DNA of 64,000 nt from NCBI GenBank assembly GCA_019637445.1, contig JAHBVS010000001.1, positions 1,399,586-1,463,585 of the forward strand, read 5' to 3'. Under the pieces are notes generated by a model, which had not been told where the DNA came from, did not search any database, and worked only from the letters and a program-made list of their open reading frames with translations. Position 1 is the stretch's first letter, and each line of letters opens with the position of its first letter. Below, in pieces: positions 1 to 64,000 of this stretch. The stretch comes from Gemmatimonadaceae bacterium (GTDB taxonomy: Bacteria > Gemmatimonadota > Gemmatimonadetes > Gemmatimonadales > Gemmatimonadaceae). The position numbers were made by a program, and so were the translations under genes.

Positions 1-628
1 AGTAATGCCCTTCCGGCACGACGAAGGGTCCCCAGTCGTCGAGCGTCGGTCGCGCTGGTGCCGGCCCGAATCTCGTGCTGTCGAGGGACACGCGGGTCTG
101 CCAGGCGAAGGCAGGGTCGCTCCAATCACCCGGCGCCCCGTCGGCAGCGGCCGCGTAGCCAAGTCGCTGCGGCACGCCGTCGACGTGGACCACGCCCTCG
201 CGCGAGTACAGGGTGTCGCCGGGCATCCCGATCATGCGCTTCACGACCGTCGGCGTCGGGTCGTTCGGGTCAAACACGCGCGAGATGCGCCAGTCCTGGA
301 ACGGCGACACGAACACGACCACGTCCCCACGCCGCGGCTCGGCGTACCCGGGCAGGCGGGTCTGCGTGAACGGCACGTGCGGGCCGAATCGCAGCTTGTT
401 CACGAACAGCCAATCGCCCACGAGCAGCGTGGGAATCATCGAGCCCGAGGGAATGCGGTAGGCCTCGAGGAGGAAGGTGCGCAGGAGCAGGAAGATCGCG
501 ACCGTCGCCGCGAGGGACTTGAATCCCTCCCAGAACTTCCTCGGGTCCACGCGTGGGCCGCCACCGCTCCGGGCGGCAGCGACGACGTTCTTGGGCTTGC
601 TGGCGGCAGAGGGGCGCTTCTTGGCCAC
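1..628 (-). CDS. lepB: Signal peptidase I, 3' end beyond window
   Basis: Type I signal peptidase, the membrane serine protease that removes signal peptides from exported proteins on the periplasmic side of the inner membrane. The sequence shows a basic N-terminal tail, one membrane segment (about residues 38-55), then the SGSMIPT box with the catalytic Ser at about residue 63 and the VVKRMIGMPGD box with the general-base Lys at about 130. These correspond to Ser90 and Lys145 of E. coli LepB. The C-terminus runs off the left edge. I chose the GTG at 628 because no ATG is available; in-frame TTG and CTG codons slightly upstream are alternatives. A terminator of the upstream SWIB gene separates the two genes. 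Confidence 0.93.
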   Translation of the reverse strand, partial: MAKKRPSAASKPKNVVAAARSGGGPRVDPRKFWEGFKSLAATVAIFLLLRTFLLEAYRIPSGSMIPTLLVGDWLFVNKLRFGPHVPFTQTRLPGYAEPRRGDVVVFVSPFQDWRISRVFDPNDPTPTVVKRMIGMPGDTLYSREGVVHVDGVPQRLGYAAAADGAPGDWSDPAFAWQTRVSLDSTRFGPAPARPTLDDWGPFVVPEGHY

Positions 629-699
629 GTCGGGTCGGGTGATGGGCAACAGGGCGGCAGCAGCCGCGTCCCGAGGGAATCTGGCCGTTTGGCAGGGGG

Positions 700-735
700 A
701 AAACGAGAGGGGCGCGCCTTGCGGCGCGCCCCTCT
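700..735 (-). terminator. Rho-independent terminator after the SWIB gene
   Basis: A perfect 13-bp inverted repeat (706-718 with 723-735) has a 4-nt loop and a very GC-rich stem. Read on the minus strand it is followed by a short T run at 705-700. It lies 20 bases after the SWIB stop codon and before the signal peptidase start, so it should insulate the two genes. Confidence 0.8.
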
Positions 736-755
736 GCGGTCTGCGAGGACCTCGG

Positions 756-1088
756 TTACTTGAGGTTCTTCGACACGAGCTTGGTCATGTCGAACATCGA
801 GACCTGACCCTTGCCACCGAAGACAGCCTTGAGCTTGTCGTCGGCGTTGATCATGCGGCGGTTCTTCTTGTCCTGCAGGCCGTTCTTCTTGATGTAGACC
901 CAGAGCTTCTTGGTGAGCTCGGTGCGCGGCAGCGGCGAGGCGCCCACCACGGCGGCGAGCTTCTCGTTCGGCGTCACCGGCTTCATGAACGCGGCGTTCG
1001 GCTTCCGCTTCGCGGCCTTCTTCTTGGGGGCCTTCTTCGCGGCCTTCTTTGCCGGCTTCTTCGCGGCCTTCTTCTTCTTGGCAGCCAT
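756..1088 (-). CDS. SWIB/MDM2-domain protein with histone H1-like lysine-rich tail
   Basis: A 110-residue protein in two parts. Residues 1-30 are a repetitive AAKK/PAKK tail (15 Lys in 30 residues) like the C-terminal tails of histone H1 and bacterial Hc1/AlgP-type DNA-binding proteins. Residues 33-110 form a SWIB domain, with the expected KPVTPNEKLA, LPRTELTKKLW and MFDMTKLVSKNL segments. SWIB domains are known from chromatin-remodelling complexes and from chlamydial proteins; free-standing bacterial versions are poorly characterised. I infer a nucleoid-associated protein. The ATG at 1088 has a GAGGAG ribosome-binding site about 9 bases upstream; an in-frame GTG at 1121 would include that site inside the coding region and is less likely. 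It has its own terminator, so it is probably monocistronic. Confidence 0.9.
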   Translation of the reverse strand: MAAKKKKAAKKPAKKAAKKAPKKKAAKRKPNAAFMKPVTPNEKLAAVVGASPLPRTELTKKLWVYIKKNGLQDKKNRRMINADDKLKAVFGGKGQVSMFDMTKLVSKNLK

Positions 1089-1314
1089 TCGATCAATCTC
1101 CTCGGGAGAGTGTTGGATCACGCTGCTACGCCCGGTCGAGCACTGCGCGATCTGCCCTCGAAGGTAAGGCCCGTCGCTCTGGGCGCAATAGGCGCGTAGA
1201 GGGAGCGCCCCTCTGGGCGGCCTCGGGAATCACGGGCGGCGGCGCTCGGGAATCGCGGAATGGCGCGGAGGGTCGGCGCCGCGGCTGCGCGGCGGCGACC
1301 GTCGCCTGCAAGAC

Positions 1315-2220
1315 TCAGCCGTCGAGGAATCCGCTCAGCAGCGCCACCATCCGCGTGTCCGCGGGGTCCGCGCTCGCATCGTCATCCGCCACCTCCTTCC
1401 GCTCGGCGGGCGTCTCGAGGATGCAGGGAATCCCCCTCGTACGCGGGTCCTGCAGCAGCCAGCGGAACGGCTCCGCCCCGATGGCGCCCTCGCCGATCCA
1501 GGCGTGGCGGTCCTTGTTCGAACCGAAGGGATGCTGCGAGTCGTTCAGGTGGAAAAACGCCGGTGCTTCACCGATCACCCGTTCGAATGTGTCAAGCACC
1601 TCGCGCAGCCGCTCGGCGCTCTCGTGGATCGGGTGCCCGGCGGCAAAGAGGTGGCAGGTGTCGAGGCCATATCCCGTGCGGTGCCGTAGCTCGCGTGGCA
1701 CCTGCTCGAGCATGATGGCGATCTCCTCGGGGGTGCGACCCATCGTACGGCCGGCGCCCGCCGTGTTCTCGATCAAGACCCGCGTGCCGCTGCCTGTTTC
1801 GGCCACGGACTCGACGGCGTGTCGAATCGCGGTGCCCACGCGCACTGCCGCGTCCTCGGCCGCGGAGTCGCCCGCCGAGCCGGGATGAAAGCAGCAGCCG
1901 TAGGCGGCGAGCGCCGTCGTGCGCTCAAACTCCTTGGCGAGGCCGTTGCGCGCGCGCAGGGCCTTCTCCTCCTCCGGGGAGGCCGTGTTGAGCACGTAGG
2001 CCGCGTGCACGAACACCGCCGATGGTGCGAGGCCCACGTCGGCCAGCGCCGCGTGCGCGGCCTGCACCTTCGGCGGCTTGAACGAGACCTTCTCGTTGTA
2101 GTACGTCGGCGGTGCGGTGAACACCTGCACGGCCTTTGCGCCCGCCGCTGCCGCGCGGCGCACCGCGATGGGAATGCCGCCAGCATCCGGCGGATGCACG
2201 CCGATGATCGGCGCGCTCAC
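1315..2220 (-). CDS. nfo: Endonuclease IV (AP endonuclease)
   Basis: Deoxyribonuclease IV, a Zn-dependent TIM-barrel enzyme that cuts DNA at abasic sites in base excision repair. The family signatures are clear: GLDTCHLFAAG, then HLNDSQHPFGSNKDRHAWIGEGAIG (positions about 1485-1560), and a terminal ILETPAERKE segment supplying a Glu ligand. At 301 residues it matches the usual family length. The start is GTG at 2220, and its GTGA overlaps the stop of the upstream receiver-DHp gene by 4 bases, implying translational coupling. It is the last gene of a three-gene minus-strand cluster. Family assignment is secure; why it is coupled to a signalling protein is unknown. Confidence 0.95.
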   Translation of the reverse strand: MSAPIIGVHPPDAGGIPIAVRRAAAAGAKAVQVFTAPPTYYNEKVSFKPPKVQAAHAALADVGLAPSAVFVHAAYVLNTASPEEEKALRARNGLAKEFERTTALAAYGCCFHPGSAGDSAAEDAAVRVGTAIRHAVESVAETGSGTRVLIENTAGAGRTMGRTPEEIAIMLEQVPRELRHRTGYGLDTCHLFAAGHPIHESAERLREVLDTFERVIGEAPAFFHLNDSQHPFGSNKDRHAWIGEGAIGAEPFRWLLQDPRTRGIPCILETPAERKEVADDDASADPADTRMVALLSGFLDG

Positions 2221-2900
2221 GGTGTCTTCCCGCGGCGCTCGCCGAGGTCCACCATCCGCTGCCCGTGCGCGTACTCGACGCTCTTGTGCTCCTTGGCGTC
2301 GCGCAGGCGCTTGAGCACCGTGGCGATGCGCTGTGCCTGCGTCTCGATCGTGCGCTGCGCCTCGGGGATCTCGTGGTCCTCCAACATCCCGCCGGTGATC
2401 AGTGCCGAGGTCGTCAGCAACGCCGCGAGTGGATTGTTGATCTCGTGCTGCAGCGCCAATGACAGTTCACCGATGCCTGCCATATAGCGCGCCTTGCGCA
2501 GCTCCTCCTCGGCGCTGCGTCGCGCCGCCGCGGCGGCCATCCGGCGCTCCGCGATGCGCAGGCGCGCCGCCACGTCGCTCGGCGTCACCGGCTTCGGCAA
2601 GTAGTCGTCGGCACCGGCATCCAGCACCTGCTCGAGGTCGTCCGCTTGCGAGCGGCCCGTCACGAGCACGATGTAGGCGTGCTCCCCATTTTCGTGTTCC
2701 CGCACGGCACGACAGACGTGGAGGCCATCGCGCTTTGGCATCTCCCAGTCCAAGAGCAGCAGCGGGAACGGTTCCGCCTGGTACCGGTCCCAAGCCGCGG
2801 CGCCGTCCTCCACCGCGGTGACGTCGTGCCCCGCGGATGCGAGTACCGCCTCCAACAAGTCCCGCATCAGCGGGTCGTCATCGGCCAACAGGATACGCAT
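2217..2900 (-). CDS. Receiver domain fused to a histidine-kinase DHp helix, no ATPase domain
   Basis: A 227-residue signalling protein. Residues 1-118 are a CheY-like receiver with acidic pocket D7-D9, phospho-acceptor D51 (LLLLDWEMP), T81 and K103. Residues about 120-205 are a coiled-coil/DHp segment with a textbook H-box (LALQHEINNPLAAL, His about 152). The protein then ends: there is no HATPase_c domain (N, G1, G2 boxes), so it cannot autophosphorylate. It could be a phosphotransfer adaptor, a substrate of a kinase encoded elsewhere, or a dimer scaffold. The ATG at 2900 begins exactly at the receiver; longer N-terminal extensions overlap the upstream gene. It starts 5 bases after the lipoprotein stop and overlaps nfo by 4 bases. 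Confidence 0.88.
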   Translation of the reverse strand: MRILLADDDPLMRDLLEAVLASAGHDVTAVEDGAAAWDRYQAEPFPLLLLDWEMPKRDGLHVCRAVREHENGEHAYIVLVTGRSQADDLEQVLDAGADDYLPKPVTPSDVAARLRIAERRMAAAAARRSAEEELRKARYMAGIGELSLALQHEINNPLAALLTTSALITGGMLEDHEIPEAQRTIETQAQRIATVLKRLRDAKEHKSVEYAHGQRMVDLGERRGKTP

Positions 2901-2905
2901 GCCGT

Positions 2906-3697
2906 TCACCACTCCAGGGTCCCAAGCCGGATCGCCGTGCGGGGCATCCCGCCGCCGCGCTGCGCGGCAATCCACGCCACCGCGATTCGCTGGCCACGAA
3001 TCGCCACGCGCGGCATTGTCGCTTCGCCCGTCTCATCCGAGGCGGGAATGCGATGCTCGAAAATGTGGCCCTGCACACGCGAGAGGGCGAGTCCGAGCCG
3101 AGGCATCCGGCTATTCGGATCCTCGTATGCCACCACCACCGTGTCGCCCCGGGAGGCCACCGAGGCCGCCGAGGGCCGGTCCCCATACACGATGGGCACG
3201 GGCTCGTGGAAGAGCGCGCCACGCTCCATCGTGTGCGTGAAGAACAATCCCGCGCCCTCGCGCGCGTCCAGATAGTAGACCACGTGCACGTAGTTGTTGA
3301 GCGAATCCGCTGCGATGAACGGCACCGGCCGGTTGCAGCCGGCGCGGCCGACGTCGGCGCTGTCGGCGACGACGGCAGGATTCCACGTCCGGCCTCCGTC
3401 GTCCGAGCGGGCCACCAGCAAGTGCACGCTGCTGTCTGGCTTCACCGCAAACCACGATGCGTAGGCCTCATCGCCCGGTGCACGCGCCGCGCGGCGAGTC
3501 GCCAAACAGGCACTCGCGTCCTCAGGCCAGCTCGGCGGTGTCCACGCGGTCGCGAAGGACAGGCGTTCGCCATCGAACTCGAGGCGCAGAGAGTCCTTGA
3601 GGGTCTCGGTGCGCCGCTCGACCTCGGCGTCCCAGCGCACGGGCTGCGGGAGGCAGGCCGGCAGCAGCAGCAGCGGCAGCAGGTATCGTCGCTTCAT
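2906..3697 (-). CDS. BNR/Asp-box lipoprotein of unknown function
   Basis: A 263-residue exported protein. The N-terminus (MKRRYLLPLLLLPAC) is a lipoprotein signal with the lipidated Cys at residue 15. The body contains one clear Asp-box (SDDGGRTW), typical of sialidase-like beta-propellers, and further strand-rich segments with VHVVYYLD and VVVAYEDPNSRMP. At this length it holds at most part of a propeller, and sialidase catalytic residues are not evident, so no enzyme activity is claimed. It is the first gene of the lipoprotein, receiver-DHp, nfo cluster. It diverges from the P5C dehydrogenase gene across 66 bases, which must hold promoters for both directions. Confidence 0.75.
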   Translation of the reverse strand: MKRRYLLPLLLLPACLPQPVRWDAEVERRTETLKDSLRLEFDGERLSFATAWTPPSWPEDASACLATRRAARAPGDEAYASWFAVKPDSSVHLLVARSDDGGRTWNPAVVADSADVGRAGCNRPVPFIAADSLNNYVHVVYYLDAREGAGLFFTHTMERGALFHEPVPIVYGDRPSAASVASRGDTVVVAYEDPNSRMPRLGLALSRVQGHIFEHRIPASDETGEATMPRVAIRGQRIAVAWIAAQRGGGMPRTAIRLGTLEW

Positions 3698-3763
3698 CTC
3701 CCTGAAGTATCGCCGCGTGGGGGATTAGATTTCCACGTCTGTCCCCTTCAGCCCGACTTCGCG

Positions 3764-5398
<1,635 letters not shown>

Positions 5399-5400
5399 AG

Positions 5401-5451
5401 GACGAAGGACGGAGGACGAAGGTTGTTCACCTTCGTCCTCCGTCCTTCGTC
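5401..5451. repeat. Perfect 22-bp hairpin repeat made of 7-nt units
   Basis: The left arm 5401-5422 and right arm 5430-5451 are perfect reverse complements with a 7-nt loop (5423-5429). Each arm is itself repetitive: three heptamers of the form GACGAAG, GACGGAG, GACGAAG plus one base, purine-only apart from C. It fills most of the gap between the P5C dehydrogenase stop and the PhzF start at 5459. It could act as a terminator or mRNA stabiliser, or be a member of a dispersed palindromic repeat family; two other hairpins in this window (near 14.95 kb and 48.38 kb) have the same style but a different unit. Confidence 0.9.
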
Positions 5452-5458
5452 ATCCGTC

Positions 5459-6370
5459 ATGCGTTACCTGACCCTGGACGTCTTCACCGATCGGATGTTC
5501 GGCGGCAACCAGCTCGCCGTCTTTCCGGACGCGCGCGAGATCCCCGAGGAGTTGCTGCTCCCCATCACCCGGGAGTTCAACTTCTCCGAAGTGACGTTCT
5601 GCTATCCCAGTGACGACGCTGTGCACACGCGGCGCGTGCGCATCTTCACGCCGGGCGAGGAGATGCCGTTCGCTGGCCATCCGACCATCGGGACCTCCGC
5701 CGCACTGGCGTTGTGTGAGGGCGCGCTCGGCGGCGCACGCGAGGGTCGGCTGACGCTCAAGCTCGGCGTCGGTACGGTGCCCGTGGAGGTGCGGATGGAG
5801 TCGGAGAGCTTGGCCTGGGCCGAACTCTCCGTCGCCAAGCTGCCGGAGGTCGGCCCGCCGGTGCCCACGGTCACGACGCTCGCCGAAATCCTCTCGCTGG
5901 AGCCCTCGGATTTCGTCGGCGGCACGTACTCGCCGCAGGCCGTCTCCTGCGGTATTCCGTTTCTGCTCGCGCCGCTCAAGAGCGTCGCCGCCGTCTCGCG
6001 CGCGCGCATCCGGCTCGACCGTTGGGAACAGACTCTGAAGAAGTCCTGGGCGCCGGAGATTTTTGTCGCGGCCCGCGACCCGGAGCAGGGCGAGCAGCAC
6101 TGGCGCGCGCGGATGTTCGCGCCCGGCCTCAACGTGCCCGAGGATCCGGCGACCGGATCCGCCGTCGCCGCCTTCGGTGGTTGGCTCGCAATGAAGGATG
6201 CGAAGCGCGACGCCGAGTTCGGCTGGACCGTGCGGCAGGGCATCGAGATGGAGCGCCCCAGCCTGCTGCAGGTTCGCGCCGAGAAGAAGGACGGCGCCGT
6301 GACGGCCGTGCGCGTGTCCGGCCACGCGGTGTTGACGGGCGAGGGAGCGCTGCGGCTACCGCCGCGCTAG
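5459..6370 (+). CDS. PhzF-family isomerase/epimerase-like protein
   Basis: A 303-residue member of the PhzF/diaminopimelate-epimerase-fold family. It shows the two-domain signature: N-terminal LDVFTDRMFGGNQLAVF with the likely catalytic Glu in FSEVTF (about E44), the FAGHPTIG loop, and the C-terminal ARMFAPGLNVPEDPATGSA loop. PhzF itself isomerises a phenazine precursor, but most family members lie outside phenazine clusters and have unknown substrates; no other phenazine genes are present. The ATG at 5459 lies immediately after the hairpin repeat, so the ribosome-binding region falls inside or beside that structure. Longer in-frame starts would translate the repeat and are less likely. The gene converges with the diguanylate cyclase across 40 bases. 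Confidence 0.88.
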   Translation: MRYLTLDVFTDRMFGGNQLAVFPDAREIPEELLLPITREFNFSEVTFCYPSDDAVHTRRVRIFTPGEEMPFAGHPTIGTSAALALCEGALGGAREGRLTLKLGVGTVPVEVRMESESLAWAELSVAKLPEVGPPVPTVTTLAEILSLEPSDFVGGTYSPQAVSCGIPFLLAPLKSVAAVSRARIRLDRWEQTLKKSWAPEIFVAARDPEQGEQHWRARMFAPGLNVPEDPATGSAVAAFGGWLAMKDAKRDAEFGWTVRQGIEMERPSLLQVRAEKKDGAVTAVRVSGHAVLTGEGALRLPPR

Positions 6371-6410
6371 CACGTCGTGAGTCCCGCCGGCGCCGCGCAC
6401 CGCGTCCGAC

Positions 6411-7712
6411 TCAAATGACCGTGCGCGTCATCCCAGGCGTTGACTGCCGCAGCCGTCCCGCCATCGAGCCGTCGAACGCGCGCATGCCCGCGTGCCAGAG
6501 CACGGCGCGGTTGCGACCATTCCGCTTGGCGACATAGAGCGCCTCGTCGGCGCGCGCGAGCAGGGTCTTGGCCACCTCGTCGTCGCGCGCGAGGTCGGCC
6601 GCGACTCCGACACTGGCCGTAATGCGGACGTTCGGAGGCAACGAGCGGAACTTGTGGTCGCGAAAGGCGTGCAGCACGCGCTCGGCGAGGATGAGCGCGC
6701 CCTCGTCGCCCGAGTCCGGTGCCAGGATCGTGAACTCCTCGCCGCCGAAGCGCGCTACCACGTCCACGTCGCGCGCCGTGTCCTGCAACAGCTCGCCCAC
6801 CTCGCGGATGACCTCGTCGCCCGTGAGGTGGCCGTACTCGTCGTTGATGCGCTTGAAGAGGTCCACGTCGATGGCCAGTACGGCGACTTCCTTCTTGCCG
6901 CGCATCGCGCGCGAGACCTCGCGTTCGGCCATCTGGTTGAGACCGCGGCGGTTGAAGCAACCGGAGAGCGGGTCCGACAGCACCATCGCCTGCAGACGCT
7001 CGCGCATCCGGTTGTATGCGCGGCCGATCACTGTCACGGGATCCGGCATCCGCTCGCCGGTTTCCTCGTACGGCTTGGAGAAGTCACCCTCCTGGGCACG
7101 ACCGAAGAGCTGGATCAGCTCCTGCATGCGGCGCGTCACCTCACCCTGCAGCCCCACGTACACGAGTACGCCGATGCCGTAGAGCGCCAGGGTCCACAAC
7201 TCCTCGGCGGGTTGCATCAGTTGGCCGTACTCGGACGCCACGCCGATCAGCGCCATGTAGCCAATCGCGATGAACACGAGGTTCGCAATCGTCGCACTCC
7301 AGCCGAAGAAGAGCTGGGTGATCTGCACCGTGAAGATCGAGACGAGCAACGAGCGGTGGTAGTTCTCCGGCGGCGTGACGAGGCCCACCGTGCCAAAGAG
7401 CACCAACATGTCGCTGGCGATGGTCGCGAACACCAAGCCGTTCCCGGCCCGTGGGCCGCGCCGTAGGGCGTAGGCAACGATTCGATGAAACGCCAGGTAG
7501 GACACCATCAGCAGGAGCGCGATGCCAAGCAGCTGGCGCTCGCTGTAGATCCCGGAAAGCACCGACTCCGCCGAAATGACGTCGAACCACTTCAGCGCAA
7601 TGGTCGAGAAACCGACCAGGGGCAGGAAGATGGCGCGATACCGGGCCTGCCAAAGCAGGACCTCGGCGTTCGTCTCCTCAATGGTAGGCGCGGTCAGCGT
7701 CGGCGTTAGCAT
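6411..7712 (-). CDS. Membrane-bound diguanylate cyclase (GGDEF)
   Basis: A 433-residue protein predicted to make cyclic di-GMP from two GTP. The N-terminal half has about six membrane segments (residues about 25-205). A short linker resembling HAMP (ELIQLFGRAQEGDFS) follows, then a GGDEF domain starting at DPLSGCFNRRGL. The active-site motif is GGEEF (about 323-327), a functional variant. An RDVD inhibitory I-site sits exactly five residues upstream, so product feedback is expected. The C-terminal helix ALYVAKRNGRNR is intact. There is no EAL domain. I chose the ATG at 7712; an upstream extension to 7844 lacks support. No c-di-GMP effector is obvious nearby. Confidence 0.93.
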   Translation of the reverse strand: MLTPTLTAPTIEETNAEVLLWQARYRAIFLPLVGFSTIALKWFDVISAESVLSGIYSERQLLGIALLLMVSYLAFHRIVAYALRRGPRAGNGLVFATIASDMLVLFGTVGLVTPPENYHRSLLVSIFTVQITQLFFGWSATIANLVFIAIGYMALIGVASEYGQLMQPAEELWTLALYGIGVLVYVGLQGEVTRRMQELIQLFGRAQEGDFSKPYEETGERMPDPVTVIGRAYNRMRERLQAMVLSDPLSGCFNRRGLNQMAEREVSRAMRGKKEVAVLAIDVDLFKRINDEYGHLTGDEVIREVGELLQDTARDVDVVARFGGEEFTILAPDSGDEGALILAERVLHAFRDHKFRSLPPNVRITASVGVAADLARDDEVAKTLLARADEALYVAKRNGRNRAVLWHAGMRAFDGSMAGRLRQSTPGMTRTVI

Positions 7713-7810
7713 CGGTCGGGGAAGTAGCAGCCTAGGGCGTACGGCTACTGGACTGTTTAAGAGGCAGTCACTGTAACATTTCCGCAAGCAGAGAATGTCA
7801 CAGACTGACA

Positions 7811-7832
7811 GGCCCGATCGTGCGATCGGGCC
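7811..7832. terminator. Possible hairpin terminator between two minus-strand genes
   Basis: A 10-bp perfect inverted repeat (7811-7820 with 7823-7832) lies about 30 bases beyond the stop of the outer-membrane protein gene. The stem is GC-rich but no strong T run follows in either direction, so it may be a weak terminator or an attenuator upstream of the diguanylate cyclase. The rest of 7713-7862 shows no gene. Confidence 0.4.
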
Positions 7833-7862
7833 CAGTCCCATCACCGCCTTCTGCGAAGGACG

Positions 7863-10208
7863 CTAGAAGCGGGCCTCGAGATACAAATCGAGACGCGTCT
7901 GCCAACGGGGATAGATGCCCCGTGCGAGATCGACCCTGAACATCCCGTCGAAGAAGCTGGCGCCGATGCCGGCGCCGCTCATCGGGCGACCGATGGCGTT
8001 CCAGCCATCGCGCGCGCCGGCCCAGCCGAGGTCGGCGAACACAACGGGGCGCGCGGCGACGTTGCCCTTCCCCAGCTCGAGTCGCCCCATCCAGAAGCTT
8101 TCGCCAACCATGGTTCCGGGCGTCTGCCCGCGCACGCTCTGCAGACCGCCCAGGAAGAACAGTCGCTGCGGCGGCAGCTCGCCTTCGCTATAACCCGCAG
8201 CGCCGGTGATCGACGCCGAGATCGGGCCGAGGCCGCGGGAGACCGTGGTCTCAAGGAACGCGCGCTGGTAGTCCTGCTGGCCCGTGGCCGCCTCCAGCCG
8301 CAGGTCCGCAGTCGCACGCCAGCCGGAGGGATCGAGCCCTCGATGCGCGCGCCAACGAACGCCGGCGCCGTGGTACCAGCCCTTCTCCGCCACCACGTTG
8401 CCTAGGAAGCGATCGTCGTGCGCACCACCGAACAGCGACCAGCGGCTCTCCACCGGCGCGGTCCACTGCTGTTCCGTGAACAGGCGCCACTCAAACCCGC
8501 GGCCGGGCACGTGTCGCCGCGTAAGCTCAGCACCCCAGGCCCGATGGTAGAAGCCTTCGTCGCGCGCGTAGAACAGCGCCGGCAGCGACGCGCCGAACGA
8601 GAGCGGGTCGCCGAAGTCACCACTCACGTTCAGCCGGCGGAACAGCGCCGCCTCGAGCTCCGTACGACCGTTTGTGCGCGAGAGGCCGAACTCGCCATTC
8701 AACTGGAGGTCCGCCACGGACCCCCGCACATCGAGTCGAGCGTTCAACCCTCGACCGAGCGCCGACCGCACGCGGAGACCCGACGCCAGGCCCTCCACGC
8801 GGTTGTAGCGCGTGAACGAGAGCCCATACTCCACCGAGGGCCGCTGCGGCGACCAGGCCGGCTGCAGACCGAAGTCCAGCCGCTTGAGCAACTCGTCCCG
8901 CTGTGCCGCGCCGAAGAGCTCTTCCCCCGGATCATAGATCGACGGCGGCAGCTCGGGCGAGGACGCGAGCTTCGCCATGTCGCAGGGCACCTGCACCGCC
9001 ATCCGCAACTGGCCATTCTCGCGCGTCTGGATCGACTCCCAGTAACCCGTCGTCGCGCAGCTGTTGCGGCGATCCTCCCGTCTCAGGGAGTCTCGTGTGC
9101 GGTAGAACGACCGCACGGAATCCCGCACTTGCGCGGAATCCAGCCCGCGATCGAACAGGCTCTGGCGCAAGGAATCGCGATCCGTGCCGGGACGCTCCGG
9201 CAGCGGCGCGAGTGCCAGCGCGGCATTCACGGTCTGGTACTGGTAACGCTGCTCGATCTTGAACGGCACACGCATGAAGCTCACGCGGGCATAGCCCTCG
9301 GCGCCCTGCGTGCGCGGCAGCCAGAAGCGCTGTTCGAACAGGCCGTACTCGATGGTCACGGCCGTGATCTCGGCCTTCATCGGCGAGAGCATGGCGCGCA
9401 CGGGCCTCGGCATGTCTTCCCGTGCATCCGGATCCTCCGCCTCCACCGTTTCCCAGATGTCCATCGGCGCCGAGAATCGCATCACGGCGCGCGCGAGGTG
9501 GTAGCCGTCCGTCTCGAACCAGAACGACCCCACCACAAGGTTCCACACCGCCTGCCGTGGCGTGGCGATGATCTCCTTCAGCGTGATGCGCTTGCCGTCG
9601 GGCAGCGCGATGGTGATGGAGTCGCCGCTGCGAAACGTGAAGTAGGCTTCCGAGCCCTCGGCCACCGGATGCACCAGCATGGTCGAGCCGTTGCCATCGC
9701 TGCTGCCCACCATCTCAAAGAGCCAGAGCTCGTCCTTGCCGGGATAGTACGGCACGGCCAGCATGTCGCCGACCTCGCCCTCGAGCTCGCGCTGCATCTC
9801 CTCCTCGGCCTCGCGAATGCCCTGCACAATCGGCACGGCCTGCCGCGCCCCGAGCACTTCTACACGTGCCCCGATTCCGCGCTGCCATCGCACGTGGGAG
9901 GCGTTCTCGCTCCGAAAGATCAGGCGGTCGCGGGCAGTCTCCCGCAGGGACATCCCCGCCGAGATCCGCTGGTAGCTCTTCACGTCGTACGACAGCAGCG
10001 ACGAGTCCTGCTCGAGGCGCGCGGCGCGCGCGCGCAGCAGGATCTCGCGGGCGCCCGCATCGCGGAACGCCGTACGGCGATGCTCGTCCGTCACCTCGAT
10101 GCGCTCTCGGATCGGCGGACGGACGCTGATGCTACCGCCGGCCTGACCGGAATCGGTGCGGACCTGAACGGAGACTTGGAAGGCGAGGGCGAGGGATGTC
10201 AGCAGCAC
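7863..10208 (-). CDS. Outer-membrane protein with BamA-like surface-antigen barrel
   Basis: A 781-residue exported protein. It begins with a short signal peptide (LTSLALAF) and then has a region of about 450 residues of unknown fold containing GDSITIALPDGKRITL and a dispersed Arg/Asp-rich stretch. The C-terminal half is a beta-barrel with alternating strands ending in LYLEARF, a proper C-terminal aromatic. The motif FFLGGLQSVRGQTPGTMVG resembles the L6-type loop of the bacterial surface antigen (BamA/Omp85) family. No POTRA repeats are recognisable, so it is not BamA itself; the architecture recalls Omp85-like proteins with an unrelated periplasmic part. The GTG at 10208 lies 30 bases after the upstream stop, so the two genes are probably co-transcribed. 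Confidence 0.75.
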   Translation of the reverse strand: MLLTSLALAFQVSVQVRTDSGQAGGSISVRPPIRERIEVTDEHRRTAFRDAGAREILLRARAARLEQDSSLLSYDVKSYQRISAGMSLRETARDRLIFRSENASHVRWQRGIGARVEVLGARQAVPIVQGIREAEEEMQRELEGEVGDMLAVPYYPGKDELWLFEMVGSSDGNGSTMLVHPVAEGSEAYFTFRSGDSITIALPDGKRITLKEIIATPRQAVWNLVVGSFWFETDGYHLARAVMRFSAPMDIWETVEAEDPDAREDMPRPVRAMLSPMKAEITAVTIEYGLFEQRFWLPRTQGAEGYARVSFMRVPFKIEQRYQYQTVNAALALAPLPERPGTDRDSLRQSLFDRGLDSAQVRDSVRSFYRTRDSLRREDRRNSCATTGYWESIQTRENGQLRMAVQVPCDMAKLASSPELPPSIYDPGEELFGAAQRDELLKRLDFGLQPAWSPQRPSVEYGLSFTRYNRVEGLASGLRVRSALGRGLNARLDVRGSVADLQLNGEFGLSRTNGRTELEAALFRRLNVSGDFGDPLSFGASLPALFYARDEGFYHRAWGAELTRRHVPGRGFEWRLFTEQQWTAPVESRWSLFGGAHDDRFLGNVVAEKGWYHGAGVRWRAHRGLDPSGWRATADLRLEAATGQQDYQRAFLETTVSRGLGPISASITGAAGYSEGELPPQRLFFLGGLQSVRGQTPGTMVGESFWMGRLELGKGNVAARPVVFADLGWAGARDGWNAIGRPMSGAGIGASFFDGMFRVDLARGIYPRWQTRLDLYLEARF

Positions 10209-10238
10209 GGCGTGTGGGGAAATGCGGGTCGATGCCCA

Positions 10239-11495
10239 CTACGGGCGCGTCACCCGCGGGGTTTCCTGCGTCGAGCCCGACTCCCGTGCCTGTCGGACCG
10301 CCTCCAGGCTGTCCCGACGCGCGGCCTGTTGTCGCCGGGAGACTGCCAACCGCGCATCGGCATCGCGACGGTTTGCCCGATCCAGCGTCAAGGCACCGGG
10401 CAGTTGCAGGGCCGCCACAAGCGCCGGCAGCACGAGCAGGGCCGGCGCTCCCGGGAAGCTTGGCTTGCCATCGGACCCCAGCGCGCCGAACCGCGCCACC
10501 AGACGCGCGCTGTGCCGTTGGACCCACACCGTGGCCACGATCACCGCGATGCCCAGCGCCGCGAGCACGATCGGAAAGAACGGCGTATCGCGGAACACCT
10601 CGGCCGCGAGCCAGCCGAGGTAGGCGACGAACCAGATCAAGCCGAGCAAGGTCCACACAAGACGCTGGAGCCGCAGGGAGAAGGCAAAGGCCACTGCCGC
10701 ACCGGGAATCAGGAGGTGCCGGAACCCCTCGAACGCATCGATCAACATGCCGCTCGCAACGCCCGCAGTGAGCGCGGCCACGAGGTGCAGCCAGAGAGCG
10801 AAGTCCTGGTCGCCGCGCTGTCGGCGCGAGGTCTCATAGGCCGTGACCGCGAAGAGGCTGCCGCCGATCATCCAGGTCCAACCCAACGTAGCGGCGCCGA
10901 GTCCGGCGCCGAAGACGGCTGCCGTGACGTGAAAGAGGAACCGGAGCCCAATCACGGCGATCGGCAGCACCAGCGGCGAGAACCGCACGCGCCGAAGGGC
11001 GATCAACGCGGCAGCAAGGGTGGCCAACTCCACAACAAGCTCCTCCCCTCGACAACCCCAGAAGATGAACTCGGGGTAACTGCAGGCTCCGGCGGGCATG
11101 GATGCGAAGACGTCGAACAGCTCCAGTAGCGCGACCGTTCCCACGGGCGTCATTCCCACCGCCAGCAGGACGGCGAGACCCGCCGCCATCGGGTACGACT
11201 CGCGCCGTAGGCGTCGCGCGACAACCAGGAACACGGCCGCGTAGAGCAGGCTCACGGCGAGCGCACCGCCGGGCCCCAGCCATTCCCAGCGGTCGCTGAG
11301 GAACCAAGCCATGGAAATGAGTACGGTGAGCGCGCCGAGCGCGTAGCCGATGGCCGCGGCCGGTGCGGAGCGTGAAGCCGCCGGCGTGTCCTCGCGCCGC
11401 TCAGGCGTCAGCGCACGAATCTCCACCGCCTGCGCCGCCGTGATGATGCCCAGCGAGACCGCGGCATCGAGCCGCCGATCGTCCGCATCCCACAT
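10239..11495 (-). CDS. Polytopic membrane protein, DUF2157-like
   Basis: A 418-residue inner-membrane protein with about ten hydrophobic segments spread from residue 55 to about 370. The soluble N-terminus (ADDRRLDAAVSLGIITAAQAVEI) resembles the helix preceding the membrane part in DUF2157-type proteins. The C-terminus is a charged, Arg-rich coil. Function is unknown for the family. The ATG at 11495 is chosen because a GGAGG ribosome-binding site lies 6 bases upstream; the longer frame to 11540 would include it. It is probably the first gene of a two-gene unit with the outer-membrane protein downstream. It diverges from the decarboxylase gene across 53 bases. Confidence 0.7.
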   Translation of the reverse strand: MWDADDRRLDAAVSLGIITAAQAVEIRALTPERREDTPAASRSAPAAAIGYALGALTVLISMAWFLSDRWEWLGPGGALAVSLLYAAVFLVVARRLRRESYPMAAGLAVLLAVGMTPVGTVALLELFDVFASMPAGACSYPEFIFWGCRGEELVVELATLAAALIALRRVRFSPLVLPIAVIGLRFLFHVTAAVFGAGLGAATLGWTWMIGGSLFAVTAYETSRRQRGDQDFALWLHLVAALTAGVASGMLIDAFEGFRHLLIPGAAVAFAFSLRLQRLVWTLLGLIWFVAYLGWLAAEVFRDTPFFPIVLAALGIAVIVATVWVQRHSARLVARFGALGSDGKPSFPGAPALLVLPALVAALQLPGALTLDRANRRDADARLAVSRRQQAARRDSLEAVRQARESGSTQETPRVTRP

Positions 11496-11548
11496 CGTCC
11501 ACCTCCACGGGTGTTGCCCGGTGACGTCCGACCTTTTCACTTTCTCTG

Positions 11549-13015
11549 GTGACGGAACTGCCTCCCGCCCCAGCGCTCGGTGACATCCCGCTCGAAGAGT
11601 TTGAGCGGCACGCCAACAGCCTCGTCGCCTGGATCCGCGACTACCTCGGCTCCCCTGAACGCTATCCGGTGCTCGCCCGCGTCGCGCCGGGGGGAATCCG
11701 CTCGGGCCTTCCCTTACACGCGCCGGAGTCCGCGGAGCCGCTCGAGCGCATCATCGCGGACCTCGATCGCGTGTTGATGCCCGGCGTCACCCACTGGAAC
11801 CATCCCGGCTTCTTCGCCTACTTCGCGAACACGGGTTCCGTCCCCGGCATCCTCGGCGAGCTGGTGAGCGCGGCGCTAAACCAGGTGGGCATTCTCTGGC
11901 GCACCTCACCGGCCCTCGCCGAGTTGGAGCAGGTCACCGTTGGCTGGCTCCGCGACGCCATGGGGCTTCCCGGCGACTGGTTCGGCATGATCGCCGATAC
12001 GGCGTCCACCAACACGCTGGTGGCATTGGCGGCGGCGCGCGAGCGTGACCCAACACTCGACATCCGGCAGCGCGGACTGGCCGGGCGGACGGACGTCCCA
12101 AGGCTGCGCGTCTACTGCTCCGACCAGGCGCATTCGTCGGTGGACAAGGCGGTGATCACGCTGGGGCTTGGGCACCAGAACCTCGTGCGCGTTTCCACGG
12201 ACGATGCGTTCCGGATGCGTCTCGATGCACTCGATACCGCAATCGCTGCCGATCGCGCCGCGGGATTCCGGCCGCTGGCTGTCGTCGCGACGCTCGGCAG
12301 CACCTCGAGTACCGCGGTGGACCCCATCGCCGCAATCGCCGACCGTTGCGAGACGGAGGGCCTGTGGCTGCACGTGGATGCGGCGTACGGTGGCGCACTG
12401 GCGCTGCTGCCCGAACGCCGCGAGGCATTCGATGGCATGGCGCGCGCGGACTCCCTGGTGCTCAATCCACACAAGTGGCTGGTCACGCCGATGGACTGCT
12501 CCATTCTGTGGACGCGGCACCCCGACGTGCTCCGGCGCGCCTTCGCATTGACACCCGAGTACCTGCGCACCACGGAGCAGGACTCTGCGCTGTCGCTGAG
12601 CGACTACAGCTTCCAGTTGGGGCGCCGGTTCCGGGCACTCAAGCTCTGGTTCGTGTTGCGGGCGTTTGGACTGGAAGGGCTGCGCGCGCGGCTGCGTGCG
12701 CATTGCCAGATGGCGAGCGTGTTCGCTGCGCGCGTGGAGCGTAGCGAGATGTGGGAAACGATGGCGCCGACCACGATGTCCGTCGTGTGCTTTCGCCATC
12801 ATCCACGCGGCATCGACGACGAAGACGCGCTTGAGCGGCACAATGCCGCCATCCTCGAGCGCGTGAACGCGAGCGGGCGCGTGTTCCTGTCGCACACCAA
12901 GCTGCGCGGCCGCTATGTGTTGCGTATCGCGATTGGCAACCTGCGGACCGAGCAACGCCACGTGGACGACGCCTGGGCGTTGCTGCAGGATGCTGCATTG
13001 GAGTCGCGCTCGTGA
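11549..13015 (+). CDS. PLP-dependent group II amino-acid decarboxylase
   Basis: A 488-residue pyridoxal-phosphate enzyme of the aromatic-L-amino-acid/glutamate decarboxylase family. Visible features are the WNHPGFFAYF substrate-side segment, TASTNTLVALAAARE, the conserved SDQAHSS, the cofactor Asp in LWLHVDAAYGG and the Schiff-base Lys in NPHKWL (about K309). The pattern is closest to aromatic amino-acid (tryptophan, phenylalanine, tyrosine) decarboxylases. The exact substrate cannot be read from sequence; an aromatic amine product is inferred. The start is a GTG at 11549. Its TGA overlaps a short reading frame (TGATG) that in turn runs into the next gene, suggesting one coupled transcript. 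Confidence 0.88.
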   Translation: MTELPPAPALGDIPLEEFERHANSLVAWIRDYLGSPERYPVLARVAPGGIRSGLPLHAPESAEPLERIIADLDRVLMPGVTHWNHPGFFAYFANTGSVPGILGELVSAALNQVGILWRTSPALAELEQVTVGWLRDAMGLPGDWFGMIADTASTNTLVALAAARERDPTLDIRQRGLAGRTDVPRLRVYCSDQAHSSVDKAVITLGLGHQNLVRVSTDDAFRMRLDALDTAIAADRAAGFRPLAVVATLGSTSSTAVDPIAAIADRCETEGLWLHVDAAYGGALALLPERREAFDGMARADSLVLNPHKWLVTPMDCSILWTRHPDVLRRAFALTPEYLRTTEQDSALSLSDYSFQLGRRFRALKLWFVLRAFGLEGLRARLRAHCQMASVFAARVERSEMWETMAPTTMSVVCFRHHPRGIDDEDALERHNAAILERVNASGRVFLSHTKLRGRYVLRIAIGNLRTEQRHVDDAWALLQDAALESRS

Positions 13016-13062
13016 TGACCGTCGACGCGAATCGCCGCGCCGCGCGCGGGAGCATCGCGTGA
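13015..13062 (+). other. 15-codon reading frame bridging two genes
   Basis: An ATG at 13015 overlaps the decarboxylase stop (TGATG) and opens a 15-codon frame that ends with TGA at 13060-13062. That stop overlaps the GTG start of the next gene (GTGA). The stop-start chain on both sides would let ribosomes re-initiate from the decarboxylase into the membrane-protein gene. The peptide (MTVDANRRAARGSIA) matches nothing I know, so it may only be a translational bridge, or a chance frame. Confidence 0.35.
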
Positions 13063-14258
13063 GCGGATTCAAGGCTGATCGCAGCTCGGCCCTGCGGAAT
13101 CCCCTGCGCTGGCTCTGGCGCGGCATGGCGCTGCTGCTGGCGCTGTCCGTGCTTGTCCCGCGACTCGCTTGGGAGTTCACCGCGCCAGTTCCGCTTCGCG
13201 TGCTGGTGGTGGACAAGACCGTGCCGCAGGCGAGCTTCGGCGAGCACGATCGCGTGGCATTCTGGCTGACGCACCGCCGGGTCCCGACGGCAGACGGCCG
13301 GAAGGTCTGGGATGTCGCGCGCGACTACCTGGGCTATGACCCCATCGCCAGACGCGGTGAGGCCATCAGCGCTGAGCGTCTGGCCGGCGTGGACCTCGTC
13401 TATCTCGCCGACGCCTACGGCGTCTACACAGGAGACAGCGCAGAAGTCGTGGCCCATTCGACGCGCCTCGCGGCGCTCGAGCGATCAACGTTGGTGTATG
13501 GCGGCCTCTCGCTCCCAGAGGTGGAACTGCTGGAGTCGCACGTCGCCCGCGGTGGCTCCCTGGTCGCGGAGTTCAACACCCTGGAACAACCGACGGCAGG
13601 CAGCCCTGCGGGCGAGCGGATGGGCGCGCTGCTCGGCGCGCGCTACGACCGCTGGCTGATGCGCTGGTACGCCGACCTCGCCAGCGAAGATGAAATTCCG
13701 TCCTGGATGCGCGAGCGCTGGGAGCGGCTGCGCGGGCGTCGTTGGCCGCATCGTGGGCCTGGCATCGTCGTGTTCCACGAGACGGATGAGCGCATCGTCG
13801 TGATCGATTCCACCGAGTTCACGAGTCGTTGGCCGGTGACGCTCGAAGTGGAGCGACCTGACGACCCGCTGGTGCGACGTGTGCGAAGCGGGCAGCCATA
13901 CTGGTACTGGATCTCCGCAGTGTCCCCGCTCGAGGGTGCGGAGGTGTTGGCCACCTTCCGTCTCCACGTCACGCCGGCGGCGGAGGCCCGGCTGCGACGC
14001 ACAGGATTCTCGCCGTCAGTGCCCGCGGTGGTGCGACGCGCCGGGGTGCCGCTGGTGGCGTATGTCACCGGCGACATCGCGGATGTCGGCGTCGAGCCGC
14101 CTCCACTCATGCGCACGCGATATATGGATTGGTACGGCCGTTGGCAGGCGCGCGAAGGGCGACCTGGGCCACAACGGCGGTTCTTCTGGCGCAGCACCTT
14201 GCCCCTCTGGGACGGGATGCTCGACGAAGTCCGGGCCCTACGCTCCAGACCCGATTAA
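13059..14258 (+). CDS. Membrane-anchored protein of unknown function
   Basis: A 399-residue protein that I do not recognise. It has a basic N-terminus, one membrane anchor (about residues 22-40) and a long extracytoplasmic domain. The domain starts LRVLVVDKTVP and contains VDLVYLADAYGVY and LPEVELLESHVARGGSLVAEFN, a layout reminiscent of glutamine-amidotransferase-like (flavodoxin-type) alpha/beta folds used as non-enzymatic domains in envelope proteins. That fold suggestion is inference. The GTG at 13059 has a GGGAG ribosome-binding site 8 bases upstream. It follows the decarboxylase in a probable operon, but the link between the two functions is unclear. Confidence 0.7.
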   Translation: MSGFKADRSSALRNPLRWLWRGMALLLALSVLVPRLAWEFTAPVPLRVLVVDKTVPQASFGEHDRVAFWLTHRRVPTADGRKVWDVARDYLGYDPIARRGEAISAERLAGVDLVYLADAYGVYTGDSAEVVAHSTRLAALERSTLVYGGLSLPEVELLESHVARGGSLVAEFNTLEQPTAGSPAGERMGALLGARYDRWLMRWYADLASEDEIPSWMRERWERLRGRRWPHRGPGIVVFHETDERIVVIDSTEFTSRWPVTLEVERPDDPLVRRVRSGQPYWYWISAVSPLEGAEVLATFRLHVTPAAEARLRRTGFSPSVPAVVRRAGVPLVAYVTGDIADVGVEPPPLMRTRYMDWYGRWQAREGRPGPQRRFFWRSTLPLWDGMLDEVRALRSRPD

Positions 14259-14352
14259 CGTTCAATCAGTCGCGGCTTCTAACGGGCATCAACCCGCGCA
14301 GGCTCCCACCCTGCCGCGCGACTACCGGCCTTGTGGCCACCAGAGGTGCTCG

Positions 14353-14874
14353 ATGCTGAAGAAGCTCTTGGTTCCCGTCGTCGCCACGACCTTGATGCTC
14401 GGTGCCTGCACCGAGACCCCGCTCACGCCCGCTGCCGCGGCGATCCAGAACGACTACGCGCTACAGATGTTCGGCGAGTCGGGCATGGCGCTGGAAGGCA
14501 CGATGGGTCCGCAGACTGGTGACCGCCCCTTTGACGGCCGCACAGGCCGGCCGCCGCTGCCCGATTCACTGAAGCTGACCGACGAACAGAAGGCGGAGAT
14601 CGAAGCCCTCCGCCTCACGTTCCGCACGGAGTGGCAGGAGGAGCTGGACGCCCTCAAGGCGATCTTCGAGGAAGCGCGCGCAGCCCGCGCGGACGGCGCG
14701 ACGCGTGAAGAGGTCCACGCCATCCTCGTCACCGGCCGCCCGATCGCCGAGACACTGCGACCTGCAGTGCTGGAGCTGCACTACCAGATCCTTGGCGTGC
14801 TTACCGAAGCCCAGCGCGCCTGGCTCTTCGCACACCGGCACCGCCGGATGCCGCGGCCGATGTTTCCTGGCTGA
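14353..14874 (+). CDS. Spy/CpxP-like periplasmic lipoprotein
   Basis: A 173-residue lipoprotein. The signal (MLKKLLVPVVATTLMLGAC) ends in a lipobox Cys at residue 19. The mature part is mostly helical and holds two LTxxQ motifs (LTDEQ and LTEAQ), the hallmark of the Spy/CpxP/CnrX-type family of periplasmic chaperones and stress or metal sensors. The helical spacing between the motifs (about 75 residues) is compatible with the four-helix hairpin of that family. No cognate two-component or sigma/anti-sigma pair sits beside it, so a chaperone-like role is the more likely reading. A long hairpin repeat follows before the convergent RND operon. Confidence 0.78.
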   Translation: MLKKLLVPVVATTLMLGACTETPLTPAAAAIQNDYALQMFGESGMALEGTMGPQTGDRPFDGRTGRPPLPDSLKLTDEQKAEIEALRLTFRTEWQEELDALKAIFEEARAARADGATREEVHAILVTGRPIAETLRPAVLELHYQILGVLTEAQRAWLFAHRHRRMPRPMFPG

Positions 14875-14923
14875 GTCAATGCGGCCGATCATCGGTCGCA
14901 ACGGGATAAGAACTGACTGATTG

Positions 14924-14975
14924 CCACAGAGGCACAGAGACACGGAGATGTCTCTGTGCCTCTGTGCCTCTGTGG
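14924..14975. repeat. Near-perfect 25-bp hairpin repeat of CACAGAG-type units
   Basis: Arms 14924-14948 and 14951-14975 pair over 25 positions with two mismatches, one of which would be a G-U pair in RNA. Each arm consists of near-octamer units related to GCACAGAG. It sits between the convergent Spy-like gene and the RND pump gene, where it could terminate transcription from both sides. A close relative with perfect 31-base arms occurs at 48344-48423, also between convergent genes. Confidence 0.9.
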
Positions 14976-14984
14976 CCAAAGCAG

Positions 14985-17900
14985 TTACGAACCTTGCTCC
15001 GGGATCATGTACTCCTCGGTCTTCGGCCGCACCGGGAAGTTGAACCAGCCCGCCACCTTGTCGCGCCACTCGTCGAAGATCTCGTAGATCGTCGGGATCA
15101 CGAGCAGCGTGAGCAGCGTGGACGTCAGCACGCCGCCAATCACCGCGCGGCCCAGCGGCGCGCGGAAGTCCGCGCCCTCTCCGAGGCCCAACGAGACCGG
15201 AATCATGCCGGCACAGAGCGCGAAGGTCGTCATCAAGATCGGCCGCAGACGCACGCGGCCCGCCTCGATGATGGCCTCGCGTCGCTCCATTCCCTGCTCC
15301 TGCCCCCACTTCGCGAAGTCGATCAACAAGATGGCATTCTTCGCCACGATGCCCATCAGGAGGATCACACCGATCATCGACATGATGTTGAGCGTGTCGC
15401 CCGTGACGAGCAGCGCCAACACCACGCCGATCAGCGACAGCGGCAGCGAGATGAGAATTGCGATCGGCTCGAGGAACGAGCCGAACTGCATCACGAGGAT
15501 CAGGTACATCAGCAGCAGGGCGATGCCCATCGCCGCGAGCATGTCGCCGAAGACCTGCGCCTGGTCCTTGGCCTCGCCGCCGAACGACCAGGTCACGCCG
15601 TCGGGCATCGACAGCTTCTGCATCTCGCGCGTGATGGCCGTGGTCACCTCGCCCAACGAGGCGCCGGACACGTTGCCCTGCACGACGATCACGTTGTCGC
15701 GGTCGAGATGCGAGATCTTCGCGGGACCGAGGCCCTGCGAGACGCTGGCCAACTGACCCAGCGGCATCATCCGCACCGGACCACCGCCCTGGCCACCAAC
15801 CGAGATCGGCAGGCGCTCGATGTCCGCCACACGACTGCGCGCCTCGGGCGCGAGACGCACGCGAACCTTGCGGTTCTCGCCGGCGGGGTCCACCCAGTCA
15901 CCCGCGTCCACACCCGCAAAAGCGGGCCGCAATGACTGGGCGATCTGCCCGATCGTCACGCCCATCGAGCCGGCGAGCGCTCGATCGACCGTGATCTCCA
16001 GTTCGGGCTTCTGACCCTTCGTGGACAGTCCCACGTCCACCGCACCCGGAACGGCGCGCACGATCTGCAGCACGGTGTCCGCCACCGTCTGCAGCTGACG
16101 ACCATCGAAGCCGCGCAGTTCCAGCTGCACCTGCTTGATGGCGCCGCCCCAGCCGCTGGTGAACACCGCCACCGTGGCGCCGCCGATCTGCTTGACCTCC
16201 TCACGCAGCGTGGCGCCGAAGCGATCCTGTGAGATCTCACGATCAGCCTTCGGCGTCATGCGCACGTACACGGATCCAAGGTCCACGGCGCCCAGCGCCT
16301 CGGACGGATCCATGCCGCCTCCGGCACCGATGGTCGTGAACGTGTAGCGCACCTCGGGATGCCGCCGCGCCAGCGCGGCCGCCTCCTCGGTCTTCATGCG
16401 CGTGTACTCGAGGTTCGACCCCGGCGGCGTCTCCACCTGGATCACCACCTCGGAGTTGTCGCTCACCGGCACGAAGCCAAAGCCACCGTAGTTGCCCTGC
16501 AGCCACAGCGCGCCGACCAACGAGCCGAGCGCGAGACCGATCATCGCCAGCCGATGATCGAGTGCCCAGCCGATCACCTTCGTGTAGTTCCGCGCCTGGC
16601 GGTCAAACCACTTGTTGAAGGCATCCAGCTTGCGCGAGATCCAGAAGCGATGCTGCCCCTCCTCGATCTCCGGGTCCGGCCAGTAGGCCGAGAGCATCGG
16701 GTCGAGCGAGAACGAGACGAACAGCGACACCAGCACCGCGCAGGCGATCGTCAGGGCGAAGGGCTTGAACCACTGGCCCGAAAGCCCCGCCATGAAGCCG
16801 ATCGGCACGAACACGCAGACGATCGAGAAGGTCGTCGCCGCCACGGCGAGTCCGATCTCGTCGGTGCCCTCGTGTGCGGCCCGGAAATGGTCCTTCCCCA
16901 TCTCCACGTGTCGCACGATGTTTTCTCGTACCACGATCGCGTCGTCGATCAGGATGCCGATGGCCAGCGAGAGACCGAGCAGCGACATCGTGTTCAGCGT
17001 GAAGCCGAAGGCCCACACGGCGATGAAGCTGGCGAGCACGGAAATCGGCAGCGCCAGGCCGGTGATGACCGTCGAACGCCAGGAGTTCAGGAACAGGAAC
17101 ACCACCAACACCGTGAGCACCGCACCCTCGACCAGCGTGCTCTGCACGTTGGCCACCGATGCCTCCACGCGGTCACCGGAGTTCTGCACCAAGTCGATGG
17201 TCGTGCCGCTCGGCAGCGTCGGCCGCAGCGCCTCGATCTCCTCGAGCACCTTGGCCGCGACGGCCGTCGTCGAGTAGCCCTTGGCCTTCTTGATCAGGAT
17301 GCCAACCGCCTCGCGGCCGTTGAACAGCGCGGCCGTGCGCGGCTCGGCCGTGCCATCGCGGGCCGTGGCCACTTCGCCAAGTCGAATCGCGCGGCCACCC
17401 TTCTCGGCCACCACCAGCTGCAGGAAGTCCTCGGGCCCTTCCAGCTTGCCCTTGAGGCGGATCGAACGCTCATCGAGTTCGCCGGCAATGCGGCCGACCG
17501 GCGTCGCGAGGTTCTGCGCCTGCAACGCACCCACGACCTGCGCGACGGTGATGCCGGCCGCTTCCATCGCGTGCGGGTGGATCTCCACCGTGAGTTCGCG
17601 CTCCACGCCGCCGAGTACCACTGCCTCGGCCACGCCGGGGATTCCGCGCAGCACACGCGTGATGCCGGGGTCGGCAATGCGCGTCAGTGACGGCGCATCG
17701 AGCGTCACCGAGTTCAGCGAGAGCTGCACGATGGGCTGGTCCGCCGGGTCGAAGCGCGTCAGCACCGGCTCCTTCATTTCCAGCGGCAAGTCAGAGCGAA
17801 TGGAGCTGATCTTGTCGCGGATGTCCTGCGAGGCCTGCTGCAGGTCCTTCTCGAAGACGAAGAAGACCGTGATGTTGGCGAAGCCGTCCTGCGCGGCGCC

Positions 17901-18143
17901 CATGATGCGGTCCACGCCGGAGATGCCGGATACGGCCTCCTCGACGCGATCGAGCACCTCGCGCTCGACGACGTCGGGCGACGCACCCGGATACGGGATG
18001 GCCACGTTGATGATGGGCTGCTGCACGTCCGGGAACTCGTCCGTCTCCAGCTGCCACCAGGAGAAGAGCCCGAACACCACCAGCGTCACCATCGAGACGA
18101 TGGTGATCAGCGGCCGTTTGATTGCGAAATCTGAGATGAACAT
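14985..18143 (-). CDS. RND efflux pump, HAE-1 type inner-membrane subunit
   Basis: A 1052-residue proton-driven exporter of the AcrB/MexB type, part of a tripartite pump. It has the N-terminal amphipathic segment and first membrane helix (MFISDFAIKRPL). Two large periplasmic loops are present. The TM4 relay pair is D400-D401 in GILIDDAIVV, and the TM10 Lys is K935 in GIVAKNAILL, so the proton path looks complete. Substrates are probably organic compounds, but hydrophobic-pocket residues cannot be assigned by eye. It is the last gene of the TetR-TolC, adaptor, pump operon, starting 10 bases after the adaptor stop. Confidence 0.95.
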   Translation of the reverse strand: MFISDFAIKRPLITIVSMVTLVVFGLFSWWQLETDEFPDVQQPIINVAIPYPGASPDVVEREVLDRVEEAVSGISGVDRIMGAAQDGFANITVFFVFEKDLQQASQDIRDKISSIRSDLPLEMKEPVLTRFDPADQPIVQLSLNSVTLDAPSLTRIADPGITRVLRGIPGVAEAVVLGGVERELTVEIHPHAMEAAGITVAQVVGALQAQNLATPVGRIAGELDERSIRLKGKLEGPEDFLQLVVAEKGGRAIRLGEVATARDGTAEPRTAALFNGREAVGILIKKAKGYSTTAVAAKVLEEIEALRPTLPSGTTIDLVQNSGDRVEASVANVQSTLVEGAVLTVLVVFLFLNSWRSTVITGLALPISVLASFIAVWAFGFTLNTMSLLGLSLAIGILIDDAIVVRENIVRHVEMGKDHFRAAHEGTDEIGLAVAATTFSIVCVFVPIGFMAGLSGQWFKPFALTIACAVLVSLFVSFSLDPMLSAYWPDPEIEEGQHRFWISRKLDAFNKWFDRQARNYTKVIGWALDHRLAMIGLALGSLVGALWLQGNYGGFGFVPVSDNSEVVIQVETPPGSNLEYTRMKTEEAAALARRHPEVRYTFTTIGAGGGMDPSEALGAVDLGSVYVRMTPKADREISQDRFGATLREEVKQIGGATVAVFTSGWGGAIKQVQLELRGFDGRQLQTVADTVLQIVRAVPGAVDVGLSTKGQKPELEITVDRALAGSMGVTIGQIAQSLRPAFAGVDAGDWVDPAGENRKVRVRLAPEARSRVADIERLPISVGGQGGGPVRMMPLGQLASVSQGLGPAKISHLDRDNVIVVQGNVSGASLGEVTTAITREMQKLSMPDGVTWSFGGEAKDQAQVFGDMLAAMGIALLLMYLILVMQFGSFLEPIAILISLPLSLIGVVLALLVTGDTLNIMSMIGVILLMGIVAKNAILLIDFAKWGQEQGMERREAIIEAGRVRLRPILMTTFALCAGMIPVSLGLGEGADFRAPLGRAVIGGVLTSTLLTLLVIPTIYEIFDEWRDKVAGWFNFPVRPKTEEYMIPEQGS

Positions 18144-18153
18144 CGCCGTTGCC

Positions 18154-19275
18154 TCAGCGCTGGGCGGTGTCGGACGGCACGCTCACGCGGAGCGGCGTCC
18201 CGGAAGAAATGCCGAGGGCCGCACCGACGAGGATCGTGTCCCCGACGGCGAGCCCGCTGATGATCTCGATGCGCTCGCTGGCGGCGTCGCGCACGCCAAG
18301 CGAGACAGTGACGCGTTCGGTGCGTCCGTCCTTCAATCGAACGACCTCAGGCGCCAGCCCGCGCTGATCGACCGCCGTCACGGGCACCGTGAGCGCCGCG
18401 CGCTCCTCGGACGCCACCCGACCTTCAGCGAACAGCCCCGCCACCAGGCGCTGGCCCGCATTGGGGATGCGAACAAACAGTCGCACCTGGCGCGTCTGTG
18501 GGTCGGCCTGCGGATTCACGCCGGCCACGCGGCCTTCGAACGTGCGACCCGGATAACCCGTGACCGAGAACGTCACGCGCGCACCCACACGCAGCATCGC
18601 GAGGTCGCTCGCGGGCACGGCGGCCTCGAGACGCATCGTGCTTGGGTCGACCACGGCAAACAGCGGTGCACCCGGCGCGACGATGTCACCCGGATTGATG
18701 TAGCGGTCCGAGACCACGCCGTCGTAGGGCGCGAGCACGTTTGCCGCATCGCGCTGCTTCTCGGCGCCCGACAGGCGGGCGCGCGCATCGTCGAGCATCG
18801 AGCGCGCCGAGAGATCCGCCCGACGGGCATTCTCGAGGTCGCGGTCGGAGATGGCGCCGGCCGCGTGCAGCTTCGTTGCGCGGTCCAACTCGCGGGCCGC
18901 GAGGTCCGCCGCGGTCTGCGCCGCCGTGAAGCCTGAGCGCGCCGAGAGGTACGCGTCATTGATGGCGCGGTCGTCGATCTTGGCCAGCGAGGTACCGGCC
19001 TTGACCACGTCACCGGGATCATGGGTCACCGTCAACACGGCGCCCGGCACCTCAGCGCGGATCTGCGCTGTGCGCTCGGCCACCAAGGTGCCGGAGAGCA
19101 TCGGACCGAGCGCGAGCGTCGTCCGCTCGGCCACGGCGATGGCCTCAGGCCCGACGGCGACCGTGGGGCGCGAGTCCGAGGCAGCGTCCTCGGCGGCATC
19201 GCCACGACCGCAGGCAGCAGCGGCGAGCGACAGGGCAAGGACGGTACGTGCAGCGAACAGCGGGAAGCGAGACAT
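18154..19275 (-). CDS. RND periplasmic adaptor lipoprotein (MFP/HlyD family)
   Basis: A 373-residue membrane-fusion protein that should link the pump to the TolC channel. It has a lipoprotein signal ending LAAAAC, a lipoyl half-motif (GTLVAERTAQIRAEVPGAV), a helical hairpin (about residues 85-160), a second lipoyl half (VLAPYDGVVSDRYI) and beta-barrel and membrane-proximal segments. Start choice is uncertain. The ATG at 19275 gives an ideal signal peptide and has GGGGGA 9 bases upstream. An in-frame ATG at 19350 overlaps the upstream stop as TGATG and has a strong GGAGG site, but would add 25 atypical residues before the signal. The gene sits between the TetR-TolC and pump genes. Confidence 0.93.
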   Translation of the reverse strand: MSRFPLFAARTVLALSLAAAACGRGDAAEDAASDSRPTVAVGPEAIAVAERTTLALGPMLSGTLVAERTAQIRAEVPGAVLTVTHDPGDVVKAGTSLAKIDDRAINDAYLSARSGFTAAQTAADLAARELDRATKLHAAGAISDRDLENARRADLSARSMLDDARARLSGAEKQRDAANVLAPYDGVVSDRYINPGDIVAPGAPLFAVVDPSTMRLEAAVPASDLAMLRVGARVTFSVTGYPGRTFEGRVAGVNPQADPQTRQVRLFVRIPNAGQRLVAGLFAEGRVASEERAALTVPVTAVDQRGLAPEVVRLKDGRTERVTVSLGVRDAASERIEIISGLAVGDTILVGAALGISSGTPLRVSVPSDTAQR

Positions 19276-19349
19276 CGAAGCCATCCCCCGACGGGCGGGT
19301 GTGGAGGTGTTGGATTGCAGGTATGAACAGACGAAGAGGTGGCCAGGCA

Positions 19350-21338
19350 TCAGCGGGCACCTCCGATTGCGAGCGGAAGGTCCTTCAGCAGGGCGAGGCG
19401 CAGTCGTGCGACCTCGAGATCGCGCGCCGTGGTGACACGCTGCAGGCGCGCCTGCTCCAGCTGCACGCGTGCCTCCGTCAGCTCGACGGGCGTCGAAATG
19501 CCTTCGGCGAAGCGCACTTCGGCGATGCGGTAGGCTTGCTCTGCCTGCGCGTCCGTGCCGACCGCCGCGAGATACGCGGCCTGCGCCTGCTCGAACGCCG
19601 TCACGGAGAGAATGGCGTCGAGCTCGGCGCCATCGCGCGCCTGCTCGAGCCGCGCCCGCGCCTCGAGCACGTTCGACTGCGCCACGGCGCGCTCACCGCT
19701 CACGCGGCCGCCGGTAAAGATCGGGAACGAGAGGCCGAGCGTGACGTTCCAGTTCGGGAAGTAGAGGTCGAGCGAACCCGGCAGGAAGGTGCCTTCCGGC
19801 GGATAGGCGAAGCGCTGGTAGGTCGTGCTGAGCTGCAGGTTGGGCAGCGGCGCGAGGCGTGCTGCCGTCAACGCGCGCTCCGACGCCTCGAGCTGCGCCG
19901 TGGCCTGTCGCACGGTGGCGCGGGCCTCGACTGCCGTGTCCGGCGTGACGGTGCGGGCGGCGTCCAGCGCCACCGGCGCCAATGCCGGCGTCACCATCGA
20001 CGAGTCGTCGCGGATCGGCGTGGTCAGCGTGAGCGGCGTGTTGAGCGGGAGTTCGAGCAACTGCTTGAGCCGCAGCTGCGCGGCCGTGCGGTTGCCCGTT
20101 GCCTGAATGGCGAGTGGACGTTGGTTGTCGCGCGTCACACGCGCTCGCAGCAGGTCGAACTCCGACGCCGTGCCGACTGAGCGTGCCAGCTCTACCTGTC
20201 GCAACGTGCGCTCCGTGAGCGCCAGGGTCGAGTCGGCGATGTCCTTCAGCCGCTCGGCTGCGACGGCGTCGAAGTACGCTTGCGCCACGTCCAGCAACGC
20301 CTGCGCGCGCGCCGAGCTGAGCTGGATGCTCGCGGCCTCGGACCCCGCGCGGGCGCCGGCGCGTGCCGCGCTCACCTTGCCGCCCGTCCACAGGTTCTGC
20401 GTGGCCGAGACCGTGAACGTGAAGGTGTTCGGCGCCGCGAAGATCTGCGCCAGCGGCGAGTTCTCGAGTCCCCCACCGCTGCTCGTGCCCGTGTCCGGCG
20501 CGAAGCGTTCGGAGATGGCCTGGAACTGATTCTGAATGGCACGCTGGTATGCGGCCGTACCGTTCACCTGCGGCAGCCGCTGCGCGTCGGCCTGCCGCAT
20601 CTGGCCCGCGGCACGCTGGGTACCGGCCTCGGCGATGCGCACCGACAAGGATCGGCGCTCGGCAAGCTGAAGCGCGTCGGCCAGCGAGAGTGGGGTCGCG
20701 GCGGGCTGGGCAGGCTGCTGAGCGAGCGCCCCCGTGAGTGGCAGCACGAGCAGCAACAGCGCGGCGAGCGTCGCGCCGATGGATTTGAGGAAGAGTCGCA
20801 CGTAAGTGGCTGGGGCCGTCCGTTCGGGTGGAAAAGACTCGGGCATCATGTCGCGTCCCATCGCGTCGGCGAACAGGGTGCCCATCAGCATCGCGGCGGC
20901 AGGCTTCGCGTCGTCAGCGGACGGAATGAAGCCGCCTGCAGCGAGTCGCTCGATGTAGCGCGTGAGTGCTTGGAACGACTTGGAGGGATGGTCGGCGGCG
21001 GTGCCCGCACACTCGGGGCGCTCCGCCATCTCTGCCATCGACATTCGGATCATCCCGCGAATCTCGAGCATGAAACGATGGTCCTGCTCCGCCCAGGCGG
21101 TGAGTTCGCGCACCGGATCCTGCGGCGTCTCCGGCAGCTTCGCGCGGCTACCGACTTTGGAGACGGCTTCGACCGCCGCTTCAATGAGCGCGGCCTTCGA
21201 GCCGAAGAGACGAAACAGTGTGACTTCGTTGACACCAGCAGCCTCGGCGATCTTGCGCGTCGTGGCGCCGCGGAAACCGGATTCCGCGTAGACGCGCACC
21301 GCGGCGTCGAGCAGCTGCTGCTTTGTTGGTTCAGACAT
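19350..21338 (-). CDS. TetR regulator fused in frame to TolC outer-membrane channel
   Basis: A single 662-codon reading frame encodes two complete proteins. Residues 1 to about 190 are a TetR-family repressor: helix-turn-helix TTRKIAEAAGVNEVTLFRLF, then a ligand-binding helical domain ending YVRLFLKSIG. This last helix runs directly into a hydrophobic stretch and a signal-peptidase-like site (TGALA, cleavage after about residue 206). Residues 207-662 are a full-length TolC-family channel with two repeats (SLADALQLAERRSL, LYFPNWNVTLGLSFPIFTGG). An internal GTG at 20801 (residue 180) would yield a perfect signal peptide plus TolC, but no ribosome-binding sequence precedes it. The ATG at 21338 begins a normal TetR N-terminus; an ATG at 21359 is an alternative. 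Product topology requires cleavage or internal initiation. Confidence 0.88.
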   Translation of the reverse strand: MSEPTKQQLLDAAVRVYAESGFRGATTRKIAEAAGVNEVTLFRLFGSKAALIEAAVEAVSKVGSRAKLPETPQDPVRELTAWAEQDHRFMLEIRGMIRMSMAEMAERPECAGTAADHPSKSFQALTRYIERLAAGGFIPSADDAKPAAAMLMGTLFADAMGRDMMPESFPPERTAPATYVRLFLKSIGATLAALLLLVLPLTGALAQQPAQPAATPLSLADALQLAERRSLSVRIAEAGTQRAAGQMRQADAQRLPQVNGTAAYQRAIQNQFQAISERFAPDTGTSSGGGLENSPLAQIFAAPNTFTFTVSATQNLWTGGKVSAARAGARAGSEAASIQLSSARAQALLDVAQAYFDAVAAERLKDIADSTLALTERTLRQVELARSVGTASEFDLLRARVTRDNQRPLAIQATGNRTAAQLRLKQLLELPLNTPLTLTTPIRDDSSMVTPALAPVALDAARTVTPDTAVEARATVRQATAQLEASERALTAARLAPLPNLQLSTTYQRFAYPPEGTFLPGSLDLYFPNWNVTLGLSFPIFTGGRVSGERAVAQSNVLEARARLEQARDGAELDAILSVTAFEQAQAAYLAAVGTDAQAEQAYRIAEVRFAEGISTPVELTEARVQLEQARLQRVTTARDLEVARLRLALLKDLPLAIGGAR

Positions 21339-21374
21339 CGAGCGAAGGATTGGTGGCATGTGAACGCTTTCACA

Positions 21375-21394
21375 AAGCAAGCGAACACTTGCTT
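21375..21394. promoter_or_regulatory. Putative TetR operator
   Basis: AAGCAAG and CTTGCTT form a 7-bp inverted repeat with a 6-bp spacer, 16 bases upstream of the alternative ATG (21359) of the TetR-TolC gene. The 20-bp length and half-site symmetry fit TetR-family operators, and the position suits autorepression of the efflux operon. A weaker, overlapping CGCTT/AAGCG repeat (21365-21383) may form a second half-site pair. The assignment is inference from position and symmetry. The rest of 21395-21573 is the divergent upstream region shared with msrB. Confidence 0.6.
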
Positions 21395-21573
21395 ACAACG
21401 AAAGGGGTCGTGTCAGGGTTTCACCGTAACGAAATGCGCGAACTCGGATCTGGGAGCCGACATCTTTCGGTATTTGTTCGGCATTGTCAAGCAGCGGAAC
21501 CGGACGCCGCCTCCACCGGTTGCTCGCGAAGGACTCGTATCCCATTGTCCAGAATCATCTTCCGGCTCCAACA

Positions 21574-22032
21574 ATGAAGCGAAAGCCAGACGACCCCGAG
21601 CTCGCCGCCAAGCTCTCCCCGATGCAGTACGAGGTCACGCAGTGCAGCGCGACCGAGCCGCCGTTCCGCAATGAGTTCTGGAATCACCACGAGCCTGGCA
21701 TCTATGTGGACGTCGTCTCGGGCGAGCCGCTCTTTGCCTCGACGGACAAGTTCGACTCGGGCACCGGCTGGCCCTCGTTCACCAAGCCGCTCGTTGAGGG
21801 TCAGGTGACGGCGCAGGAGGATTCCTCGCACGGCATGCGCCGCGTCGAGGTGCGTTCGAAGGACGCCGACTCACACCTCGGCCACGTCTTTCCCGATGGC
21901 CCGGGTCCCCATGGCATGCGCTACTGCATCAACTCCGCGTCGCTGCGCTTCGTCCCGGCGGCGCGTCTGGCAGCCGAGGGCTATGAGCGCTTCTCGGCGT
22001 TGTTTCCAGGCGTGACGCAGGAGTCCGCGTGA
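21574..22032 (+). CDS. msrB: Peptide-methionine (R)-S-oxide reductase
   Basis: A 152-residue MsrB that reduces the R-epimer of methionine sulfoxide. Diagnostic segments are [31 protein letters not shown] and the active-site [11 protein letters not shown] with the catalytic Cys at about residue 118. The two CxxC zinc pairs found in one MsrB subclass are absent, so this is the zinc-free type. The resolving Cys may be C24 in VTQC. There is no signal peptide, so it should be cytoplasmic. The ATG at 21574 is the only start that gives a standard N-terminus. It overlaps msrA by 4 bases (GTGA), forming a two-gene repair operon. Confidence 0.95.
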
Positions 22033-22562
22033 GCACGCAGCTCGCCACGTTGGGCGGCGGATGCTTCTGGTGCCTCGAAGCCGTCTACCTCGAGTTGCGC
22101 GGTGTACACGGCGTGAAGAGCGGCTACGCCGGCGGCCACGTTCCGAACCCGACGTATGAACAGGTTTGCGGGAAGCAGACGGGCCACACCGAAGTCGTGC
22201 AGGTCAGCTTCGACGCGTCAGAGATCTCCTACGGCGACTTGCTCGACGTGTTCTTCACGATCCACGACCCCACGACGAAGGACCGTCAGGGCAACGATGT
22301 CGGCCCGCAGTATCGCTCGGCAATCTTCACGCACGACGATGAGCAGGCGCGCATCGCCCGCGAGAAGGTGGCCGCAGCGCAGGCGCACTGGGCCGACCCC
22401 GTCGTGACTGAGCTTGCGCCGCTCGACCGGTTCTGGCCCGCCGAGTCGTACCACGACAACTACCTCGCGCGGAATCCGCAGAATCCGTACTGCGCGGTGG
22501 TGGTGGCCCCGAAGGTATCGAAGGCGCGCAAGCTGTTCTTCGATCGGCTGAAGCGTCCCTGA
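22029..22562 (+). CDS. msrA: Peptide-methionine (S)-S-oxide reductase
   Basis: A 177-residue MsrA that reduces the S-epimer of methionine sulfoxide using thioredoxin. The catalytic motif GGCFWCLE is present with the nucleophilic Cys at about residue 12, followed by the family segments [39 protein letters not shown] and PQYRSAIF. The start is GTG at 22029, overlapping the msrB stop by 4 bases, so expression is coupled. Together the pair covers both sulfoxide epimers. The protein is cytoplasmic (no signal). Confidence 0.96.
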
Positions 22563-22602
22563 GCGGCGGCACTTCGACCTGCGCCCGGCGTACATTGCGT
22601 CT

Positions 22603-23391
22603 ATGCTGATGCGACGGCTGTCGATGACCATCGCCGCTCTGCTTGCGGCGATGTTGCTGGCGGTGCCCGTGCCCAGGTCGCTCGAGGCGCAGAGCGGCGT
22701 TCTGCGCGGCGTGGTGACGGACACGCTGGGGAATCCAATCCGCGGCGTGGAGGTGTTCGCGATCCAGACCGAGCGCAGCACGCGCACGGACGCACAGGGC
22801 CGCTACACGCTCACGCGCCTGCCTTGGGGCCAGTCGGTCGTGATGGCGCGTTCGCCCGGTTACCGCGCCGAGGAGCGGGTCATCCAGATCGGCGATGACA
22901 ACCAGGCGTCGATGGATTTTCAGATGCGGCGTGCCATCCAGTTGATCGACACGTTGCGCATTACCTCGCACGATGGCTGTGCCGCATTCCGTTACGACGG
23001 CTTCGAGTGCCGGCGCCGCGCCGGGATCGGCCAGTTTCGCGGGCCTGACGAACTGCGTGCGCTGCGACCTGACTACTGGTCGGACATGTTCGAGGGCCTC
23101 ACCGGTCTGCGGAAGGTACCGTTCACCAACCAGGAGCTGGGTCGGCTCGACTGGACCGTGGCGCCAACGACGGGCTGGCGCTGCCTGGTGGAGGCCTACA
23201 ACGGACGCGAGCGCACCGCGCGAGAGATCCTCATCCGTCCGGACCAGATCCACTCGATCGAGGTCTACGACGTCTACGAGCGCGTGCCCGAACCATACAA
23301 GCGCTACGCCTGGCCGTCGGATTCCCGGACGCCGTGCACGCTGATCATGTATTGGACGAAGGTCTGGATCGAGGAGAACGAGAAACCGTAA
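22603..23391 (+). CDS. Exported protein with carboxypeptidase-regulatory-like domain
   Basis: A 262-residue exported protein. A signal peptide (MTIAALLAAMLLAVPV, ending SLEAQ) precedes a carboxypeptidase-regulatory-like domain of about 85 residues (GVLRGVVTDTLGNPIRGVEVFA, RTDAQGRYTLTRLPWG). The remaining 150 residues hold four Cys and end with a VYDVYERVPEPYKRY segment; this part may resemble a TonB-plug-like or adaptor domain but I cannot assign it. In TonB-dependent transporters the same regulatory domain sits at the N-terminus, but no barrel follows here. The gene lies 40 bases after msrA and 35 before the MFS/spermidine synthase gene, all in one direction. Confidence 0.7.
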   Translation: MLMRRLSMTIAALLAAMLLAVPVPRSLEAQSGVLRGVVTDTLGNPIRGVEVFAIQTERSTRTDAQGRYTLTRLPWGQSVVMARSPGYRAEERVIQIGDDNQASMDFQMRRAIQLIDTLRITSHDGCAAFRYDGFECRRRAGIGQFRGPDELRALRPDYWSDMFEGLTGLRKVPFTNQELGRLDWTVAPTTGWRCLVEAYNGRERTAREILIRPDQIHSIEVYDVYERVPEPYKRYAWPSDSRTPCTLIMYWTKVWIEENEKP

Positions 23392-23425
23392 GGCGGCAGC
23401 CCCATCCGCGAGTAGATTCGTCCCG

Positions 23426-26400
23426 ATGACGACTCTGCTCGCGCTGCTCTTTGTCCTCTCCGGTGCTGCCGGACTCATCTACGAGAGCATCTGGAGCCGC
23501 TACCTCGGGCTCCTTGTCGGCCACAGCGCCTACGCCCAGGTCATCGTCCTCGTAATCTTCCTGGGCGGGATGTCGGCGGGCGCCGCGCTCGCGGCGCGGC
23601 GATCCACGCAGGTTCGGTCGCCCTTGCTGTGGTACGCGGCCGTCGAAGGCATCGTCGGTGTGATTGGGCTGCTGTTCCACGATGTCTTTTCTTTCGCGAG
23701 CGGTTTCGCGTACGACACGCTGTTCCCTGCGCTCGGCGGCGGCGCCACGCTGCTCGTCGGCAAGTGGCTGCTGGCCGCGCTGCTCATCGTGCCGCAGTCG
23801 GTGCTACTCGGCACGACCTTCCCGTTGATGACCGCCGGCGTGCTGCGGCGGCTCGGGGATCCCGCCGCGCAGCTGGCCGGGTCGGGACAGGTGTTGGGCC
23901 TTCTCTACTTCGCGAACTCGCTTGGCGCCGCCATCGGCGTCTTGGTGTCTGGTTTCTATCTCATTGGACTCGCCGGACTGCCGGGCACCCTTGTGGTCGC
24001 GGCGGTCCTCAACCTCGTCGTCGCGCTCGGCACCTTTGGCGTGGTGCGGCTTGCGCAGGACGATGAGGAAAGCGCGTTCGCCGCGGCGGTACCGGGCACC
24101 GAGGCCGCGGGCGACGATCGCACTTCGGCCTCTCCTGCACTCGTGGACGAGGCCGTCGCGCCGGTCGGCAGCGGCGACCTGCAGGGTGCCGGCGTTCGCG
24201 TCCAGCTCATCCGGCTTTTGCTCGCCGTCAGCTTCGGCACCGCCGTCGCCTCGTTCATCTACGAGATCGCCTGGATCCGGATGCTCTCGCTGGTGCTCGG
24301 CAGCGCCACGCACGCGTTCGAGTTGATGCTCTCGGCCTTCATCCTTGGACTGGCGCTGGGCGCGCTGTACGTGCGGAACCTCGCCGACGAGGCGCACGAC
24401 ACGCTGCGCCTGCTCGGCGTCGTGCAGTTCGCGATGGGCGCGCTGGCCATTGCGACGCTTGGACTCTACCTCGGTGCCTTTGATTGGATGGCCGGGCTGA
24501 TGCAGACCGTCCAGCGCAACGAGCCCGGCTATGCCGTGTTTAACCTGGCGCGCTACGGGTTTGCGCTGGCCGTGATGCTGCCCTCGACCTTCTGCGCGGG
24601 CATGACCCTGCCGTTGATCACGCGCGGCTTGCTGGGCGCGGGTGCCGGTGAGCGCGCCATCGGGACGGTGTACGCGTGGAACACGCTGGGATCGATCGTT
24701 GGGGTGGCGCTCGCCTCGCTGATCCTGCTGCCCTTCCTCGGCCTGCGCGGACTGCTCATCCTCGGCGGCGCCTTGGACATCGCGCTCGGGGTGTGGCTGC
24801 TCTGGTGGCGGGCCCGCGATGTGAGCGACCTGCGGCGCACGGCGACGCTGGCGCTCGTCGCCGGCGCGGCGGTCGTGCTCGGTGCCGTACTTTCGCCCGC
24901 GTTCGACCTCACCACGCTGACCAGCGGCGTGTTCCGCTACGGCGCCGTGCCGGAAGTCGGCTCGCGTGACATTCGCTTCTACAAGGATGGGCGCACGGCC
25001 TCGGTCAGCGTGCAGTTCGGCGGCGATAGCGGCTTCACAATTGCCACGAACGGCAAGCCCGACGCCTCGCTGACGCGACACTGGTTCCGCGAACTGCCAG
25101 CGGACGTCGATCCCTTGGATCGTCCCGCGTTGCGAGGCGATGACGCCACGCAGCTGCTGCTGCCGATGATCACGCTGGCGCACGCACCGCAAGCAAGGGA
25201 ATTGGCGGTCATCGGACACGGCAGCGGGATGTCCTCGCATCTGCTGCTCGGGTCTCCGCAGGTAGAGCGCGTCACGACAATCGACATCGAACCGCAGATG
25301 GTCGAGGCCTCGCGATTGCTGCTGCCGATAAATCGTCGCGTGTTCGAGGACCCGCGCTCGACGTTCGTGTTCGACGACGCCAAGTCGTACTTCGCGGCGG
25401 CGGGCCGCCAGTTCGACCTGATCCTCTCCGAGCCGTCGAACCCCTGGGTGAGCGGCGTGTCGGGCCTCTTCACGGATGAGTTCTACGCGCGGGTGTCCGG
25501 TTATCTCGCGCCCGGTGGCGTCTTCGGTCAGTGGCTGCACCTCTACGAGATCGAGGACGAGTTGGTCCTCAGCGTGTTGATCGCACTCGACCGCCACTTC
25601 GCTTCCTACTCGCTGTTTTTGACGAACGACGTCGACTTGCTGGTTGTCGCGTCGAACGCGGAGTCGCTGCCGCGCCCCGACTGGTCGGTGTTCGCCTCCG
25701 AAGCGATTTCGCAGGATCTCGCACGCTTTCGGCCCATCACCCCGCGGTTGCTTGAAGGCACGCGGCTCATCACCTCGGACGAACTGCGCCCGCTCCTGAG
25801 CGGCGCCGAGGGTGTCAACAGCGATTTCTATCCGCGGCTGGACCTTGGCGCGGAACGCGCGCGATTCCTCGGACACGAGGCCCGGGGCCTCAGTATCCTG
25901 CCGGTCGAGCGCTACGACCTCGCGGCGGCGCTTGGCGGCCGCGTGATCGCGCCCCTGAACGACCCAGCGCCGGCGCTCACGCACAATCGCTTCATCGCGC
26001 AGGGGATCGCGACGCGGCTCGCGCGCGAGGATGCCCGCGTGGACACGACCGACGCCACGCGACGCCTGCGTGTGGCACGCCTGCGCCTGCAGCGCCTGCG
26101 CCTGGAGTGGGCCAGCGGCCAGGCACCGGTGGATTGGCAGCTCTGGCTAGCCGAGGCGCTGGCGGTCGAGCGCGACCTGCACCAGGGCACGATGGGTGGC
26201 GTGTATACCTGGTACTACGAGGCGATGGAGCGCTACATGGCGCGCGCTGGCGCACCTGAGGGTGCGCAGTCTGCGGTGCGCTTCCTGCGCGCCGCCTCCA
26301 GCTACGAGTGGGCGGCGGCGAACGCGGAGATTCCGACGCAGATCGAGGAACGTGACCGCGGCATCGCGTGGTTGGCGCCAGGCCTGTTCATTGATGCCGC

Positions 26401-26569
26401 AGTCGTCACGCGCCTTAAGGTCGGTGATGTGCACGGCGCGCGCGCCGCACTGACGCGCTTGGCCACCTCGAGTGGTCGCGCCCCCGACGACCTGCGGACG
26501 CTGTTGCTGGGCGCGCACGTCGCGGCGGCCGAACGTGCACGCGACGGGGAACGCCCGACAGCGCCGTAG
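23426..26569 (+). CDS. Fused MFS-type transporter/spermidine synthase-like protein
   Basis: A 1047-residue fusion. Residues 1 to about 490 contain around 14 hydrophobic segments in two blocks (each begins GxxxxxYExxW: LIYESIWSRYLGLLVG and FIYEIAWIRMLSLVLG). Residues about 585-760 form a spermidine-synthase-like Rossmann domain with a SAM-binding GHGSGMSSHLL, acidic DIEPQM and FDDAKSYF. The catalytic loop reads LSEPSNPWVSG rather than the canonical Asp-containing loop, typical of the membrane-fused branch, so true polyamine synthesis is uncertain. A C-terminal extension of about 250 residues is Arg-rich and helical. No SpeD (AdoMet decarboxylase) gene is nearby. Substrate and direction of transport are unknown. 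Confidence 0.85.
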   Translation: MTTLLALLFVLSGAAGLIYESIWSRYLGLLVGHSAYAQVIVLVIFLGGMSAGAALAARRSTQVRSPLLWYAAVEGIVGVIGLLFHDVFSFASGFAYDTLFPALGGGATLLVGKWLLAALLIVPQSVLLGTTFPLMTAGVLRRLGDPAAQLAGSGQVLGLLYFANSLGAAIGVLVSGFYLIGLAGLPGTLVVAAVLNLVVALGTFGVVRLAQDDEESAFAAAVPGTEAAGDDRTSASPALVDEAVAPVGSGDLQGAGVRVQLIRLLLAVSFGTAVASFIYEIAWIRMLSLVLGSATHAFELMLSAFILGLALGALYVRNLADEAHDTLRLLGVVQFAMGALAIATLGLYLGAFDWMAGLMQTVQRNEPGYAVFNLARYGFALAVMLPSTFCAGMTLPLITRGLLGAGAGERAIGTVYAWNTLGSIVGVALASLILLPFLGLRGLLILGGALDIALGVWLLWWRARDVSDLRRTATLALVAGAAVVLGAVLSPAFDLTTLTSGVFRYGAVPEVGSRDIRFYKDGRTASVSVQFGGDSGFTIATNGKPDASLTRHWFRELPADVDPLDRPALRGDDATQLLLPMITLAHAPQARELAVIGHGSGMSSHLLLGSPQVERVTTIDIEPQMVEASRLLLPINRRVFEDPRSTFVFDDAKSYFAAAGRQFDLILSEPSNPWVSGVSGLFTDEFYARVSGYLAPGGVFGQWLHLYEIEDELVLSVLIALDRHFASYSLFLTNDVDLLVVASNAESLPRPDWSVFASEAISQDLARFRPITPRLLEGTRLITSDELRPLLSGAEGVNSDFYPRLDLGAERARFLGHEARGLSILPVERYDLAAALGGRVIAPLNDPAPALTHNRFIAQGIATRLAREDARVDTTDATRRLRVARLRLQRLRLEWASGQAPVDWQLWLAEALAVERDLHQGTMGGVYTWYYEAMERYMARAGAPEGAQSAVRFLRAASSYEWAAANAEIPTQIEERDRGIAWLAPGLFIDAAVVTRLKVGDVHGARAALTRLATSSGRAPDDLRTLLLGAHVAAAERARDGERPTAP

Positions 26570-26892
26570 GGACTTTCGCCATTGCGGGGCCGCAGGGCGG
26601 GGTGAGTATTGATTCTGCGTTCGCGCGACGGCTGGTGTGCGAACGGATCTCTTCCGCGGGACGCCGTCGAACGGAATGCCCGGTGGACATTCGGACCCAC
26701 CGAGCCGGTCGTCAGGTCGCTGGAGACGACTCGAGCTGTTCTGAAGGGCAGCACTTCGCGTGGGCCGTCATGCGCGAAGCAGAAGGTGGACCCGGCCGCG
26801 AGAGCGGTGACGAATCGGGACTCCATACTTCACCAGCAGGAGTAGGCTCCCGCCGTCACTCGTGGCGCGGGAGCCTTCACACGTTCTGGGAG
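26570..26892. other. Intergenic region between convergent genes
   Basis: This is the longest gene-free stretch (323 bases). I see no credible coding frame in it: open stretches have no ribosome-binding site or recognisable product. The only structure is an inverted repeat at 26844-26876, described separately. Confidence 0.6.
26844..26876. terminator. Hairpin, probable terminator for the amidohydrolase gene
   Basis: A 10-bp perfect inverted repeat (26844-26853 with 26867-26876) with a 13-nt loop lies 16 bases past the stop of the minus-strand amidohydrolase gene. It is GC-rich, but no T run follows on either strand, so termination strength is uncertain. Confidence 0.5.
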
Positions 26893-28479
26893 CTAGGGTC
26901 TCCGCAACGCGCGACCCGGCCGGCGATCGGTGAAGCGGCCTTGGTCCACGACCGGTACGCCGTTGACAATCACGAACGGGATTCCCGTCGCATACTGGTG
27001 CGGCGCCGTGAACGTCGCCGGGCTGCCAACCGTGGCCGCGTCGAAGATCGCCACGTCTGCGGCGCATCCCACCGCCAGGCAGCCGCGCTGGCCGGCGAGC
27101 CCGAGTCGCGCCGCCGGCATCCCCGTCATCTTGTGCACCGCCTGCTCCAGCGTGAGCACACCCTCCTCGCGCACGTAGTGGCCGAGCACGCGCGGAAACG
27201 TCCCGTAGGCACGCGGGTGTGGGACGCCGTCGCCAGGCGCGGTGAGACGGCCATCGCTCGCGACCATCGCCTGCGGATGCCGCATGATGCGCCGCACGTC
27301 GCCTTCGTCGATGATGTGATAGATCATCGAGGCGCCGCCGTTCAACTCACCTTCGATCACCAACTCCGCGGCTGCCTCAAGGCTCGAGCCAACGCCGCGT
27401 CGCTCCGCCCAGTCGAACAGCGTCTTGCCTTCGAGTGAGCGGTCCCAGTCCACGCGCCCGAACTGCACGCGGCGCGTGTCGCCGCCACCGCGATCCGTCT
27501 TGAGGAGCCCGATGATGCCGCGCGTGAGGCTGTCGCGCAGCACGGGGTTCTCGGTGCGCGCCTTGAACGCCGCGTCGCCTCCAGCGAGTGCCCAGGGCGG
27601 GATGAGCACGGCGAGGCCGGTGCTGGACGCCGTATACGGATACTGATCGACCATCACGTCGAGTCCGGCGGCACGGGCCTCATCGACCATCCGTAGTGTC
27701 TCGACGCTCTTGCCCCACATCGGCTGGCCCACGGCCTTGTGGTGCGTGAGCACGACCGGAATCCCTGCGTCGCGCGCGATCGTGATCGCCTCGGCGACGC
27801 CCTCGAGCAAGCCGAGTCCTTCCTCGCGTAGATGCGAGGTGTAGATGCCGCCGGAATCGGCGGCGGCGCGGCTGAGGGCGACGACCTCGTCGGTCTTGGA
27901 GTAGTAGCCCGGCACATAGCGCAGGCCCGTGCTGATGCCGAAGGCACCATCGCCCATGCCCTGGCGCACGAGCGCGACCATCCGCGCGAGCTCGTCCGCC
28001 GTTGGCGCGCGGTTGGCCGTCCCCATCACGCGGCGGCGGATGGTGTTGTGTCCGACGAGGTAGGCGACGTTCATCCCGAGCCCCGCGGCCTGTGCGGAGT
28101 CGAGATACGGAGCCAGGGGGAAGGGACCGCTGCCGTCCGGTCCGCCGAGCGAGAGCGTGACGCCCTGCGTGACCGCGCTCTTCGCGTCGGGCAAGCGCAG
28201 GAGCGGTTCGAGGTGCGCGTGGAGGTCGATGAATCCCGGCGCGACAATCAGCCCGGTGGCGTCGATGACGCGTGCGGCGCGCGATGCGTCGAGCGAGGTG
28301 CGCGACACCGCGACGACGCGGTCACCAGCGATGGCAACGTCGGCACGGTATCGCGCGTTGCCCGTGCCATCCACGACGGTGCCGTTGCGAATGAGCAGGG
28401 ACCAAACGGGTGCCGGCTGCTGGGCCGAGAGCAGCTGGGCACAGAGGGCCGTGAGGAACAGTGGGGTCGACCAACGCAT
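26893..28479 (-). CDS. Exported N-acyl-D-amino-acid deacylase-like amidohydrolase
   Basis: A 528-residue metal-dependent amidohydrolase of the D-aminoacylase branch, predicted to release D-amino acids from N-acyl-D-amino acids. A signal peptide (FLTALCAQLLSAQQ) puts it in the periplasm. Visible signatures are the beta-sandwich start TVVDGTGNARYRADVAI, the metal site GFIDLHAHLEP, YTSHLREEG, VLTHHKAVG and the Asp region MVASDGRL. The ATG at 28479 overlaps the stop of the upstream gene as TGATG, and starts right at the signal peptide. Dipeptidase or dihydroorotase-like activities within the superfamily are alternatives. It is the last gene of a three-gene minus-strand cluster. Confidence 0.88.
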   Translation of the reverse strand: MRWSTPLFLTALCAQLLSAQQPAPVWSLLIRNGTVVDGTGNARYRADVAIAGDRVVAVSRTSLDASRAARVIDATGLIVAPGFIDLHAHLEPLLRLPDAKSAVTQGVTLSLGGPDGSGPFPLAPYLDSAQAAGLGMNVAYLVGHNTIRRRVMGTANRAPTADELARMVALVRQGMGDGAFGISTGLRYVPGYYSKTDEVVALSRAAADSGGIYTSHLREEGLGLLEGVAEAITIARDAGIPVVLTHHKAVGQPMWGKSVETLRMVDEARAAGLDVMVDQYPYTASSTGLAVLIPPWALAGGDAAFKARTENPVLRDSLTRGIIGLLKTDRGGGDTRRVQFGRVDWDRSLEGKTLFDWAERRGVGSSLEAAAELVIEGELNGGASMIYHIIDEGDVRRIMRHPQAMVASDGRLTAPGDGVPHPRAYGTFPRVLGHYVREEGVLTLEQAVHKMTGMPAARLGLAGQRGCLAVGCAADVAIFDAATVGSPATFTAPHQYATGIPFVIVNGVPVVDQGRFTDRRPGRALRRP

Positions 28480-29198
28480 CAGGCGTCCTCGGTGAGTCGC
28501 ATTCCGCAGTGGGGACAACGTTGTACGTCCTCGATGAGCTTCGCGAGGCGGTTGGGATTACTGCTGCCCAGCCAGGCCGCGTCGCAGCGTTCGCAGTGGG
28601 CGCCGGTGGACCGGCCAACCTCGCTCTCCTTGGAGCGAAGGTACTGCATCGAGACCAGGAACCCGCCCCAGAAGCCAACCAGCAGGCAGAAGTACGCGGC
28701 GTCGGGCCAGGCGTAGACCTCGCCAAGGCCAAGGGCTCCAAGCGTTGCGACGAGCGTTGAGGCAATGCCGAAGGTACTGCGACGCGCGTACGGCGCGATG
28801 GACGCGCGGTAGGCCTCGATGCGACGGAGAAACTCCGCGCTCGTGAGCGGCGGCTCACGCATCGAGTTGTTCTGGAGCAATGCGCTCGCCTTGCCGCCGC
28901 GATTCCGCCGCATCACCAGCGTGACGGCCACAATCGCCAACGTGCTGCGCACCACATCCCAACCCGTCATCGCGACGCCCGCGAAGGGCAGTCCGAAGGA
29001 GAGCATCGCTGCGCTGAAGGCCGCGACCTTGCCGGTGTGCAGCAGAATCTCCTTCGCCGGTTCATTCTGCCCGATGGCACGCAATAGCTCAGCGCGCCGC
29101 AGCGCCTGCTCCGCCTGCTGCGACGCGACTGGGCGTGGCGGCGCGGCGGCCGCCGCGTCAGCGCTCGATGCTTCCAAGCACCCGCCCGAGGAACGCAT
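28479..29198 (-). CDS. Two-helix membrane protein with C-terminal zinc ribbon
   Basis: About 239 residues, not recognised. The N-terminal part is Ala/Arg-rich and ends in a short helix (QAEQALRRAELLRAIGQNEPAKEIL). Two pairs of hydrophobic segments follow (about residues 70-115 and 165-200), and the C-terminus holds a CxxC...CxxC zinc ribbon (CERC, CPHC). The start is uncertain: the ATG at 29198 overlaps the upstream serine-hydrolase gene by 41 bases, and a TTG at 29177 would reduce this to 20. The stop overlaps the amidohydrolase start (TGATG). Genes for zinc-ribbon membrane proteins of this sort are common, and no function can be inferred. Confidence 0.65.
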   Translation of the reverse strand: MRSSGGCLEASSADAAAAAPPRPVASQQAEQALRRAELLRAIGQNEPAKEILLHTGKVAAFSAAMLSFGLPFAGVAMTGWDVVRSTLAIVAVTLVMRRNRGGKASALLQNNSMREPPLTSAEFLRRIEAYRASIAPYARRSTFGIASTLVATLGALGLGEVYAWPDAAYFCLLVGFWGGFLVSMQYLRSKESEVGRSTGAHCERCDAAWLGSSNPNRLAKLIEDVQRCPHCGMRLTEDA

Positions 29199-30921
29199 CG
29201 ATGCTGCGGTTCTCAATCCACCGCACGACGACCACGAGATCCTGCTCCGGTGCCACGAACACAAGGTTCGTCCCGTTGCCGACGTGCCCAAACGCACTTG
29301 CCGGTGCACTCGGCATCCACTTGCGATCCGTGTTCAGGAACCAGTTCATGAAGCCGTAGCCGGGGTTCGGTCCGCTGGGCGTGAGCGCCTGCGTCACCCA
29401 GGCGTCGGAGAGGATGCGCTGCGTGCCCCACACGCCCCGGCGCTGCGTGAGCAGGCCGAATCGCGCCATGTCCCACGCGTTGATATACATCCCGCCGCCC
29501 CAGTGCCCGCCGCCCGACACCACTTGGGCCGGCCGGCCATCCAAGGTGATCCACGCGTTGTCGTAGCCATACCAGCGCCAGGACCGCGACGCGCCAATCG
29601 GCGTCATCACGAACTCGTCGAGCACTTCGGGCAGTGGACGCCGCCAGATGTTTGTCGCCGCGAGCGCCAGCACGTTCACGCGCACGTCGTTGTACTCGTA
29701 CACGGTCCCCGGCGCGTTGCGCGCGCGCGTGGTCCAGGTCGACGCGTCCTGCGCCGGACGGTCCGCCCACTCCGGCTTGCCCCAGAGTGTGCCCTCCCAA
29801 TCGCTGTTCTGCTGCAGCATGTGCCGCCAGGTGATCGTGCGATTGTGCGGCGTGCCCCAGGGATCGAGAAACTGCGGCTGGCCGTAGCGCTCGCCAGGCG
29901 TCCCGTCCACGGCCGTGCGCAGCACGTAGGTCGGCGCCTGCGAGCGATGGACCGGCTCGTCGATCGAGGCGATCAACCCGCGGTCCACGGCAATGCCGAC
30001 CACAGACGACAGGAACGACTTCGTCACCGAGTGCGTCATGTCGACGCGATCCGGATCGCCCCAGCTGGCAATTACGTAGCCGCCGCGCAGGATGACGCCG
30101 CTGTTGGGGCCGCGTGGCTTGAACGGACCGATGCCTTGGCCGAACGGCTCACGCCCGAAGGAGCGGTAGTGGTTCTCCTCCATGTCGCGCGAGGCACGCG
30201 TCTCGTTCTGCACAGCAAAGGCGATCGCATCAGCGAGCTTTGCGCTGTCCACGCCCATCGCGGCGGGCGACCGACGCTCCCAGGTCGCGCCGGGGACGTA
30301 CGCAGTCGCGGTTGCTCCCCGCGTCCGTGCTTGCGCGTCCAGGCCGGACCAGGGTGCAAACCCGATCGCGACAACCAGCAGCGCAACGGCAGCACCCGCC
30401 GCCGGAGCCGCAAGCCGCGCCCGCTTGCGCCGCGTGAGGATCGGCAACAGCCACAGATACAGCCCCGTCAGCCACAGTCCGAACACAATCACCCCCGCTG
30501 GCAAGAACACCCAGAGTTTCACCGGATCCCCGAAGAAGGAACCGTCATGAAGTTGCTCGATCAGGTCCGACCGCCGATAGGCCGCCTGCAGCACGCGCCC
30601 GTCGTCCAACGCCAACTGCAACTCCCAGCGCGAAAGCGTCACGACCTTGAGCAGTCCCTTGGACGGCCGCACGTCCACGCGGTCGATGTCGTCCCAGGAC
30701 CGGACGTTGGCCTCCGGAAGCGCCTGCGCCGCCGCCAGAACGCGGTCCCAGGGCACGTTCGGGATGGAGACCGCCGTGCGCTGCTCGGGCGGCTGCACCC
30801 AGGGCAGCTGCTTCTTCACCTGGAGCAGGAGTCCCGATGCAATCACCACCAGGAACGGCAGGCCCACGGCCACGGCACCCCAGCGGTGCAGGCGGCGAGA
30901 GAGGATGGAGAGTCGCATCAT
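29158..30921 (-). CDS. PepSY-type membrane domain fused to a serine hydrolase
   Basis: A 587-residue fusion. Residues 1 to about 175 look like a PepSY-associated membrane protein: LHRWGAVAVGLPFLVVIASGLLL, a periplasmic PepSY-like segment, then FLPAGVIVFGLWLTGLYLWL. A further hydrophobic segment (about 180-200) leads into a class C beta-lactamase-like/CubicO serine hydrolase. That domain has an SxxK pair S298/K301 (HSVTKSF), YND near residue 410 in place of the usual YSN, and a late HVGNGTN region. Two start ATGs lie side by side at the N-terminus. The enzyme would face the periplasm tethered by the PepSY part. Substrate is unknown; D-amino-acid peptides are possible given the downstream deacylase. 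Confidence 0.82.
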   Translation of the reverse strand: MMRLSILSRRLHRWGAVAVGLPFLVVIASGLLLQVKKQLPWVQPPEQRTAVSIPNVPWDRVLAAAQALPEANVRSWDDIDRVDVRPSKGLLKVVTLSRWELQLALDDGRVLQAAYRRSDLIEQLHDGSFFGDPVKLWVFLPAGVIVFGLWLTGLYLWLLPILTRRKRARLAAPAAGAAVALLVVAIGFAPWSGLDAQARTRGATATAYVPGATWERRSPAAMGVDSAKLADAIAFAVQNETRASRDMEENHYRSFGREPFGQGIGPFKPRGPNSGVILRGGYVIASWGDPDRVDMTHSVTKSFLSSVVGIAVDRGLIASIDEPVHRSQAPTYVLRTAVDGTPGERYGQPQFLDPWGTPHNRTITWRHMLQQNSDWEGTLWGKPEWADRPAQDASTWTTRARNAPGTVYEYNDVRVNVLALAATNIWRRPLPEVLDEFVMTPIGASRSWRWYGYDNAWITLDGRPAQVVSGGGHWGGGMYINAWDMARFGLLTQRRGVWGTQRILSDAWVTQALTPSGPNPGYGFMNWFLNTDRKWMPSAPASAFGHVGNGTNLVFVAPEQDLVVVVRWIENRSIDAFLGRVLGSIER

Positions 30922-31055
30922 TAGAGACGGTACGCGGTGGACAGGAGACGCGTTGTCTGCACATTCATCGCCTGTCGACCCACCCTCAACCCCCGCCGTC
31001 GCCCGTGCGTAGCGCTCGGGAGACCGAAGCAGACCCCACCAGCAAGGAGCCCGTG

Positions 31056-32690
31056 ATGCACCGATTCGTCCGTCGCGCCGCCGTCCTCGCGCTCGCCTCC
31101 GGCTTCGTGGCCGCGAGCGCGCAGGCGCAGGCCACCGACGCGCGGCTGGAACGCCTCAAGGCCGAGGCCCTCACCAAGGTCGAGGCGCGCGCCAAGCTGA
31201 TCCAGGAGATCATCGACCATCAGTTCTCGTTCTCGGAACTCGGCATGCAGGAGTTCGAGACGCAGCGCTACCTCACGGGCATCCTCGAACAGAACGGCTT
31301 CCAGATCACGCGTGGTTACGCGGGAATGCCCAGCGCCTGGGTGGCGCGCTGGGTCAGCCCCGCCGGCGCCAAGCCCGTCATCTCACTCGGCTCCGACGTC
31401 GACGGCATCCCGAAGTCCAGCAACAAGCCGGGCGTCGGCTTCCTCGACGCCATCGTTGAGGGCGCGCCCGGACACGGCGAAGGCCACAACACGGGCCAGT
31501 CGGTGAACATCGCCGCAGCGTTGGTGGTGAAGGAACTGATGATCCGCGAGCGCATTGCAGGGACGCTCGTGCTCTGGCCCGGCATCGCCGAGGAACAGAT
31601 GGCCGGCAAGGCCTTCCTTGTGCGCGAAGGACTGTTCCGGGACACGGACGTCGTGCTCTTCACGCACGTCGGCAATGGCCTCGGCGTCTCCTGGGGCCAG
31701 AGCGGCCAGACCGCACTGGTCTCGGCGATCTTCCGCTTCAAGGGCACCAGCGCGCACGCCGCCGGCGCGCCGTGGCGCGGTCGCTCGGCGCTCGACGCCG
31801 CGATGCTGATGGGCACCGGCTGGGAGTACCAGCGCGAGCACAACGAGCTGCCGACGCGTTCGCACTACGTGATTCGCGATGGTGGCGACCAGCCGAACGT
31901 CGTGCCCAGCGAAGCGAGTATCTGGTTCTACTTCCGCGAGCGCGATTACGAGCGCACGAAGGCCCTGTTCGAGAAGGGCATCCGTATCGCGCGCGGTGCA
32001 GCGATGATGGCCAACGTCGAGCTCGACACCGTGATGATCGTCGGCTCGGGCTGGAGCGGCCACTTCAACAAGACCATCGCCGAAGTGACCTACGAGAACA
32101 TCAAGCGTGTGGGCATGCCGGAATGGTCCGAGGCCGACCAGGCGCTGGCCCGTGGCCTGCAGCGCGAGTTGGGCAGCAACCCGCGCGGGCTGTCGACCGC
32201 CACCGAGTTCACGCTGCCGGGCCCCGTGCCCGAGAGCCAGCGGATGGGAGGAGGCTCGGATGACATTGGCGACGTGTCATGGAACGTCCCGACCGTGACG
32301 CTGCGGTATCCGTCGAACATCCCCGGCCTGCCGGGCCACAACTGGTCGAGCTCCATCGCCTCCGCCACGCCGATTGCCCACAAGGGCGCGGTGGCGGGCG
32401 CCAAGGTGCAGGCGCTGACCATGCTCGACATCCTGATGAAGCCGCAGGTGGTGGCCGATGCCTGGACCTACTTCCGCGACGTGCAGACCAAGGACGAGAA
32501 GTACACGGCGTTCATCTCGGCGACGGACCAGCCGCCGATTTGGCTGAACGCTGACATCATGCAGCGCTTCAAGCCGGAGCTGCAGAAGTTCTACTACGAC
32601 CCCAAGAAGTATGGGACGTACTTGGAACAGCTTGGCATCCGCTACCCCACCGTCCGCGAAGCACCGCGTACGACGATGGATCAGCAGTAG
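31056..32690 (+). CDS. Exported M20-family amidohydrolase, AbgB-like
   Basis: A 544-residue metallo-amidohydrolase resembling the B subunit of p-aminobenzoyl-glutamate hydrolase. It has a signal peptide (LALASGFVAASAQAQ), then SLGSDVDGIP and GHGEGHNTGQS, the usual positions of metal ligands in this branch, and the GIAEEQMAGK and FLVREG segments. The dimerisation domain follows (FKGTSAHAAGAPWRGRSALDA). The ATG at 31056 has an AAGGAG ribosome-binding site 8 bases upstream. Unlike AbgB it is exported and has no AbgA partner here, so the substrate is open: N-acyl or glutamyl amides are plausible. A strong terminator follows. Confidence 0.9.
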   Translation: MHRFVRRAAVLALASGFVAASAQAQATDARLERLKAEALTKVEARAKLIQEIIDHQFSFSELGMQEFETQRYLTGILEQNGFQITRGYAGMPSAWVARWVSPAGAKPVISLGSDVDGIPKSSNKPGVGFLDAIVEGAPGHGEGHNTGQSVNIAAALVVKELMIRERIAGTLVLWPGIAEEQMAGKAFLVREGLFRDTDVVLFTHVGNGLGVSWGQSGQTALVSAIFRFKGTSAHAAGAPWRGRSALDAAMLMGTGWEYQREHNELPTRSHYVIRDGGDQPNVVPSEASIWFYFRERDYERTKALFEKGIRIARGAAMMANVELDTVMIVGSGWSGHFNKTIAEVTYENIKRVGMPEWSEADQALARGLQRELGSNPRGLSTATEFTLPGPVPESQRMGGGSDDIGDVSWNVPTVTLRYPSNIPGLPGHNWSSSIASATPIAHKGAVAGAKVQALTMLDILMKPQVVADAWTYFRDVQTKDEKYTAFISATDQPPIWLNADIMQRFKPELQKFYYDPKKYGTYLEQLGIRYPTVREAPRTTMDQQ

Positions 32691-32710
32691 CCCGCACCGC
32701 GGGCGGGAGA

Positions 32711-32744
32711 CGGGGGCGGCGCCAGTCGGCGCCGCCCCCGTTTT
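32711..32744 (+). terminator. Rho-independent terminator after the AbgB-like gene
   Basis: A perfect 13-bp GC-rich stem (32711-32723 with 32728-32740), 4-nt loop and a TTTT run directly after it. It lies 20 bases past the stop codon and about 70 bases before the kinase gene, so the kinase should have its own promoter in 32745-32815. Confidence 0.9.
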
Positions 32745-32815
32745 CGCTTGCTTGATGCGTTCACAATCGTCACTTTCCTGAGGCTGGCTTCCACACCCCA
32801 TCGCGGAATTCCGAT

Positions 32816-35503
32816 CTGACGCCGAACACCTGCGCCAACTGCGGCGCCCCACTCGACGAGGGGGCGCTGTTCTGTAGCCGCTGCGGGCTGAACCTGACGA
32901 AGGAGTACCGCGCGACGCCGATTGGCAGTGTCGCGCCGCAGGAAGTCTCCGACACCTTCGTCAAGCTCCGCGAGTCGCTCGGCAGCCGCTACGGCATCGA
33001 GCGTGAGCTGGGCCGCGGCGGCATGGCCACGGTGTTTCTCGCCCGCGACCTCAAGCACGACCGTGAGGTAGCCATCAAGGTCCTGCACCCGGACCTGGCG
33101 GCAACGATTGGCGGCGAGCGTTTCGAGCGCGAGATCAAGGTCGCCGCCAAGATCTCGCACCCGCACATCCTCGCGCTCTACGACTCGGGCGAGGCCGACG
33201 GGCTGCTCTACTACGTGATGCCCTTCGTGAAGGGCGAGTCGTTGCGCGACCGGTTGGACCGGGAGAAGATGCTGCCGGTCGAGGACGCGGTGCGCATCAC
33301 GCTCGAGGTGGCCAGCGCGCTCGGCTATGCGCACGAGCAAGGCATCGTGCACCGCGACATCAAGCCGGAGAACATCCTGCTTGCAGGCGACCACGCACTG
33401 GTCGCCGACTTCGGCATCGCCCGCGCGGCCAGCGAGGCCGGACAGCAGAAGCTGACACAGACGGGCATGGCGGTGGGCACGCCGGTCTATATGGCGCCCG
33501 AGCAGTCGTCCGGCGACACTGTCGGCCCGACGGCGGACATCTACTCGCTCGGCTGCATGCTCTACGAGATGCTCGCGGGCGAGCCGCCGTTCAACGGCCC
33601 GAACGCGATGGCCATCATGGCCAAGCACCTCATGGAGCAGCCGCCGAGCATCCGGGTGGTGCGCCAGGCGGTGCCGGAGGAAATCGAGGAAGCGATCCTC
33701 ATCGCGCTGAACAAGACGCCGGTGGACCGGCCGCAGACAGCGCAGCAGTTCGCCGAGCTGCTGAGCGGGATGTTTGGTGCTACCAGCACGATGCGCGTGA
33801 TGAACGCGCGGCGCACGCCGACACCTCGGTACTCTTCTCTGGGCGTGCCGCAGCTGCCGCTGGAGCCGTGGTACCGCCGGCCAATTGGGCTTGCCACTGC
33901 CGCCGCGGTGGTGGTGCTGGCCGCGGCCGGCGTTTGGTTCGCCACGCAGCGCGGGCCGCGTGGCACCGCCGTCCTGGGCGAAGAGGCGCGGCGCCTGGCG
34001 GTGCTGCCGTTCGGCGACCTGAGTCGTGACTCCTCGCTGGCGCCCGTGGCCGATGCGCTCACCGACGGGCTCATCCAGACGCTCTCGACCAGCCCCAGCA
34101 TCACCGTGATCTCGCGGGCCGGTGTGGAGCCGTTCCGCGGCGCGGGCGTCGCGGTGGACAGCATCGCCCGCGCCCTGCGCGTCGGATTCCTCGTGCGTGG
34201 CGATGTGGAGCCATCGGGCAATCGCGTGCAGGTCGCGCTGCGACTCGACGACGCCAGCGGCGTGCGACTGCAGAGCGCGAGTTTCGCCCTCTCCCGCGAC
34301 AGCATCTTCCAACTGGAGGACTCGCTGGGCACCATCGCCGCCGATCTCATTCGGCGCCAGTTGGGTGAGGAGTTGCGCGTGCAGCTGCAGCGTGCCGCGA
34401 CAACCAGCCAGGACGCCTGGCTGCTCACGCAGCGCGCGTTGCAGCAGCAACGCGCGATGCAGGACGCGTATCGGCGCGGTGAGCCGGATGCCGCCGCACG
34501 GGCGTATGCCGCCGCCGACTCCATCCTCGCCGTCTCGGAGGAGCTCGACGCGTCGTGGTCTCGACCGACCGCGATGCGCGCCATGCTGGCCTACCTGCGC
34601 TCGCGTACGGTCGGCGGAGATCAGAGCGCCATCCGCTCGCTCGTGGAAGCTGGGATTGCGCACGCGGATCGAGCGCTCACCCGAAACGCGAACGACGCCG
34701 ATGCCCTCGAGGCCCGGGGCACATTGCGTTTCTGGAGCTACATCGCACTGCCGTATTCCAGCGCCGCCGAAAAGGATCGGGTGCTGCTCGCCGCACAGGC
34801 CGATCTCGAACGTGCCACCGCACTGAACCGCAACCAGGCCGGCGCCTACGCCACCTTGGCGGCGGCCTACTCCGCCATTCCTGGCAAGACCACCAGCGAC
34901 ATCTATCTCGCTGCGGTCCGCGCCTTCGAGGCTGACGAGTTTCTTGAGGGTGCCAACCTCAACTTCTCGCGCGCGTTCAACGCGCAGTACGACCTCGGCA
35001 ACGCCGCCGCAGCGAAGGAGTGGTGCGACCGCTTCTCGCGTCGCTTCCCGATGGACCCGCGCGCACTGCGCTGCCGACTCTACGTGATGACGATGCCGTC
35101 GGCACCCGACGTGAGCATCCCGCGCGCCTGGGCCTTGGTCGACTCCATCGTGGAGCGCACCCCGCCGCGCGACTCGCTGCGCACCCGGCTGTGGATGCGC
35201 ATCCTGGCGGCTGGCGCCGTGGCCCGGGCCGCTGAGACCAACCCGACACTCGCCGACAGCGCCCGGCGTGTGGTGCTGGCGTCACAGGGCGATGCGACCG
35301 TGGATCCGAACCGCGAGTTGCCGTACTTCGGCGCCTTTGTGCTCGCCATCACAGGCGACGGGGACGGCACGGTGCGCTTGCTCCGCGAATACATTGCAGC
35401 TAACCCTCAGCGGGCCTTGGCTTTACGCGACGATCCGGGCTGGTGGTTCCGGGGAGTCGCGGACCGAGAGGACTACCGGCGGTTGGTGGGCGCTCCGCGC
35501 TGA
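32816..35503 (+). CDS. Ser/Thr protein kinase with zinc ribbon, TolB-like and TPR-like domains
   Basis: An 895-residue Hanks-type kinase. Order: zinc ribbon (C6, C9, C20, C23); kinase domain about 60-325 with Gly loop ELGRGGMATVF, VAIK Lys, catalytic HRDIKPEN (D181) and DFGIARA; a single membrane helix about 355-377. Next comes a TolB/FlgO-like domain (LAVLPFGDLSRDSSLAPVADAL, VLVRGDVEPSGNRV-type region), then TPR-like helices to the C-terminus. The kinase faces the cytoplasm and the rest the periplasm. Start: the first ATG (33023) lies inside the Gly loop, and no in-frame ATG, GTG or TTG exists back to the stop at 32753. CTG at 32816 is the only near-cognate start that keeps the zinc ribbon whole. 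Confidence 0.9.
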   Translation: MTPNTCANCGAPLDEGALFCSRCGLNLTKEYRATPIGSVAPQEVSDTFVKLRESLGSRYGIERELGRGGMATVFLARDLKHDREVAIKVLHPDLAATIGGERFEREIKVAAKISHPHILALYDSGEADGLLYYVMPFVKGESLRDRLDREKMLPVEDAVRITLEVASALGYAHEQGIVHRDIKPENILLAGDHALVADFGIARAASEAGQQKLTQTGMAVGTPVYMAPEQSSGDTVGPTADIYSLGCMLYEMLAGEPPFNGPNAMAIMAKHLMEQPPSIRVVRQAVPEEIEEAILIALNKTPVDRPQTAQQFAELLSGMFGATSTMRVMNARRTPTPRYSSLGVPQLPLEPWYRRPIGLATAAAVVVLAAAGVWFATQRGPRGTAVLGEEARRLAVLPFGDLSRDSSLAPVADALTDGLIQTLSTSPSITVISRAGVEPFRGAGVAVDSIARALRVGFLVRGDVEPSGNRVQVALRLDDASGVRLQSASFALSRDSIFQLEDSLGTIAADLIRRQLGEELRVQLQRAATTSQDAWLLTQRALQQQRAMQDAYRRGEPDAAARAYAAADSILAVSEELDASWSRPTAMRAMLAYLRSRTVGGDQSAIRSLVEAGIAHADRALTRNANDADALEARGTLRFWSYIALPYSSAAEKDRVLLAAQADLERATALNRNQAGAYATLAAAYSAIPGKTTSDIYLAAVRAFEADEFLEGANLNFSRAFNAQYDLGNAAAAKEWCDRFSRRFPMDPRALRCRLYVMTMPSAPDVSIPRAWALVDSIVERTPPRDSLRTRLWMRILAAGAVARAAETNPTLADSARRVVLASQGDATVDPNRELPYFGAFVLAITGDGDGTVRLLREYIAANPQRALALRDDPGWWFRGVADREDYRRLVGAPR

Positions 35504-35580
35504 TTTCGACGTTTTCGACGGCCTGGAGAGCAGGTCGCCCCGAGCGATGAATGGCATATCGCTTGCTGGGTAAACGACTT

Positions 35581-35630
35581 AGGCCCAACTTGAGGGCCTT
35601 CCGTCAGTCACCCTCCCTTCCTCAGGAAGG
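35581..35630 (+). promoter_or_regulatory. Hairpin leader that covers a ribosome-binding site
   Basis: Two small hairpins precede the Ig-like lipoprotein gene. One pairs AGGCCC (35581-35586) with GGGCCT (35594-35599). The second pairs CCTTCC (35616-35621) with GGAAGG (35625-35630). The GGAAGG arm is also the ribosome-binding sequence, 6 bases before the ATG at 35637, so the second stem could hold translation back. No known riboswitch consensus is recognisable. Confidence 0.45.
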
Positions 35631-35636
35631 TCGAAA

Positions 35637-37364
35637 ATGCCCCGCAGTCTTCGTCACTCACTCCTCGCTGCGCTTGCGATTGCGGTCGCCGCGTGCGCGG
35701 ATGTTGCGACCAGTCCCGAACGTGCGGCAACCGCGATCGGCGATGCCTCGGCAGTCTCGTGCTCGGCGCCGAGCCTGAGCACACTGCTCTCGCTTGCGCA
35801 GACGGCATTTGGAGCGGGGTCGCCAAGCTACAACTCGGTGCGTGGAAAGATTGAGAACCTGGCGCAGCAGGTCAGCAAGGGGAAACGCGACCAGGTCGTG
35901 AAGCGCGCGCATGACGTCGTCGATTTCGTACTCGACAAGAACGAGCATTCGCCCCTGCCTGGCGGCGATGTCGCAGTCACCTTGCTGGTCAACGCGATCT
36001 ACTGCTTCGCTGGCATTCCGATTGCTATCGACGATGCCGGCAGTTCACGCCTGATCTTCCCGCTTGACCAGCCGCAGATCCTCTACGACGAGGACTCGAC
36101 CTCGGCGATCTCGTTCCCCGGTGACCCGGTGTTCGAGCCGACACTCGTCACGATCACGCGAAACGAGAACTCGCAGCTCGGTCTCCTTACCAAGCTCGAC
36201 CGTTACCCTGGCTACATCCGCATCGAGCAGCAGAATGCGGGCGGAACGAAGCTCAAGTACAACGTCACGGTGACGGTGTGCGCCGAAGGCGTGCCCGTTG
36301 ACGTCTTCCCGGACCTTCGTCTCGGCCACGGACTCGGCGACTCGGTGTTGGTGATCACGCCAACTCCGATGGCCGGAGATCCGCCACCGACTCCGCTTAG
36401 CTGCGACGAACCGGCGCCGGCATTGACGCTCGGCGCGCGATTGATTCGCGCCGCGGCCAACCTCCTCTCGCCGACTCCGTTGCATGCGGTCGTGCAGGAT
36501 ACGCCGCGCCGCGGTGGCGGCGTCAGCGGCACGGTGTCGGAGTTCAGCCCCTTCGAGCCGGTCGACACGAAACTTCGTGCCGGCGGTGGCGTCAGTGGGA
36601 CCGTGTCTGAGTTCACGCGGATGCTGCCGATGTCCAGCCTGATGGCTGAGGGCGGAGTTGAGACGGTTCTGCCCCCGACCGCTGACTGCACGACTCGCCC
36701 CGTGGGCAATCCCTTGCCCGAGGAGTGCTATCCGGTCGTCTCCGTGACGACTCGACAGGGCACCATCCTCGAGAACGTACCGGTGACCTGGCAGGTCCCC
36801 GCGGGTAGCCCGGGCACGATCGCAGCGCGCAGCGGACCGTTGGGTGAGCTGACCTGTGGGAGCTTCGGCTCCACCGCCACGACGGCGACGTCCGCCAATG
36901 GCAACGCCGGCGTGTGCTGGACGCTTGGCGGCGTCGGGTTCAACACCGTCGTCGCGACACCAGGCGTCGGCGGTGACGCGCCCGAGGGTGTCGTGTTCGA
37001 CAACAACGGCGAGACCTCGGTGGTCTTTGAGGTTGATGTGACGCCGCTGGTTGTCGGGGCACCGGTGGTGATGGAGGTCGTCGCGGGCAGCGGCGTCAGC
37101 GCCCCTGCCGGCACGACGGTTTCGCCCCAGCCGCGGGTCATCGTGAAGGATGCGAACGGGCTGCCAGTACCTGGCGTCCCGATCACCTGGGACCTTCGGA
37201 CGGGCGGTAGCATCAGCGCGACGACGTCCGTGACTGGCGCCGACGGGACCGCCTCTGTCGCGTGGACGTTTGGCACCAAGGGCTACCAGCTGCTCAAGGC
37301 GTTCTACACGGGCCCGACGGTTGTCCTCTCGGTATACTTCGAGGGAAACGCGACGGCGCCGTAG
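35637..37364 (+). CDS. Ig-like-domain lipoprotein, probably surface-exposed
   Basis: A 575-residue lipoprotein. The signal ends AVAACAD with the lipidated Cys at residue 20. Residues 40-110 form a helical domain with LAQQVSKGKRDQVV. The middle is Cys-containing and Pro-rich. It carries two copies of GGGVSGTVSEF 23 residues apart. The C-terminal third has at least two bacterial Ig-like domains (VVSVTTRQGTILENVPVTWQVPAGS; VVMEVVAGSGVSAPAGTT; VIVKDANGLPVPGVPITWDL), each with the strand pattern of Big-1/invasin-type repeats. Function is unknown; adhesion or surface structure is typical of such proteins. Its leader contains a hairpin that pairs with the ribosome-binding site. A 17-bp hairpin terminator follows. 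Confidence 0.78.
   Translation: MPRSLRHSLLAALAIAVAACADVATSPERAATAIGDASAVSCSAPSLSTLLSLAQTAFGAGSPSYNSVRGKIENLAQQVSKGKRDQVVKRAHDVVDFVLDKNEHSPLPGGDVAVTLLVNAIYCFAGIPIAIDDAGSSRLIFPLDQPQILYDEDSTSAISFPGDPVFEPTLVTITRNENSQLGLLTKLDRYPGYIRIEQQNAGGTKLKYNVTVTVCAEGVPVDVFPDLRLGHGLGDSVLVITPTPMAGDPPPTPLSCDEPAPALTLGARLIRAAANLLSPTPLHAVVQDTPRRGGGVSGTVSEFSPFEPVDTKLRAGGGVSGTVSEFTRMLPMSSLMAEGGVETVLPPTADCTTRPVGNPLPEECYPVVSVTTRQGTILENVPVTWQVPAGSPGTIAARSGPLGELTCGSFGSTATTATSANGNAGVCWTLGGVGFNTVVATPGVGGDAPEGVVFDNNGETSVVFEVDVTPLVVGAPVVMEVVAGSGVSAPAGTTVSPQPRVIVKDANGLPVPGVPITWDLRTGGSISATTSVTGADGTASVAWTFGTKGYQLLKAFYTGPTVVLSVYFEGNATAP
36513..36614 (+). repeat. Two in-frame copies of an 11-residue repeat
   Basis: Copies at 36513-36545 and 36582-36614 both encode GGGVSGTVSEF, 69 bases (23 codons) apart, within the Ig-like lipoprotein. 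The codons differ at several third positions, so the protein sequence has been kept while the DNA drifted. Selection on the peptide, for example as a binding or cleavage motif, is the likeliest reason. Confidence 0.85.
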
Positions 37365-37390
37365 TCCCCTAGCGTCTCGCCTGGCAACAA

Positions 37391-37426
37391 GACGGCGGGG
37401 CTGCGCAGTTGCGCAGCCCCGCCGTC
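37391..37426. terminator. 17-bp perfect hairpin, bidirectional terminator
   Basis: Arms 37391-37407 and 37410-37426 pair perfectly and are GC-rich. It lies between the convergent Ig-like lipoprotein and DUF5916 genes, 27 and 16 bases from their stops. Short T-containing tails flank both sides, so it may stop transcription from either direction. Confidence 0.75.
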
Positions 37427-37441
37427 GTCTGTCCGCGCCAC

Positions 37442-39625
37442 TCAGATCCGCAGGAAGTGCGTGTACTTCACCACCAGCGCCCCATTCTGCGGCTGCGTGA
37501 ATGCAAACGCCGAGCGCGGCTCCATCGGCCACACCGAGTTCCACACGACGAACAGGTCCGATCCAGGCCGTGGCGTCCAGCGCAGTCGTGCGTTCAACGC
37601 GGCACGGTCCGACTCATCGTCATACTGCGCAAACCCGGTGATGGTCAGTCGCGGATTGATGGCGTAATCCGCACGGAGCCGCGCCGTGTGCGCCACGAAC
37701 GAGCCTTCCGGCAAGTCGATGTCGTTGCGCTCCAACTCGGCCGTGAGTTCGTAGTGGGGCTGTAGCCGCAGCCGCAGTGAGAACTCGCCGTCCAGGCGGC
37801 GCCCGCGGTAGAAGTTTCCGGCTGACCACTCCGTGCGAAACACGACCGGCCGGATATTGGCGCCCTCGTAGACGACCTCAACCCGATCCCACCAGTAGTT
37901 GCCGGGAGCGATGGTGACTCCATCCGTAATCTCGAACGGCGTTACGGGTCCGTCGAACAGTCGCCAGGCATTCACCTCGATAACGTCCCCGCTCTGGAAA
38001 CGGATGCCCAGCGGCCGAACGCTGAAACGCGCGTTGTCCAGGCGACCGCCGAGGTCCCACACGGCGTTGTAGCCGAGCAGGTTGAACTCCCAGCGCCGAA
38101 TGATGCTCGCGTTGCGCGGACGCGGCGTGATCTGCGTGTTCCCCGCCAGCCGATAGATCCCATTCTGCACGACGAAGCCCAACGCCGGGTTGTACGCCGA
38201 ATCCACGCGCTCAGCGCGCAGCACGATGTCGGCGTGGTCGTTGGGATAGTCGACGGCAAGCAGGTAGTGGCCACCCGTCGCGCCGCCGGCACTGTCGCGG
38301 CTCCAGGCCGCGTTGCCTGTCACGACGAGGTTGTCATCCTCGCCGACGATGTACGGCAAGTTGAAGTCGACGCCACCCGCGTACGAGCCTGGCCGCGACG
38401 CACGGTCACTATATGTCGCCATCATCCCGACGAAGCCGCGGCCGAGGACATCACGCCGCAACCGGAACACGGCATCGCGCGCGTCGTCGGAGCCGCTGGT
38501 CACGGCACCCAGCACGCCCATCTGATACGGGCCCGCGCGACCCTGCGAGCGCAGGCCGAAGGGAATCGTCTCCGGCTGGCCACCGGACCCCAGCCCGATG
38601 CGCCGTGAATAGAACATCTGGGTCTGCTCGATCCGCCCGAACGCGAACACGCCGGCGCCTTCCGTGAAGAACGGACGCCGTTCGGGGAAGAACAGTGGGA
38701 ATCGCGTGAGGTTCACGATCTGCCGGTCCACGTCGGCCTGGGCGAAATCAGGATTCGACGTGAGGTCCGCCGTGATCGTGTTGGTCACGGGAATCTTGAC
38801 GTCCAGCCCGACGTCAAACTGTGAGGCCGACGGGGCCACGATGCTCGAGCTGCCATCGGTCGCAAAGGCGCGCTCGGCCGGCGATGCCTGGCCAAGGACA
38901 TATGGCCGCAGTTCGGCGCGCGCTCGCGGCGGCAGGTCCGCAAAGCCGGCAACGGCCCCTTCTCGCTCGAGAAAACGAAAACCCTCTGTGCGGCGCCAGC
39001 CGCGCCACAGCAGCTCCTCGTTCGTGCGCGGCAGGAAGCGACGGAAGTTGAAGCCCATGCGCGCGACATCACGCGGATACCGCAGCGTGGCCCAGGGAAT
39101 GAGCATCTCCGCCGTCCACCCATCGGCGTTGATCTGCGTGCGCACATCCCAGACGCCGTCCCACTCCTCGTTGCCGCTCTCGAAGGTCACGTGCTCGCCA
39201 TCCCACATTGCGCCGTTCGAGTTCGTGCGGAAATAGAACGCGCTGCGCTTGTCGGACAGCCCGTCGATCATCAGGCTCACGTAGTCGTCGGAACGCAGCT
39301 CCGCGTCGCGGCGCAGCTGCGTGCGCACGATGCCCGCCGGGTTGCGATCATACAGCCACCAACCGATGACGAGACCACTCGGCGTGGCCAGCAGGCGTAC
39401 CACCGTGCGCTCCGTAGGCTCGCCGTTCTCCATCGGTTCCTTCTGCCGGAACTCCCAGATGGAATCGGCCAGGGCCCAGTCGGGCTCGTCGAGCACGCCG
39501 TCCAGCCGGACGTTTTGCGATACGGTGCGCACGCGGGGTATCCGCTCGGCACCCGACTGCGCACGAAGCGCGCCCGGCAGCACCAGCGTGAGGAAGACTG
39601 GGATGGAGAGCAGCTGTCGAAGCAT
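37442..39625 (-). CDS. DUF5916 outer-membrane protein with CBM9-like domain
   Basis: A 727-residue exported protein. A signal peptide (LLSIPVFLTLVLPGALRAQ) is followed by a carbohydrate-binding-module-9-like domain (about residues 30-230): VRLDGVLDEPDWALADSI, DYVSLMIDGLSDKRSAFYF, GWTAEMLIPWATLRYP. Beyond that is a DUF5916 region (DLTSNPDFAQADVDRQIVNLTRFPLFFPERRPFF) that leads into a beta-barrel of alternating strands ending VVKYTHFLRI. The family is common in Bacteroidota and Gemmatimonadota and is of unknown role; glycan binding is suggested only by the CBM9-like part. The ATG at 39625 is chosen because the frame beyond it is antisense to other genes. Confidence 0.9.
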   Translation of the reverse strand: MLRQLLSIPVFLTLVLPGALRAQSGAERIPRVRTVSQNVRLDGVLDEPDWALADSIWEFRQKEPMENGEPTERTVVRLLATPSGLVIGWWLYDRNPAGIVRTQLRRDAELRSDDYVSLMIDGLSDKRSAFYFRTNSNGAMWDGEHVTFESGNEEWDGVWDVRTQINADGWTAEMLIPWATLRYPRDVARMGFNFRRFLPRTNEELLWRGWRRTEGFRFLEREGAVAGFADLPPRARAELRPYVLGQASPAERAFATDGSSSIVAPSASQFDVGLDVKIPVTNTITADLTSNPDFAQADVDRQIVNLTRFPLFFPERRPFFTEGAGVFAFGRIEQTQMFYSRRIGLGSGGQPETIPFGLRSQGRAGPYQMGVLGAVTSGSDDARDAVFRLRRDVLGRGFVGMMATYSDRASRPGSYAGGVDFNLPYIVGEDDNLVVTGNAAWSRDSAGGATGGHYLLAVDYPNDHADIVLRAERVDSAYNPALGFVVQNGIYRLAGNTQITPRPRNASIIRRWEFNLLGYNAVWDLGGRLDNARFSVRPLGIRFQSGDVIEVNAWRLFDGPVTPFEITDGVTIAPGNYWWDRVEVVYEGANIRPVVFRTEWSAGNFYRGRRLDGEFSLRLRLQPHYELTAELERNDIDLPEGSFVAHTARLRADYAINPRLTITGFAQYDDESDRAALNARLRWTPRPGSDLFVVWNSVWPMEPRSAFAFTQPQNGALVVKYTHFLRI

Positions 39626-39727
39626 GGCCCGCAACTTACGCAGAGCCTCCGACCAAGGTTGAGGGGTTCCCTCACTTCCACTGCGACTGCACGCGCGCAT
39701 TTTTCGCCAGACCCCTATGGAGAACCG

Positions 39728-40099
39728 ATGCGTTCGATTCTGACCCTCTTGCTGCTCGCTGGATTGGCATCGCTCGCCAGCGCGCCCGTCAAGGCCCAGC
39801 AGGCGACCCCGGACGGCAAGGCCACCTTCGAGGTGCTGTGCGCCTCCTGTCACAGCGTCTCGCCTCCGGCCAAGACGGCGCCGCCCATGACGCACGTGAT
39901 TCGACACTATCGCCAGGCGTTTGCCACTGATAGCGCGGGCATCGAGGCGATTGTGCGCTGGGTGCAGGCCCCCGCCGCGGAGCACTCCAAGATGCCTGCG
40001 CACGCCATCGAGCGTTTCGGCCTGATGCCCGCCTTCCCGCTGCCGGAGGAACAGCTGCGGGCGGTGGCACGCTACGTGTGGACGTTGACGGACGGCTGA
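39728..40099 (+). CDS. Periplasmic c-type cytochrome
   Basis: A 123-residue monohaem cytochrome c. After a signal peptide (LLLLAGLASLASAPVKAQ) comes the haem-attachment motif CASCH (C38, C41, H42). Candidate distal Met ligands are in HSKMPAH and FGLMPAFPL, and the C-terminal helix (LRAVARYVWTL) is typical of class I cytochromes. It probably shuttles electrons in the periplasm; no partner oxidase or dehydrogenase is adjacent. The ATG at 39728 has a GGAGA ribosome-binding site. It diverges from the DUF5916 gene across 102 bases and precedes the M28 peptidase by 45. Confidence 0.9.
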   Translation: MRSILTLLLLAGLASLASAPVKAQQATPDGKATFEVLCASCHSVSPPAKTAPPMTHVIRHYRQAFATDSAGIEAIVRWVQAPAAEHSKMPAHAIERFGLMPAFPLPEEQLRAVARYVWTLTDG

Positions 40100-40144
40100 G
40101 CCTGGCAGCGACCGGCTCGTGGTGAACGGGGTACCTTTCGCCCT

Positions 40145-41791
40145 ATGACACAGGCCCTCTTCACCACGCGCCCTTGGGCGCAGACCCGCGCCCTCGTCGC
40201 GCTCGCACTTTGCCTGGGCGCATCCCCTGCGCTGCGCGCGCAGGACATCACCGAGACCGAGATCCGCGCGCATATCCAGTTCCTCTCGAGCGATTTGCTC
40301 GAGGGACGCGCTCCCGCGAGCCGCGGCGGCTCGCTCACCGAGCAGTACATCGTCGCCCAGTTGATGGCCGCCGGTGTGCAGCCCGGCAACGGCGACTCGT
40401 ACCTCCAACGCGTGCCGATCGACATCGTTGCGGCGGACGCGGCGGGCATGCGTATCGCCGTGACCGGCAAGGCGACCGCGAGCCTGCGCTATCCCGAGGA
40501 CGTCGTCGCCTGGGCCGGAGCCTCGGACGCGCGGAGCGGTGCCAAGGCCCCGGTCGTCTTCGTCGGGTACGGCGTCAACGCCCCCGAGTTCCGCTGGGAT
40601 GACTTCAAGGGCGTGGACGTGAAGGGCAAGATCCTGCTGGTGCTCGTCAACGATCCACCGGCGCCGCCGCAGGAGCCGACGCTGTTCGGCGGCACCGCGA
40701 TGACCTACTACGGCCGCTGGACCTACAAGTTCGAGGAAGCCGAGCGGCGCGGCGCGGCGGGGATGTTGATCATCCACAACACCGATCGGGCGGGTTACGG
40801 GTGGGCAACCGTCGTCGGCAGCTGGGCCAAGGAACAGCGCATGCTGCCGCGCGACCCCAAACTGCCGGCGCCGCTCGGCTTCCGCGGCTGGATCACGGAA
40901 GACCGCGCCGCCGGCCTGCTTCGCGAGGCTGGCCTCGACCTCGCGACGCTCCGGCGCAACGCAGAGTCCCGGAACTTCCGCCCGGTGGAGACAGGCCTCA
41001 GCCTCGACGTCTCCTTCACCAACAGCGTGCAGCACCTCGAGAGCCACAACGTCGTCGGACGCATCGCCGGCCAGTCGGGCGACGCCAGTCGCGAGCACGT
41101 GATGCTCTCCGCGCACTGGGACCACCTCGGCATCGGCCCGGTGGTCGATGGCGACTCGATCTACAACGGGGCGCTGGACAACGCCTCGGGCACGGCCGAC
41201 TTGCTGGCGATTGCCCGCGCACTCGCCACCGGTCCCCGGCCGCAGCGATCCGTGCTCGTCGCGTTCGTGACGGCGGAGGAGAGTGGACTCTTGGGCTCCG
41301 CCTACCTCGCGCAGAATCCCGTGGTGCCCACGGAGCAACTGGTCGCGAATCTCAACGTGGACGGCGGTAACGTCCTCGGCGAGACGCGCGACCTCACCGT
41401 GCTCGGCGACACCAAGAGCTCGCTCGGCCCCCAGCTCGCGCGACTCATCGCACCGCGCGGCATGCGCATCTCGCCGGATGCGTTCCCCGAGCGCGGCTAT
41501 TTCTATCGCTCCGACCACTTTTCCTTTGCGAAGGCCGGTGTGCCGTCTGTCAGCATCGGAGAGGGCGAGGACTTCGCCGGACGCCCCGCCGGCTGGGGTA
41601 ACGCGCAGGCCGAGGAATACACGACCAAGCGCTACCATCAGCCGGGTGACGAGTACGATCCCAGCTGGGACCTCAAGGGCGCGGTGCAGCTCAGCAACAT
41701 CGTGCTCGAGTTCACGCGCGCGCTGGCCAACTCGCGCGAGTGGCCGACTTGGAATGCCGACGCCGAGTTCCGACGCGCGCCGCGGATGTAG
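40145..41791 (+). CDS. Exported M28-family zinc aminopeptidase
   Basis: A 548-residue exported metallopeptidase. It has a signal peptide (ALCLGASPALRAQ), an inserted protease-associated (PA) domain around residues 130-270 (KAPVVFVGYGVNAPE, RRGAAGMLIIHN) and an M28 catalytic domain with a complete two-zinc site. Ligands are H324 and D326 (SAHWDHLG), D345 (GALDNASGT), E378/E379 (TAEESGLLGS), D406 (NVDGGN) and H498 (YHQPGDEYD). It would release N-terminal amino acids from peptides in the periplasm. The ATG at 40145 is chosen. It is followed by the TPR gene after 3 bases, so the two are probably co-translated. Confidence 0.94.
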   Translation: MTQALFTTRPWAQTRALVALALCLGASPALRAQDITETEIRAHIQFLSSDLLEGRAPASRGGSLTEQYIVAQLMAAGVQPGNGDSYLQRVPIDIVAADAAGMRIAVTGKATASLRYPEDVVAWAGASDARSGAKAPVVFVGYGVNAPEFRWDDFKGVDVKGKILLVLVNDPPAPPQEPTLFGGTAMTYYGRWTYKFEEAERRGAAGMLIIHNTDRAGYGWATVVGSWAKEQRMLPRDPKLPAPLGFRGWITEDRAAGLLREAGLDLATLRRNAESRNFRPVETGLSLDVSFTNSVQHLESHNVVGRIAGQSGDASREHVMLSAHWDHLGIGPVVDGDSIYNGALDNASGTADLLAIARALATGPRPQRSVLVAFVTAEESGLLGSAYLAQNPVVPTEQLVANLNVDGGNVLGETRDLTVLGDTKSSLGPQLARLIAPRGMRISPDAFPERGYFYRSDHFSFAKAGVPSVSIGEGEDFAGRPAGWGNAQAEEYTTKRYHQPGDEYDPSWDLKGAVQLSNIVLEFTRALANSREWPTWNADAEFRRAPRM

Positions 41792-41794
41792 GAG

Positions 41795-42634
41795 GTGAAG
41801 GCGTTGGTGCTCGGCGAGCGGGGTCTGCGACGCGTGCCGTTCGACGCGTTGCTGTTGCTGGTCGCCCTCAGCGTGTTCTCGCTTCCGGCGCGTGCACAGA
41901 CCACGCCGGGCGGCGCCGATGGGAGCCTCGCGGCCGGCTCAACGCGAGCGCTCGTCGACTCTATCCGACCGGTGGTCGAGCGAGCGATGAGCGCCGCCGA
42001 CTGGGCAACCATCGATGCGATAATTGTCCGGTTGCGGAGGGCACACGCTGCCGTCGCGGGTGACCCCTGGCTGGCGCACGACCTCGCCTACGCGCTGCAC
42101 CGACGCGCCAGCGCGGCAATCATCGAGGGCCGTGCGCGCGACGCGCGACCGCTGCTGGAAGAGGCCATCGCGGCAGCCCAGCGCGCGCAGCGCCTTGGCG
42201 CCGGCGCGCAGGTCCTGGCGCTTGAAGGTGCCGTCACAGGGCAGTTGGCAGGTGTCGCTGGAGGATTCTCGGCGATCCGACTCGGACCGCGGTCATTCCG
42301 TTTGCTGGATGCGGCGGTCGCGGCCCTCCCAAACGACCCACGCGTCGCCCTGCTCAACGGCATCTCGCGCCTCAACGCACCCCGCGCGTTCGGCGGCGGT
42401 GCCGCCAAGGGTGAGCCGGAGCTGCGACGTGCCGTACGGCTCTTTGCGCAGGACCCAAACAGAAGTCCTGCCCCCATCTGGGGACGCGTGGATGCCCACA
42501 TCTGGCTCGGCATCGCACTGAAGGAGCTGAACAGGCCAGCGGAGGCGCGCGAGCAGTGGCAGCAGGCGCTCAAGCTGGCCCCCGACCACCGCTGGGTGAC
42601 GGACCAACTGTTGCCCAGCCTCGGCGCGCGGTAG
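41795..42634 (+). CDS. Exported TPR-like helical-repeat protein
   Basis: A 279-residue exported protein with a signal peptide ending SLPARAQ. The rest consists of helix pairs of TPR type: WLAHDLAYALHRRASAAIIEG, RPLLEEAIAAAQRAQRLGA, HIWLGIALKELNRPAEAREQWQQALKLAPDH. The segment FGGGAAKGEPELRRAVRLF resembles the shared motif of TAtT-type TRAP-associated TPR proteins, but no TRAP transporter is nearby. A role as binding or assembly factor is inferred from the fold alone. The start is GTG at 41795, 3 bases after the M28 peptidase stop. Confidence 0.72.
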   Translation: MKALVLGERGLRRVPFDALLLLVALSVFSLPARAQTTPGGADGSLAAGSTRALVDSIRPVVERAMSAADWATIDAIIVRLRRAHAAVAGDPWLAHDLAYALHRRASAAIIEGRARDARPLLEEAIAAAQRAQRLGAGAQVLALEGAVTGQLAGVAGGFSAIRLGPRSFRLLDAAVAALPNDPRVALLNGISRLNAPRAFGGGAAKGEPELRRAVRLFAQDPNRSPAPIWGRVDAHIWLGIALKELNRPAEAREQWQQALKLAPDHRWVTDQLLPSLGAR

Positions 42635-42666
42635 GATTCAGGAGCATCCACCCAAGGACGGTCACG

Positions 42667-42843
42667 GTGTCAGGACTCGACGACAAGTCCATCCAGAACC
42701 TGGTCAAGAAGATCCAGAAGCAGGCCAAGCCGCGGAACATCGAGCACAAGACCTACGATGCCACGGCTCCGCAGCGCGTCACCGACGACGCGGACCAGGA
42801 ACGCGAGAAGATGTTCAAGGAGATGAAGCGCAGGGAGTTCTAG
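42667..42843 (+). CDS. Small charged helical protein, hypothetical
   Basis: A 58-residue protein of unknown function. It is strongly charged (MSGLDDKSIQNLVKKIQKQ; EREKMFKEMKRREF), with helix-forming ends and a Pro/Thr-rich middle, and is probably cytoplasmic. The GTG at 42667 has an AAGGA ribosome-binding site about 8 bases upstream. Its stop lies 2 bases before the start of the next gene, so it is part of the same transcript as the TPR and DUF2306 genes. Base composition and codon use look like its neighbours, which supports it being real. Confidence 0.6.
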   Translation: MSGLDDKSIQNLVKKIQKQAKPRNIEHKTYDATAPQRVTDDADQEREKMFKEMKRREF

Positions 42844-42845
42844 GC

Positions 42846-43508
42846 GTGGCCGTGCGCCGCGCCGCCCCGCCGGCCTGGGGCCTGATGGCAGTGTTGGCCG
42901 TCGGTGTCGCGGGCTATGCGCTCAGTTTCCAGTTCCGCGGCATCGATGCGTTCGGCGTGGAACTGCTTGCGTCGTTCTATCGCCGGCCTTGGGCCATTTG
43001 GTTCCACATGGTCTTCGGCGCCATTGCACTCGTCGCGGGCGCCCTCAACTTCCGGCACGACCTCCGGCGCGCGCGCCCCGCGGTGCACCGCCGCATCGGC
43101 GAGGCCTATGTGCTCGCCTCGTGGATCGGTGCCGCCGCTGGATTGTGGCTGGCAATGTTCGCGTTCGGCGGGCTCGCCAGCCGGCTCGGGTTCTCCGGAC
43201 TCGCGCTCGCGACGCTGGTCACGACAACGATGGCCTTCGCCGCCGCCCGGCGCCGCGACTTCCCGACACACCGCGCGTGGATGATCCGCAGCTACGCACT
43301 GATGCTCGCCGCCGTGACGCTACGCTTGCAGCTCCCAGTCCTCGCCAGCGCCTTGCAGGGATTTGCCCCCGCTTACGTGATCGTCGCCTGGTCGTGCTGG
43401 GTGCCGAATCTCATCGCGGCGGAATGGATTGTGCGGGCGACGACACGCCGACCGGGCGCAACGCCGCGCGCACCGAGTCCAGCGACCCCGAGGTCGCTGC
43501 CGGCCTAA
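42846..43508 (+). CDS. DUF2306 membrane protein
   Basis: A 220-residue membrane protein with about six hydrophobic segments. Family features visible are WAIWFHMVFGAIALVAGALNF, a VHRRIGEAYVLAS loop with conserved His-Arg, and DFPTHRAWMIRSYAL, the second conserved His/Arg cluster of DUF2306. These loops may bind haem or metal, but the family has no established function. The start is GTG at 42846, 2 bases after the small gene. Its last 98 bases overlap the 3' end of the convergent NPP gene on the other strand; both C-termini look natural, so the overlap appears real. Confidence 0.82.
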   Translation: MAVRRAAPPAWGLMAVLAVGVAGYALSFQFRGIDAFGVELLASFYRRPWAIWFHMVFGAIALVAGALNFRHDLRRARPAVHRRIGEAYVLASWIGAAAGLWLAMFAFGGLASRLGFSGLALATLVTTTMAFAAARRRDFPTHRAWMIRSYALMLAAVTLRLQLPVLASALQGFAPAYVIVAWSCWVPNLIAAEWIVRATTRRPGATPRAPSPATPRSLPA

Positions 43509-44775
43509 GCCCGAGCAAATGGGCAATCAGCGGATACACGTGCACGTTGCGAAACGGCGGGAGCACGAGACCTTCGGCCAGCCCCGGACCCGCGGCGACA
43601 AACGTCGCTCCCATCGATACCAGTGCAGGGTCATATCCGTGCGTCGCTCCCAGACGCACACCCCGCTCGCGCCAACGTTGCAGCTGCTCGCGTGAGGTGA
43701 TGGTCCAACCTTCGTCCGCCACCGCCACGATCGGCGTGATGCGTGGATGGGCGCGGAAATGCCAGCGTTCGGGAATCTCCGCCTTGCGATACACCTGCAG
43801 GTGTGGATGTCGCCCGGCCAGCGCCCGGTAGACTCGCTGCTCATCGTCCTGTCGCGGCGCGATTGCCGCCACTGGATTCCAATCCACCACATCGACACTG
43901 TCGAGATCGATGTAGTCGTCAAGCAGGATCACGCGGTCGAGGCTCGTGGCGGCCATCCCGTGGTCGCTGACCACGATGAACACCACGTCATCGAGTTTTC
44001 CAAGGCGTGCCACGCCGCGCACAAGGTCGCCAAGCGCGCTGTCCACGTGTGCAATCGCCGAATCGACCTGTGGTGACTGCGGTCCGAAATTGTGGCCCTG
44101 CGTGTCCGTGTCGTGGAAGTACAGCGAGATGAACGCCGGTGCCGAATCGGCGGGCAGCGCGAGCCAGGCGAGGACGCGCTGCACCTTTGAGTCGGCCGGC
44201 TCTTCGTGCCAATAGTGGTTCCACCAGGTCGGGCGAACACCCTTGATGGCTGCTTCACTTCCTGGCCAGGACGCCGACGCTGCGCGGCGCCCCTGACGCT
44301 CGGCCGTCACCCAGATGGGTTCGCCGCCCCACCATCGCGACTCCGCCTGTGCGGCCGAGTCGCTGGTCCGGAACGTCCCCAGCTGCGAGTCGCGCATCAC
44401 GTTCGCCACGATGCCGTGTTCCTCGGCCGTGAGCCCCGTGACGATGCTGTAGTGGTTTGGGAACGTCTTCGATGGAAAGACGGGCAGCATGCGCTCGGCG
44501 CGGACACCCCGCGCCGCCAATGCCCGCAGATTCACGGCACCTGGACGATTGATGTAGTCCCAGCGGAAGCCGTCGAAGGAGATGAGGACCACGTGTCGTG
44601 CCGCGCCTGCGGGTGACTGCGAAGCCCGCGATGCGGACGCGGCGGCGGCGGATTCCGCGGACGAACGGGACGCTGCCGTCGAGTGGCAGCCCAGTGCGGT
44701 GGCCAGCAGCGCCGCTGCCAGCAGCGCTCCCACACGGAGCGTGGCGGTGCGCGCGCACAGCGCGTGCCGTTTCAC
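43411..44775 (-). CDS. NPP-type alkaline phosphatase-superfamily phosphodiesterase
   Basis: A 454-residue exported phosphodiesterase/pyrophosphatase. The N-terminus is a lipoprotein signal (LLAAALLATALGC). The catalytic domain shows VVLISFDGFRWDYI (first metal site), the nucleophile Thr at about 104 in FPSKTFPNHYSIVTG, LYFHDTDTQGHNFGP, FIVVSDHGM and GATHGYDPALVSMGA, the complete metal-ligand set of nucleotide pyrophosphatase/phosphodiesterases. Likely substrates are nucleotides or phospholipid-type diesters. The GTG at 44775 overlaps the upstream ligase stop by 4 bases (GTGA), so the two genes are coupled. Its 3' end overlaps the DUF2306 gene by 98 bases. Confidence 0.9.
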   Translation of the reverse strand: MKRHALCARTATLRVGALLAAALLATALGCHSTAASRSSAESAAAASASRASQSPAGAARHVVLISFDGFRWDYINRPGAVNLRALAARGVRAERMLPVFPSKTFPNHYSIVTGLTAEEHGIVANVMRDSQLGTFRTSDSAAQAESRWWGGEPIWVTAERQGRRAASASWPGSEAAIKGVRPTWWNHYWHEEPADSKVQRVLAWLALPADSAPAFISLYFHDTDTQGHNFGPQSPQVDSAIAHVDSALGDLVRGVARLGKLDDVVFIVVSDHGMAATSLDRVILLDDYIDLDSVDVVDWNPVAAIAPRQDDEQRVYRALAGRHPHLQVYRKAEIPERWHFRAHPRITPIVAVADEGWTITSREQLQRWRERGVRLGATHGYDPALVSMGATFVAAGPGLAEGLVLPPFRNVHVYPLIAHLLGLRPAATSGSLDSVRAALRPVGVSSPAQSIPPR

Positions 44776-46472
44776 GCGGGCGATGCCTCTTCGGTGAGAA
44801 ACCGCCGCAGCACCTTGCCCACCATGCTCTTCGGCAGGTCCGACTTGAACACCACGCGAGCCGGCACCTTGAACGGTGCCATTCGGTCCTTGCACCATTG
44901 CCTGATCTCCTGCGCCGTTACCGCCTGGCCAAGGCGTCGCACGACGAAGGCCACCGCGACCTCGCCCTGCGCCGGATCCGGGAAACCGCGGACCCCGACT
45001 TCCTGCACCGCGGGGTGCTCGGCAATGACCTCCTCGATCTCGCGCGGCCACACCTGCATCCCACGCATCTTGATCAGGTCCTTCTTGCGGTCGACGATGA
45101 ACAGGAATCCGTCGTCGTCGAGATAGCCGAGGTCGGCGGTATGGAGCCACCAGCGCCCATCGGCATCGCGTCGGAGCATTTCCCGCGTCTCGGCGTCGTT
45201 TTTCCAGTAGCCGCGCATGATCTGCGGGCCAGCGAGCAGGATTTCACCTGTCTCGCCCAGCGCCATCGGCTTCGACGCATCGTCGGCGTCCACAATCCGT
45301 ACTTCGACGTCCGGCAACGGGGTGCCGACCGATCCGGGCTTCACGGGCCCGCGAAGCGGCGACACGGTCGCGGCCAGCACGCTCTCGGTCAGCGCGTAGC
45401 CCTCGACGATTCGCGCGCCCGTGGCCGCTTCGAATCGCTTCATCGTCTCGACCATCATTGGCGCCGCGCCGGAGATGCAGGCCTTCATGGAACGGAAGTC
45501 CACCTTTCCGGCCTTCACGCGGCGATGGTTGAGCAACGCATTGTAGAGCGTCGGCACCCCACAGAAGACGGCAGGCTTCGTGCGCTCGATCGTCTTCACG
45601 AGGTCGTCGAAGTCGCGAGGGTTCGGCACCAGCGCGATGGCATTGTGCCCCAGGAAGCACACCGACTGCACGCCGCACGCGCCGTACGAGTGAAACATCG
45701 GCAGCGGCAGGCAGTACACGCCCTCCCACTTCGGGAGCACGGCACCCAACCAGGCGTTCACTTGCGTACCGGTCTGCACCAACCCGCCGTGGTGTACGCG
45801 GACCGCCTTCGGCGTGCCCGTGGTTCCGCCACTCATCAGGAGCATCGCATCGTCATCCGGCGTCGGGCGAGCGGCATCGGGGTGCTGGCCACGATGCCGC
45901 TCGAGCAGCGCCGGAAGCCAGGGATCTCCTTCCTGCACCGTGGCCCGGTGCCCTGCCTTCTGTTCCACCAACAACGTGAAGAGCGCGCGCAAAATCGGCG
46001 GAAACCATTCCTTGATGTTCGTCACGACCACGTGCTGCACACCCGGTATGCGCCGCTGCACGGCCTTCACGCGCTCGTAGAAGGCGCTTAGCACGAGCAC
46101 GACGCTGGCACCGGTGGACTCCAACGGCCCGGCGAGCTCGTCGTCGGTATAGATCGGATTCAGCGGTACATAGACCGCCCCAAGCTTCCACGCCGCCAAC
46201 TCGCCGATGAAGAACTGCGGACAGTTGGGCAGCACGCAGGCCACGCGATCGCCCCGCCCCACCCCCATGGCCGCCAAGGCCACCGCGAAGGCATCGCTGG
46301 CATCCTCGAGCTCCTGCCAGGACATCTGCCGGCCCTTGAAATGGAACGCGGGCGCCCCAGGCCGCTCGCGCACGGCTTCCACAATCCCGTCCAGCAGCGT
46401 GCCGGCGGGATAGGACCCGATCGTGCGAGGCACGCCGGGGTCGTAGTGGCGGAACCAAGGATGCTCGGTCAT
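44772..46472 (-). CDS. AMP-dependent acyl-CoA synthetase/ligase
   Basis: A 566-residue adenylate-forming ligase that activates a carboxylic acid as acyl-AMP and transfers it to CoA. Motifs seen are the P-loop-like LLMSGGTTGTPKA, VEGYALTES, the hinge HTADLGYLDDDGFLFIVDRKKDLIKMRG and the catalytic Lys near the C-terminus (KSMVGKVLRR). The overall pattern is closest to long- and medium-chain fatty acyl-CoA synthetases (FadD-like); the acyl chain length cannot be told. The ATG at 46472 is chosen because longer frames lack support. It diverges from the M20 peptidase gene across only 28 bases and is coupled to the NPP gene downstream. Confidence 0.9.
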   Translation of the reverse strand: MTEHPWFRHYDPGVPRTIGSYPAGTLLDGIVEAVRERPGAPAFHFKGRQMSWQELEDASDAFAVALAAMGVGRGDRVACVLPNCPQFFIGELAAWKLGAVYVPLNPIYTDDELAGPLESTGASVVLVLSAFYERVKAVQRRIPGVQHVVVTNIKEWFPPILRALFTLLVEQKAGHRATVQEGDPWLPALLERHRGQHPDAARPTPDDDAMLLMSGGTTGTPKAVRVHHGGLVQTGTQVNAWLGAVLPKWEGVYCLPLPMFHSYGACGVQSVCFLGHNAIALVPNPRDFDDLVKTIERTKPAVFCGVPTLYNALLNHRRVKAGKVDFRSMKACISGAAPMMVETMKRFEAATGARIVEGYALTESVLAATVSPLRGPVKPGSVGTPLPDVEVRIVDADDASKPMALGETGEILLAGPQIMRGYWKNDAETREMLRRDADGRWWLHTADLGYLDDDGFLFIVDRKKDLIKMRGMQVWPREIEEVIAEHPAVQEVGVRGFPDPAQGEVAVAFVVRRLGQAVTAQEIRQWCKDRMAPFKVPARVVFKSDLPKSMVGKVLRRFLTEEASPA

Positions 46473-46500
46473 TCGCGGGAGTCCCGTGTAGATTCTGAAT

Positions 46501-47793
46501 ATGCCAAGCCTTTCCCTCCGCCACAGCCCAGTCCTTGCCGCGCTGCTGCTCCCCGCGGCCCTCGCGGCACAAACCGTACAGCTCGCCGACCGCGACCCCG
46601 CCGTGCAACGCGCCATGTCGGCGCTCCAGTCGCAGCAGGCCTGGACACTCGCGCAGCAGATTTCGATCTGCGAGATCCCCGCGCCGCCCTTCAAGGAACA
46701 GGCCCGCGCCGAGGAGTTCCGTAAGCGCCTGACCTCGTTCGGCTACGCCAATGCACGCATCGACGCTGAAGGAAACGTCATCGCTGAACTCGGTGCCGGC
46801 AACGGTCCGACCGTGATGATTGCCGGGCACCTCGACACGGTCTTCCCCGAGGGGACCGACGTCACGACCACGCGCACCGAGAACCGCGTGGCTGGTCCCG
46901 GTATCGGCGACGACTGCCGCGGCCTTGCCGTGGTCCTCACGCTCGCCAAGGCCTTCAAGGAGATCGGCATTGTCCCGAAGGGTCGGGTGCTGTTCGTCGG
47001 TAACGTCGGTGAGGAGGGCCCAGGCAACCTGCGCGGTGTGAGGCATCTCCTGACCAAGGAATACGCCGGCAAGGTAGACTACTTCATCTCGGTGGATGGC
47101 TCGGGCGGCGCCGGCATCACCTCGCGTGCCGTCGGATCGCACCGCTACACCATCTCGTTCGAAGGCCCCGGCGGCCACAGCTACGGCGCCTTCGGCATGA
47201 CGAACCCGATGCACGCGATGGGGCGCGCCATCGCGCGGATTGCGGACCTTCAGGTACCATCCGGCTCGAAGACCACCTTCAACGTCGGCATCGTGCGCGG
47301 CGGCACAAGCGTGAACACAATCACGCCGATGGCACAGATGGACGTGGATATGCGCTCCGAGTCCGCGGAGAACCTCATGGAGATGGACCGTCGGATCCGC
47401 GCTGCCGTCGACACGGCCGTCGCCGAGGAACTGGCGCGCTGGCCCAACTCGCGTGCGCCGATCACGGTGAAGTACGACACGATCGGCATCCGCCCGACGG
47501 GCGGCCAGAGCGACGAGGCCTTCATCGTGCGCACGGCGATGGCGGCGGCCCGACTGCTGGACGACGGGCTCGCCTGGACCCCGCGCACTGGTGCGTCGAG
47601 CACGGACTCCAACCTGCCGATCTCGATGGGCATCCCGGCCATCACGATCAACGGCGGCGGCCGCGGCGGCGGCGCGCACGGCACGGAGGAGTTCTACATC
47701 GAGACGCCGGATTCCTACAAAGGCCCGCAGTTCGCGCTGCTTATCGTGACGGCGTTGGCGGGAATCTCCGGCAGCACGGGAGCAACGCCATGA
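46501..47793 (+). CDS. Exported M20-family metallopeptidase
   Basis: A 430-residue exported zinc hydrolase. A signal peptide (VLAALLLPAALAAQ) is followed by M20 features: VMIAGHLDTVFPEG (first metal His and catalytic Asp), GPGIGDDCRGLAVVL (bridging Asp), VGNVGEEGPGNLRG (catalytic Glu pair), the dimerisation domain starting VGSHRYTISFEGPGGHSYGAFG, and GGGRGGGAHGTEEF with the last His. It resembles peptidase T/dipeptidase-type enzymes and should trim di- or tripeptides in the periplasm. Its TGA overlaps the ATG of the DUF411 gene (ATGA), so they are coupled. Promoter elements must lie within the 28-base gap or in the divergent ligase gene. Confidence 0.92.
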   Translation: MPSLSLRHSPVLAALLLPAALAAQTVQLADRDPAVQRAMSALQSQQAWTLAQQISICEIPAPPFKEQARAEEFRKRLTSFGYANARIDAEGNVIAELGAGNGPTVMIAGHLDTVFPEGTDVTTTRTENRVAGPGIGDDCRGLAVVLTLAKAFKEIGIVPKGRVLFVGNVGEEGPGNLRGVRHLLTKEYAGKVDYFISVDGSGGAGITSRAVGSHRYTISFEGPGGHSYGAFGMTNPMHAMGRAIARIADLQVPSGSKTTFNVGIVRGGTSVNTITPMAQMDVDMRSESAENLMEMDRRIRAAVDTAVAEELARWPNSRAPITVKYDTIGIRPTGGQSDEAFIVRTAMAAARLLDDGLAWTPRTGASSTDSNLPISMGIPAITINGGGRGGGAHGTEEFYIETPDSYKGPQFALLIVTALAGISGSTGATP

Positions 47794-48314
47794 CCCATCG
47801 ATTTGATCGGCGCGACTTCCTGCGCGCAGGCGCTACGGCACTCGGTGGCGTTGCGCTCGGTGCACTTGCCGGCCGTGCGCTGGGCGCACAGCAGGGTACC
47901 GCGCCGGGCGCGCAGGCCCTGCCGACGATGACCGTCTACAAGAGTCCCTCCTGTGGGTGCTGCGGCGCCTGGGTGGACCACGCCAAGAGCAACGGCTTCA
48001 CGGTCCGCACGGTGAACACCGAAGACCTCGCGACAGTGAAGCGCGAACTCGGCGTTCCCGCGCGCCTCGCCTCCTGCCACACGGTGGTGGTGGGCAGTTA
48101 CATCATCGAGGGCCACGTGCCCGCCGGCGATGTGAAACGCCTGCTCACGGAGAAGGCGAAAGTCCGCGGGCTCGCCGTGCCCGGCATGCCAATCGGGTCG
48201 CCAGGGATGGAGCAGGGCCCGCCGTCCGGTTACGAGCGCTATGACGTGCTCGCGTTCGAGACTTCGGGTGCGGTGCGCGTCTTTGCGTCACACGGGCCTC
48301 CGGTGCGGCGCTGA
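47790..48314 (+). CDS. Tat-exported DUF411 metal-binding-type protein
   Basis: A 174-residue protein. The N-terminus has a twin-arginine signal (DRRDFLRAGATALGGVALGALAG), implying export in folded form, perhaps with a bound cofactor. The DUF411 core follows: MTVYKSPSCGCCGAWVDHAKSNGF with a Cys cluster (SCGCC), then LASCHTVVVGSYIIEGHVPA and GLAVPGMPIGSPGME. Family members occur with copper and silver resistance genes and are thought to bind metal through these Cys. No other copper genes are adjacent. It overlaps the M20 gene by 4 bases. Confidence 0.9.
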   Translation: MTHRFDRRDFLRAGATALGGVALGALAGRALGAQQGTAPGAQALPTMTVYKSPSCGCCGAWVDHAKSNGFTVRTVNTEDLATVKRELGVPARLASCHTVVVGSYIIEGHVPAGDVKRLLTEKAKVRGLAVPGMPIGSPGMEQGPPSGYERYDVLAFETSGAVRVFASHGPPVRR

Positions 48315-48343
48315 TGCTGTCGTCGCTCGGCCAGGATCGGTGG

Positions 48344-48423
48344 GGTTTGCCACAGAGGCACAGAGACACAGAGGGTTGAGCGCGCGCGTTGGCCTCTGTG
48401 TCTCTGTGCCTCTGTGGCAAACC
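48344..48423. repeat. Perfect 31-bp hairpin repeat of CACAGAG-type units
   Basis: Arms 48344-48374 and 48393-48423 are perfect reverse complements around an 18-nt loop that includes an alternating CG run. Each arm is built from CACAGAG-type units and matches the arms of the hairpin at 14924-14975 over most of their length. Like that copy, it lies between convergent genes (DUF411 and the desaturase). A role in transcription termination, or membership of a mobile palindromic repeat family, is likely. Confidence 0.92.
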
Positions 48424-48442
48424 TCGCCACGCAAATCCCAGC

Positions 48443-49456
48443 TTACACGGGCAACTTCCGCAACTCACGGAACCCAATCATCCGCCCCCGCTCCTCATCC
48501 CAAAGCGTGAGCCGCAGCGTACGGAACGCCGTGCGCATCGTCAGCACGGGAGCCGCGTGGAAAACCTCGTTCTCCTCGTGCGCGGCAGCGAGGCGGTAGT
48601 TCGGGATCTTCGGTCCCAAGTGATGCACGTGGTGCAGCCCGATGTGGCCCGTAAACCAGTTCAGGATCCCGGGCATCCGCAGGTGCGAGCTGCCCGTGAT
48701 TGCGGCCGTGGCGTAATCCCATTCCTTGCCGCGCTCCCAGTACGCCTCTTCGAACTGGTGCTGCACATAGAAGAGCCAGATGCCGCCGGCCGCGGCAAGA
48801 TAGTACGCGGGGAAATAGACCAGCAGCGCAACCTTCCAGCCAAAAAGCACGATGAGCAACATCGTCACCGCCAGCAGTGCGATGTTCGTCATCCACACGT
48901 TCCACAGCTGCTTTGCACCGCTGGCTAGACTCGGCATCCGAAAGCGCTGCAGCACCATCATGTGCAGCGGGCCCACGCCAAACAGCACGAACGGATGGCG
49001 ATACAGCCGGTACTTGAGCCGGCCAAACCACGTCAGCGCGCGGTACTCGGAGACCGTCAGCGTCGTGACGTCGCCATAGCCGCGACGGTCAAGGTCGCCC
49101 GACGACGCGTGGTGCAGCGCATGCTCGCGTCGCCACTGCTGGAATGGCGTAAAGGTCAGGACGCCCGTGACGAAACCAATGGCGTCGTTGACCTTCGGCC
49201 AGGGCAAGAAGGACCCGTGCGCGCAATCGTGCATGATCACGAAGGTCCGGATCAACAGCCCCGCGAGCGGCAGGATCAACAGCGCCGAGAGCCAGGGCGC
49301 CGGCACCATCATCGCGTAGGCGATGTACAGCCCGGCGAACAGCAGGAACATCGTGCTCGACAGCTGCCAGAGCGAGACGCGAATGTCCGAGCCTGCGTAG
49401 CGGGCGATGATGCTGCGCCAGTCGCTGCGCGCGATGTCCACCGAGCGGTCACTCAT
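48443..49456 (-). CDS. Membrane fatty-acid desaturase
   Basis: A 337-residue integral-membrane desaturase that introduces a double bond into acyl chains using O2 and a di-iron centre. All three His boxes are present: HDCAHGS, HALHH and HHVHH, with membrane segments around residues 30-70 and 165-215. The box spacing is that of the omega-6/omega-3 acyl-lipid type. The electron donor is not encoded here. The ATG at 49456 overlaps the FKBP stop as TGATG, so the desaturase is translationally coupled to the FKBP gene. Confidence 0.93.
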   Translation of the reverse strand: MSDRSVDIARSDWRSIIARYAGSDIRVSLWQLSSTMFLLFAGLYIAYAMMVPAPWLSALLILPLAGLLIRTFVIMHDCAHGSFLPWPKVNDAIGFVTGVLTFTPFQQWRREHALHHASSGDLDRRGYGDVTTLTVSEYRALTWFGRLKYRLYRHPFVLFGVGPLHMMVLQRFRMPSLASGAKQLWNVWMTNIALLAVTMLLIVLFGWKVALLVYFPAYYLAAAGGIWLFYVQHQFEEAYWERGKEWDYATAAITGSSHLRMPGILNWFTGHIGLHHVHHLGPKIPNYRLAAAHEENEVFHAAPVLTMRTAFRTLRLTLWDEERGRMIGFRELRKLPV

Positions 49457-49950
49457 CAGATGGTCGGGGCTGGGGTGACCGCGCGCGTGAGCGTCACCGT
49501 GAACACCAGGATGCTGTTGGGGGGAATGCCGGCCTGCGAGCGGCTGCCGTAGGCGAGCGCCGGCGGCAGGATGATCTGGCGCACGCCACCCACCTGCATG
49601 CCGCGCACTCCTTCGTCGAAGCCGTCGATTACCGTCCCGTCGCCCGTGACGAATCGCAGCGGCTCGGTGGCGGTCAGGTTGCCATCGAACTTGTAGGCAT
49701 TGCGTAGGAATCCTTCGTAGCGCACGGAAACCGAATCGCCGCTCTCGGCGGAGCGGACCAGGTTTCCAGTCCCAACCGTGACGTCGCGGTAGTAGAGTCC
49801 CGATGCCGTTCGCGTGGACAACGCGATGTTGACATTGAGCTCCGGCGCGAAGCTCACGTCGTCGATGCGCGGCACGAACACACCGCCGTCAAGGCAGGCA
49901 GTCGTGGCGAGGAGGAGCAGGAACAGGGCACTCAAGCGGAAGCGTGGCAT
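49456..49950 (-). CDS. FKBP-type peptidyl-prolyl isomerase lipoprotein
   Basis: A 164-residue lipoprotein, with the Cys of the lipobox at residue 19 (LLLLATTAC). After a linker of about 40 residues comes an FKBP domain: YYRDVTVGTGNLV, GDSVSVRYEGFLRNAYKFDGN, VIDGFDEGVRGMQVGGVRQIILPPALAYGSR and IPPNSILVFTVTL, which includes most drug- and proline-binding-pocket positions. It likely assists folding of envelope proteins. The ATG at 49950 starts exactly at the signal peptide; a longer frame lacks support. It is followed by the desaturase with a 1-base overlap. Confidence 0.92.
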   Translation of the reverse strand: MPRFRLSALFLLLLATTACLDGGVFVPRIDDVSFAPELNVNIALSTRTASGLYYRDVTVGTGNLVRSAESGDSVSVRYEGFLRNAYKFDGNLTATEPLRFVTGDGTVIDGFDEGVRGMQVGGVRQIILPPALAYGSRSQAGIPPNSILVFTVTLTRAVTPAPTI

Positions 49951-50053
49951 ACACACGAGGGACGGTCGGACAAAGGGCCCGGTCACCCGGGCAGGACCCG
50001 TCAATTTACCCCAGCCGGGGGCCGGACGCTGACGGGGGCGTCCCTACATCTCT

Positions 50054-51334
50054 CTATAGATGTCGCCGGGGAGGGACTAGCAGGCTCCCGAACAGCAGCC
50101 CAGCCACCAAGGCCAGCACGGCGCTGAGCACCGCCACAAGGGTGTCAAAGCCCAAGGTGTAGTCTCGCTCCATCACGAAGGCCAGCGCCCGGAATCCCAC
50201 ACTGCCGGGCACGAGTAGCATGATTCCCGGTACACGGACCAGGGCTCCCGGACGGTTCGCCATCCGCCCATAGAGGTTGGCCAAGGCCGCCATCGTCAGT
50301 GATGAGAAGAACACGGCGCCCGCGAAGGTGCCGCTCGCGACCACACCGAACCAGCTGCTCCCGATGCGGGTCAGGACGTAGCCCAGAATGGCGCTGGCCA
50401 TGACCAGCAGGACGTCGCGCCGACTGGCCCGAAACAGCACGGCAAACGAGAACGCTGCCGCGATGGCCGCCACGAACTCGACCGCCCGCGGTAGTGGCTC
50501 GGGTGTGCCGGCCATCGGCGCCCAGCCTGCCGCCAGCACTAGCTGCGACGCCGCCACGGACCCGAAGGTCAGCTTGAGCAACACCGTCATCGCACCGGCG
50601 AACCGGGTCGTCCCAGTCACGAGCTGCTGCGACGCCAACTCCGCCACGGCCGTGGTCAGTGACAGACCCGGCATCAGCACGATCAAAGCCGCGACGATCA
50701 CCGTCTGCAGCGACAGCGGCGCGACGAAGTGCGCGAACGCGGTCGCCAGCGCCGTCGCCACCAGGGCCGCCACTGCCTCCGATGCCGCATTGAGATGCGG
50801 CCGCGTGCGGCTCAGGAGGTCGATCCAGCCGATGACGAGGCCCAGCACGAGCGCCACCACCACGTCCACCCAGCTGGTGCGAAGCAGTCCAGCGACGGAC
50901 GCCGCTGCCAGTCCGAACGCCGCCACGCCGACGAGCTCCTCACGGGTTGTGATGGGCCGGTCGAGCGCGTGCATCGCGTCCCAGGCTTCCTCCACCGACA
51001 TCGCACCGGCGACCACCTCGCCGGCGATGGTGTCCAGTCGTGCCATCGCGCCGAGGTGGATGTTGCCCGGCTCGAGACGCAGCACGCGCGTCTCCTGCGT
51101 GCCGTGCGGCGTGCCGGCGTCACTCAGCGAGAGCAAGAGCCCCGTGGGCGTAGACCAGATCTCCGCACGGACGCCGATCGACGCAGCAACCGAGCGCATC
51201 GCCCCCTCAAGCCGTGACGCCGAGACGCCGGCCAGATGCAGGCGCCGCGCCAGCTCCACGAGGAAGCGGACGCGGTCGTTGAGCCTGGCCGCCGGCCCAA
51301 CCAGCACCGGCGGTCCCGACGCCTCGGAGGTCAC
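50054..51334 (-). CDS. ThrE-like threonine/serine exporter
   Basis: A 426-residue membrane protein of the ThrE family. The N-terminal cytoplasmic domain (residues about 20-140) carries RVRFLVELARRLHLAGVSASRLE and the conserved MARLDTIAGEVVAGAMSVEEA. About ten membrane helices follow, and the second half (FVAAIAAAFSFAVLFRASRRDVLLVM) corresponds to the ThrE_2 domain. Both halves are on one chain, as in the actinobacterial exporter. The GTG at 51334 lies 10 bases after the S9 hydrolase stop. A small hairpin (50046-50063) overlaps the stop codon. Exported substrate is inferred from the family only. Confidence 0.86.
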   Translation of the reverse strand: MTSEASGPPVLVGPAARLNDRVRFLVELARRLHLAGVSASRLEGAMRSVAASIGVRAEIWSTPTGLLLSLSDAGTPHGTQETRVLRLEPGNIHLGAMARLDTIAGEVVAGAMSVEEAWDAMHALDRPITTREELVGVAAFGLAAASVAGLLRTSWVDVVVALVLGLVIGWIDLLSRTRPHLNAASEAVAALVATALATAFAHFVAPLSLQTVIVAALIVLMPGLSLTTAVAELASQQLVTGTTRFAGAMTVLLKLTFGSVAASQLVLAAGWAPMAGTPEPLPRAVEFVAAIAAAFSFAVLFRASRRDVLLVMASAILGYVLTRIGSSWFGVVASGTFAGAVFFSSLTMAALANLYGRMANRPGALVRVPGIMLLVPGSVGFRALAFVMERDYTLGFDTLVAVLSAVLALVAGLLFGSLLVPPRRHL

Positions 51335-51344
51335 GTCGAACCCA

Positions 51345-52424
51345 TCACGGCTTGAGGTGCTTCTGTAGGAACGCCCACACCTTGTTCCACGAGTCAACCT
51401 GCTCCGGCGAGTCGTCGCGCAGCAGGGTCTCGCGGTTGACGCGTCGGTTGAACGTGTGGCCGCCGCTCGCCGGTCCGGGCGTCGGATCGACGTAGACCTT
51501 CGTCTCCGCAAGATCCGGCTTCCGTGCGCGCAGCGCGTCGATCATCTGCTGCGCCTCGACGAAGTCCACATCTGTGTCGTTCGTCGCCACGTGTACAAGG
51601 ATCGGCCGCTTGAGCGAGTCCACGTGGTAGTACGGCGAGCGCTTGATGTACTCCTCGCGCTTCTCGAACGGCAGCCCCTGCACCGCCTGCATGGTGGCGA
51701 ACGAACGCTGATAGCCGGGTCCCTTGTACGAGAGGCGGAACACGAGGTTCGTCACCGGCACCATCGCCACTCCGGCCACGAAGCGTGCACGGTCCCCGCG
51801 CATCAGCAGGTGCGCCGTGATGAACCCGCCGTGGCTCCATCCCATGATGCCGATCCGCGCCGGATCCACCTCGGCGCGCGTCTGCAGGTAGTCCACGGCC
51901 GACTCCACATCGTCCAGCTCCTTGCCGCCGTAGTCGATGGCCTCGTGGAATTCGCGCCCGTAGCCCGTGCTGCCGCGATACTCCGGTGCGACGATCACAT
52001 AACCACGCTGCACGGCCTCGATGATGAACGGCAGGTAATTCTGGTCCCAGTTGCCGTGGACGCCGCCGTGCACCCAGACCATCGCAGCGTGCCCACGCGC
52101 GCCGCGCGTCTGCAGCGGCGAGAACACGTAGGCCGGGATCTCCAGCCCGTCGGCGCTCGATCGGTACGAGATCTTCTCGTAGCGCATCACCCCTCTGCTA
52201 CGGGCGGCGAAGATGCTGTCGGTGCGCGCCTTGTTCGAGACCGCCTGATCCCAGTTGGACCAGGGATGGTCCTCCGGCCGGTCGCTCACGTAGAGCCGCG
52301 AAGCGCGAGCCGAGTCCATCGGCACCACTTGTCGCTGGCGTGGCGACTGCTGCGCCGGTGCCTGCTGTGCGGCAAGCTGCGGCGTGACAAAGGCGAAGGC
52401 GATCAGGGCGGCGGCAATGCGCAT
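51345..52424 (-). CDS. Exported S9-type alpha/beta-hydrolase peptidase
   Basis: A 359-residue exported serine hydrolase. A signal peptide (AAALIAFAFVTPQLAAQ) precedes an alpha/beta-hydrolase domain of the prolyl-oligopeptidase (S9) type. Seen are MVWVHGGVHG (oxyanion region), VIVAPEYRGSTGYGREF, the nucleophile elbow GWSHGGF (S197), VHVATNDTDVDF with the Asp, and GGHTFNRR with the His. It lacks the beta-propeller of full-size S9 enzymes. Peptides or esters are possible substrates. The ATG at 52424 begins at the signal peptide. It is probably co-transcribed with the ThrE gene. Confidence 0.85.
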   Translation of the reverse strand: MRIAAALIAFAFVTPQLAAQQAPAQQSPRQRQVVPMDSARASRLYVSDRPEDHPWSNWDQAVSNKARTDSIFAARSRGVMRYEKISYRSSADGLEIPAYVFSPLQTRGARGHAAMVWVHGGVHGNWDQNYLPFIIEAVQRGYVIVAPEYRGSTGYGREFHEAIDYGGKELDDVESAVDYLQTRAEVDPARIGIMGWSHGGFITAHLLMRGDRARFVAGVAMVPVTNLVFRLSYKGPGYQRSFATMQAVQGLPFEKREEYIKRSPYYHVDSLKRPILVHVATNDTDVDFVEAQQMIDALRARKPDLAETKVYVDPTPGPASGGHTFNRRVNRETLLRDDSPEQVDSWNKVWAFLQKHLKP

Positions 52425-52453
52425 GGGAGGGGCGGGCTGGGGGTGAACCGGCA

Positions 52454-52466
52454 CGATATAATATCG
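52454..52466. promoter_or_regulatory. Palindrome containing a TATAAT -10 box
   Basis: CGATAT and ATATCG flank one central base. The palindrome contains a consensus -10 hexamer TATAAT (52457-52462) only 6 bases before the ATG of the bestrophin gene at 52469, so transcription may begin at or next to the start codon (leaderless mRNA). No clear -35 box is visible. The other strand could serve the divergent S9 hydrolase gene. Confidence 0.55.
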
Positions 52467-52468
52467 CG

Positions 52469-53284
52469 ATGATCAGCTACGACCCCAAGAACTGGCTGCG
52501 CATCCTCTTCGACTTCCCGCGCAGCCCCATTTTCCGCACCCTCTTCCTCGACGTGCTTGGCGCCGGCGCCTGGGCTGCACTTGTCGTGTGGATCGAGACA
52601 GACGTGTTCCGCGTGGCCGTGCCTCTCGGACCGTCCTTCCTCTCCATCCTCGGCATCATCCTCGGCTTGCTGCTCGTCTTTCGGACGAACACCGCCTACG
52701 ACCGCTGGTGGGAAGGGCGCAAGCTCTGGGGACAGCTGGTGAACATCTCGCGTGGACTCTCGCGGCAGCTTTCCATGGCACCTGCCGAACGGCGCTCCCG
52801 GTACGCCGACCTGCTGGCGGAGTTTCCGCCGGCGCTCGCTGCGCACCTCCGGCGCGAGCGCGGCGCACCCGGACCTCATGTGCCGAACCGCATCCTGTCC
52901 GAGCTGCACGCGGAAGTGCGCGTGGATGCCGAGGCGGGCCGGCTCGCCACCGACGCACGACTCGTCACCGCACCGCTGCTCCAGGGGTTCGACGACGTGC
53001 TCGGCGCCTGCGAGCGCATCCGCAACACACCAATCCCGTTCAGCTACTCGAGCTATGTGAAGCAGTTCGTCGTGCTCTACGCGCTGGTGATGCCCTTCGG
53101 CCTCGTGCAGGAGTTCGGCTACGGTACCATCATCGCCAGCATGTTCACGTTCTTTGCCACGATGGGCCTCGAGCTCCTCGCCGGCGAGGTCGAGGAGCCC
53201 TTTGGCACGGATCGAAACGACCTGCCGCTCGAGGAGATCTCGGCGGTGATCGTCCGCGACGTGCGCGGGATCCTTACGCCGTAG
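52469..53284 (+). CDS. Bestrophin-family ion channel
   Basis: A 271-residue membrane protein of the bestrophin (UPF0187) family. Prokaryotic members form pentameric channels, reported as sodium or anion selective. Recognisable parts are the N-terminal WLRILFDFPRSPIFRTLF, the FRTNTAYDRWWEGRKLWGQLVN helix, the ACERIRNTPIPFSYSSYVKQF segment near the neck, and the C-terminal FATMGLELLAGEVEEPFGTDRNDLPL motif. Length fits the prokaryotic family. The ATG at 52469 immediately follows a -10-like sequence. Its 3' end overlaps the convergent OsmC gene by 11 bases. Confidence 0.93.
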   Translation: MISYDPKNWLRILFDFPRSPIFRTLFLDVLGAGAWAALVVWIETDVFRVAVPLGPSFLSILGIILGLLLVFRTNTAYDRWWEGRKLWGQLVNISRGLSRQLSMAPAERRSRYADLLAEFPPALAAHLRRERGAPGPHVPNRILSELHAEVRVDAEAGRLATDARLVTAPLLQGFDDVLGACERIRNTPIPFSYSSYVKQFVVLYALVMPFGLVQEFGYGTIIASMFTFFATMGLELLAGEVEEPFGTDRNDLPLEEISAVIVRDVRGILTP

Positions 53285-53750
53285 CGACCGCCATCTTCGG
53301 TTCCAGAAGCACAGGGAAGTTCACCGAATTGGCGATGTAGCACTCCTCGTGCGCCTCGTGGTGCAGTCGCGCGTAGGTCGCTTCGTCCGGCGCGGTGCCC
53401 TTGAACGTGATGGTGGGCCGCAGCGTCACGCGCGTGAGCGCCACCTTGCCGTCCGGCCGCTTCTCCATCACGCCTTCGGCGGGATCCTCGTAGGACTCAG
53501 CGACAAAGCCGGCCTTGGAGAGATACGAGAGGATGAACAGCATGTGGCAGCTTGAGAGTGCGGCCACCAGCGCCTCCTCCGGGTCCACCGCCGCCGCCAC
53601 GGACAACGGCGCGCGCAGCACATGCGGTGACGCGGACGCCGGCACGGTGATGCCTTCGTCGAAATGCCAGGTGTGGCCGCGCGAGTATTTCTGACGAAGG
53701 AACTCATCGTCGCCGCGCGTCCAGCGAATCGTGGCGAAATAGCTGGCCAT
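53274..53750 (-). CDS. OsmC/Ohr-family peroxiredoxin-like protein
   Basis: A 158-residue cytoplasmic protein of the OsmC/Ohr family, thiol peroxidases acting on organic hydroperoxides. The two conserved Cys are present: C68 in LSSCHMLF and C137 in EECYIAN, plus ITFKG and the C-terminal strand. The pattern (PEEALVAALSSCH) fits the OsmC branch. It is the last gene of the second RND efflux operon, and its ATG overlaps the DUF2892 stop as TGATG. Placement suggests a reductive or detoxifying role linked to pump activity; that is inference. Its stop overlaps the convergent bestrophin gene. Confidence 0.9.
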   Translation of the reverse strand: MASYFATIRWTRGDDEFLRQKYSRGHTWHFDEGITVPASASPHVLRAPLSVAAAVDPEEALVAALSSCHMLFILSYLSKAGFVAESYEDPAEGVMEKRPDGKVALTRVTLRPTITFKGTAPDEATYARLHHEAHEECYIANSVNFPVLLEPKMAVATA

Positions 53751-53971
53751 CAGGACCTCGGGGAGTCGGTCACGCGGGCGCGGCAGCCGGGGAATCCAAG
53801 ACGGCCAAGCACCCGCTCCAGGGGACAGAAGTCGGTCAGGCTCGACTGCAGCAGGTTCAGGCCCACGAAGGCCGTGAAGAGGAACCAGCGCGGGTCCACG
53901 AACCAGCCCAGCGCGAGCGAGGCCAAGAGAAAGATACCGGCGAAACGGCGAATGATTCGGTCAGCACACAC
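53750..53971 (-). CDS. DUF2892 small membrane protein
   Basis: A 73-residue protein with two hydrophobic segments (AGIFLLASLALGWF and FLFTAFVGLNLLQSSL), then FCPLERVLGRLGFPGC. The DUF2892 hallmark is RxxxGxxLL...GxNLxxSxxTxxCP. In other bacteria this domain lies beside or is fused to rhodanese and thiosulfate/sulfide genes. Two Cys follow the second helix (C49 and C63), in a position that could pair or bind metal. The start is a GTG at 53971. It sits between the PII-like and OsmC genes, overlapping OsmC by 1 base. Confidence 0.85.
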   Translation of the reverse strand: MCADRIIRRFAGIFLLASLALGWFVDPRWFLFTAFVGLNLLQSSLTDFCPLERVLGRLGFPGCRARVTDSPRS

Positions 53972-53982
53972 GTGGGGAATCC

Positions 53983-54273
53983 TCAGAAGAAGCGTTCAAT
54001 GGGAAGCACGGCGACGTGCAGGCGTTCGCCGGCCGGAAGCGCCTTGGCTTCCGACTCCAGCGCGCCGCTCAGCGCGTCCACCTGCTCGTCGGGCACGACG
54101 CTCATCAGCATCGTGGTCTCGCCGGGCCAGGCCCGGGTACCCTCGCGGCGGCCGGTGCTGCCGACGCCGTGGCCGCCCGCGAAGGTCGTGTAGTGCGTCA
54201 CGCCGTGGCGCTCGAGCAGCGCCGGCACGCGGGCCGCGTCGGGCCCGCCATACATCAGGACGAACATCCGCAT
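53983..54273 (-). CDS. PII-like protein encoded next to an RND pump
   Basis: A 96-residue protein with the ferredoxin-like alternation of PII proteins: first strand FVLMYGG, helix ARVPALLERHGV, strand YTTFAGG, a T-loop-like stretch with GRREGTRAWPGE, strand TMLMSVVP, helix DEQVDALSGALESEA and last strand HVAVLPIE. The GRxxGT and WPGE positions resemble the base of the PII T-loop, but nucleotide-binding residues of classical GlnB/GlnK are not all identifiable. PII-like proteins next to cation-efflux RND pumps are a known association. The ATG at 54273 lies 3 bases after the pump stop, so it is in the operon. Confidence in the fold is moderate. Confidence 0.65.
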   Translation of the reverse strand: MRMFVLMYGGPDAARVPALLERHGVTHYTTFAGGHGVGSTGRREGTRAWPGETTMLMSVVPDEQVDALSGALESEAKALPAGERLHVAVLPIERFF

Positions 54274-54276
54274 CGC

Positions 54277-57200
54277 TTAACCCTCCGCGACGGCGGTCTG
54301 GCGACGCTGCAGCTCCCAGTAGAGCAGCGGCACCACGACCATGGTAAGCAGGGTCGCGACGACGGCACCGCTCATCAGCGCCACGGCGAGTCCCTGGAAG
54401 ATCGGATCCAGCACCATCACGATCCCGCCGACCACGACCGCGGCCGCGGTGAGCGCGATGGGACGGAAGCGCACGGCCCCCGCCTCCAGCACCGCCTCGC
54501 GCAGCGAGCGGCCGCGCGCCTCGGCCAGCTGGATGAAGTCCACCAGCAGGATCGAGTTGCGGACGATGATGCCCGCGAGCGCAATCATGCCGATCATCGA
54601 CGTGGCGGTGAAGAAGGCGCCGCTGGCCGCGTGGCCCGGCAGGATGCCAACCAGCGTGAGCGGGATCGGCGCCATGATCACGAGCGGTATCGCGAAGCTC
54701 TGGAACCAGCCCACCACCAGCACATAGATCAGCAGCAGTACAATGGCGAAGGCGATGCCCAGGTCTCGGAAGACCTCGATGGTCACCTGCCACTCGCCGT
54801 CCCACTTGATGGCGACTTCGTTCAGCGTCGCCGGCGGCTCGGCGTTGTAGATGCCGATCGGCTGTCCGTTCACGCGCATCGTGTCGAGCGCCTTGTTCAT
54901 CGCGAGAATCGCGTACACCGGCGCCTCAACTTCATCAGCGACGTCACCCGTCACATAGATGGTCGGACGCTGGTCCTTCCGCATCCGCACCGACTCACGC
55001 ACGCCGTCACGCACGGCGACGAAGCGGGCGAGTGGCTGCGGACCCTGCATGGTCGCGACGGGCAGCGCGAGCAGCGCAGCCGTTGACGAGCGGTCCACTT
55101 CCGGCAGCCGTGGCACGATCGGCGTGATCTCACGCGCCGTGGCCGAGGCGAGCATACCGGCGGGAGCACCCGAGAGGCCGAGGTAGAGCGTCTGTGTCAC
55201 CTGCTCGACATTCGCCCCGGCGGCGGCCACGCGGGCGCGGTCCACCGTGTAGGTCTGCCGCGACTGGGCATCCTCGATGCTCCAGTCCACGTCGACCACG
55301 CCCGGCGTGCTGAGGAACACCGCGCGCACGCGCTCGGCCGCGGCGATCCGCGTCTCGTCGTCACCCGCGTAGACCTCGGCCACCAGCGTCGAGAGCACCG
55401 GCGGGCCCGGCGGGATTTCCGCGACCTTGGCCGAGGCCCCGTAGCGCGTGGCGATCTCCACCACGCCCGGCCGCACGGCGACCGCGATGTCGTGGCTCTG
55501 CCGGTCGCGGTCGTGCTTGGGCAGCAGGTTTACCTGCACATCGGCGACGTTGGCGCCGCTGCGCATGAAGTAGTGGCGCACGAGACCATTGAAGTTGAAC
55601 GGCGCCGACGTGCCGGCGTAGACCTCGGTGCTGCGCACCTCGGGCACCGTGCGGAGATAGCGCGCCACTTCCTCGGCGACCGCATTCGTGGTCTCCAGCG
55701 GCGTGCCCTCCGGCAAGTCGAGCACAACCTGGAACTCCGACTTGTTGTCGAAGGGCAGCATCTTCACCTGCACGGCGCGGATGCCGACCAGGCCCACCGA
55801 CACCAGCAACAGCCCGACCACGCTTCCATAGAAGAGCCGGCGACGGCCGTTGTTGTCCATCAGTCCGCTCATCAGCTTCGCGTAGAAGCGGCCAAAGGCG
55901 GAGTCTTCCTCCTCCTCGTGCGCCTTCTCGTGCGGTGCCGCGTTGAGGTCGTGCTTCACGTGGTTCTTCAGCAGCAGATACGCCAGGTACGGCGTGACGA
56001 TGAACGCCACGGCCAGCGAGGCCAGCATCGCTACGGAGGCGCCGATCGGGATCGGACGCATGTACGGGCCCATCATCCCGCTCACGAACGCCATCGGCAG
56101 GATGGCGGCGATCACGGTGAAGGTGGCCAGGATGGTCGGGTTGCCGACCTCGTCCACGGCCTCGACGCTCGCCACCTCGGGCGTACGGTCGCCCATCTTG
56201 AGATGACGGTAGATATTCTCCACCACCACGATGGCGTCATCCACGAGGATGCCGATCGAGAAGATCAGCGCGAACAGCGTGATGCGGTTGAGCGTGTAGC
56301 CCAGTGCGTAGTACACGAACAGCGTGAGGGCCAGCGTCACCGGCACCGCAATCAGCACGACCAGTGCCTCGCGCCAGCCAAGGAACCACCAGATGAGCAG
56401 CGTGACGGAGAGCGTTGCGATCAGCAGGTGGAGGATCAGCTCCGACGCCTTCTCGCCGGCGGTCTCGCCGTAGTCGCGCGTCACCTCGAGGGAGACGTCG
56501 GCGGGCAGCAGGCGCGTGCGCGCCTCATCCACCCGCGACAGGATTGCGTGGCTTACCGCCGTCGCGTTGGCGCCGGGGCGCTTGGCGATGGCGATGGTCA
56601 CGGCGGGCGAGCTCGCGGTCGCGGCGTCCTGGTGCGACACGTAGGTCGTCGGGTCGCCAAAGCCCTCGCGCACAGTGGCCACGTCGCGCACCGACACCGG
56701 AGCGCCGCCACGCGTCGAGACAATCACTGCCTCCACGTCCTCGGCGCATCCCAGCGCATTGCCGACATCCACGCGCACCACGTTGCCGCCGGAGGCGAAC
56801 TCGCCGGCCTGCACGCGTGCGTTCGCGCCCCTGAGTGCCAGCGCAACCTCACCCGGCGTCACGCCGCGCGCCGTCAGCCGCGCAGGATCCAGCCAGACCT
56901 CAACCTGCTGCGGCGCGCCGCCAATCACAGTGGTCTGCGCCACCTCGGGAACGGTGCGGATCTCTTCTTCGATGTGCATCGCCAGCTGACGGAGCGCATT
57001 GGCGTCGTAGCTCGGGCTATGCAGCGTGAGGGCCATGATCGGCACGTCGTCGATGGAATGCGGCTTCACCATCGGCGGCAGCGTACCCTGTGGCGCCTCG
57101 TCCATTGCGGAGAGCAGCTTGGCGTGCACGCGCACGACGCTGCGCTCCTGGTCCTCACCCACCGCAAAGCGCACCGTGATCATCGCGAAGCCGTCGCCGG

Positions 57201-57459
57201 CCATCGAGTACACGTGGTCCACGCCTGGGAGCTCCTGCAGCTTGCTCTCCATCGGGCGGGCAAGGCGCTGCTCGATCTCCTGCGGCGTCGCGCCGGGCAG
57301 GGCCGCGATCACGTCGATCATCGGCACCGAGATCTGCGGCTCCTCCTCGCGGGGCGTGCCCAGGATGCCGATCACTCCCATCGCCAACGCGGCGATGGTG
57401 ACCAGCGGCGTGAGCCGTGAGCGCAGGAAGGCCTGCGCGATCTTGCCGGAGATGCCCAT
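54277..57459 (-). CDS. RND efflux pump inner-membrane subunit, second system
   Basis: A 1060-residue proton-driven RND exporter. Membrane segments and two periplasmic loops follow the family plan. The TM4 relay pair is D407-D408 in GILVDDAIVVVENI, but TM10 reads GIIVRNSILL, with Arg (about R967) where AcrB-type pumps have Lys. A His/Glu-rich stretch (HVKHDLNAAPHEKAHEEEED) lies in the cytoplasmic loop after the sixth membrane helix and could bind metal. Whether it exports metal ions or organic compounds is undecided; neighbours (PII-like, DUF2892, OsmC) hint at stress or metal. The ATG at 57459 overlaps the adaptor stop as TAATG. Confidence 0.93.
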   Translation of the reverse strand: MGISGKIAQAFLRSRLTPLVTIAALAMGVIGILGTPREEEPQISVPMIDVIAALPGATPQEIEQRLARPMESKLQELPGVDHVYSMAGDGFAMITVRFAVGEDQERSVVRVHAKLLSAMDEAPQGTLPPMVKPHSIDDVPIMALTLHSPSYDANALRQLAMHIEEEIRTVPEVAQTTVIGGAPQQVEVWLDPARLTARGVTPGEVALALRGANARVQAGEFASGGNVVRVDVGNALGCAEDVEAVIVSTRGGAPVSVRDVATVREGFGDPTTYVSHQDAATASSPAVTIAIAKRPGANATAVSHAILSRVDEARTRLLPADVSLEVTRDYGETAGEKASELILHLLIATLSVTLLIWWFLGWREALVVLIAVPVTLALTLFVYYALGYTLNRITLFALIFSIGILVDDAIVVVENIYRHLKMGDRTPEVASVEAVDEVGNPTILATFTVIAAILPMAFVSGMMGPYMRPIPIGASVAMLASLAVAFIVTPYLAYLLLKNHVKHDLNAAPHEKAHEEEEDSAFGRFYAKLMSGLMDNNGRRRLFYGSVVGLLLVSVGLVGIRAVQVKMLPFDNKSEFQVVLDLPEGTPLETTNAVAEEVARYLRTVPEVRSTEVYAGTSAPFNFNGLVRHYFMRSGANVADVQVNLLPKHDRDRQSHDIAVAVRPGVVEIATRYGASAKVAEIPPGPPVLSTLVAEVYAGDDETRIAAAERVRAVFLSTPGVVDVDWSIEDAQSRQTYTVDRARVAAAGANVEQVTQTLYLGLSGAPAGMLASATAREITPIVPRLPEVDRSSTAALLALPVATMQGPQPLARFVAVRDGVRESVRMRKDQRPTIYVTGDVADEVEAPVYAILAMNKALDTMRVNGQPIGIYNAEPPATLNEVAIKWDGEWQVTIEVFRDLGIAFAIVLLLIYVLVVGWFQSFAIPLVIMAPIPLTLVGILPGHAASGAFFTATSMIGMIALAGIIVRNSILLVDFIQLAEARGRSLREAVLEAGAVRFRPIALTAAAVVVGGIVMVLDPIFQGLAVALMSGAVVATLLTMVVVPLLYWELQRRQTAVAEG

Positions 57460-58508
57460 TACTCCACCCCGGCCGGCGTGCGGATGACCACCTGGTCGCC
57501 GGCGCGGAGACCGGCGGTCACTTCAACCATCCCGTTCAGCGTGGCACCCGTGCGGATCCATCGGCGCACGTCGCCAGCGGCCGTGCGGAGCACCACGCCG
57601 ACGAGGTCACCCTCACGGATCAGCGCCTCGCTCGGCACCGTGAGCACACGGCGCGCGTCGGAAGGCAACGACATGGTCGCGGCGCTGCCGGCGAGATGCC
57701 GGCCGTCCGCGTTGCGCACCAGCGCGTTCACGGCGTGGAGACCTGCGGCGGCGGGCACCACGCCCTCGACGCGGGCGACATCCGCCTGACCTTCGATCGT
57801 CACCGGCACGGTGTCACCCGCACGCACGGTGCGAGCGGCGGACGGTGCCACGTACACGGTCACGCGGAGCGCCGAGGCATCCTGCAGCGCGAGGAGCGGT
57901 GCGCCCGGTGCGGCAAAGGCGCCCGGATCCACGAAACGCTTCGTGACCACGCCATCGAACGGCGCGGTGATGTTGGCATAGGCAGCGACCGCGTCGAGCT
58001 CGCGCGCGGCGGCTTCCGCGGCACGCAGCCCGGACTCCGCCTGCACCAACCCGGCTTCGGCGGCATCGAGCATTGCCTTTGGCGCGGCGTCATCAGCGAA
58101 CAGGGCGCGAACGCGGGCGGCCTGCGCGCTGGCCTGCGCGTGCATCGCGCGCGCAGCGGCCTGGTTCGCCACGACCTGCTCGCGCTTGGCGGCGAGGTCG
58201 TTGGCGTCGAGGCGCAGCAGCGACTGGCCGGCGCGCACACGGCTGCCCTCAACCACATCTACCGCCAGCACGGAGGCCATCAGCTTGGTCGAGAGCGTCG
58301 CTTCGCGCAGCGCCGTCGCGTTGCCGGTCACCGGCAGTGCGCCGGGCAGCAGCGTATCGGCGAGCGTCACCACCACGACATCCGTGGCGAGATCGGTCTC
58401 AGCCGTCGCCGCCGCAGAGTGTGCATCGGCGCTGGTGCAGGCCGCGAGGGACAGCGAGGCGGCCGTGATGGCCAGTACGGAATAGGAACGGAACTTGGTC
58501 ATGGTCAT
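57459..58508 (-). CDS. RND periplasmic adaptor lipoprotein, second system
   Basis: A 349-residue membrane-fusion protein. A lipoprotein signal (LAITAASLSLAAC) leads to a lipoyl half-domain (GNATALREATLSTKLMASVL), an Ala-rich helical hairpin (about residues 105-170), the second lipoyl half (ANITAPFDGVVTKRFV) and C-terminal barrel domains. It is shorter than typical CusB-type adaptors and has no obvious metal-binding Met/His cluster. The start is ATG at 58508 or the next ATG at 58502. It follows the TolC gene after 8 bases and overlaps the pump gene by 1 base (TAATG). Confidence 0.92.
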   Translation of the reverse strand: MTMTKFRSYSVLAITAASLSLAACTSADAHSAAATAETDLATDVVVVTLADTLLPGALPVTGNATALREATLSTKLMASVLAVDVVEGSRVRAGQSLLRLDANDLAAKREQVVANQAAARAMHAQASAQAARVRALFADDAAPKAMLDAAEAGLVQAESGLRAAEAAARELDAVAAYANITAPFDGVVTKRFVDPGAFAAPGAPLLALQDASALRVTVYVAPSAARTVRAGDTVPVTIEGQADVARVEGVVPAAAGLHAVNALVRNADGRHLAGSAATMSLPSDARRVLTVPSEALIREGDLVGVVLRTAAGDVRRWIRTGATLNGMVEVTAGLRAGDQVVIRTPAGVE

Positions 58509-58516
58509 CGTGGAGG

Positions 58517-59884
58517 TCAGCGGTTGCTGTCAGTGGTGGGGGCGGCGTCGAGCGCGACGAGCGTGCGGGGGTCGGTGCCGAGCGCCACGCGGCGCTGGGC
58601 GGTGGCGTCAATGAGCTGGTAGCGCGCCATCGTCAGCATCAGACGGCTCTGGGTTTCGGTGGCGGCGGCCTCGAGGAGCTCGCTGATCGTGGCCAGACCG
58701 CCATCGTACTTCCGGGCGACGATGCGATGTGCTTCCGCGGACTGCGCCACGGCATCCTCGGCGATGCCGAGTCGGGCGATGGCGACCTGCAGCCGGCCGT
58801 GTGAGCGTTCGAGCTCGAGCGCGGCGTTGGCAACGGCGGCCTCGCGACGAGCCGTTGCGGCATCGGCGCGGGCGTTCGTGCTTCGAACCTCGGAGATCTC
58901 GCTGGCGCCTGCGAAGGGAGTCCACGTGGCCATCACGCCGACGGTCCAGGCGCGCTGGTTCGCAAACCAGGCGTCGGCATCGTTCCAGTCGTAGCGGGCG
59001 AAGCCGTTGAGACGCGGCAGGTACAAGGATCTGGCGCGCCACGCATCGGCGGAGGTGGCGGTGGCGGCGGCAGTCGCGGCCGTAACGTCGGCGCGGATTG
59101 CGGCACCGGCGTTTGCCGCGCTGTCGGCCGCCGCCTGGGCCAGGATTGCGGCGCTGGCCGGAAGCGCGTCCGGCAACGGCGCTGCGAGTGCGTCAGCGCC
59201 GAGCAGCGTGGCGAGGCCGCGCGTCGCCATCGCCGCGTCGTTCTCGGCCTCGAGAAGCTGGCTGCGCACTTCGCCGGCGCGCACGCGAGCGAGGAGGGCG
59301 TCGGCGCGAGTGACCATGCCGGTGTCGGCGAGCGCCTGCGCGCGCGCCACGTGTGCGTCTGCGGCACGAAGCGCGGCGGCGAGCGTCGCGCGACGTTCTG
59401 CAGCGAGCGTCGCACCGTAGTAGGCGCGAATGACATCGGTGCTGGTCGCGGTGCGCGTCCACGCGGCCATCGCCTCGCTCGCATTGGCCGCGGCACCGGC
59501 GGCCCGGCGGCCGGTCCAAGCATCGGCGTTCAGCAGGGGCTGCTCGAGCACGAGCCCGGCCATCTTGGCGCGCGCGGCGTCGGGATAGTTCAGACGTGCC
59601 GGATCGAAGTCCGCCGGCGTGATGGCACGTTGGCGCAGCGTCGTGCCGAAGGCGTTGATGGGGTCGTTGGTGGCGAGGTATCCCGCCTCGACGCGCAGCG
59701 TCGGGAGAATCCCACGGTAGGCCGCGAGGCCGGCCGCCTGGGCGGAGGCCTCGGCGGTGGCGATGCGGTTGGCGTAGGCCGAGGACTCGGCGGTGCGAAG
59801 CGCGTCGGCCAGCGAGAGCTGGGCGGCGAGCGGGGAGGCGGCACTGAGCAGCAGCGCCCCGGCGATCGAAAGGACTCGAAGCAT
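58517..59884 (-). CDS. TolC-family outer-membrane channel, second system
   Basis: A 455-residue outer-membrane efflux protein, the exit duct of the second RND pump. A signal peptide (LSIAGALLLSAASPLAAQ) is followed by the TolC repeats: SLADALRTAESSAYANR at the N-terminus and a second start in RARSLYLPRLNGFARYDWND, with long Ala-rich helices between. Length is normal for the family, and unlike the first system there is no fused regulator. The ATG at 59884 begins at the signal peptide; a GTG at 59932 would overlap the promoter. It is the first gene of the operon. Confidence 0.92.
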   Translation of the reverse strand: MLRVLSIAGALLLSAASPLAAQLSLADALRTAESSAYANRIATAEASAQAAGLAAYRGILPTLRVEAGYLATNDPINAFGTTLRQRAITPADFDPARLNYPDAARAKMAGLVLEQPLLNADAWTGRRAAGAAANASEAMAAWTRTATSTDVIRAYYGATLAAERRATLAAALRAADAHVARAQALADTGMVTRADALLARVRAGEVRSQLLEAENDAAMATRGLATLLGADALAAPLPDALPASAAILAQAAADSAANAGAAIRADVTAATAAATATSADAWRARSLYLPRLNGFARYDWNDADAWFANQRAWTVGVMATWTPFAGASEISEVRSTNARADAATARREAAVANAALELERSHGRLQVAIARLGIAEDAVAQSAEAHRIVARKYDGGLATISELLEAAATETQSRLMLTMARYQLIDATAQRRVALGTDPRTLVALDAAPTTDSNR

Positions 59885-59919
59885 CGGAGGTTGTAAGAGT
59901 ATGGCTATATAACTATTCA

Positions 59920-59951
59920 GTGATATTATCACCGAAAGAAGCCTCGGTCAA
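59920..59951 (-). promoter_or_regulatory. Sigma-70-type promoter with palindrome over the -10 box
   Basis: On the minus strand, -35 TTGACC (59951-59946), a 17-bp spacer and -10 TAATAT (59928-59923) lie about 39 bases upstream of the tolC ATG. GTGATA/TATCAC (59920-59932, one central base) forms a palindrome directly over the -10 box, an ideal place for a repressor. No regulator gene is adjacent, so the regulator, if any, is encoded elsewhere. This would drive the six-gene operon down to OsmC. Confidence 0.75.
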
Positions 59952-59985
59952 GCCCTCTCGTGCCCGGCCCGCAGTCGGTCCAGCG

Positions 59986-60588
59986 TTAGCGGTTCGTGGG
60001 TTCTGCGAGCAGTCGGCGCACCGCCGGCTCAAGGCTCAATGGGCCGATCGGCCCCATCACGGTATGGCGGATGCGCCCGCTGCGGTCCAGCAGAAATGAG
60101 GTCGGATAGCCACGTACTCCACCAAACACCGCCTCCGCCCTCGCGTCCACGTGCGCGATCGGATAGGTCACGCCGCGATCTCGTACGAAGGCCGCGACGG
60201 CGTCCGTGGACACCCGGTCGACCGCAAGCCCGACGATCACGAGTCCTGCGCCGCGGTGACGTTCGTACATTGCTTCAAGCAGCGGCATCTCCGCGCGACA
60301 AGGCGCGCACCAGGTCGCCCAGAAGTTCACGAGCACCACCTTGCCGCGCAGCGAATCTGCCGACACCGCGCCCCCGTCGAGCGTTTGATACGCATACACG
60401 GGGACCGCATCCGGCCCCGAGCGCAGGCCGACCAGCGCGCCGAGGTGCGGCAGGAGTCGCGGTGCGGCCCAGAGGAGCACCGCGAGCGTCAGCAGGTTCC
60501 AGGGTGAGAGCCAGCGGCGCAGCCGGCTCGACCAGCGGGCGTCAGCCAAGCGCTGCCTCGATGGCGCTGCGCAACTCGGCTGGCTCAT
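59986..60588 (-). CDS. TlpA-like membrane-anchored thioredoxin
   Basis: A protein of about 200 residues with an N-terminal membrane anchor (WNLLTLAVLLWAAPRLL) and a periplasmic thioredoxin-like domain of TlpA/ResA type. The active site is WCAPC (C94, C97), followed by the conserved cis-Pro region GVRGYPTSFLLDRSGRI. It probably reduces periplasmic disulfides, for example during cytochrome c maturation. The ATG at 60588 overlaps the glutathione peroxidase gene by 47 bases; a TTG at 60549, with a GAGG site upstream, would cut this to 8 bases and is a strong alternative. It is the last gene of a three-gene minus-strand cluster. Confidence 0.92.
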   Translation of the reverse strand: MSQPSCAAPSRQRLADARWSSRLRRWLSPWNLLTLAVLLWAAPRLLPHLGALVGLRSGPDAVPVYAYQTLDGGAVSADSLRGKVVLVNFWATWCAPCRAEMPLLEAMYERHRGAGLVIVGLAVDRVSTDAVAAFVRDRGVTYPIAHVDARAEAVFGGVRGYPTSFLLDRSGRIRHTVMGPIGPLSLEPAVRRLLAEPTNR

Positions 60589-61024
60589 CGTTCGGTGCGA
60601 ACCGCTTCAGCACCTGCCCATCACGCCCGACGAGGAACTTCGTGAAGTTCCACTTGATGGCCTCGGTGCCCAGCAACCCAGGCCGCTCCGACTTGAGGAC
60701 GCGGTACAGCGGATGCGTGCCGCCTCCGTTGACCTCGACTTTCGCAAAGAGCGGGAACGTCACGTCGTAGTGCAGCGAACAGAAGCGCTTGATTTCCGCC
60801 TCGTCCCCAGGCTCCTGCGCACCAAACTGGTTGCAGGGAAACCCAAGCACGGCGAATCCGCGATCCGCGTACTCGCGATACAGATGCTCAAGGCCCGTGT
60901 ACTGCGGTGTGAAGCCGCACTGGCTCGCGACGTTGACGACCAGGAGCACCTGCCCCCGGTACGCCTCGAGCGTCTGCTCGCCACCGTCGATGGTGGTGAT
61001 GGGGATCTCGTGAAGGCTCTGCAT
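60542..61024 (-). CDS. Glutathione peroxidase (thiol peroxidase)
   Basis: A 160-residue peroxidase of the GPx family. Conserved features are VNVASQCGFTPQ with the peroxidatic Cys at about residue 36, LGFPCNQFGAQEPG with a second Cys and the catalytic Gln, and KWNFTKFLV with Trp and Asn of the active-site tetrad. A Cys rather than selenocysteine is used, and such bacterial forms normally take electrons from thioredoxin, which suits the neighbouring TlpA gene only loosely because this protein lacks a signal peptide. The ATG at 61024 starts 1 base after the SGNH hydrolase stop. Confidence 0.95.
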   Translation of the reverse strand: MQSLHEIPITTIDGGEQTLEAYRGQVLLVVNVASQCGFTPQYTGLEHLYREYADRGFAVLGFPCNQFGAQEPGDEAEIKRFCSLHYDVTFPLFAKVEVNGGGTHPLYRVLKSERPGLLGTEAIKWNFTKFLVGRDGQVLKRFAPNDEPAELRSAIEAALG

Positions 61025-61025
61025 C

Positions 61026-61799
61026 CTATGGATGGACCGGTTCGAGTGCGGGACGCTTGGCGGACACCCCGTCGCCGGACGAACGGCCCGTGACGCGGCG
61101 CAGGATCCAGGGGAACAGATAGCCGAGCACCCAGCGAAGTTCCGCCGTTGCGTTCGCCACGATCCCGGGCGCTGGGCGCGGCGGGAGCGGCGCCCCCCAT
61201 TCCTCGCCGAATCCCGGCAGGCCAAGGCGATACGCCAACCCGGCAGCGATGCGCCGGTGGCCCTCGCTGTTGGCGTGCAGTCGGTCCTCGTGCCAGAGCC
61301 GAGGATCGCTGGCCACTGGGTACGCGGCGACGTCCAGCACGAGCGATCCCGTGTCGACGGAAAGCTCCCTCACCCTGGCGTTGAACGCCTCGAGTCTCGG
61401 CTGGATGCGACGCGCCAACGGCAGCACCTCACTCAGATCCGGCATGGTGATGGTGACCACCGTCGCACCGATCTCGCGCAGCGCCCGCTGCATCGTGTGG
61501 AGATCGGCGCAGACCGCGTCGAGGTCCACGCGCGAGCGGATGATGTCGTTGGTGCCGGCGAATACGCTCGCCAAGTCTGGGCGAAAGGAGAGCGCGGGTG
61601 CGAGCTGTTCCTCGAGGACCTCACGGATCTTGCGGCCGCGCACGGCGAGGTTGGCGTACATCAGCGCTCGCCCCTGCGCGCTGGCCACGTGCTGCGCCAG
61701 ACGGTCCGCCCAGCCGCGGTGGCGGGCGCCGGGCACGGCGTCCTCGAGCCCCTCGGTGGATGAGTCGCCGATGGCGACGTAGCGCTCGAATGTGGGCAC
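61026..61799 (-). CDS. SGNH/GDSL-family hydrolase
   Basis: A 257-residue hydrolase of the GDSL/SGNH esterase type. Block I is YVAIGDSSTEG (nucleophile Ser about residue 13), block II has Gly in ANLAVRGRKI, block III is FAGTNDI with the oxyanion Asn, and the final catalytic Asp/His pair is in LWHEDRLHANSEGH. There is no signal peptide, so it is probably cytoplasmic; the C-terminus has a hydrophobic stretch (LRWVLGYLFPWIL). The GTG at 61799 places block I near the N-terminus as usual. It is the first gene of the SGNH, GPx, TlpA cluster and diverges from the methyltransferase gene. Confidence 0.9.
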   Translation of the reverse strand: MPTFERYVAIGDSSTEGLEDAVPGARHRGWADRLAQHVASAQGRALMYANLAVRGRKIREVLEEQLAPALSFRPDLASVFAGTNDIIRSRVDLDAVCADLHTMQRALREIGATVVTITMPDLSEVLPLARRIQPRLEAFNARVRELSVDTGSLVLDVAAYPVASDPRLWHEDRLHANSEGHRRIAAGLAYRLGLPGFGEEWGAPLPPRPAPGIVANATAELRWVLGYLFPWILRRVTGRSSGDGVSAKRPALEPVHP

Positions 61800-61863
61800 G
61801 TCGGAATATCGCCTCGTGGACGCCCCGGTGGTCTTTGCGCCCGGCGCCCGCGATGTTTCCGGC

Positions 61864-62643
61864 GTGTCCCAGCAGCCCGCCCCGCGCCCGCCGATCGATC
61901 CCGCCTCGCTCAACGTCGGCGCGCAGGATTCGATGTGGACGAACCTCGGCTTCTGGCCGGGCGCCGCGAGCTACGCGGAGGCCGCTACGGCGCTGGCATT
62001 CCGCGTGGGCCAGGCCGCGCAGCTGCGGGCGGGAGACGTGGTCGTGGACTACGCCTGCGGCTACGGCGACTCCCTGCGGCTCTGGGTGGAGCGCTTTGGG
62101 GTGGCGCGCGTGATTGGCGTGGAACCGGACGCGGCGCTGGCCCGCGTGGTGCGCGCACGGATCGTCGACTGGGGACTCGCTGACCGCATCAGCATCGAGT
62201 GCGAACGCGCCGAGCGCATCTCGCCCGATTCGCTTGCGGCAGACGTGTCCGCCGTCGTGTGCGTTGATGGTGCCTATCACTTCGAGTCCCGCCGCAAATG
62301 GCTGCTGCGGTCACTGCAGGCACTCCCGAGCGGCGGGCGCCTCGGCATTGCCGATCTTGTCTTCGCCGCCCGGGCTGCGGGATCGTGGCGCATCGCAGGC
62401 CTTGCTCGCCTGGTCAACGTGCCAGCGGCGAATCTCGAAACGACGGATGAACTGGAGACCACCATCGCCGGCGCTGGCGCGCGCGTGCGATGGAGCGAGG
62501 GCGCGGGCGAGGCAGTGCTGGACGGATTCTGCCGCAATGTGTCGGCTCGCGGACTGCCGATTGAGCTGACGCGACGCATGATCCGCTTCGCGCGCCGCGG
62601 GCGCCTGGTGGACTACCGCATCATCGGCTGCGTGCGCGAGTAG
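61864..62643 (+). CDS. Class I SAM-dependent methyltransferase
   Basis: A 259-residue methyltransferase. The SAM-binding motif I is VVVDYACGYGDSLRLW, followed by an acidic motif (VIGVEPDAAL), ADVSAVVCVDGAYHFESRRKWL and the post-motif segment LPSGGRLGIADLVFAA. These are the features of the small-molecule and lipid methyltransferases (UbiE/cyclopropane-synthase-like group); the substrate is unknown. The GTG at 61864 is preferred because upstream GTG codons at 61792, 61816 and 61828 run into the divergent SGNH gene, but the true start is not certain. Confidence 0.87.
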   Translation: MSQQPAPRPPIDPASLNVGAQDSMWTNLGFWPGAASYAEAATALAFRVGQAAQLRAGDVVVDYACGYGDSLRLWVERFGVARVIGVEPDAALARVVRARIVDWGLADRISIECERAERISPDSLAADVSAVVCVDGAYHFESRRKWLLRSLQALPSGGRLGIADLVFAARAAGSWRIAGLARLVNVPAANLETTDELETTIAGAGARVRWSEGAGEAVLDGFCRNVSARGLPIELTRRMIRFARRGRLVDYRIIGCVRE

Positions 62644-62668
62644 CGGCGCCCAGAGACTACTCTTCCGT

Positions 62669-63400
62669 ATGCGACGGCTTTCCCTCTTGCTCTTGGCCGC
62701 GTCCGCGGCATCCCTGCGCGCCCAGTCGGATTGGACCACGGTTCAGCAATCGGCCGTCTGGGTCAACGCGTTCCTCGACCACGCCGTGTCGGATCGCACC
62801 GCACTGTGGTTCGACGGCCATTGGCGCCGCGACGGCATGGCCACGAATCCGCAGCAAGTGCTGCTGCGCCCGGGCGTGCAGTTCACCCTGCGCCCACGCC
62901 TGCGACTGGGCGCCGGCTACGCCTACATCGCCACGGCGCCGTACGGAGCGGCGCCGAGCGCAGCGCCGCTGCGTGAACACCGCATCTGGCAACAGGCGAC
63001 GATCGCCCAGCGGCTGGGGAATCTCGACATCTCCCATCGCGTACGCTGGGAGCAGCGCTGGCTCGCCAGCGTCCAGCCCGGCGGCGACCTCACGCCGTCC
63101 AGCTACGCGCAACGCGCCCGGTACTTCGTGCGCGCGCAGCGTCCGCTCGGCGCCTGGCGCCTCGCTGCTGGACCCGTCCGCGGCTTTGTGTGGGATGAGA
63201 TCTTCGTGCCCATCGCACACGCGGACGGCCGTGCCAAGCGATTGCAGAACCGTGTGGGTGCAGGCTTGGCGTTCCCCGTCTCACCGCGGCAGCGCCTGGA
63301 AGTCGGATATATGCACCAGTGGAATCGCATCACACCGCGCGAGACGCACGAAATCAACCACACCCTCGTGCTCTCCTGGGCGTGGACGGCGCGCCGCTGA
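62669..63400 (+). CDS. DUF2490 outer-membrane beta-barrel protein
   Basis: A 243-residue exported protein. A signal peptide (LSLLLLAASAASLRAQ) is followed by a small beta-barrel with alternating strands: DRTALWFDGHWRRDGM, QVLLRPGVQFTLRPRLRLGAGYAYI, HRVRWEQRWLA, RARYFVRAQRPLG and LEVGYMHQWNRI, ending LVLSWAWTARR. The pattern matches DUF2490, whose function is not known. The gene follows the methyltransferase after 25 bases. Its stop and that of the convergent MBL gene are two bases apart and lie in a TGACGTCA palindrome. Confidence 0.82.
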   Translation: MRRLSLLLLAASAASLRAQSDWTTVQQSAVWVNAFLDHAVSDRTALWFDGHWRRDGMATNPQQVLLRPGVQFTLRPRLRLGAGYAYIATAPYGAAPSAAPLREHRIWQQATIAQRLGNLDISHRVRWEQRWLASVQPGGDLTPSSYAQRARYFVRAQRPLGAWRLAAGPVRGFVWDEIFVPIAHADGRAKRLQNRVGAGLAFPVSPRQRLEVGYMHQWNRITPRETHEINHTLVLSWAWTARR

Positions 63401-63402
63401 CG

Positions 63403-64000
63403 TCAGTAGATCACGAGGTCGCGCGCCGACTGTAGCGGTCCTCGGTATCCGGCGGCGCGAAGCTCCGCCACGAGGCCGTCGTCATCGGTTCCCCAAAAGA
63501 GCTGATGGTAGACCAACAGCTGCCGCGCCTGCGCGCGCGTCGCAATCGTCGCCAGCTCCGTGGTGGAGGTGTGCGCCGTGAGGTGATAGCGCTGCCAGGC
63601 AGGAGGACGCGTCTGAAATCGCAGCGCCGAGTAGACCTCGTGGGCCAGGAGGTCGCATCCGTTGCAGGCCTCGATGACGGCGTCGCTGGCGCGCGTGTCA
63701 CCGGAAATCACGATGCTGCGGTCGGGCGAGTCGAAGCGGTAGCCGAAGGCGACGGCCCAGTCGCCGTGCGGCACGGCAAAGGCGCGGACACGCACGTTGC
63801 CATCGTCGAACACGAGGCCGGGTTCGATCTCGGTGACCTCGACCTGCCATCCGGTCTCGTTCGCTGGCTCGAGTCCGTCGAGACGGTTGCGGATGTCCTC
63901 GCGGTAGGCGGCGAGGAGGTGTTCGACCATCGCCTTCGTGCCCGGCGGCCCAAAGATCCGCAGCGGTACCGTGCGCTCCAGCGTCCACGCGCTCAGCAGC
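63403..64000 (-). CDS. MBL-fold hydrolase, RNase Z-like, 5' end beyond window
   Basis: The last 198 codons of a metallo-beta-lactamase-fold protein whose start lies past the right edge. Visible are FGPPGTKAMVEHLL, the strand VRVRAFAVPHGDW, the metal-binding SGDT with its Asp, LLAHEVYS and a late His in HTSTTELATIATRA. The order of these elements is that of ribonuclease Z and arylsulfatase-like MBL proteins, so a tRNA-processing or other phosphodiesterase activity is possible; the N-terminal HxHxDH motif is outside the window. No signal peptide can be judged. Confidence 0.85.
   Translation of the reverse strand, partial: LLSAWTLERTVPLRIFGPPGTKAMVEHLLAAYREDIRNRLDGLEPANETGWQVEVTEIEPGLVFDDGNVRVRAFAVPHGDWAVAFGYRFDSPDRSIVISGDTRASDAVIEACNGCDLLAHEVYSALRFQTRPPAWQRYHLTAHTSTTELATIATRAQARQLLVYHQLFWGTDDDGLVAELRAAGYRGPLQSARDLVIY

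Follow-up and report, generated by a model that had tools for sequence, protein, structure and literature searches.

A TetR-type repressor and a TolC-type efflux channel encoded in one reading frame in Gemmatimonadaceae

What becomes of a DNA-binding repressor that is apparently translated ahead of an outer-membrane protein, as its cytoplasmic N-terminal part? The question is raised by a locus in the window, i.e., the whole 64,000-nucleotide stretch of a Gemmatimonadaceae genome analyzed here. On its minus strand, one stop-free frame of 662 codons, running from an ATG at 21338 to a TGA at 19350, was read in the initial annotation as a full TetR regulator followed by a full TolC channel, heading its own pump operon and preceded by a palindrome. 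We analyzed the architecture of this frame, its distribution among genomes, the palindrome, and the likely fate of the two halves.

Architecture of the fused gene

The reading of two full proteins in a single frame was borne out by the ORF itself and by Pfam, AlphaFold and Foldseek. Along the 662-aa protein, a nine-helix TetR domain is followed by a signal peptide and then by a TolC channel, each domain being complete (Table 1). Pfam placed TetR_N (PF00440) at residues 9-55 (8e-14; 51.5 bits against a cut-off of 24) and OEP (PF02321) in two stretches (1.5e-51). The AlphaFold model of the fusion, based on an 83-row alignment of relatives, had a mean pLDDT of 91.8. In this model, the TetR part forms the full nine-helix domain (helices 6-186, pLDDT mostly >90), the TolC half adopts the full TolC fold, and a low-confidence segment lies at about residues 190-210, over the signal peptide. 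Foldseek matched the first half to MexL and NalC, both TetR repressors, and the TolC half to TolC, OprM, CusC and CmeC. The all-helical ligand/dimer domain (helices 4-9) is supported both by the model (residues 48-186) and by the matches to MexL and NalC. As had also been claimed, the fusion is the head of its own pump operon, in which a periplasmic adaptor and an RND pump follow.

Table 1. Features of the fused gene and its operon (window coordinates)
Feature	Position	Strand	Evidence or remark
Operator-like palindrome GCAAG-N6-CTTGC, about 40 bp upstream of repressor start	21377..21392		Conservation upstream of tetR
TetR repressor domain, residues 1-188, HTH and dimerisation helices	20775..21338	-	Pfam PF00440, AlphaFold, Foldseek, HTH omega
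Internal signal peptide (residues 180-206), which overlaps the last TetR helix at its end; cleavage predicted at ALA↓QQ	20721..20801	-	Sequence, x-A↓Q site, hydrophobic core, basic n-region
Mature TolC-type outer-membrane efflux channel, residues 207-662	19353..20720	-	Pfam OEP x2, AlphaFold, Foldseek to TolC, OprM, CusC
Stop codon TGA, one-base overlap with the ATG of the next gene	19350..19352	-	Sequence/ORF
Periplasmic adaptor (HlyD/CusB-type membrane fusion protein)	18154..19350	-	Pfam HlyD_D23, HlyD_3; follows the fusion in relatives
RND pump, AcrB type, 1052 aa	14985..18143	-	Pfam ACR_tran 9e-262; follows in relatives, 61-92% identical

Distribution and origins of the fusion

When GTDB genomes were searched at the protein level, one-frame fusions of whole length came up in Gemmatimonadota. 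Within the window's genus, the gene was present in 16 of 17 genomes and fused in all 16; the one genome without a match (G135) is 71% complete. Fourteen of these 16 genomes, the window's and 13 others, carry an intact fusion, while in G141 (L081) and G147 (L061/L092) frameshifts fall within the TolC half, away from the junction. These frameshifts may be draft-assembly error or decay. A second genus (g7) was mixed, with six of the 15 genomes with a match fused and nine separate, and a third was represented by one fused genome (G092), a single draft.

Separate loci numbered about 100: 43 belong to the family, and another 57 come from it and from other families of the class. In these, TetR and TolC lie near each other on one strand and share no open frame. 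At the 42 separate junctions that were read, a normal stop closes TetR before the TolC start or just overlaps that start. A search for further fusions in the phylum, covering 60 more loci mostly picked for their long open frames, gave 57 separate loci, three without a TetR match, and no fused one. Judged from the sequences compared, the fused gene is the product of two ancestrally adjacent genes of an RND-pump operon, tetR and tolC, merged into one frame.

We then built a maximum-likelihood tree of 63 loci, fused and separate. Four changes of fused/separate state are needed on this tree, of which the starred branches force three, and parsimony by itself cannot tell gains from losses among the four. 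A single fused clade was rejected (delta lnL 375, p-AU 9e-38); one origin for the two fused groups within g7 was not rejected (p 0.23). The junctions differ between groups. Fusions of the window's genus lack about 25 codons from the basic tail of TetR and the beginning of TolC, and the TetR helix runs directly into the hydrophobic core, whereas the g7 and G092 junctions keep the basic tail, e.g., GRRRAL or RKRTITRVQRAL. Since the linkers differ and separate relatives have a longer TetR tail, at least three independent fusions are favored, and the genes probably merged at least three times in this one family. The initial annotation had proposed looking for conservation of the fusion in related genomes, with relatives that are always separate counting against it. 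The fusion proved to be conserved throughout the genus and to occur in two others; outside the genus relatives are mostly separate, with probably at least two further origins.

Operator motif and the repressor half

The palindrome upstream of the gene reads AAGCAAGTGTTCGCTTGCTT, and no second perfect copy of its core occurs in the window. To within 170 bp upstream of tetR, a perfect GCAAG-N6-CTTGC was found in 21/23 fused and 39/43 separate loci, the others carrying one mismatch, and shuffled sequences rarely matched this conservation. What had been noticed as a single palindrome is, therefore, a family-wide operator-like motif. A motif of this kind would be expected as the operator of this TetR family, and we infer that the repressor binds to it. 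When the whole genome was searched for a second operator-regulated site, three perfect places were found (two besides this one), compared to two for a reversed-pattern control, i.e., no excess. In many relatives, two operator copies lie close together upstream of tetR (L049-L060 and others); an example is L057, with GCAAGTATCCGCTTGC and then GCAAGTGACCACTTGC, while the window has one clear copy.

We also analyzed selection on the DNA-binding part. In fused pairs with usable dS, omega of the HTH was 0.04-0.16, i.e., strong purifying selection, and the recognition helix VNEVTLFR was almost unchanged between fused and separate proteins. At the sensitivity used, the genome contained no other full-length relative of this TetR, the only match elsewhere being a 55-residue HTH. 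Together, the purifying selection on the HTH and the operator motif kept upstream make the repressor half of the fused genes look functional.

Export, translation start, and fate of the two halves

In the fusions, the TolC signal peptide with its x-A↓Q site is internal, behind TetR, instead of N-terminal. In the window it starts inside the last TetR helix (TYVRLFLKSIGATLAALLLLVLPLTGALA↓QQ; cut region …VRLFLKSIGATLAALLLLVLPLTGALA↓QQ). Nearly all relatives, whether fused or separate, retain an x-A↓Q or equivalent cleavage site, and nearly all fusions retain the basic n-region. One polypeptide carries a DNA-binding domain and a membrane helix (mean Kyte-Doolittle value of the core 2.6 in the intact fused set), and this core was slightly more hydrophobic in fusions than in separate tolC (2.61 vs. 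2.29, p 0.0016 with relatedness ignored).

We consider it fairly probable that the product is a precursor cut by signal peptidase I into free TolC and a TetR that the remaining signal peptide initially holds in the inner membrane. The ribosome would make TetR first, which would fold and dimerize in the cytoplasm; the internal signal peptide would then send TolC through Sec in N-in/C-out orientation, and signal peptidase I would cleave at ALA↓QQ. While TolC would proceed to the outer membrane, TetR would stay fixed to the inner membrane through the signal peptide left at its C-terminus. It would repress its own operon from there, or else once a site-2 protease (RseP-type) had cut the remnant helix and freed it. 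Nearly every completed repressor would be made along with one channel subunit. The genome encodes two signal peptidases I and three M50/S2P-type proteases. In Escherichia coli, RseP cuts type II remnants only once the mature periplasmic part has been detached (PMC10470546), and an RseP-type cut of the remnant would free TetR here. Such release may not be needed, since in Vibrio cholerae an engineered TetR anchored in the membrane (ChiS-TetR) is active on tetO (PMC11856585). The halves could also be split by a cytoplasmic protease instead of signal peptidase or a site-2 protease, and loss of the repressor after cleavage is possible.

The precursor model also allows for export-coupled autoregulation, which we put forward tentatively and regard as rather doubtful. 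Here, the repressor would act, or stop acting, only after TolC translocation and the signal-peptidase cut, and perhaps a site-2 cut, so that transcription of the operon would report the state of the secretion pathway, with repressor and channel made one to one.

Alternatively, translation of most TolC might begin within the TetR tail, at either GTG 20801 or upstream ATGs, with the read-through fusion as a tolerated by-product; we think this unlikely. The GTG at 20801 (Val180), which the initial annotation had proposed as a separate start for TolC, does exist, is well placed in the window, and is kept in 11 of the 14 intact genus genomes, and the MFPP ATG is found in most. As a general route to TolC, however, it was not supported, because the codon is GTC or GTT in L044-L046, the three closest relatives. 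A conserved internal GTG had appeared perfect in the first 13 fused loci and was given up once L044-L046 were added. TolC's own ATG was lost in 21/21 intact fusions. In these, the ATG nearest to the hydrophobic core lies 19-49 codons before it, compared to mostly 4-21 codons for separate tolC, and it is nearly always inside TetR sequence; such TetR-tail ATGs are older than the fusion, being also present in separate TetR proteins. No ATG, GTG or TTG occurs within 26, 41, and 48 codons before the core in L058, L060, and L074, respectively (gaps of about 27-49 codons), and in L057 and L059 the only ATGs lie inside the core or 40 codons upstream.

Shine-Dalgarno sites were found at 0/21 fused junctions, 8/42 separate tolC starts, and 16/33 long window ORFs; since the lineage uses such sites weakly, their absence at the junctions says little against internal initiation. 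Synonymous divergence at the junction was broadly like that of the rest of the gene and not clearly lower, giving no sign of a hidden start signal. A candidate conserved nucleotide element around TACGTGCGACTCTTCCT was likewise rejected, as L044-L046 lack it and the junction shows no clear drop in dS relative to other parts of the gene. Together, the loss of the TolC ATG in all 21 fusions and the missing GTG in the three nearest relatives argue that separate initiation is not the general explanation. Moreover, without a stop between the domains, nearly every completed TetR is still joined to the signal peptide and TolC. Start codons left in the TetR tail (MMP/MFPP ATGs, and the GTG in most of the genus) could yield some separate TolC with a long n-region; thus, part of the TolC in some species may come from internal starts, which would not explain the arrangement.

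We consider it less likely again that the fusion stays uncleaved or is split by cytoplasmic proteases, with TetR mostly destroyed, its sequence a relic leader, and the operon nearly constitutive. The linker and ligand domain do evolve faster in some pairs (ligand omega 0.39-0.43 for L001/L044 and L045/L046), as would suit a relic, but the HTH constraint, the near-unchanged recognition helix, and the operator motif kept in all fused loci argue otherwise, as do the complete predicted TetR fold and the retained signal-peptidase site. Finally, a sequencing or assembly artifact, or a stop-loss pseudogene in one strain, is scarcely credible. The frameshifts in G141 and G147 would suit it, although they lie in TolC and not at the junction; against it, the 14 intact genus genomes, some of them assembled in 1-7 contigs, hold fusions with 62-74% protein identity to that of the window and with selection on both halves.

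The cleaved-precursor reading can be set beside known systems. With AcrR/MexL/NalC-type TetR repressors of RND operons, the first half shares the HTH, the nine-helix fold, an operator palindrome at its own operon, and adjoining pump genes; those repressors are separate soluble proteins, whereas in the fusion an exported channel protein carries the repressor at its N-terminus. With TolC/OprM outer-membrane factors, the second half shares two OEP repeats, the full fold, an x-A↓Q signal peptide, and an adaptor and RND pump downstream. These factors normally open with their own signal peptide, which here is internal, after about 180 repressor residues.

The Bradyrhizobium FbcH cytochrome b/c1 is a polyprotein with an internal signal peptide, where signal peptidase cuts it in two. 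In hepatitis C core-E1 (PMC5402940), the signal peptide is also internal, and core remains fixed in the membrane up to its release by an intramembrane protease. Core-E1 shares with FbcH and with our fusion one frame, a cytoplasmic or membrane first part, an internal signal peptide, and an exported second part. The fusion differs in that its first part is the DNA-binding repressor of its own operon and that its cleavage is predicted. Two functional halves, as in a polyprotein, are suggested here by the open frame, selection on both halves, and loss of the TolC ATG. If the topology we propose is right, the fusion resembles the transmembrane transcriptional regulators ToxR, CadC, ChiS and TfoS in having a DNA-binding domain cytoplasmic to a membrane helix. 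Their DNA-binding domains are of other types, and these regulators remain intact in the membrane, whereas here the periplasmic part is an outer-membrane channel and is presumably cut off.

No report of a TetR-TolC fusion was found in the open-access literature, and unremarked records of this architecture may exist. Both halves belong to known families, and internal-signal polyproteins and membrane-bound regulators are known; a TetR autorepressor joined to the channel of its own operon is the combination for which we found no report. Since it probably has at least three origins in one family and is retained across a genus together with the operator motif, it has the look of an arrangement shaped by evolution. 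With it one can ask, in a natural setting, if a TetR tethered to the membrane is functional, if regulatory domains can be carried by the remnants of signal peptides, and if export can in turn influence transcription.

The window also holds genes around the operon. Divergent to the fusion, ORFs resembling methionine sulfoxide reductases B and A occupy 21484-22562 on the plus strand, so that the conserved operator motif has the pump operon on one side and oxidative-repair genes on the other. Farther along this strand (23426-26569) lies a 1047-aa ORF with many membrane segments and then, as judged by eye, a spermidine-synthase-like domain. A signal peptidase I gene (L120) is found at the left edge of the window (1-523, minus strand), about 14 kb from the pump operon.
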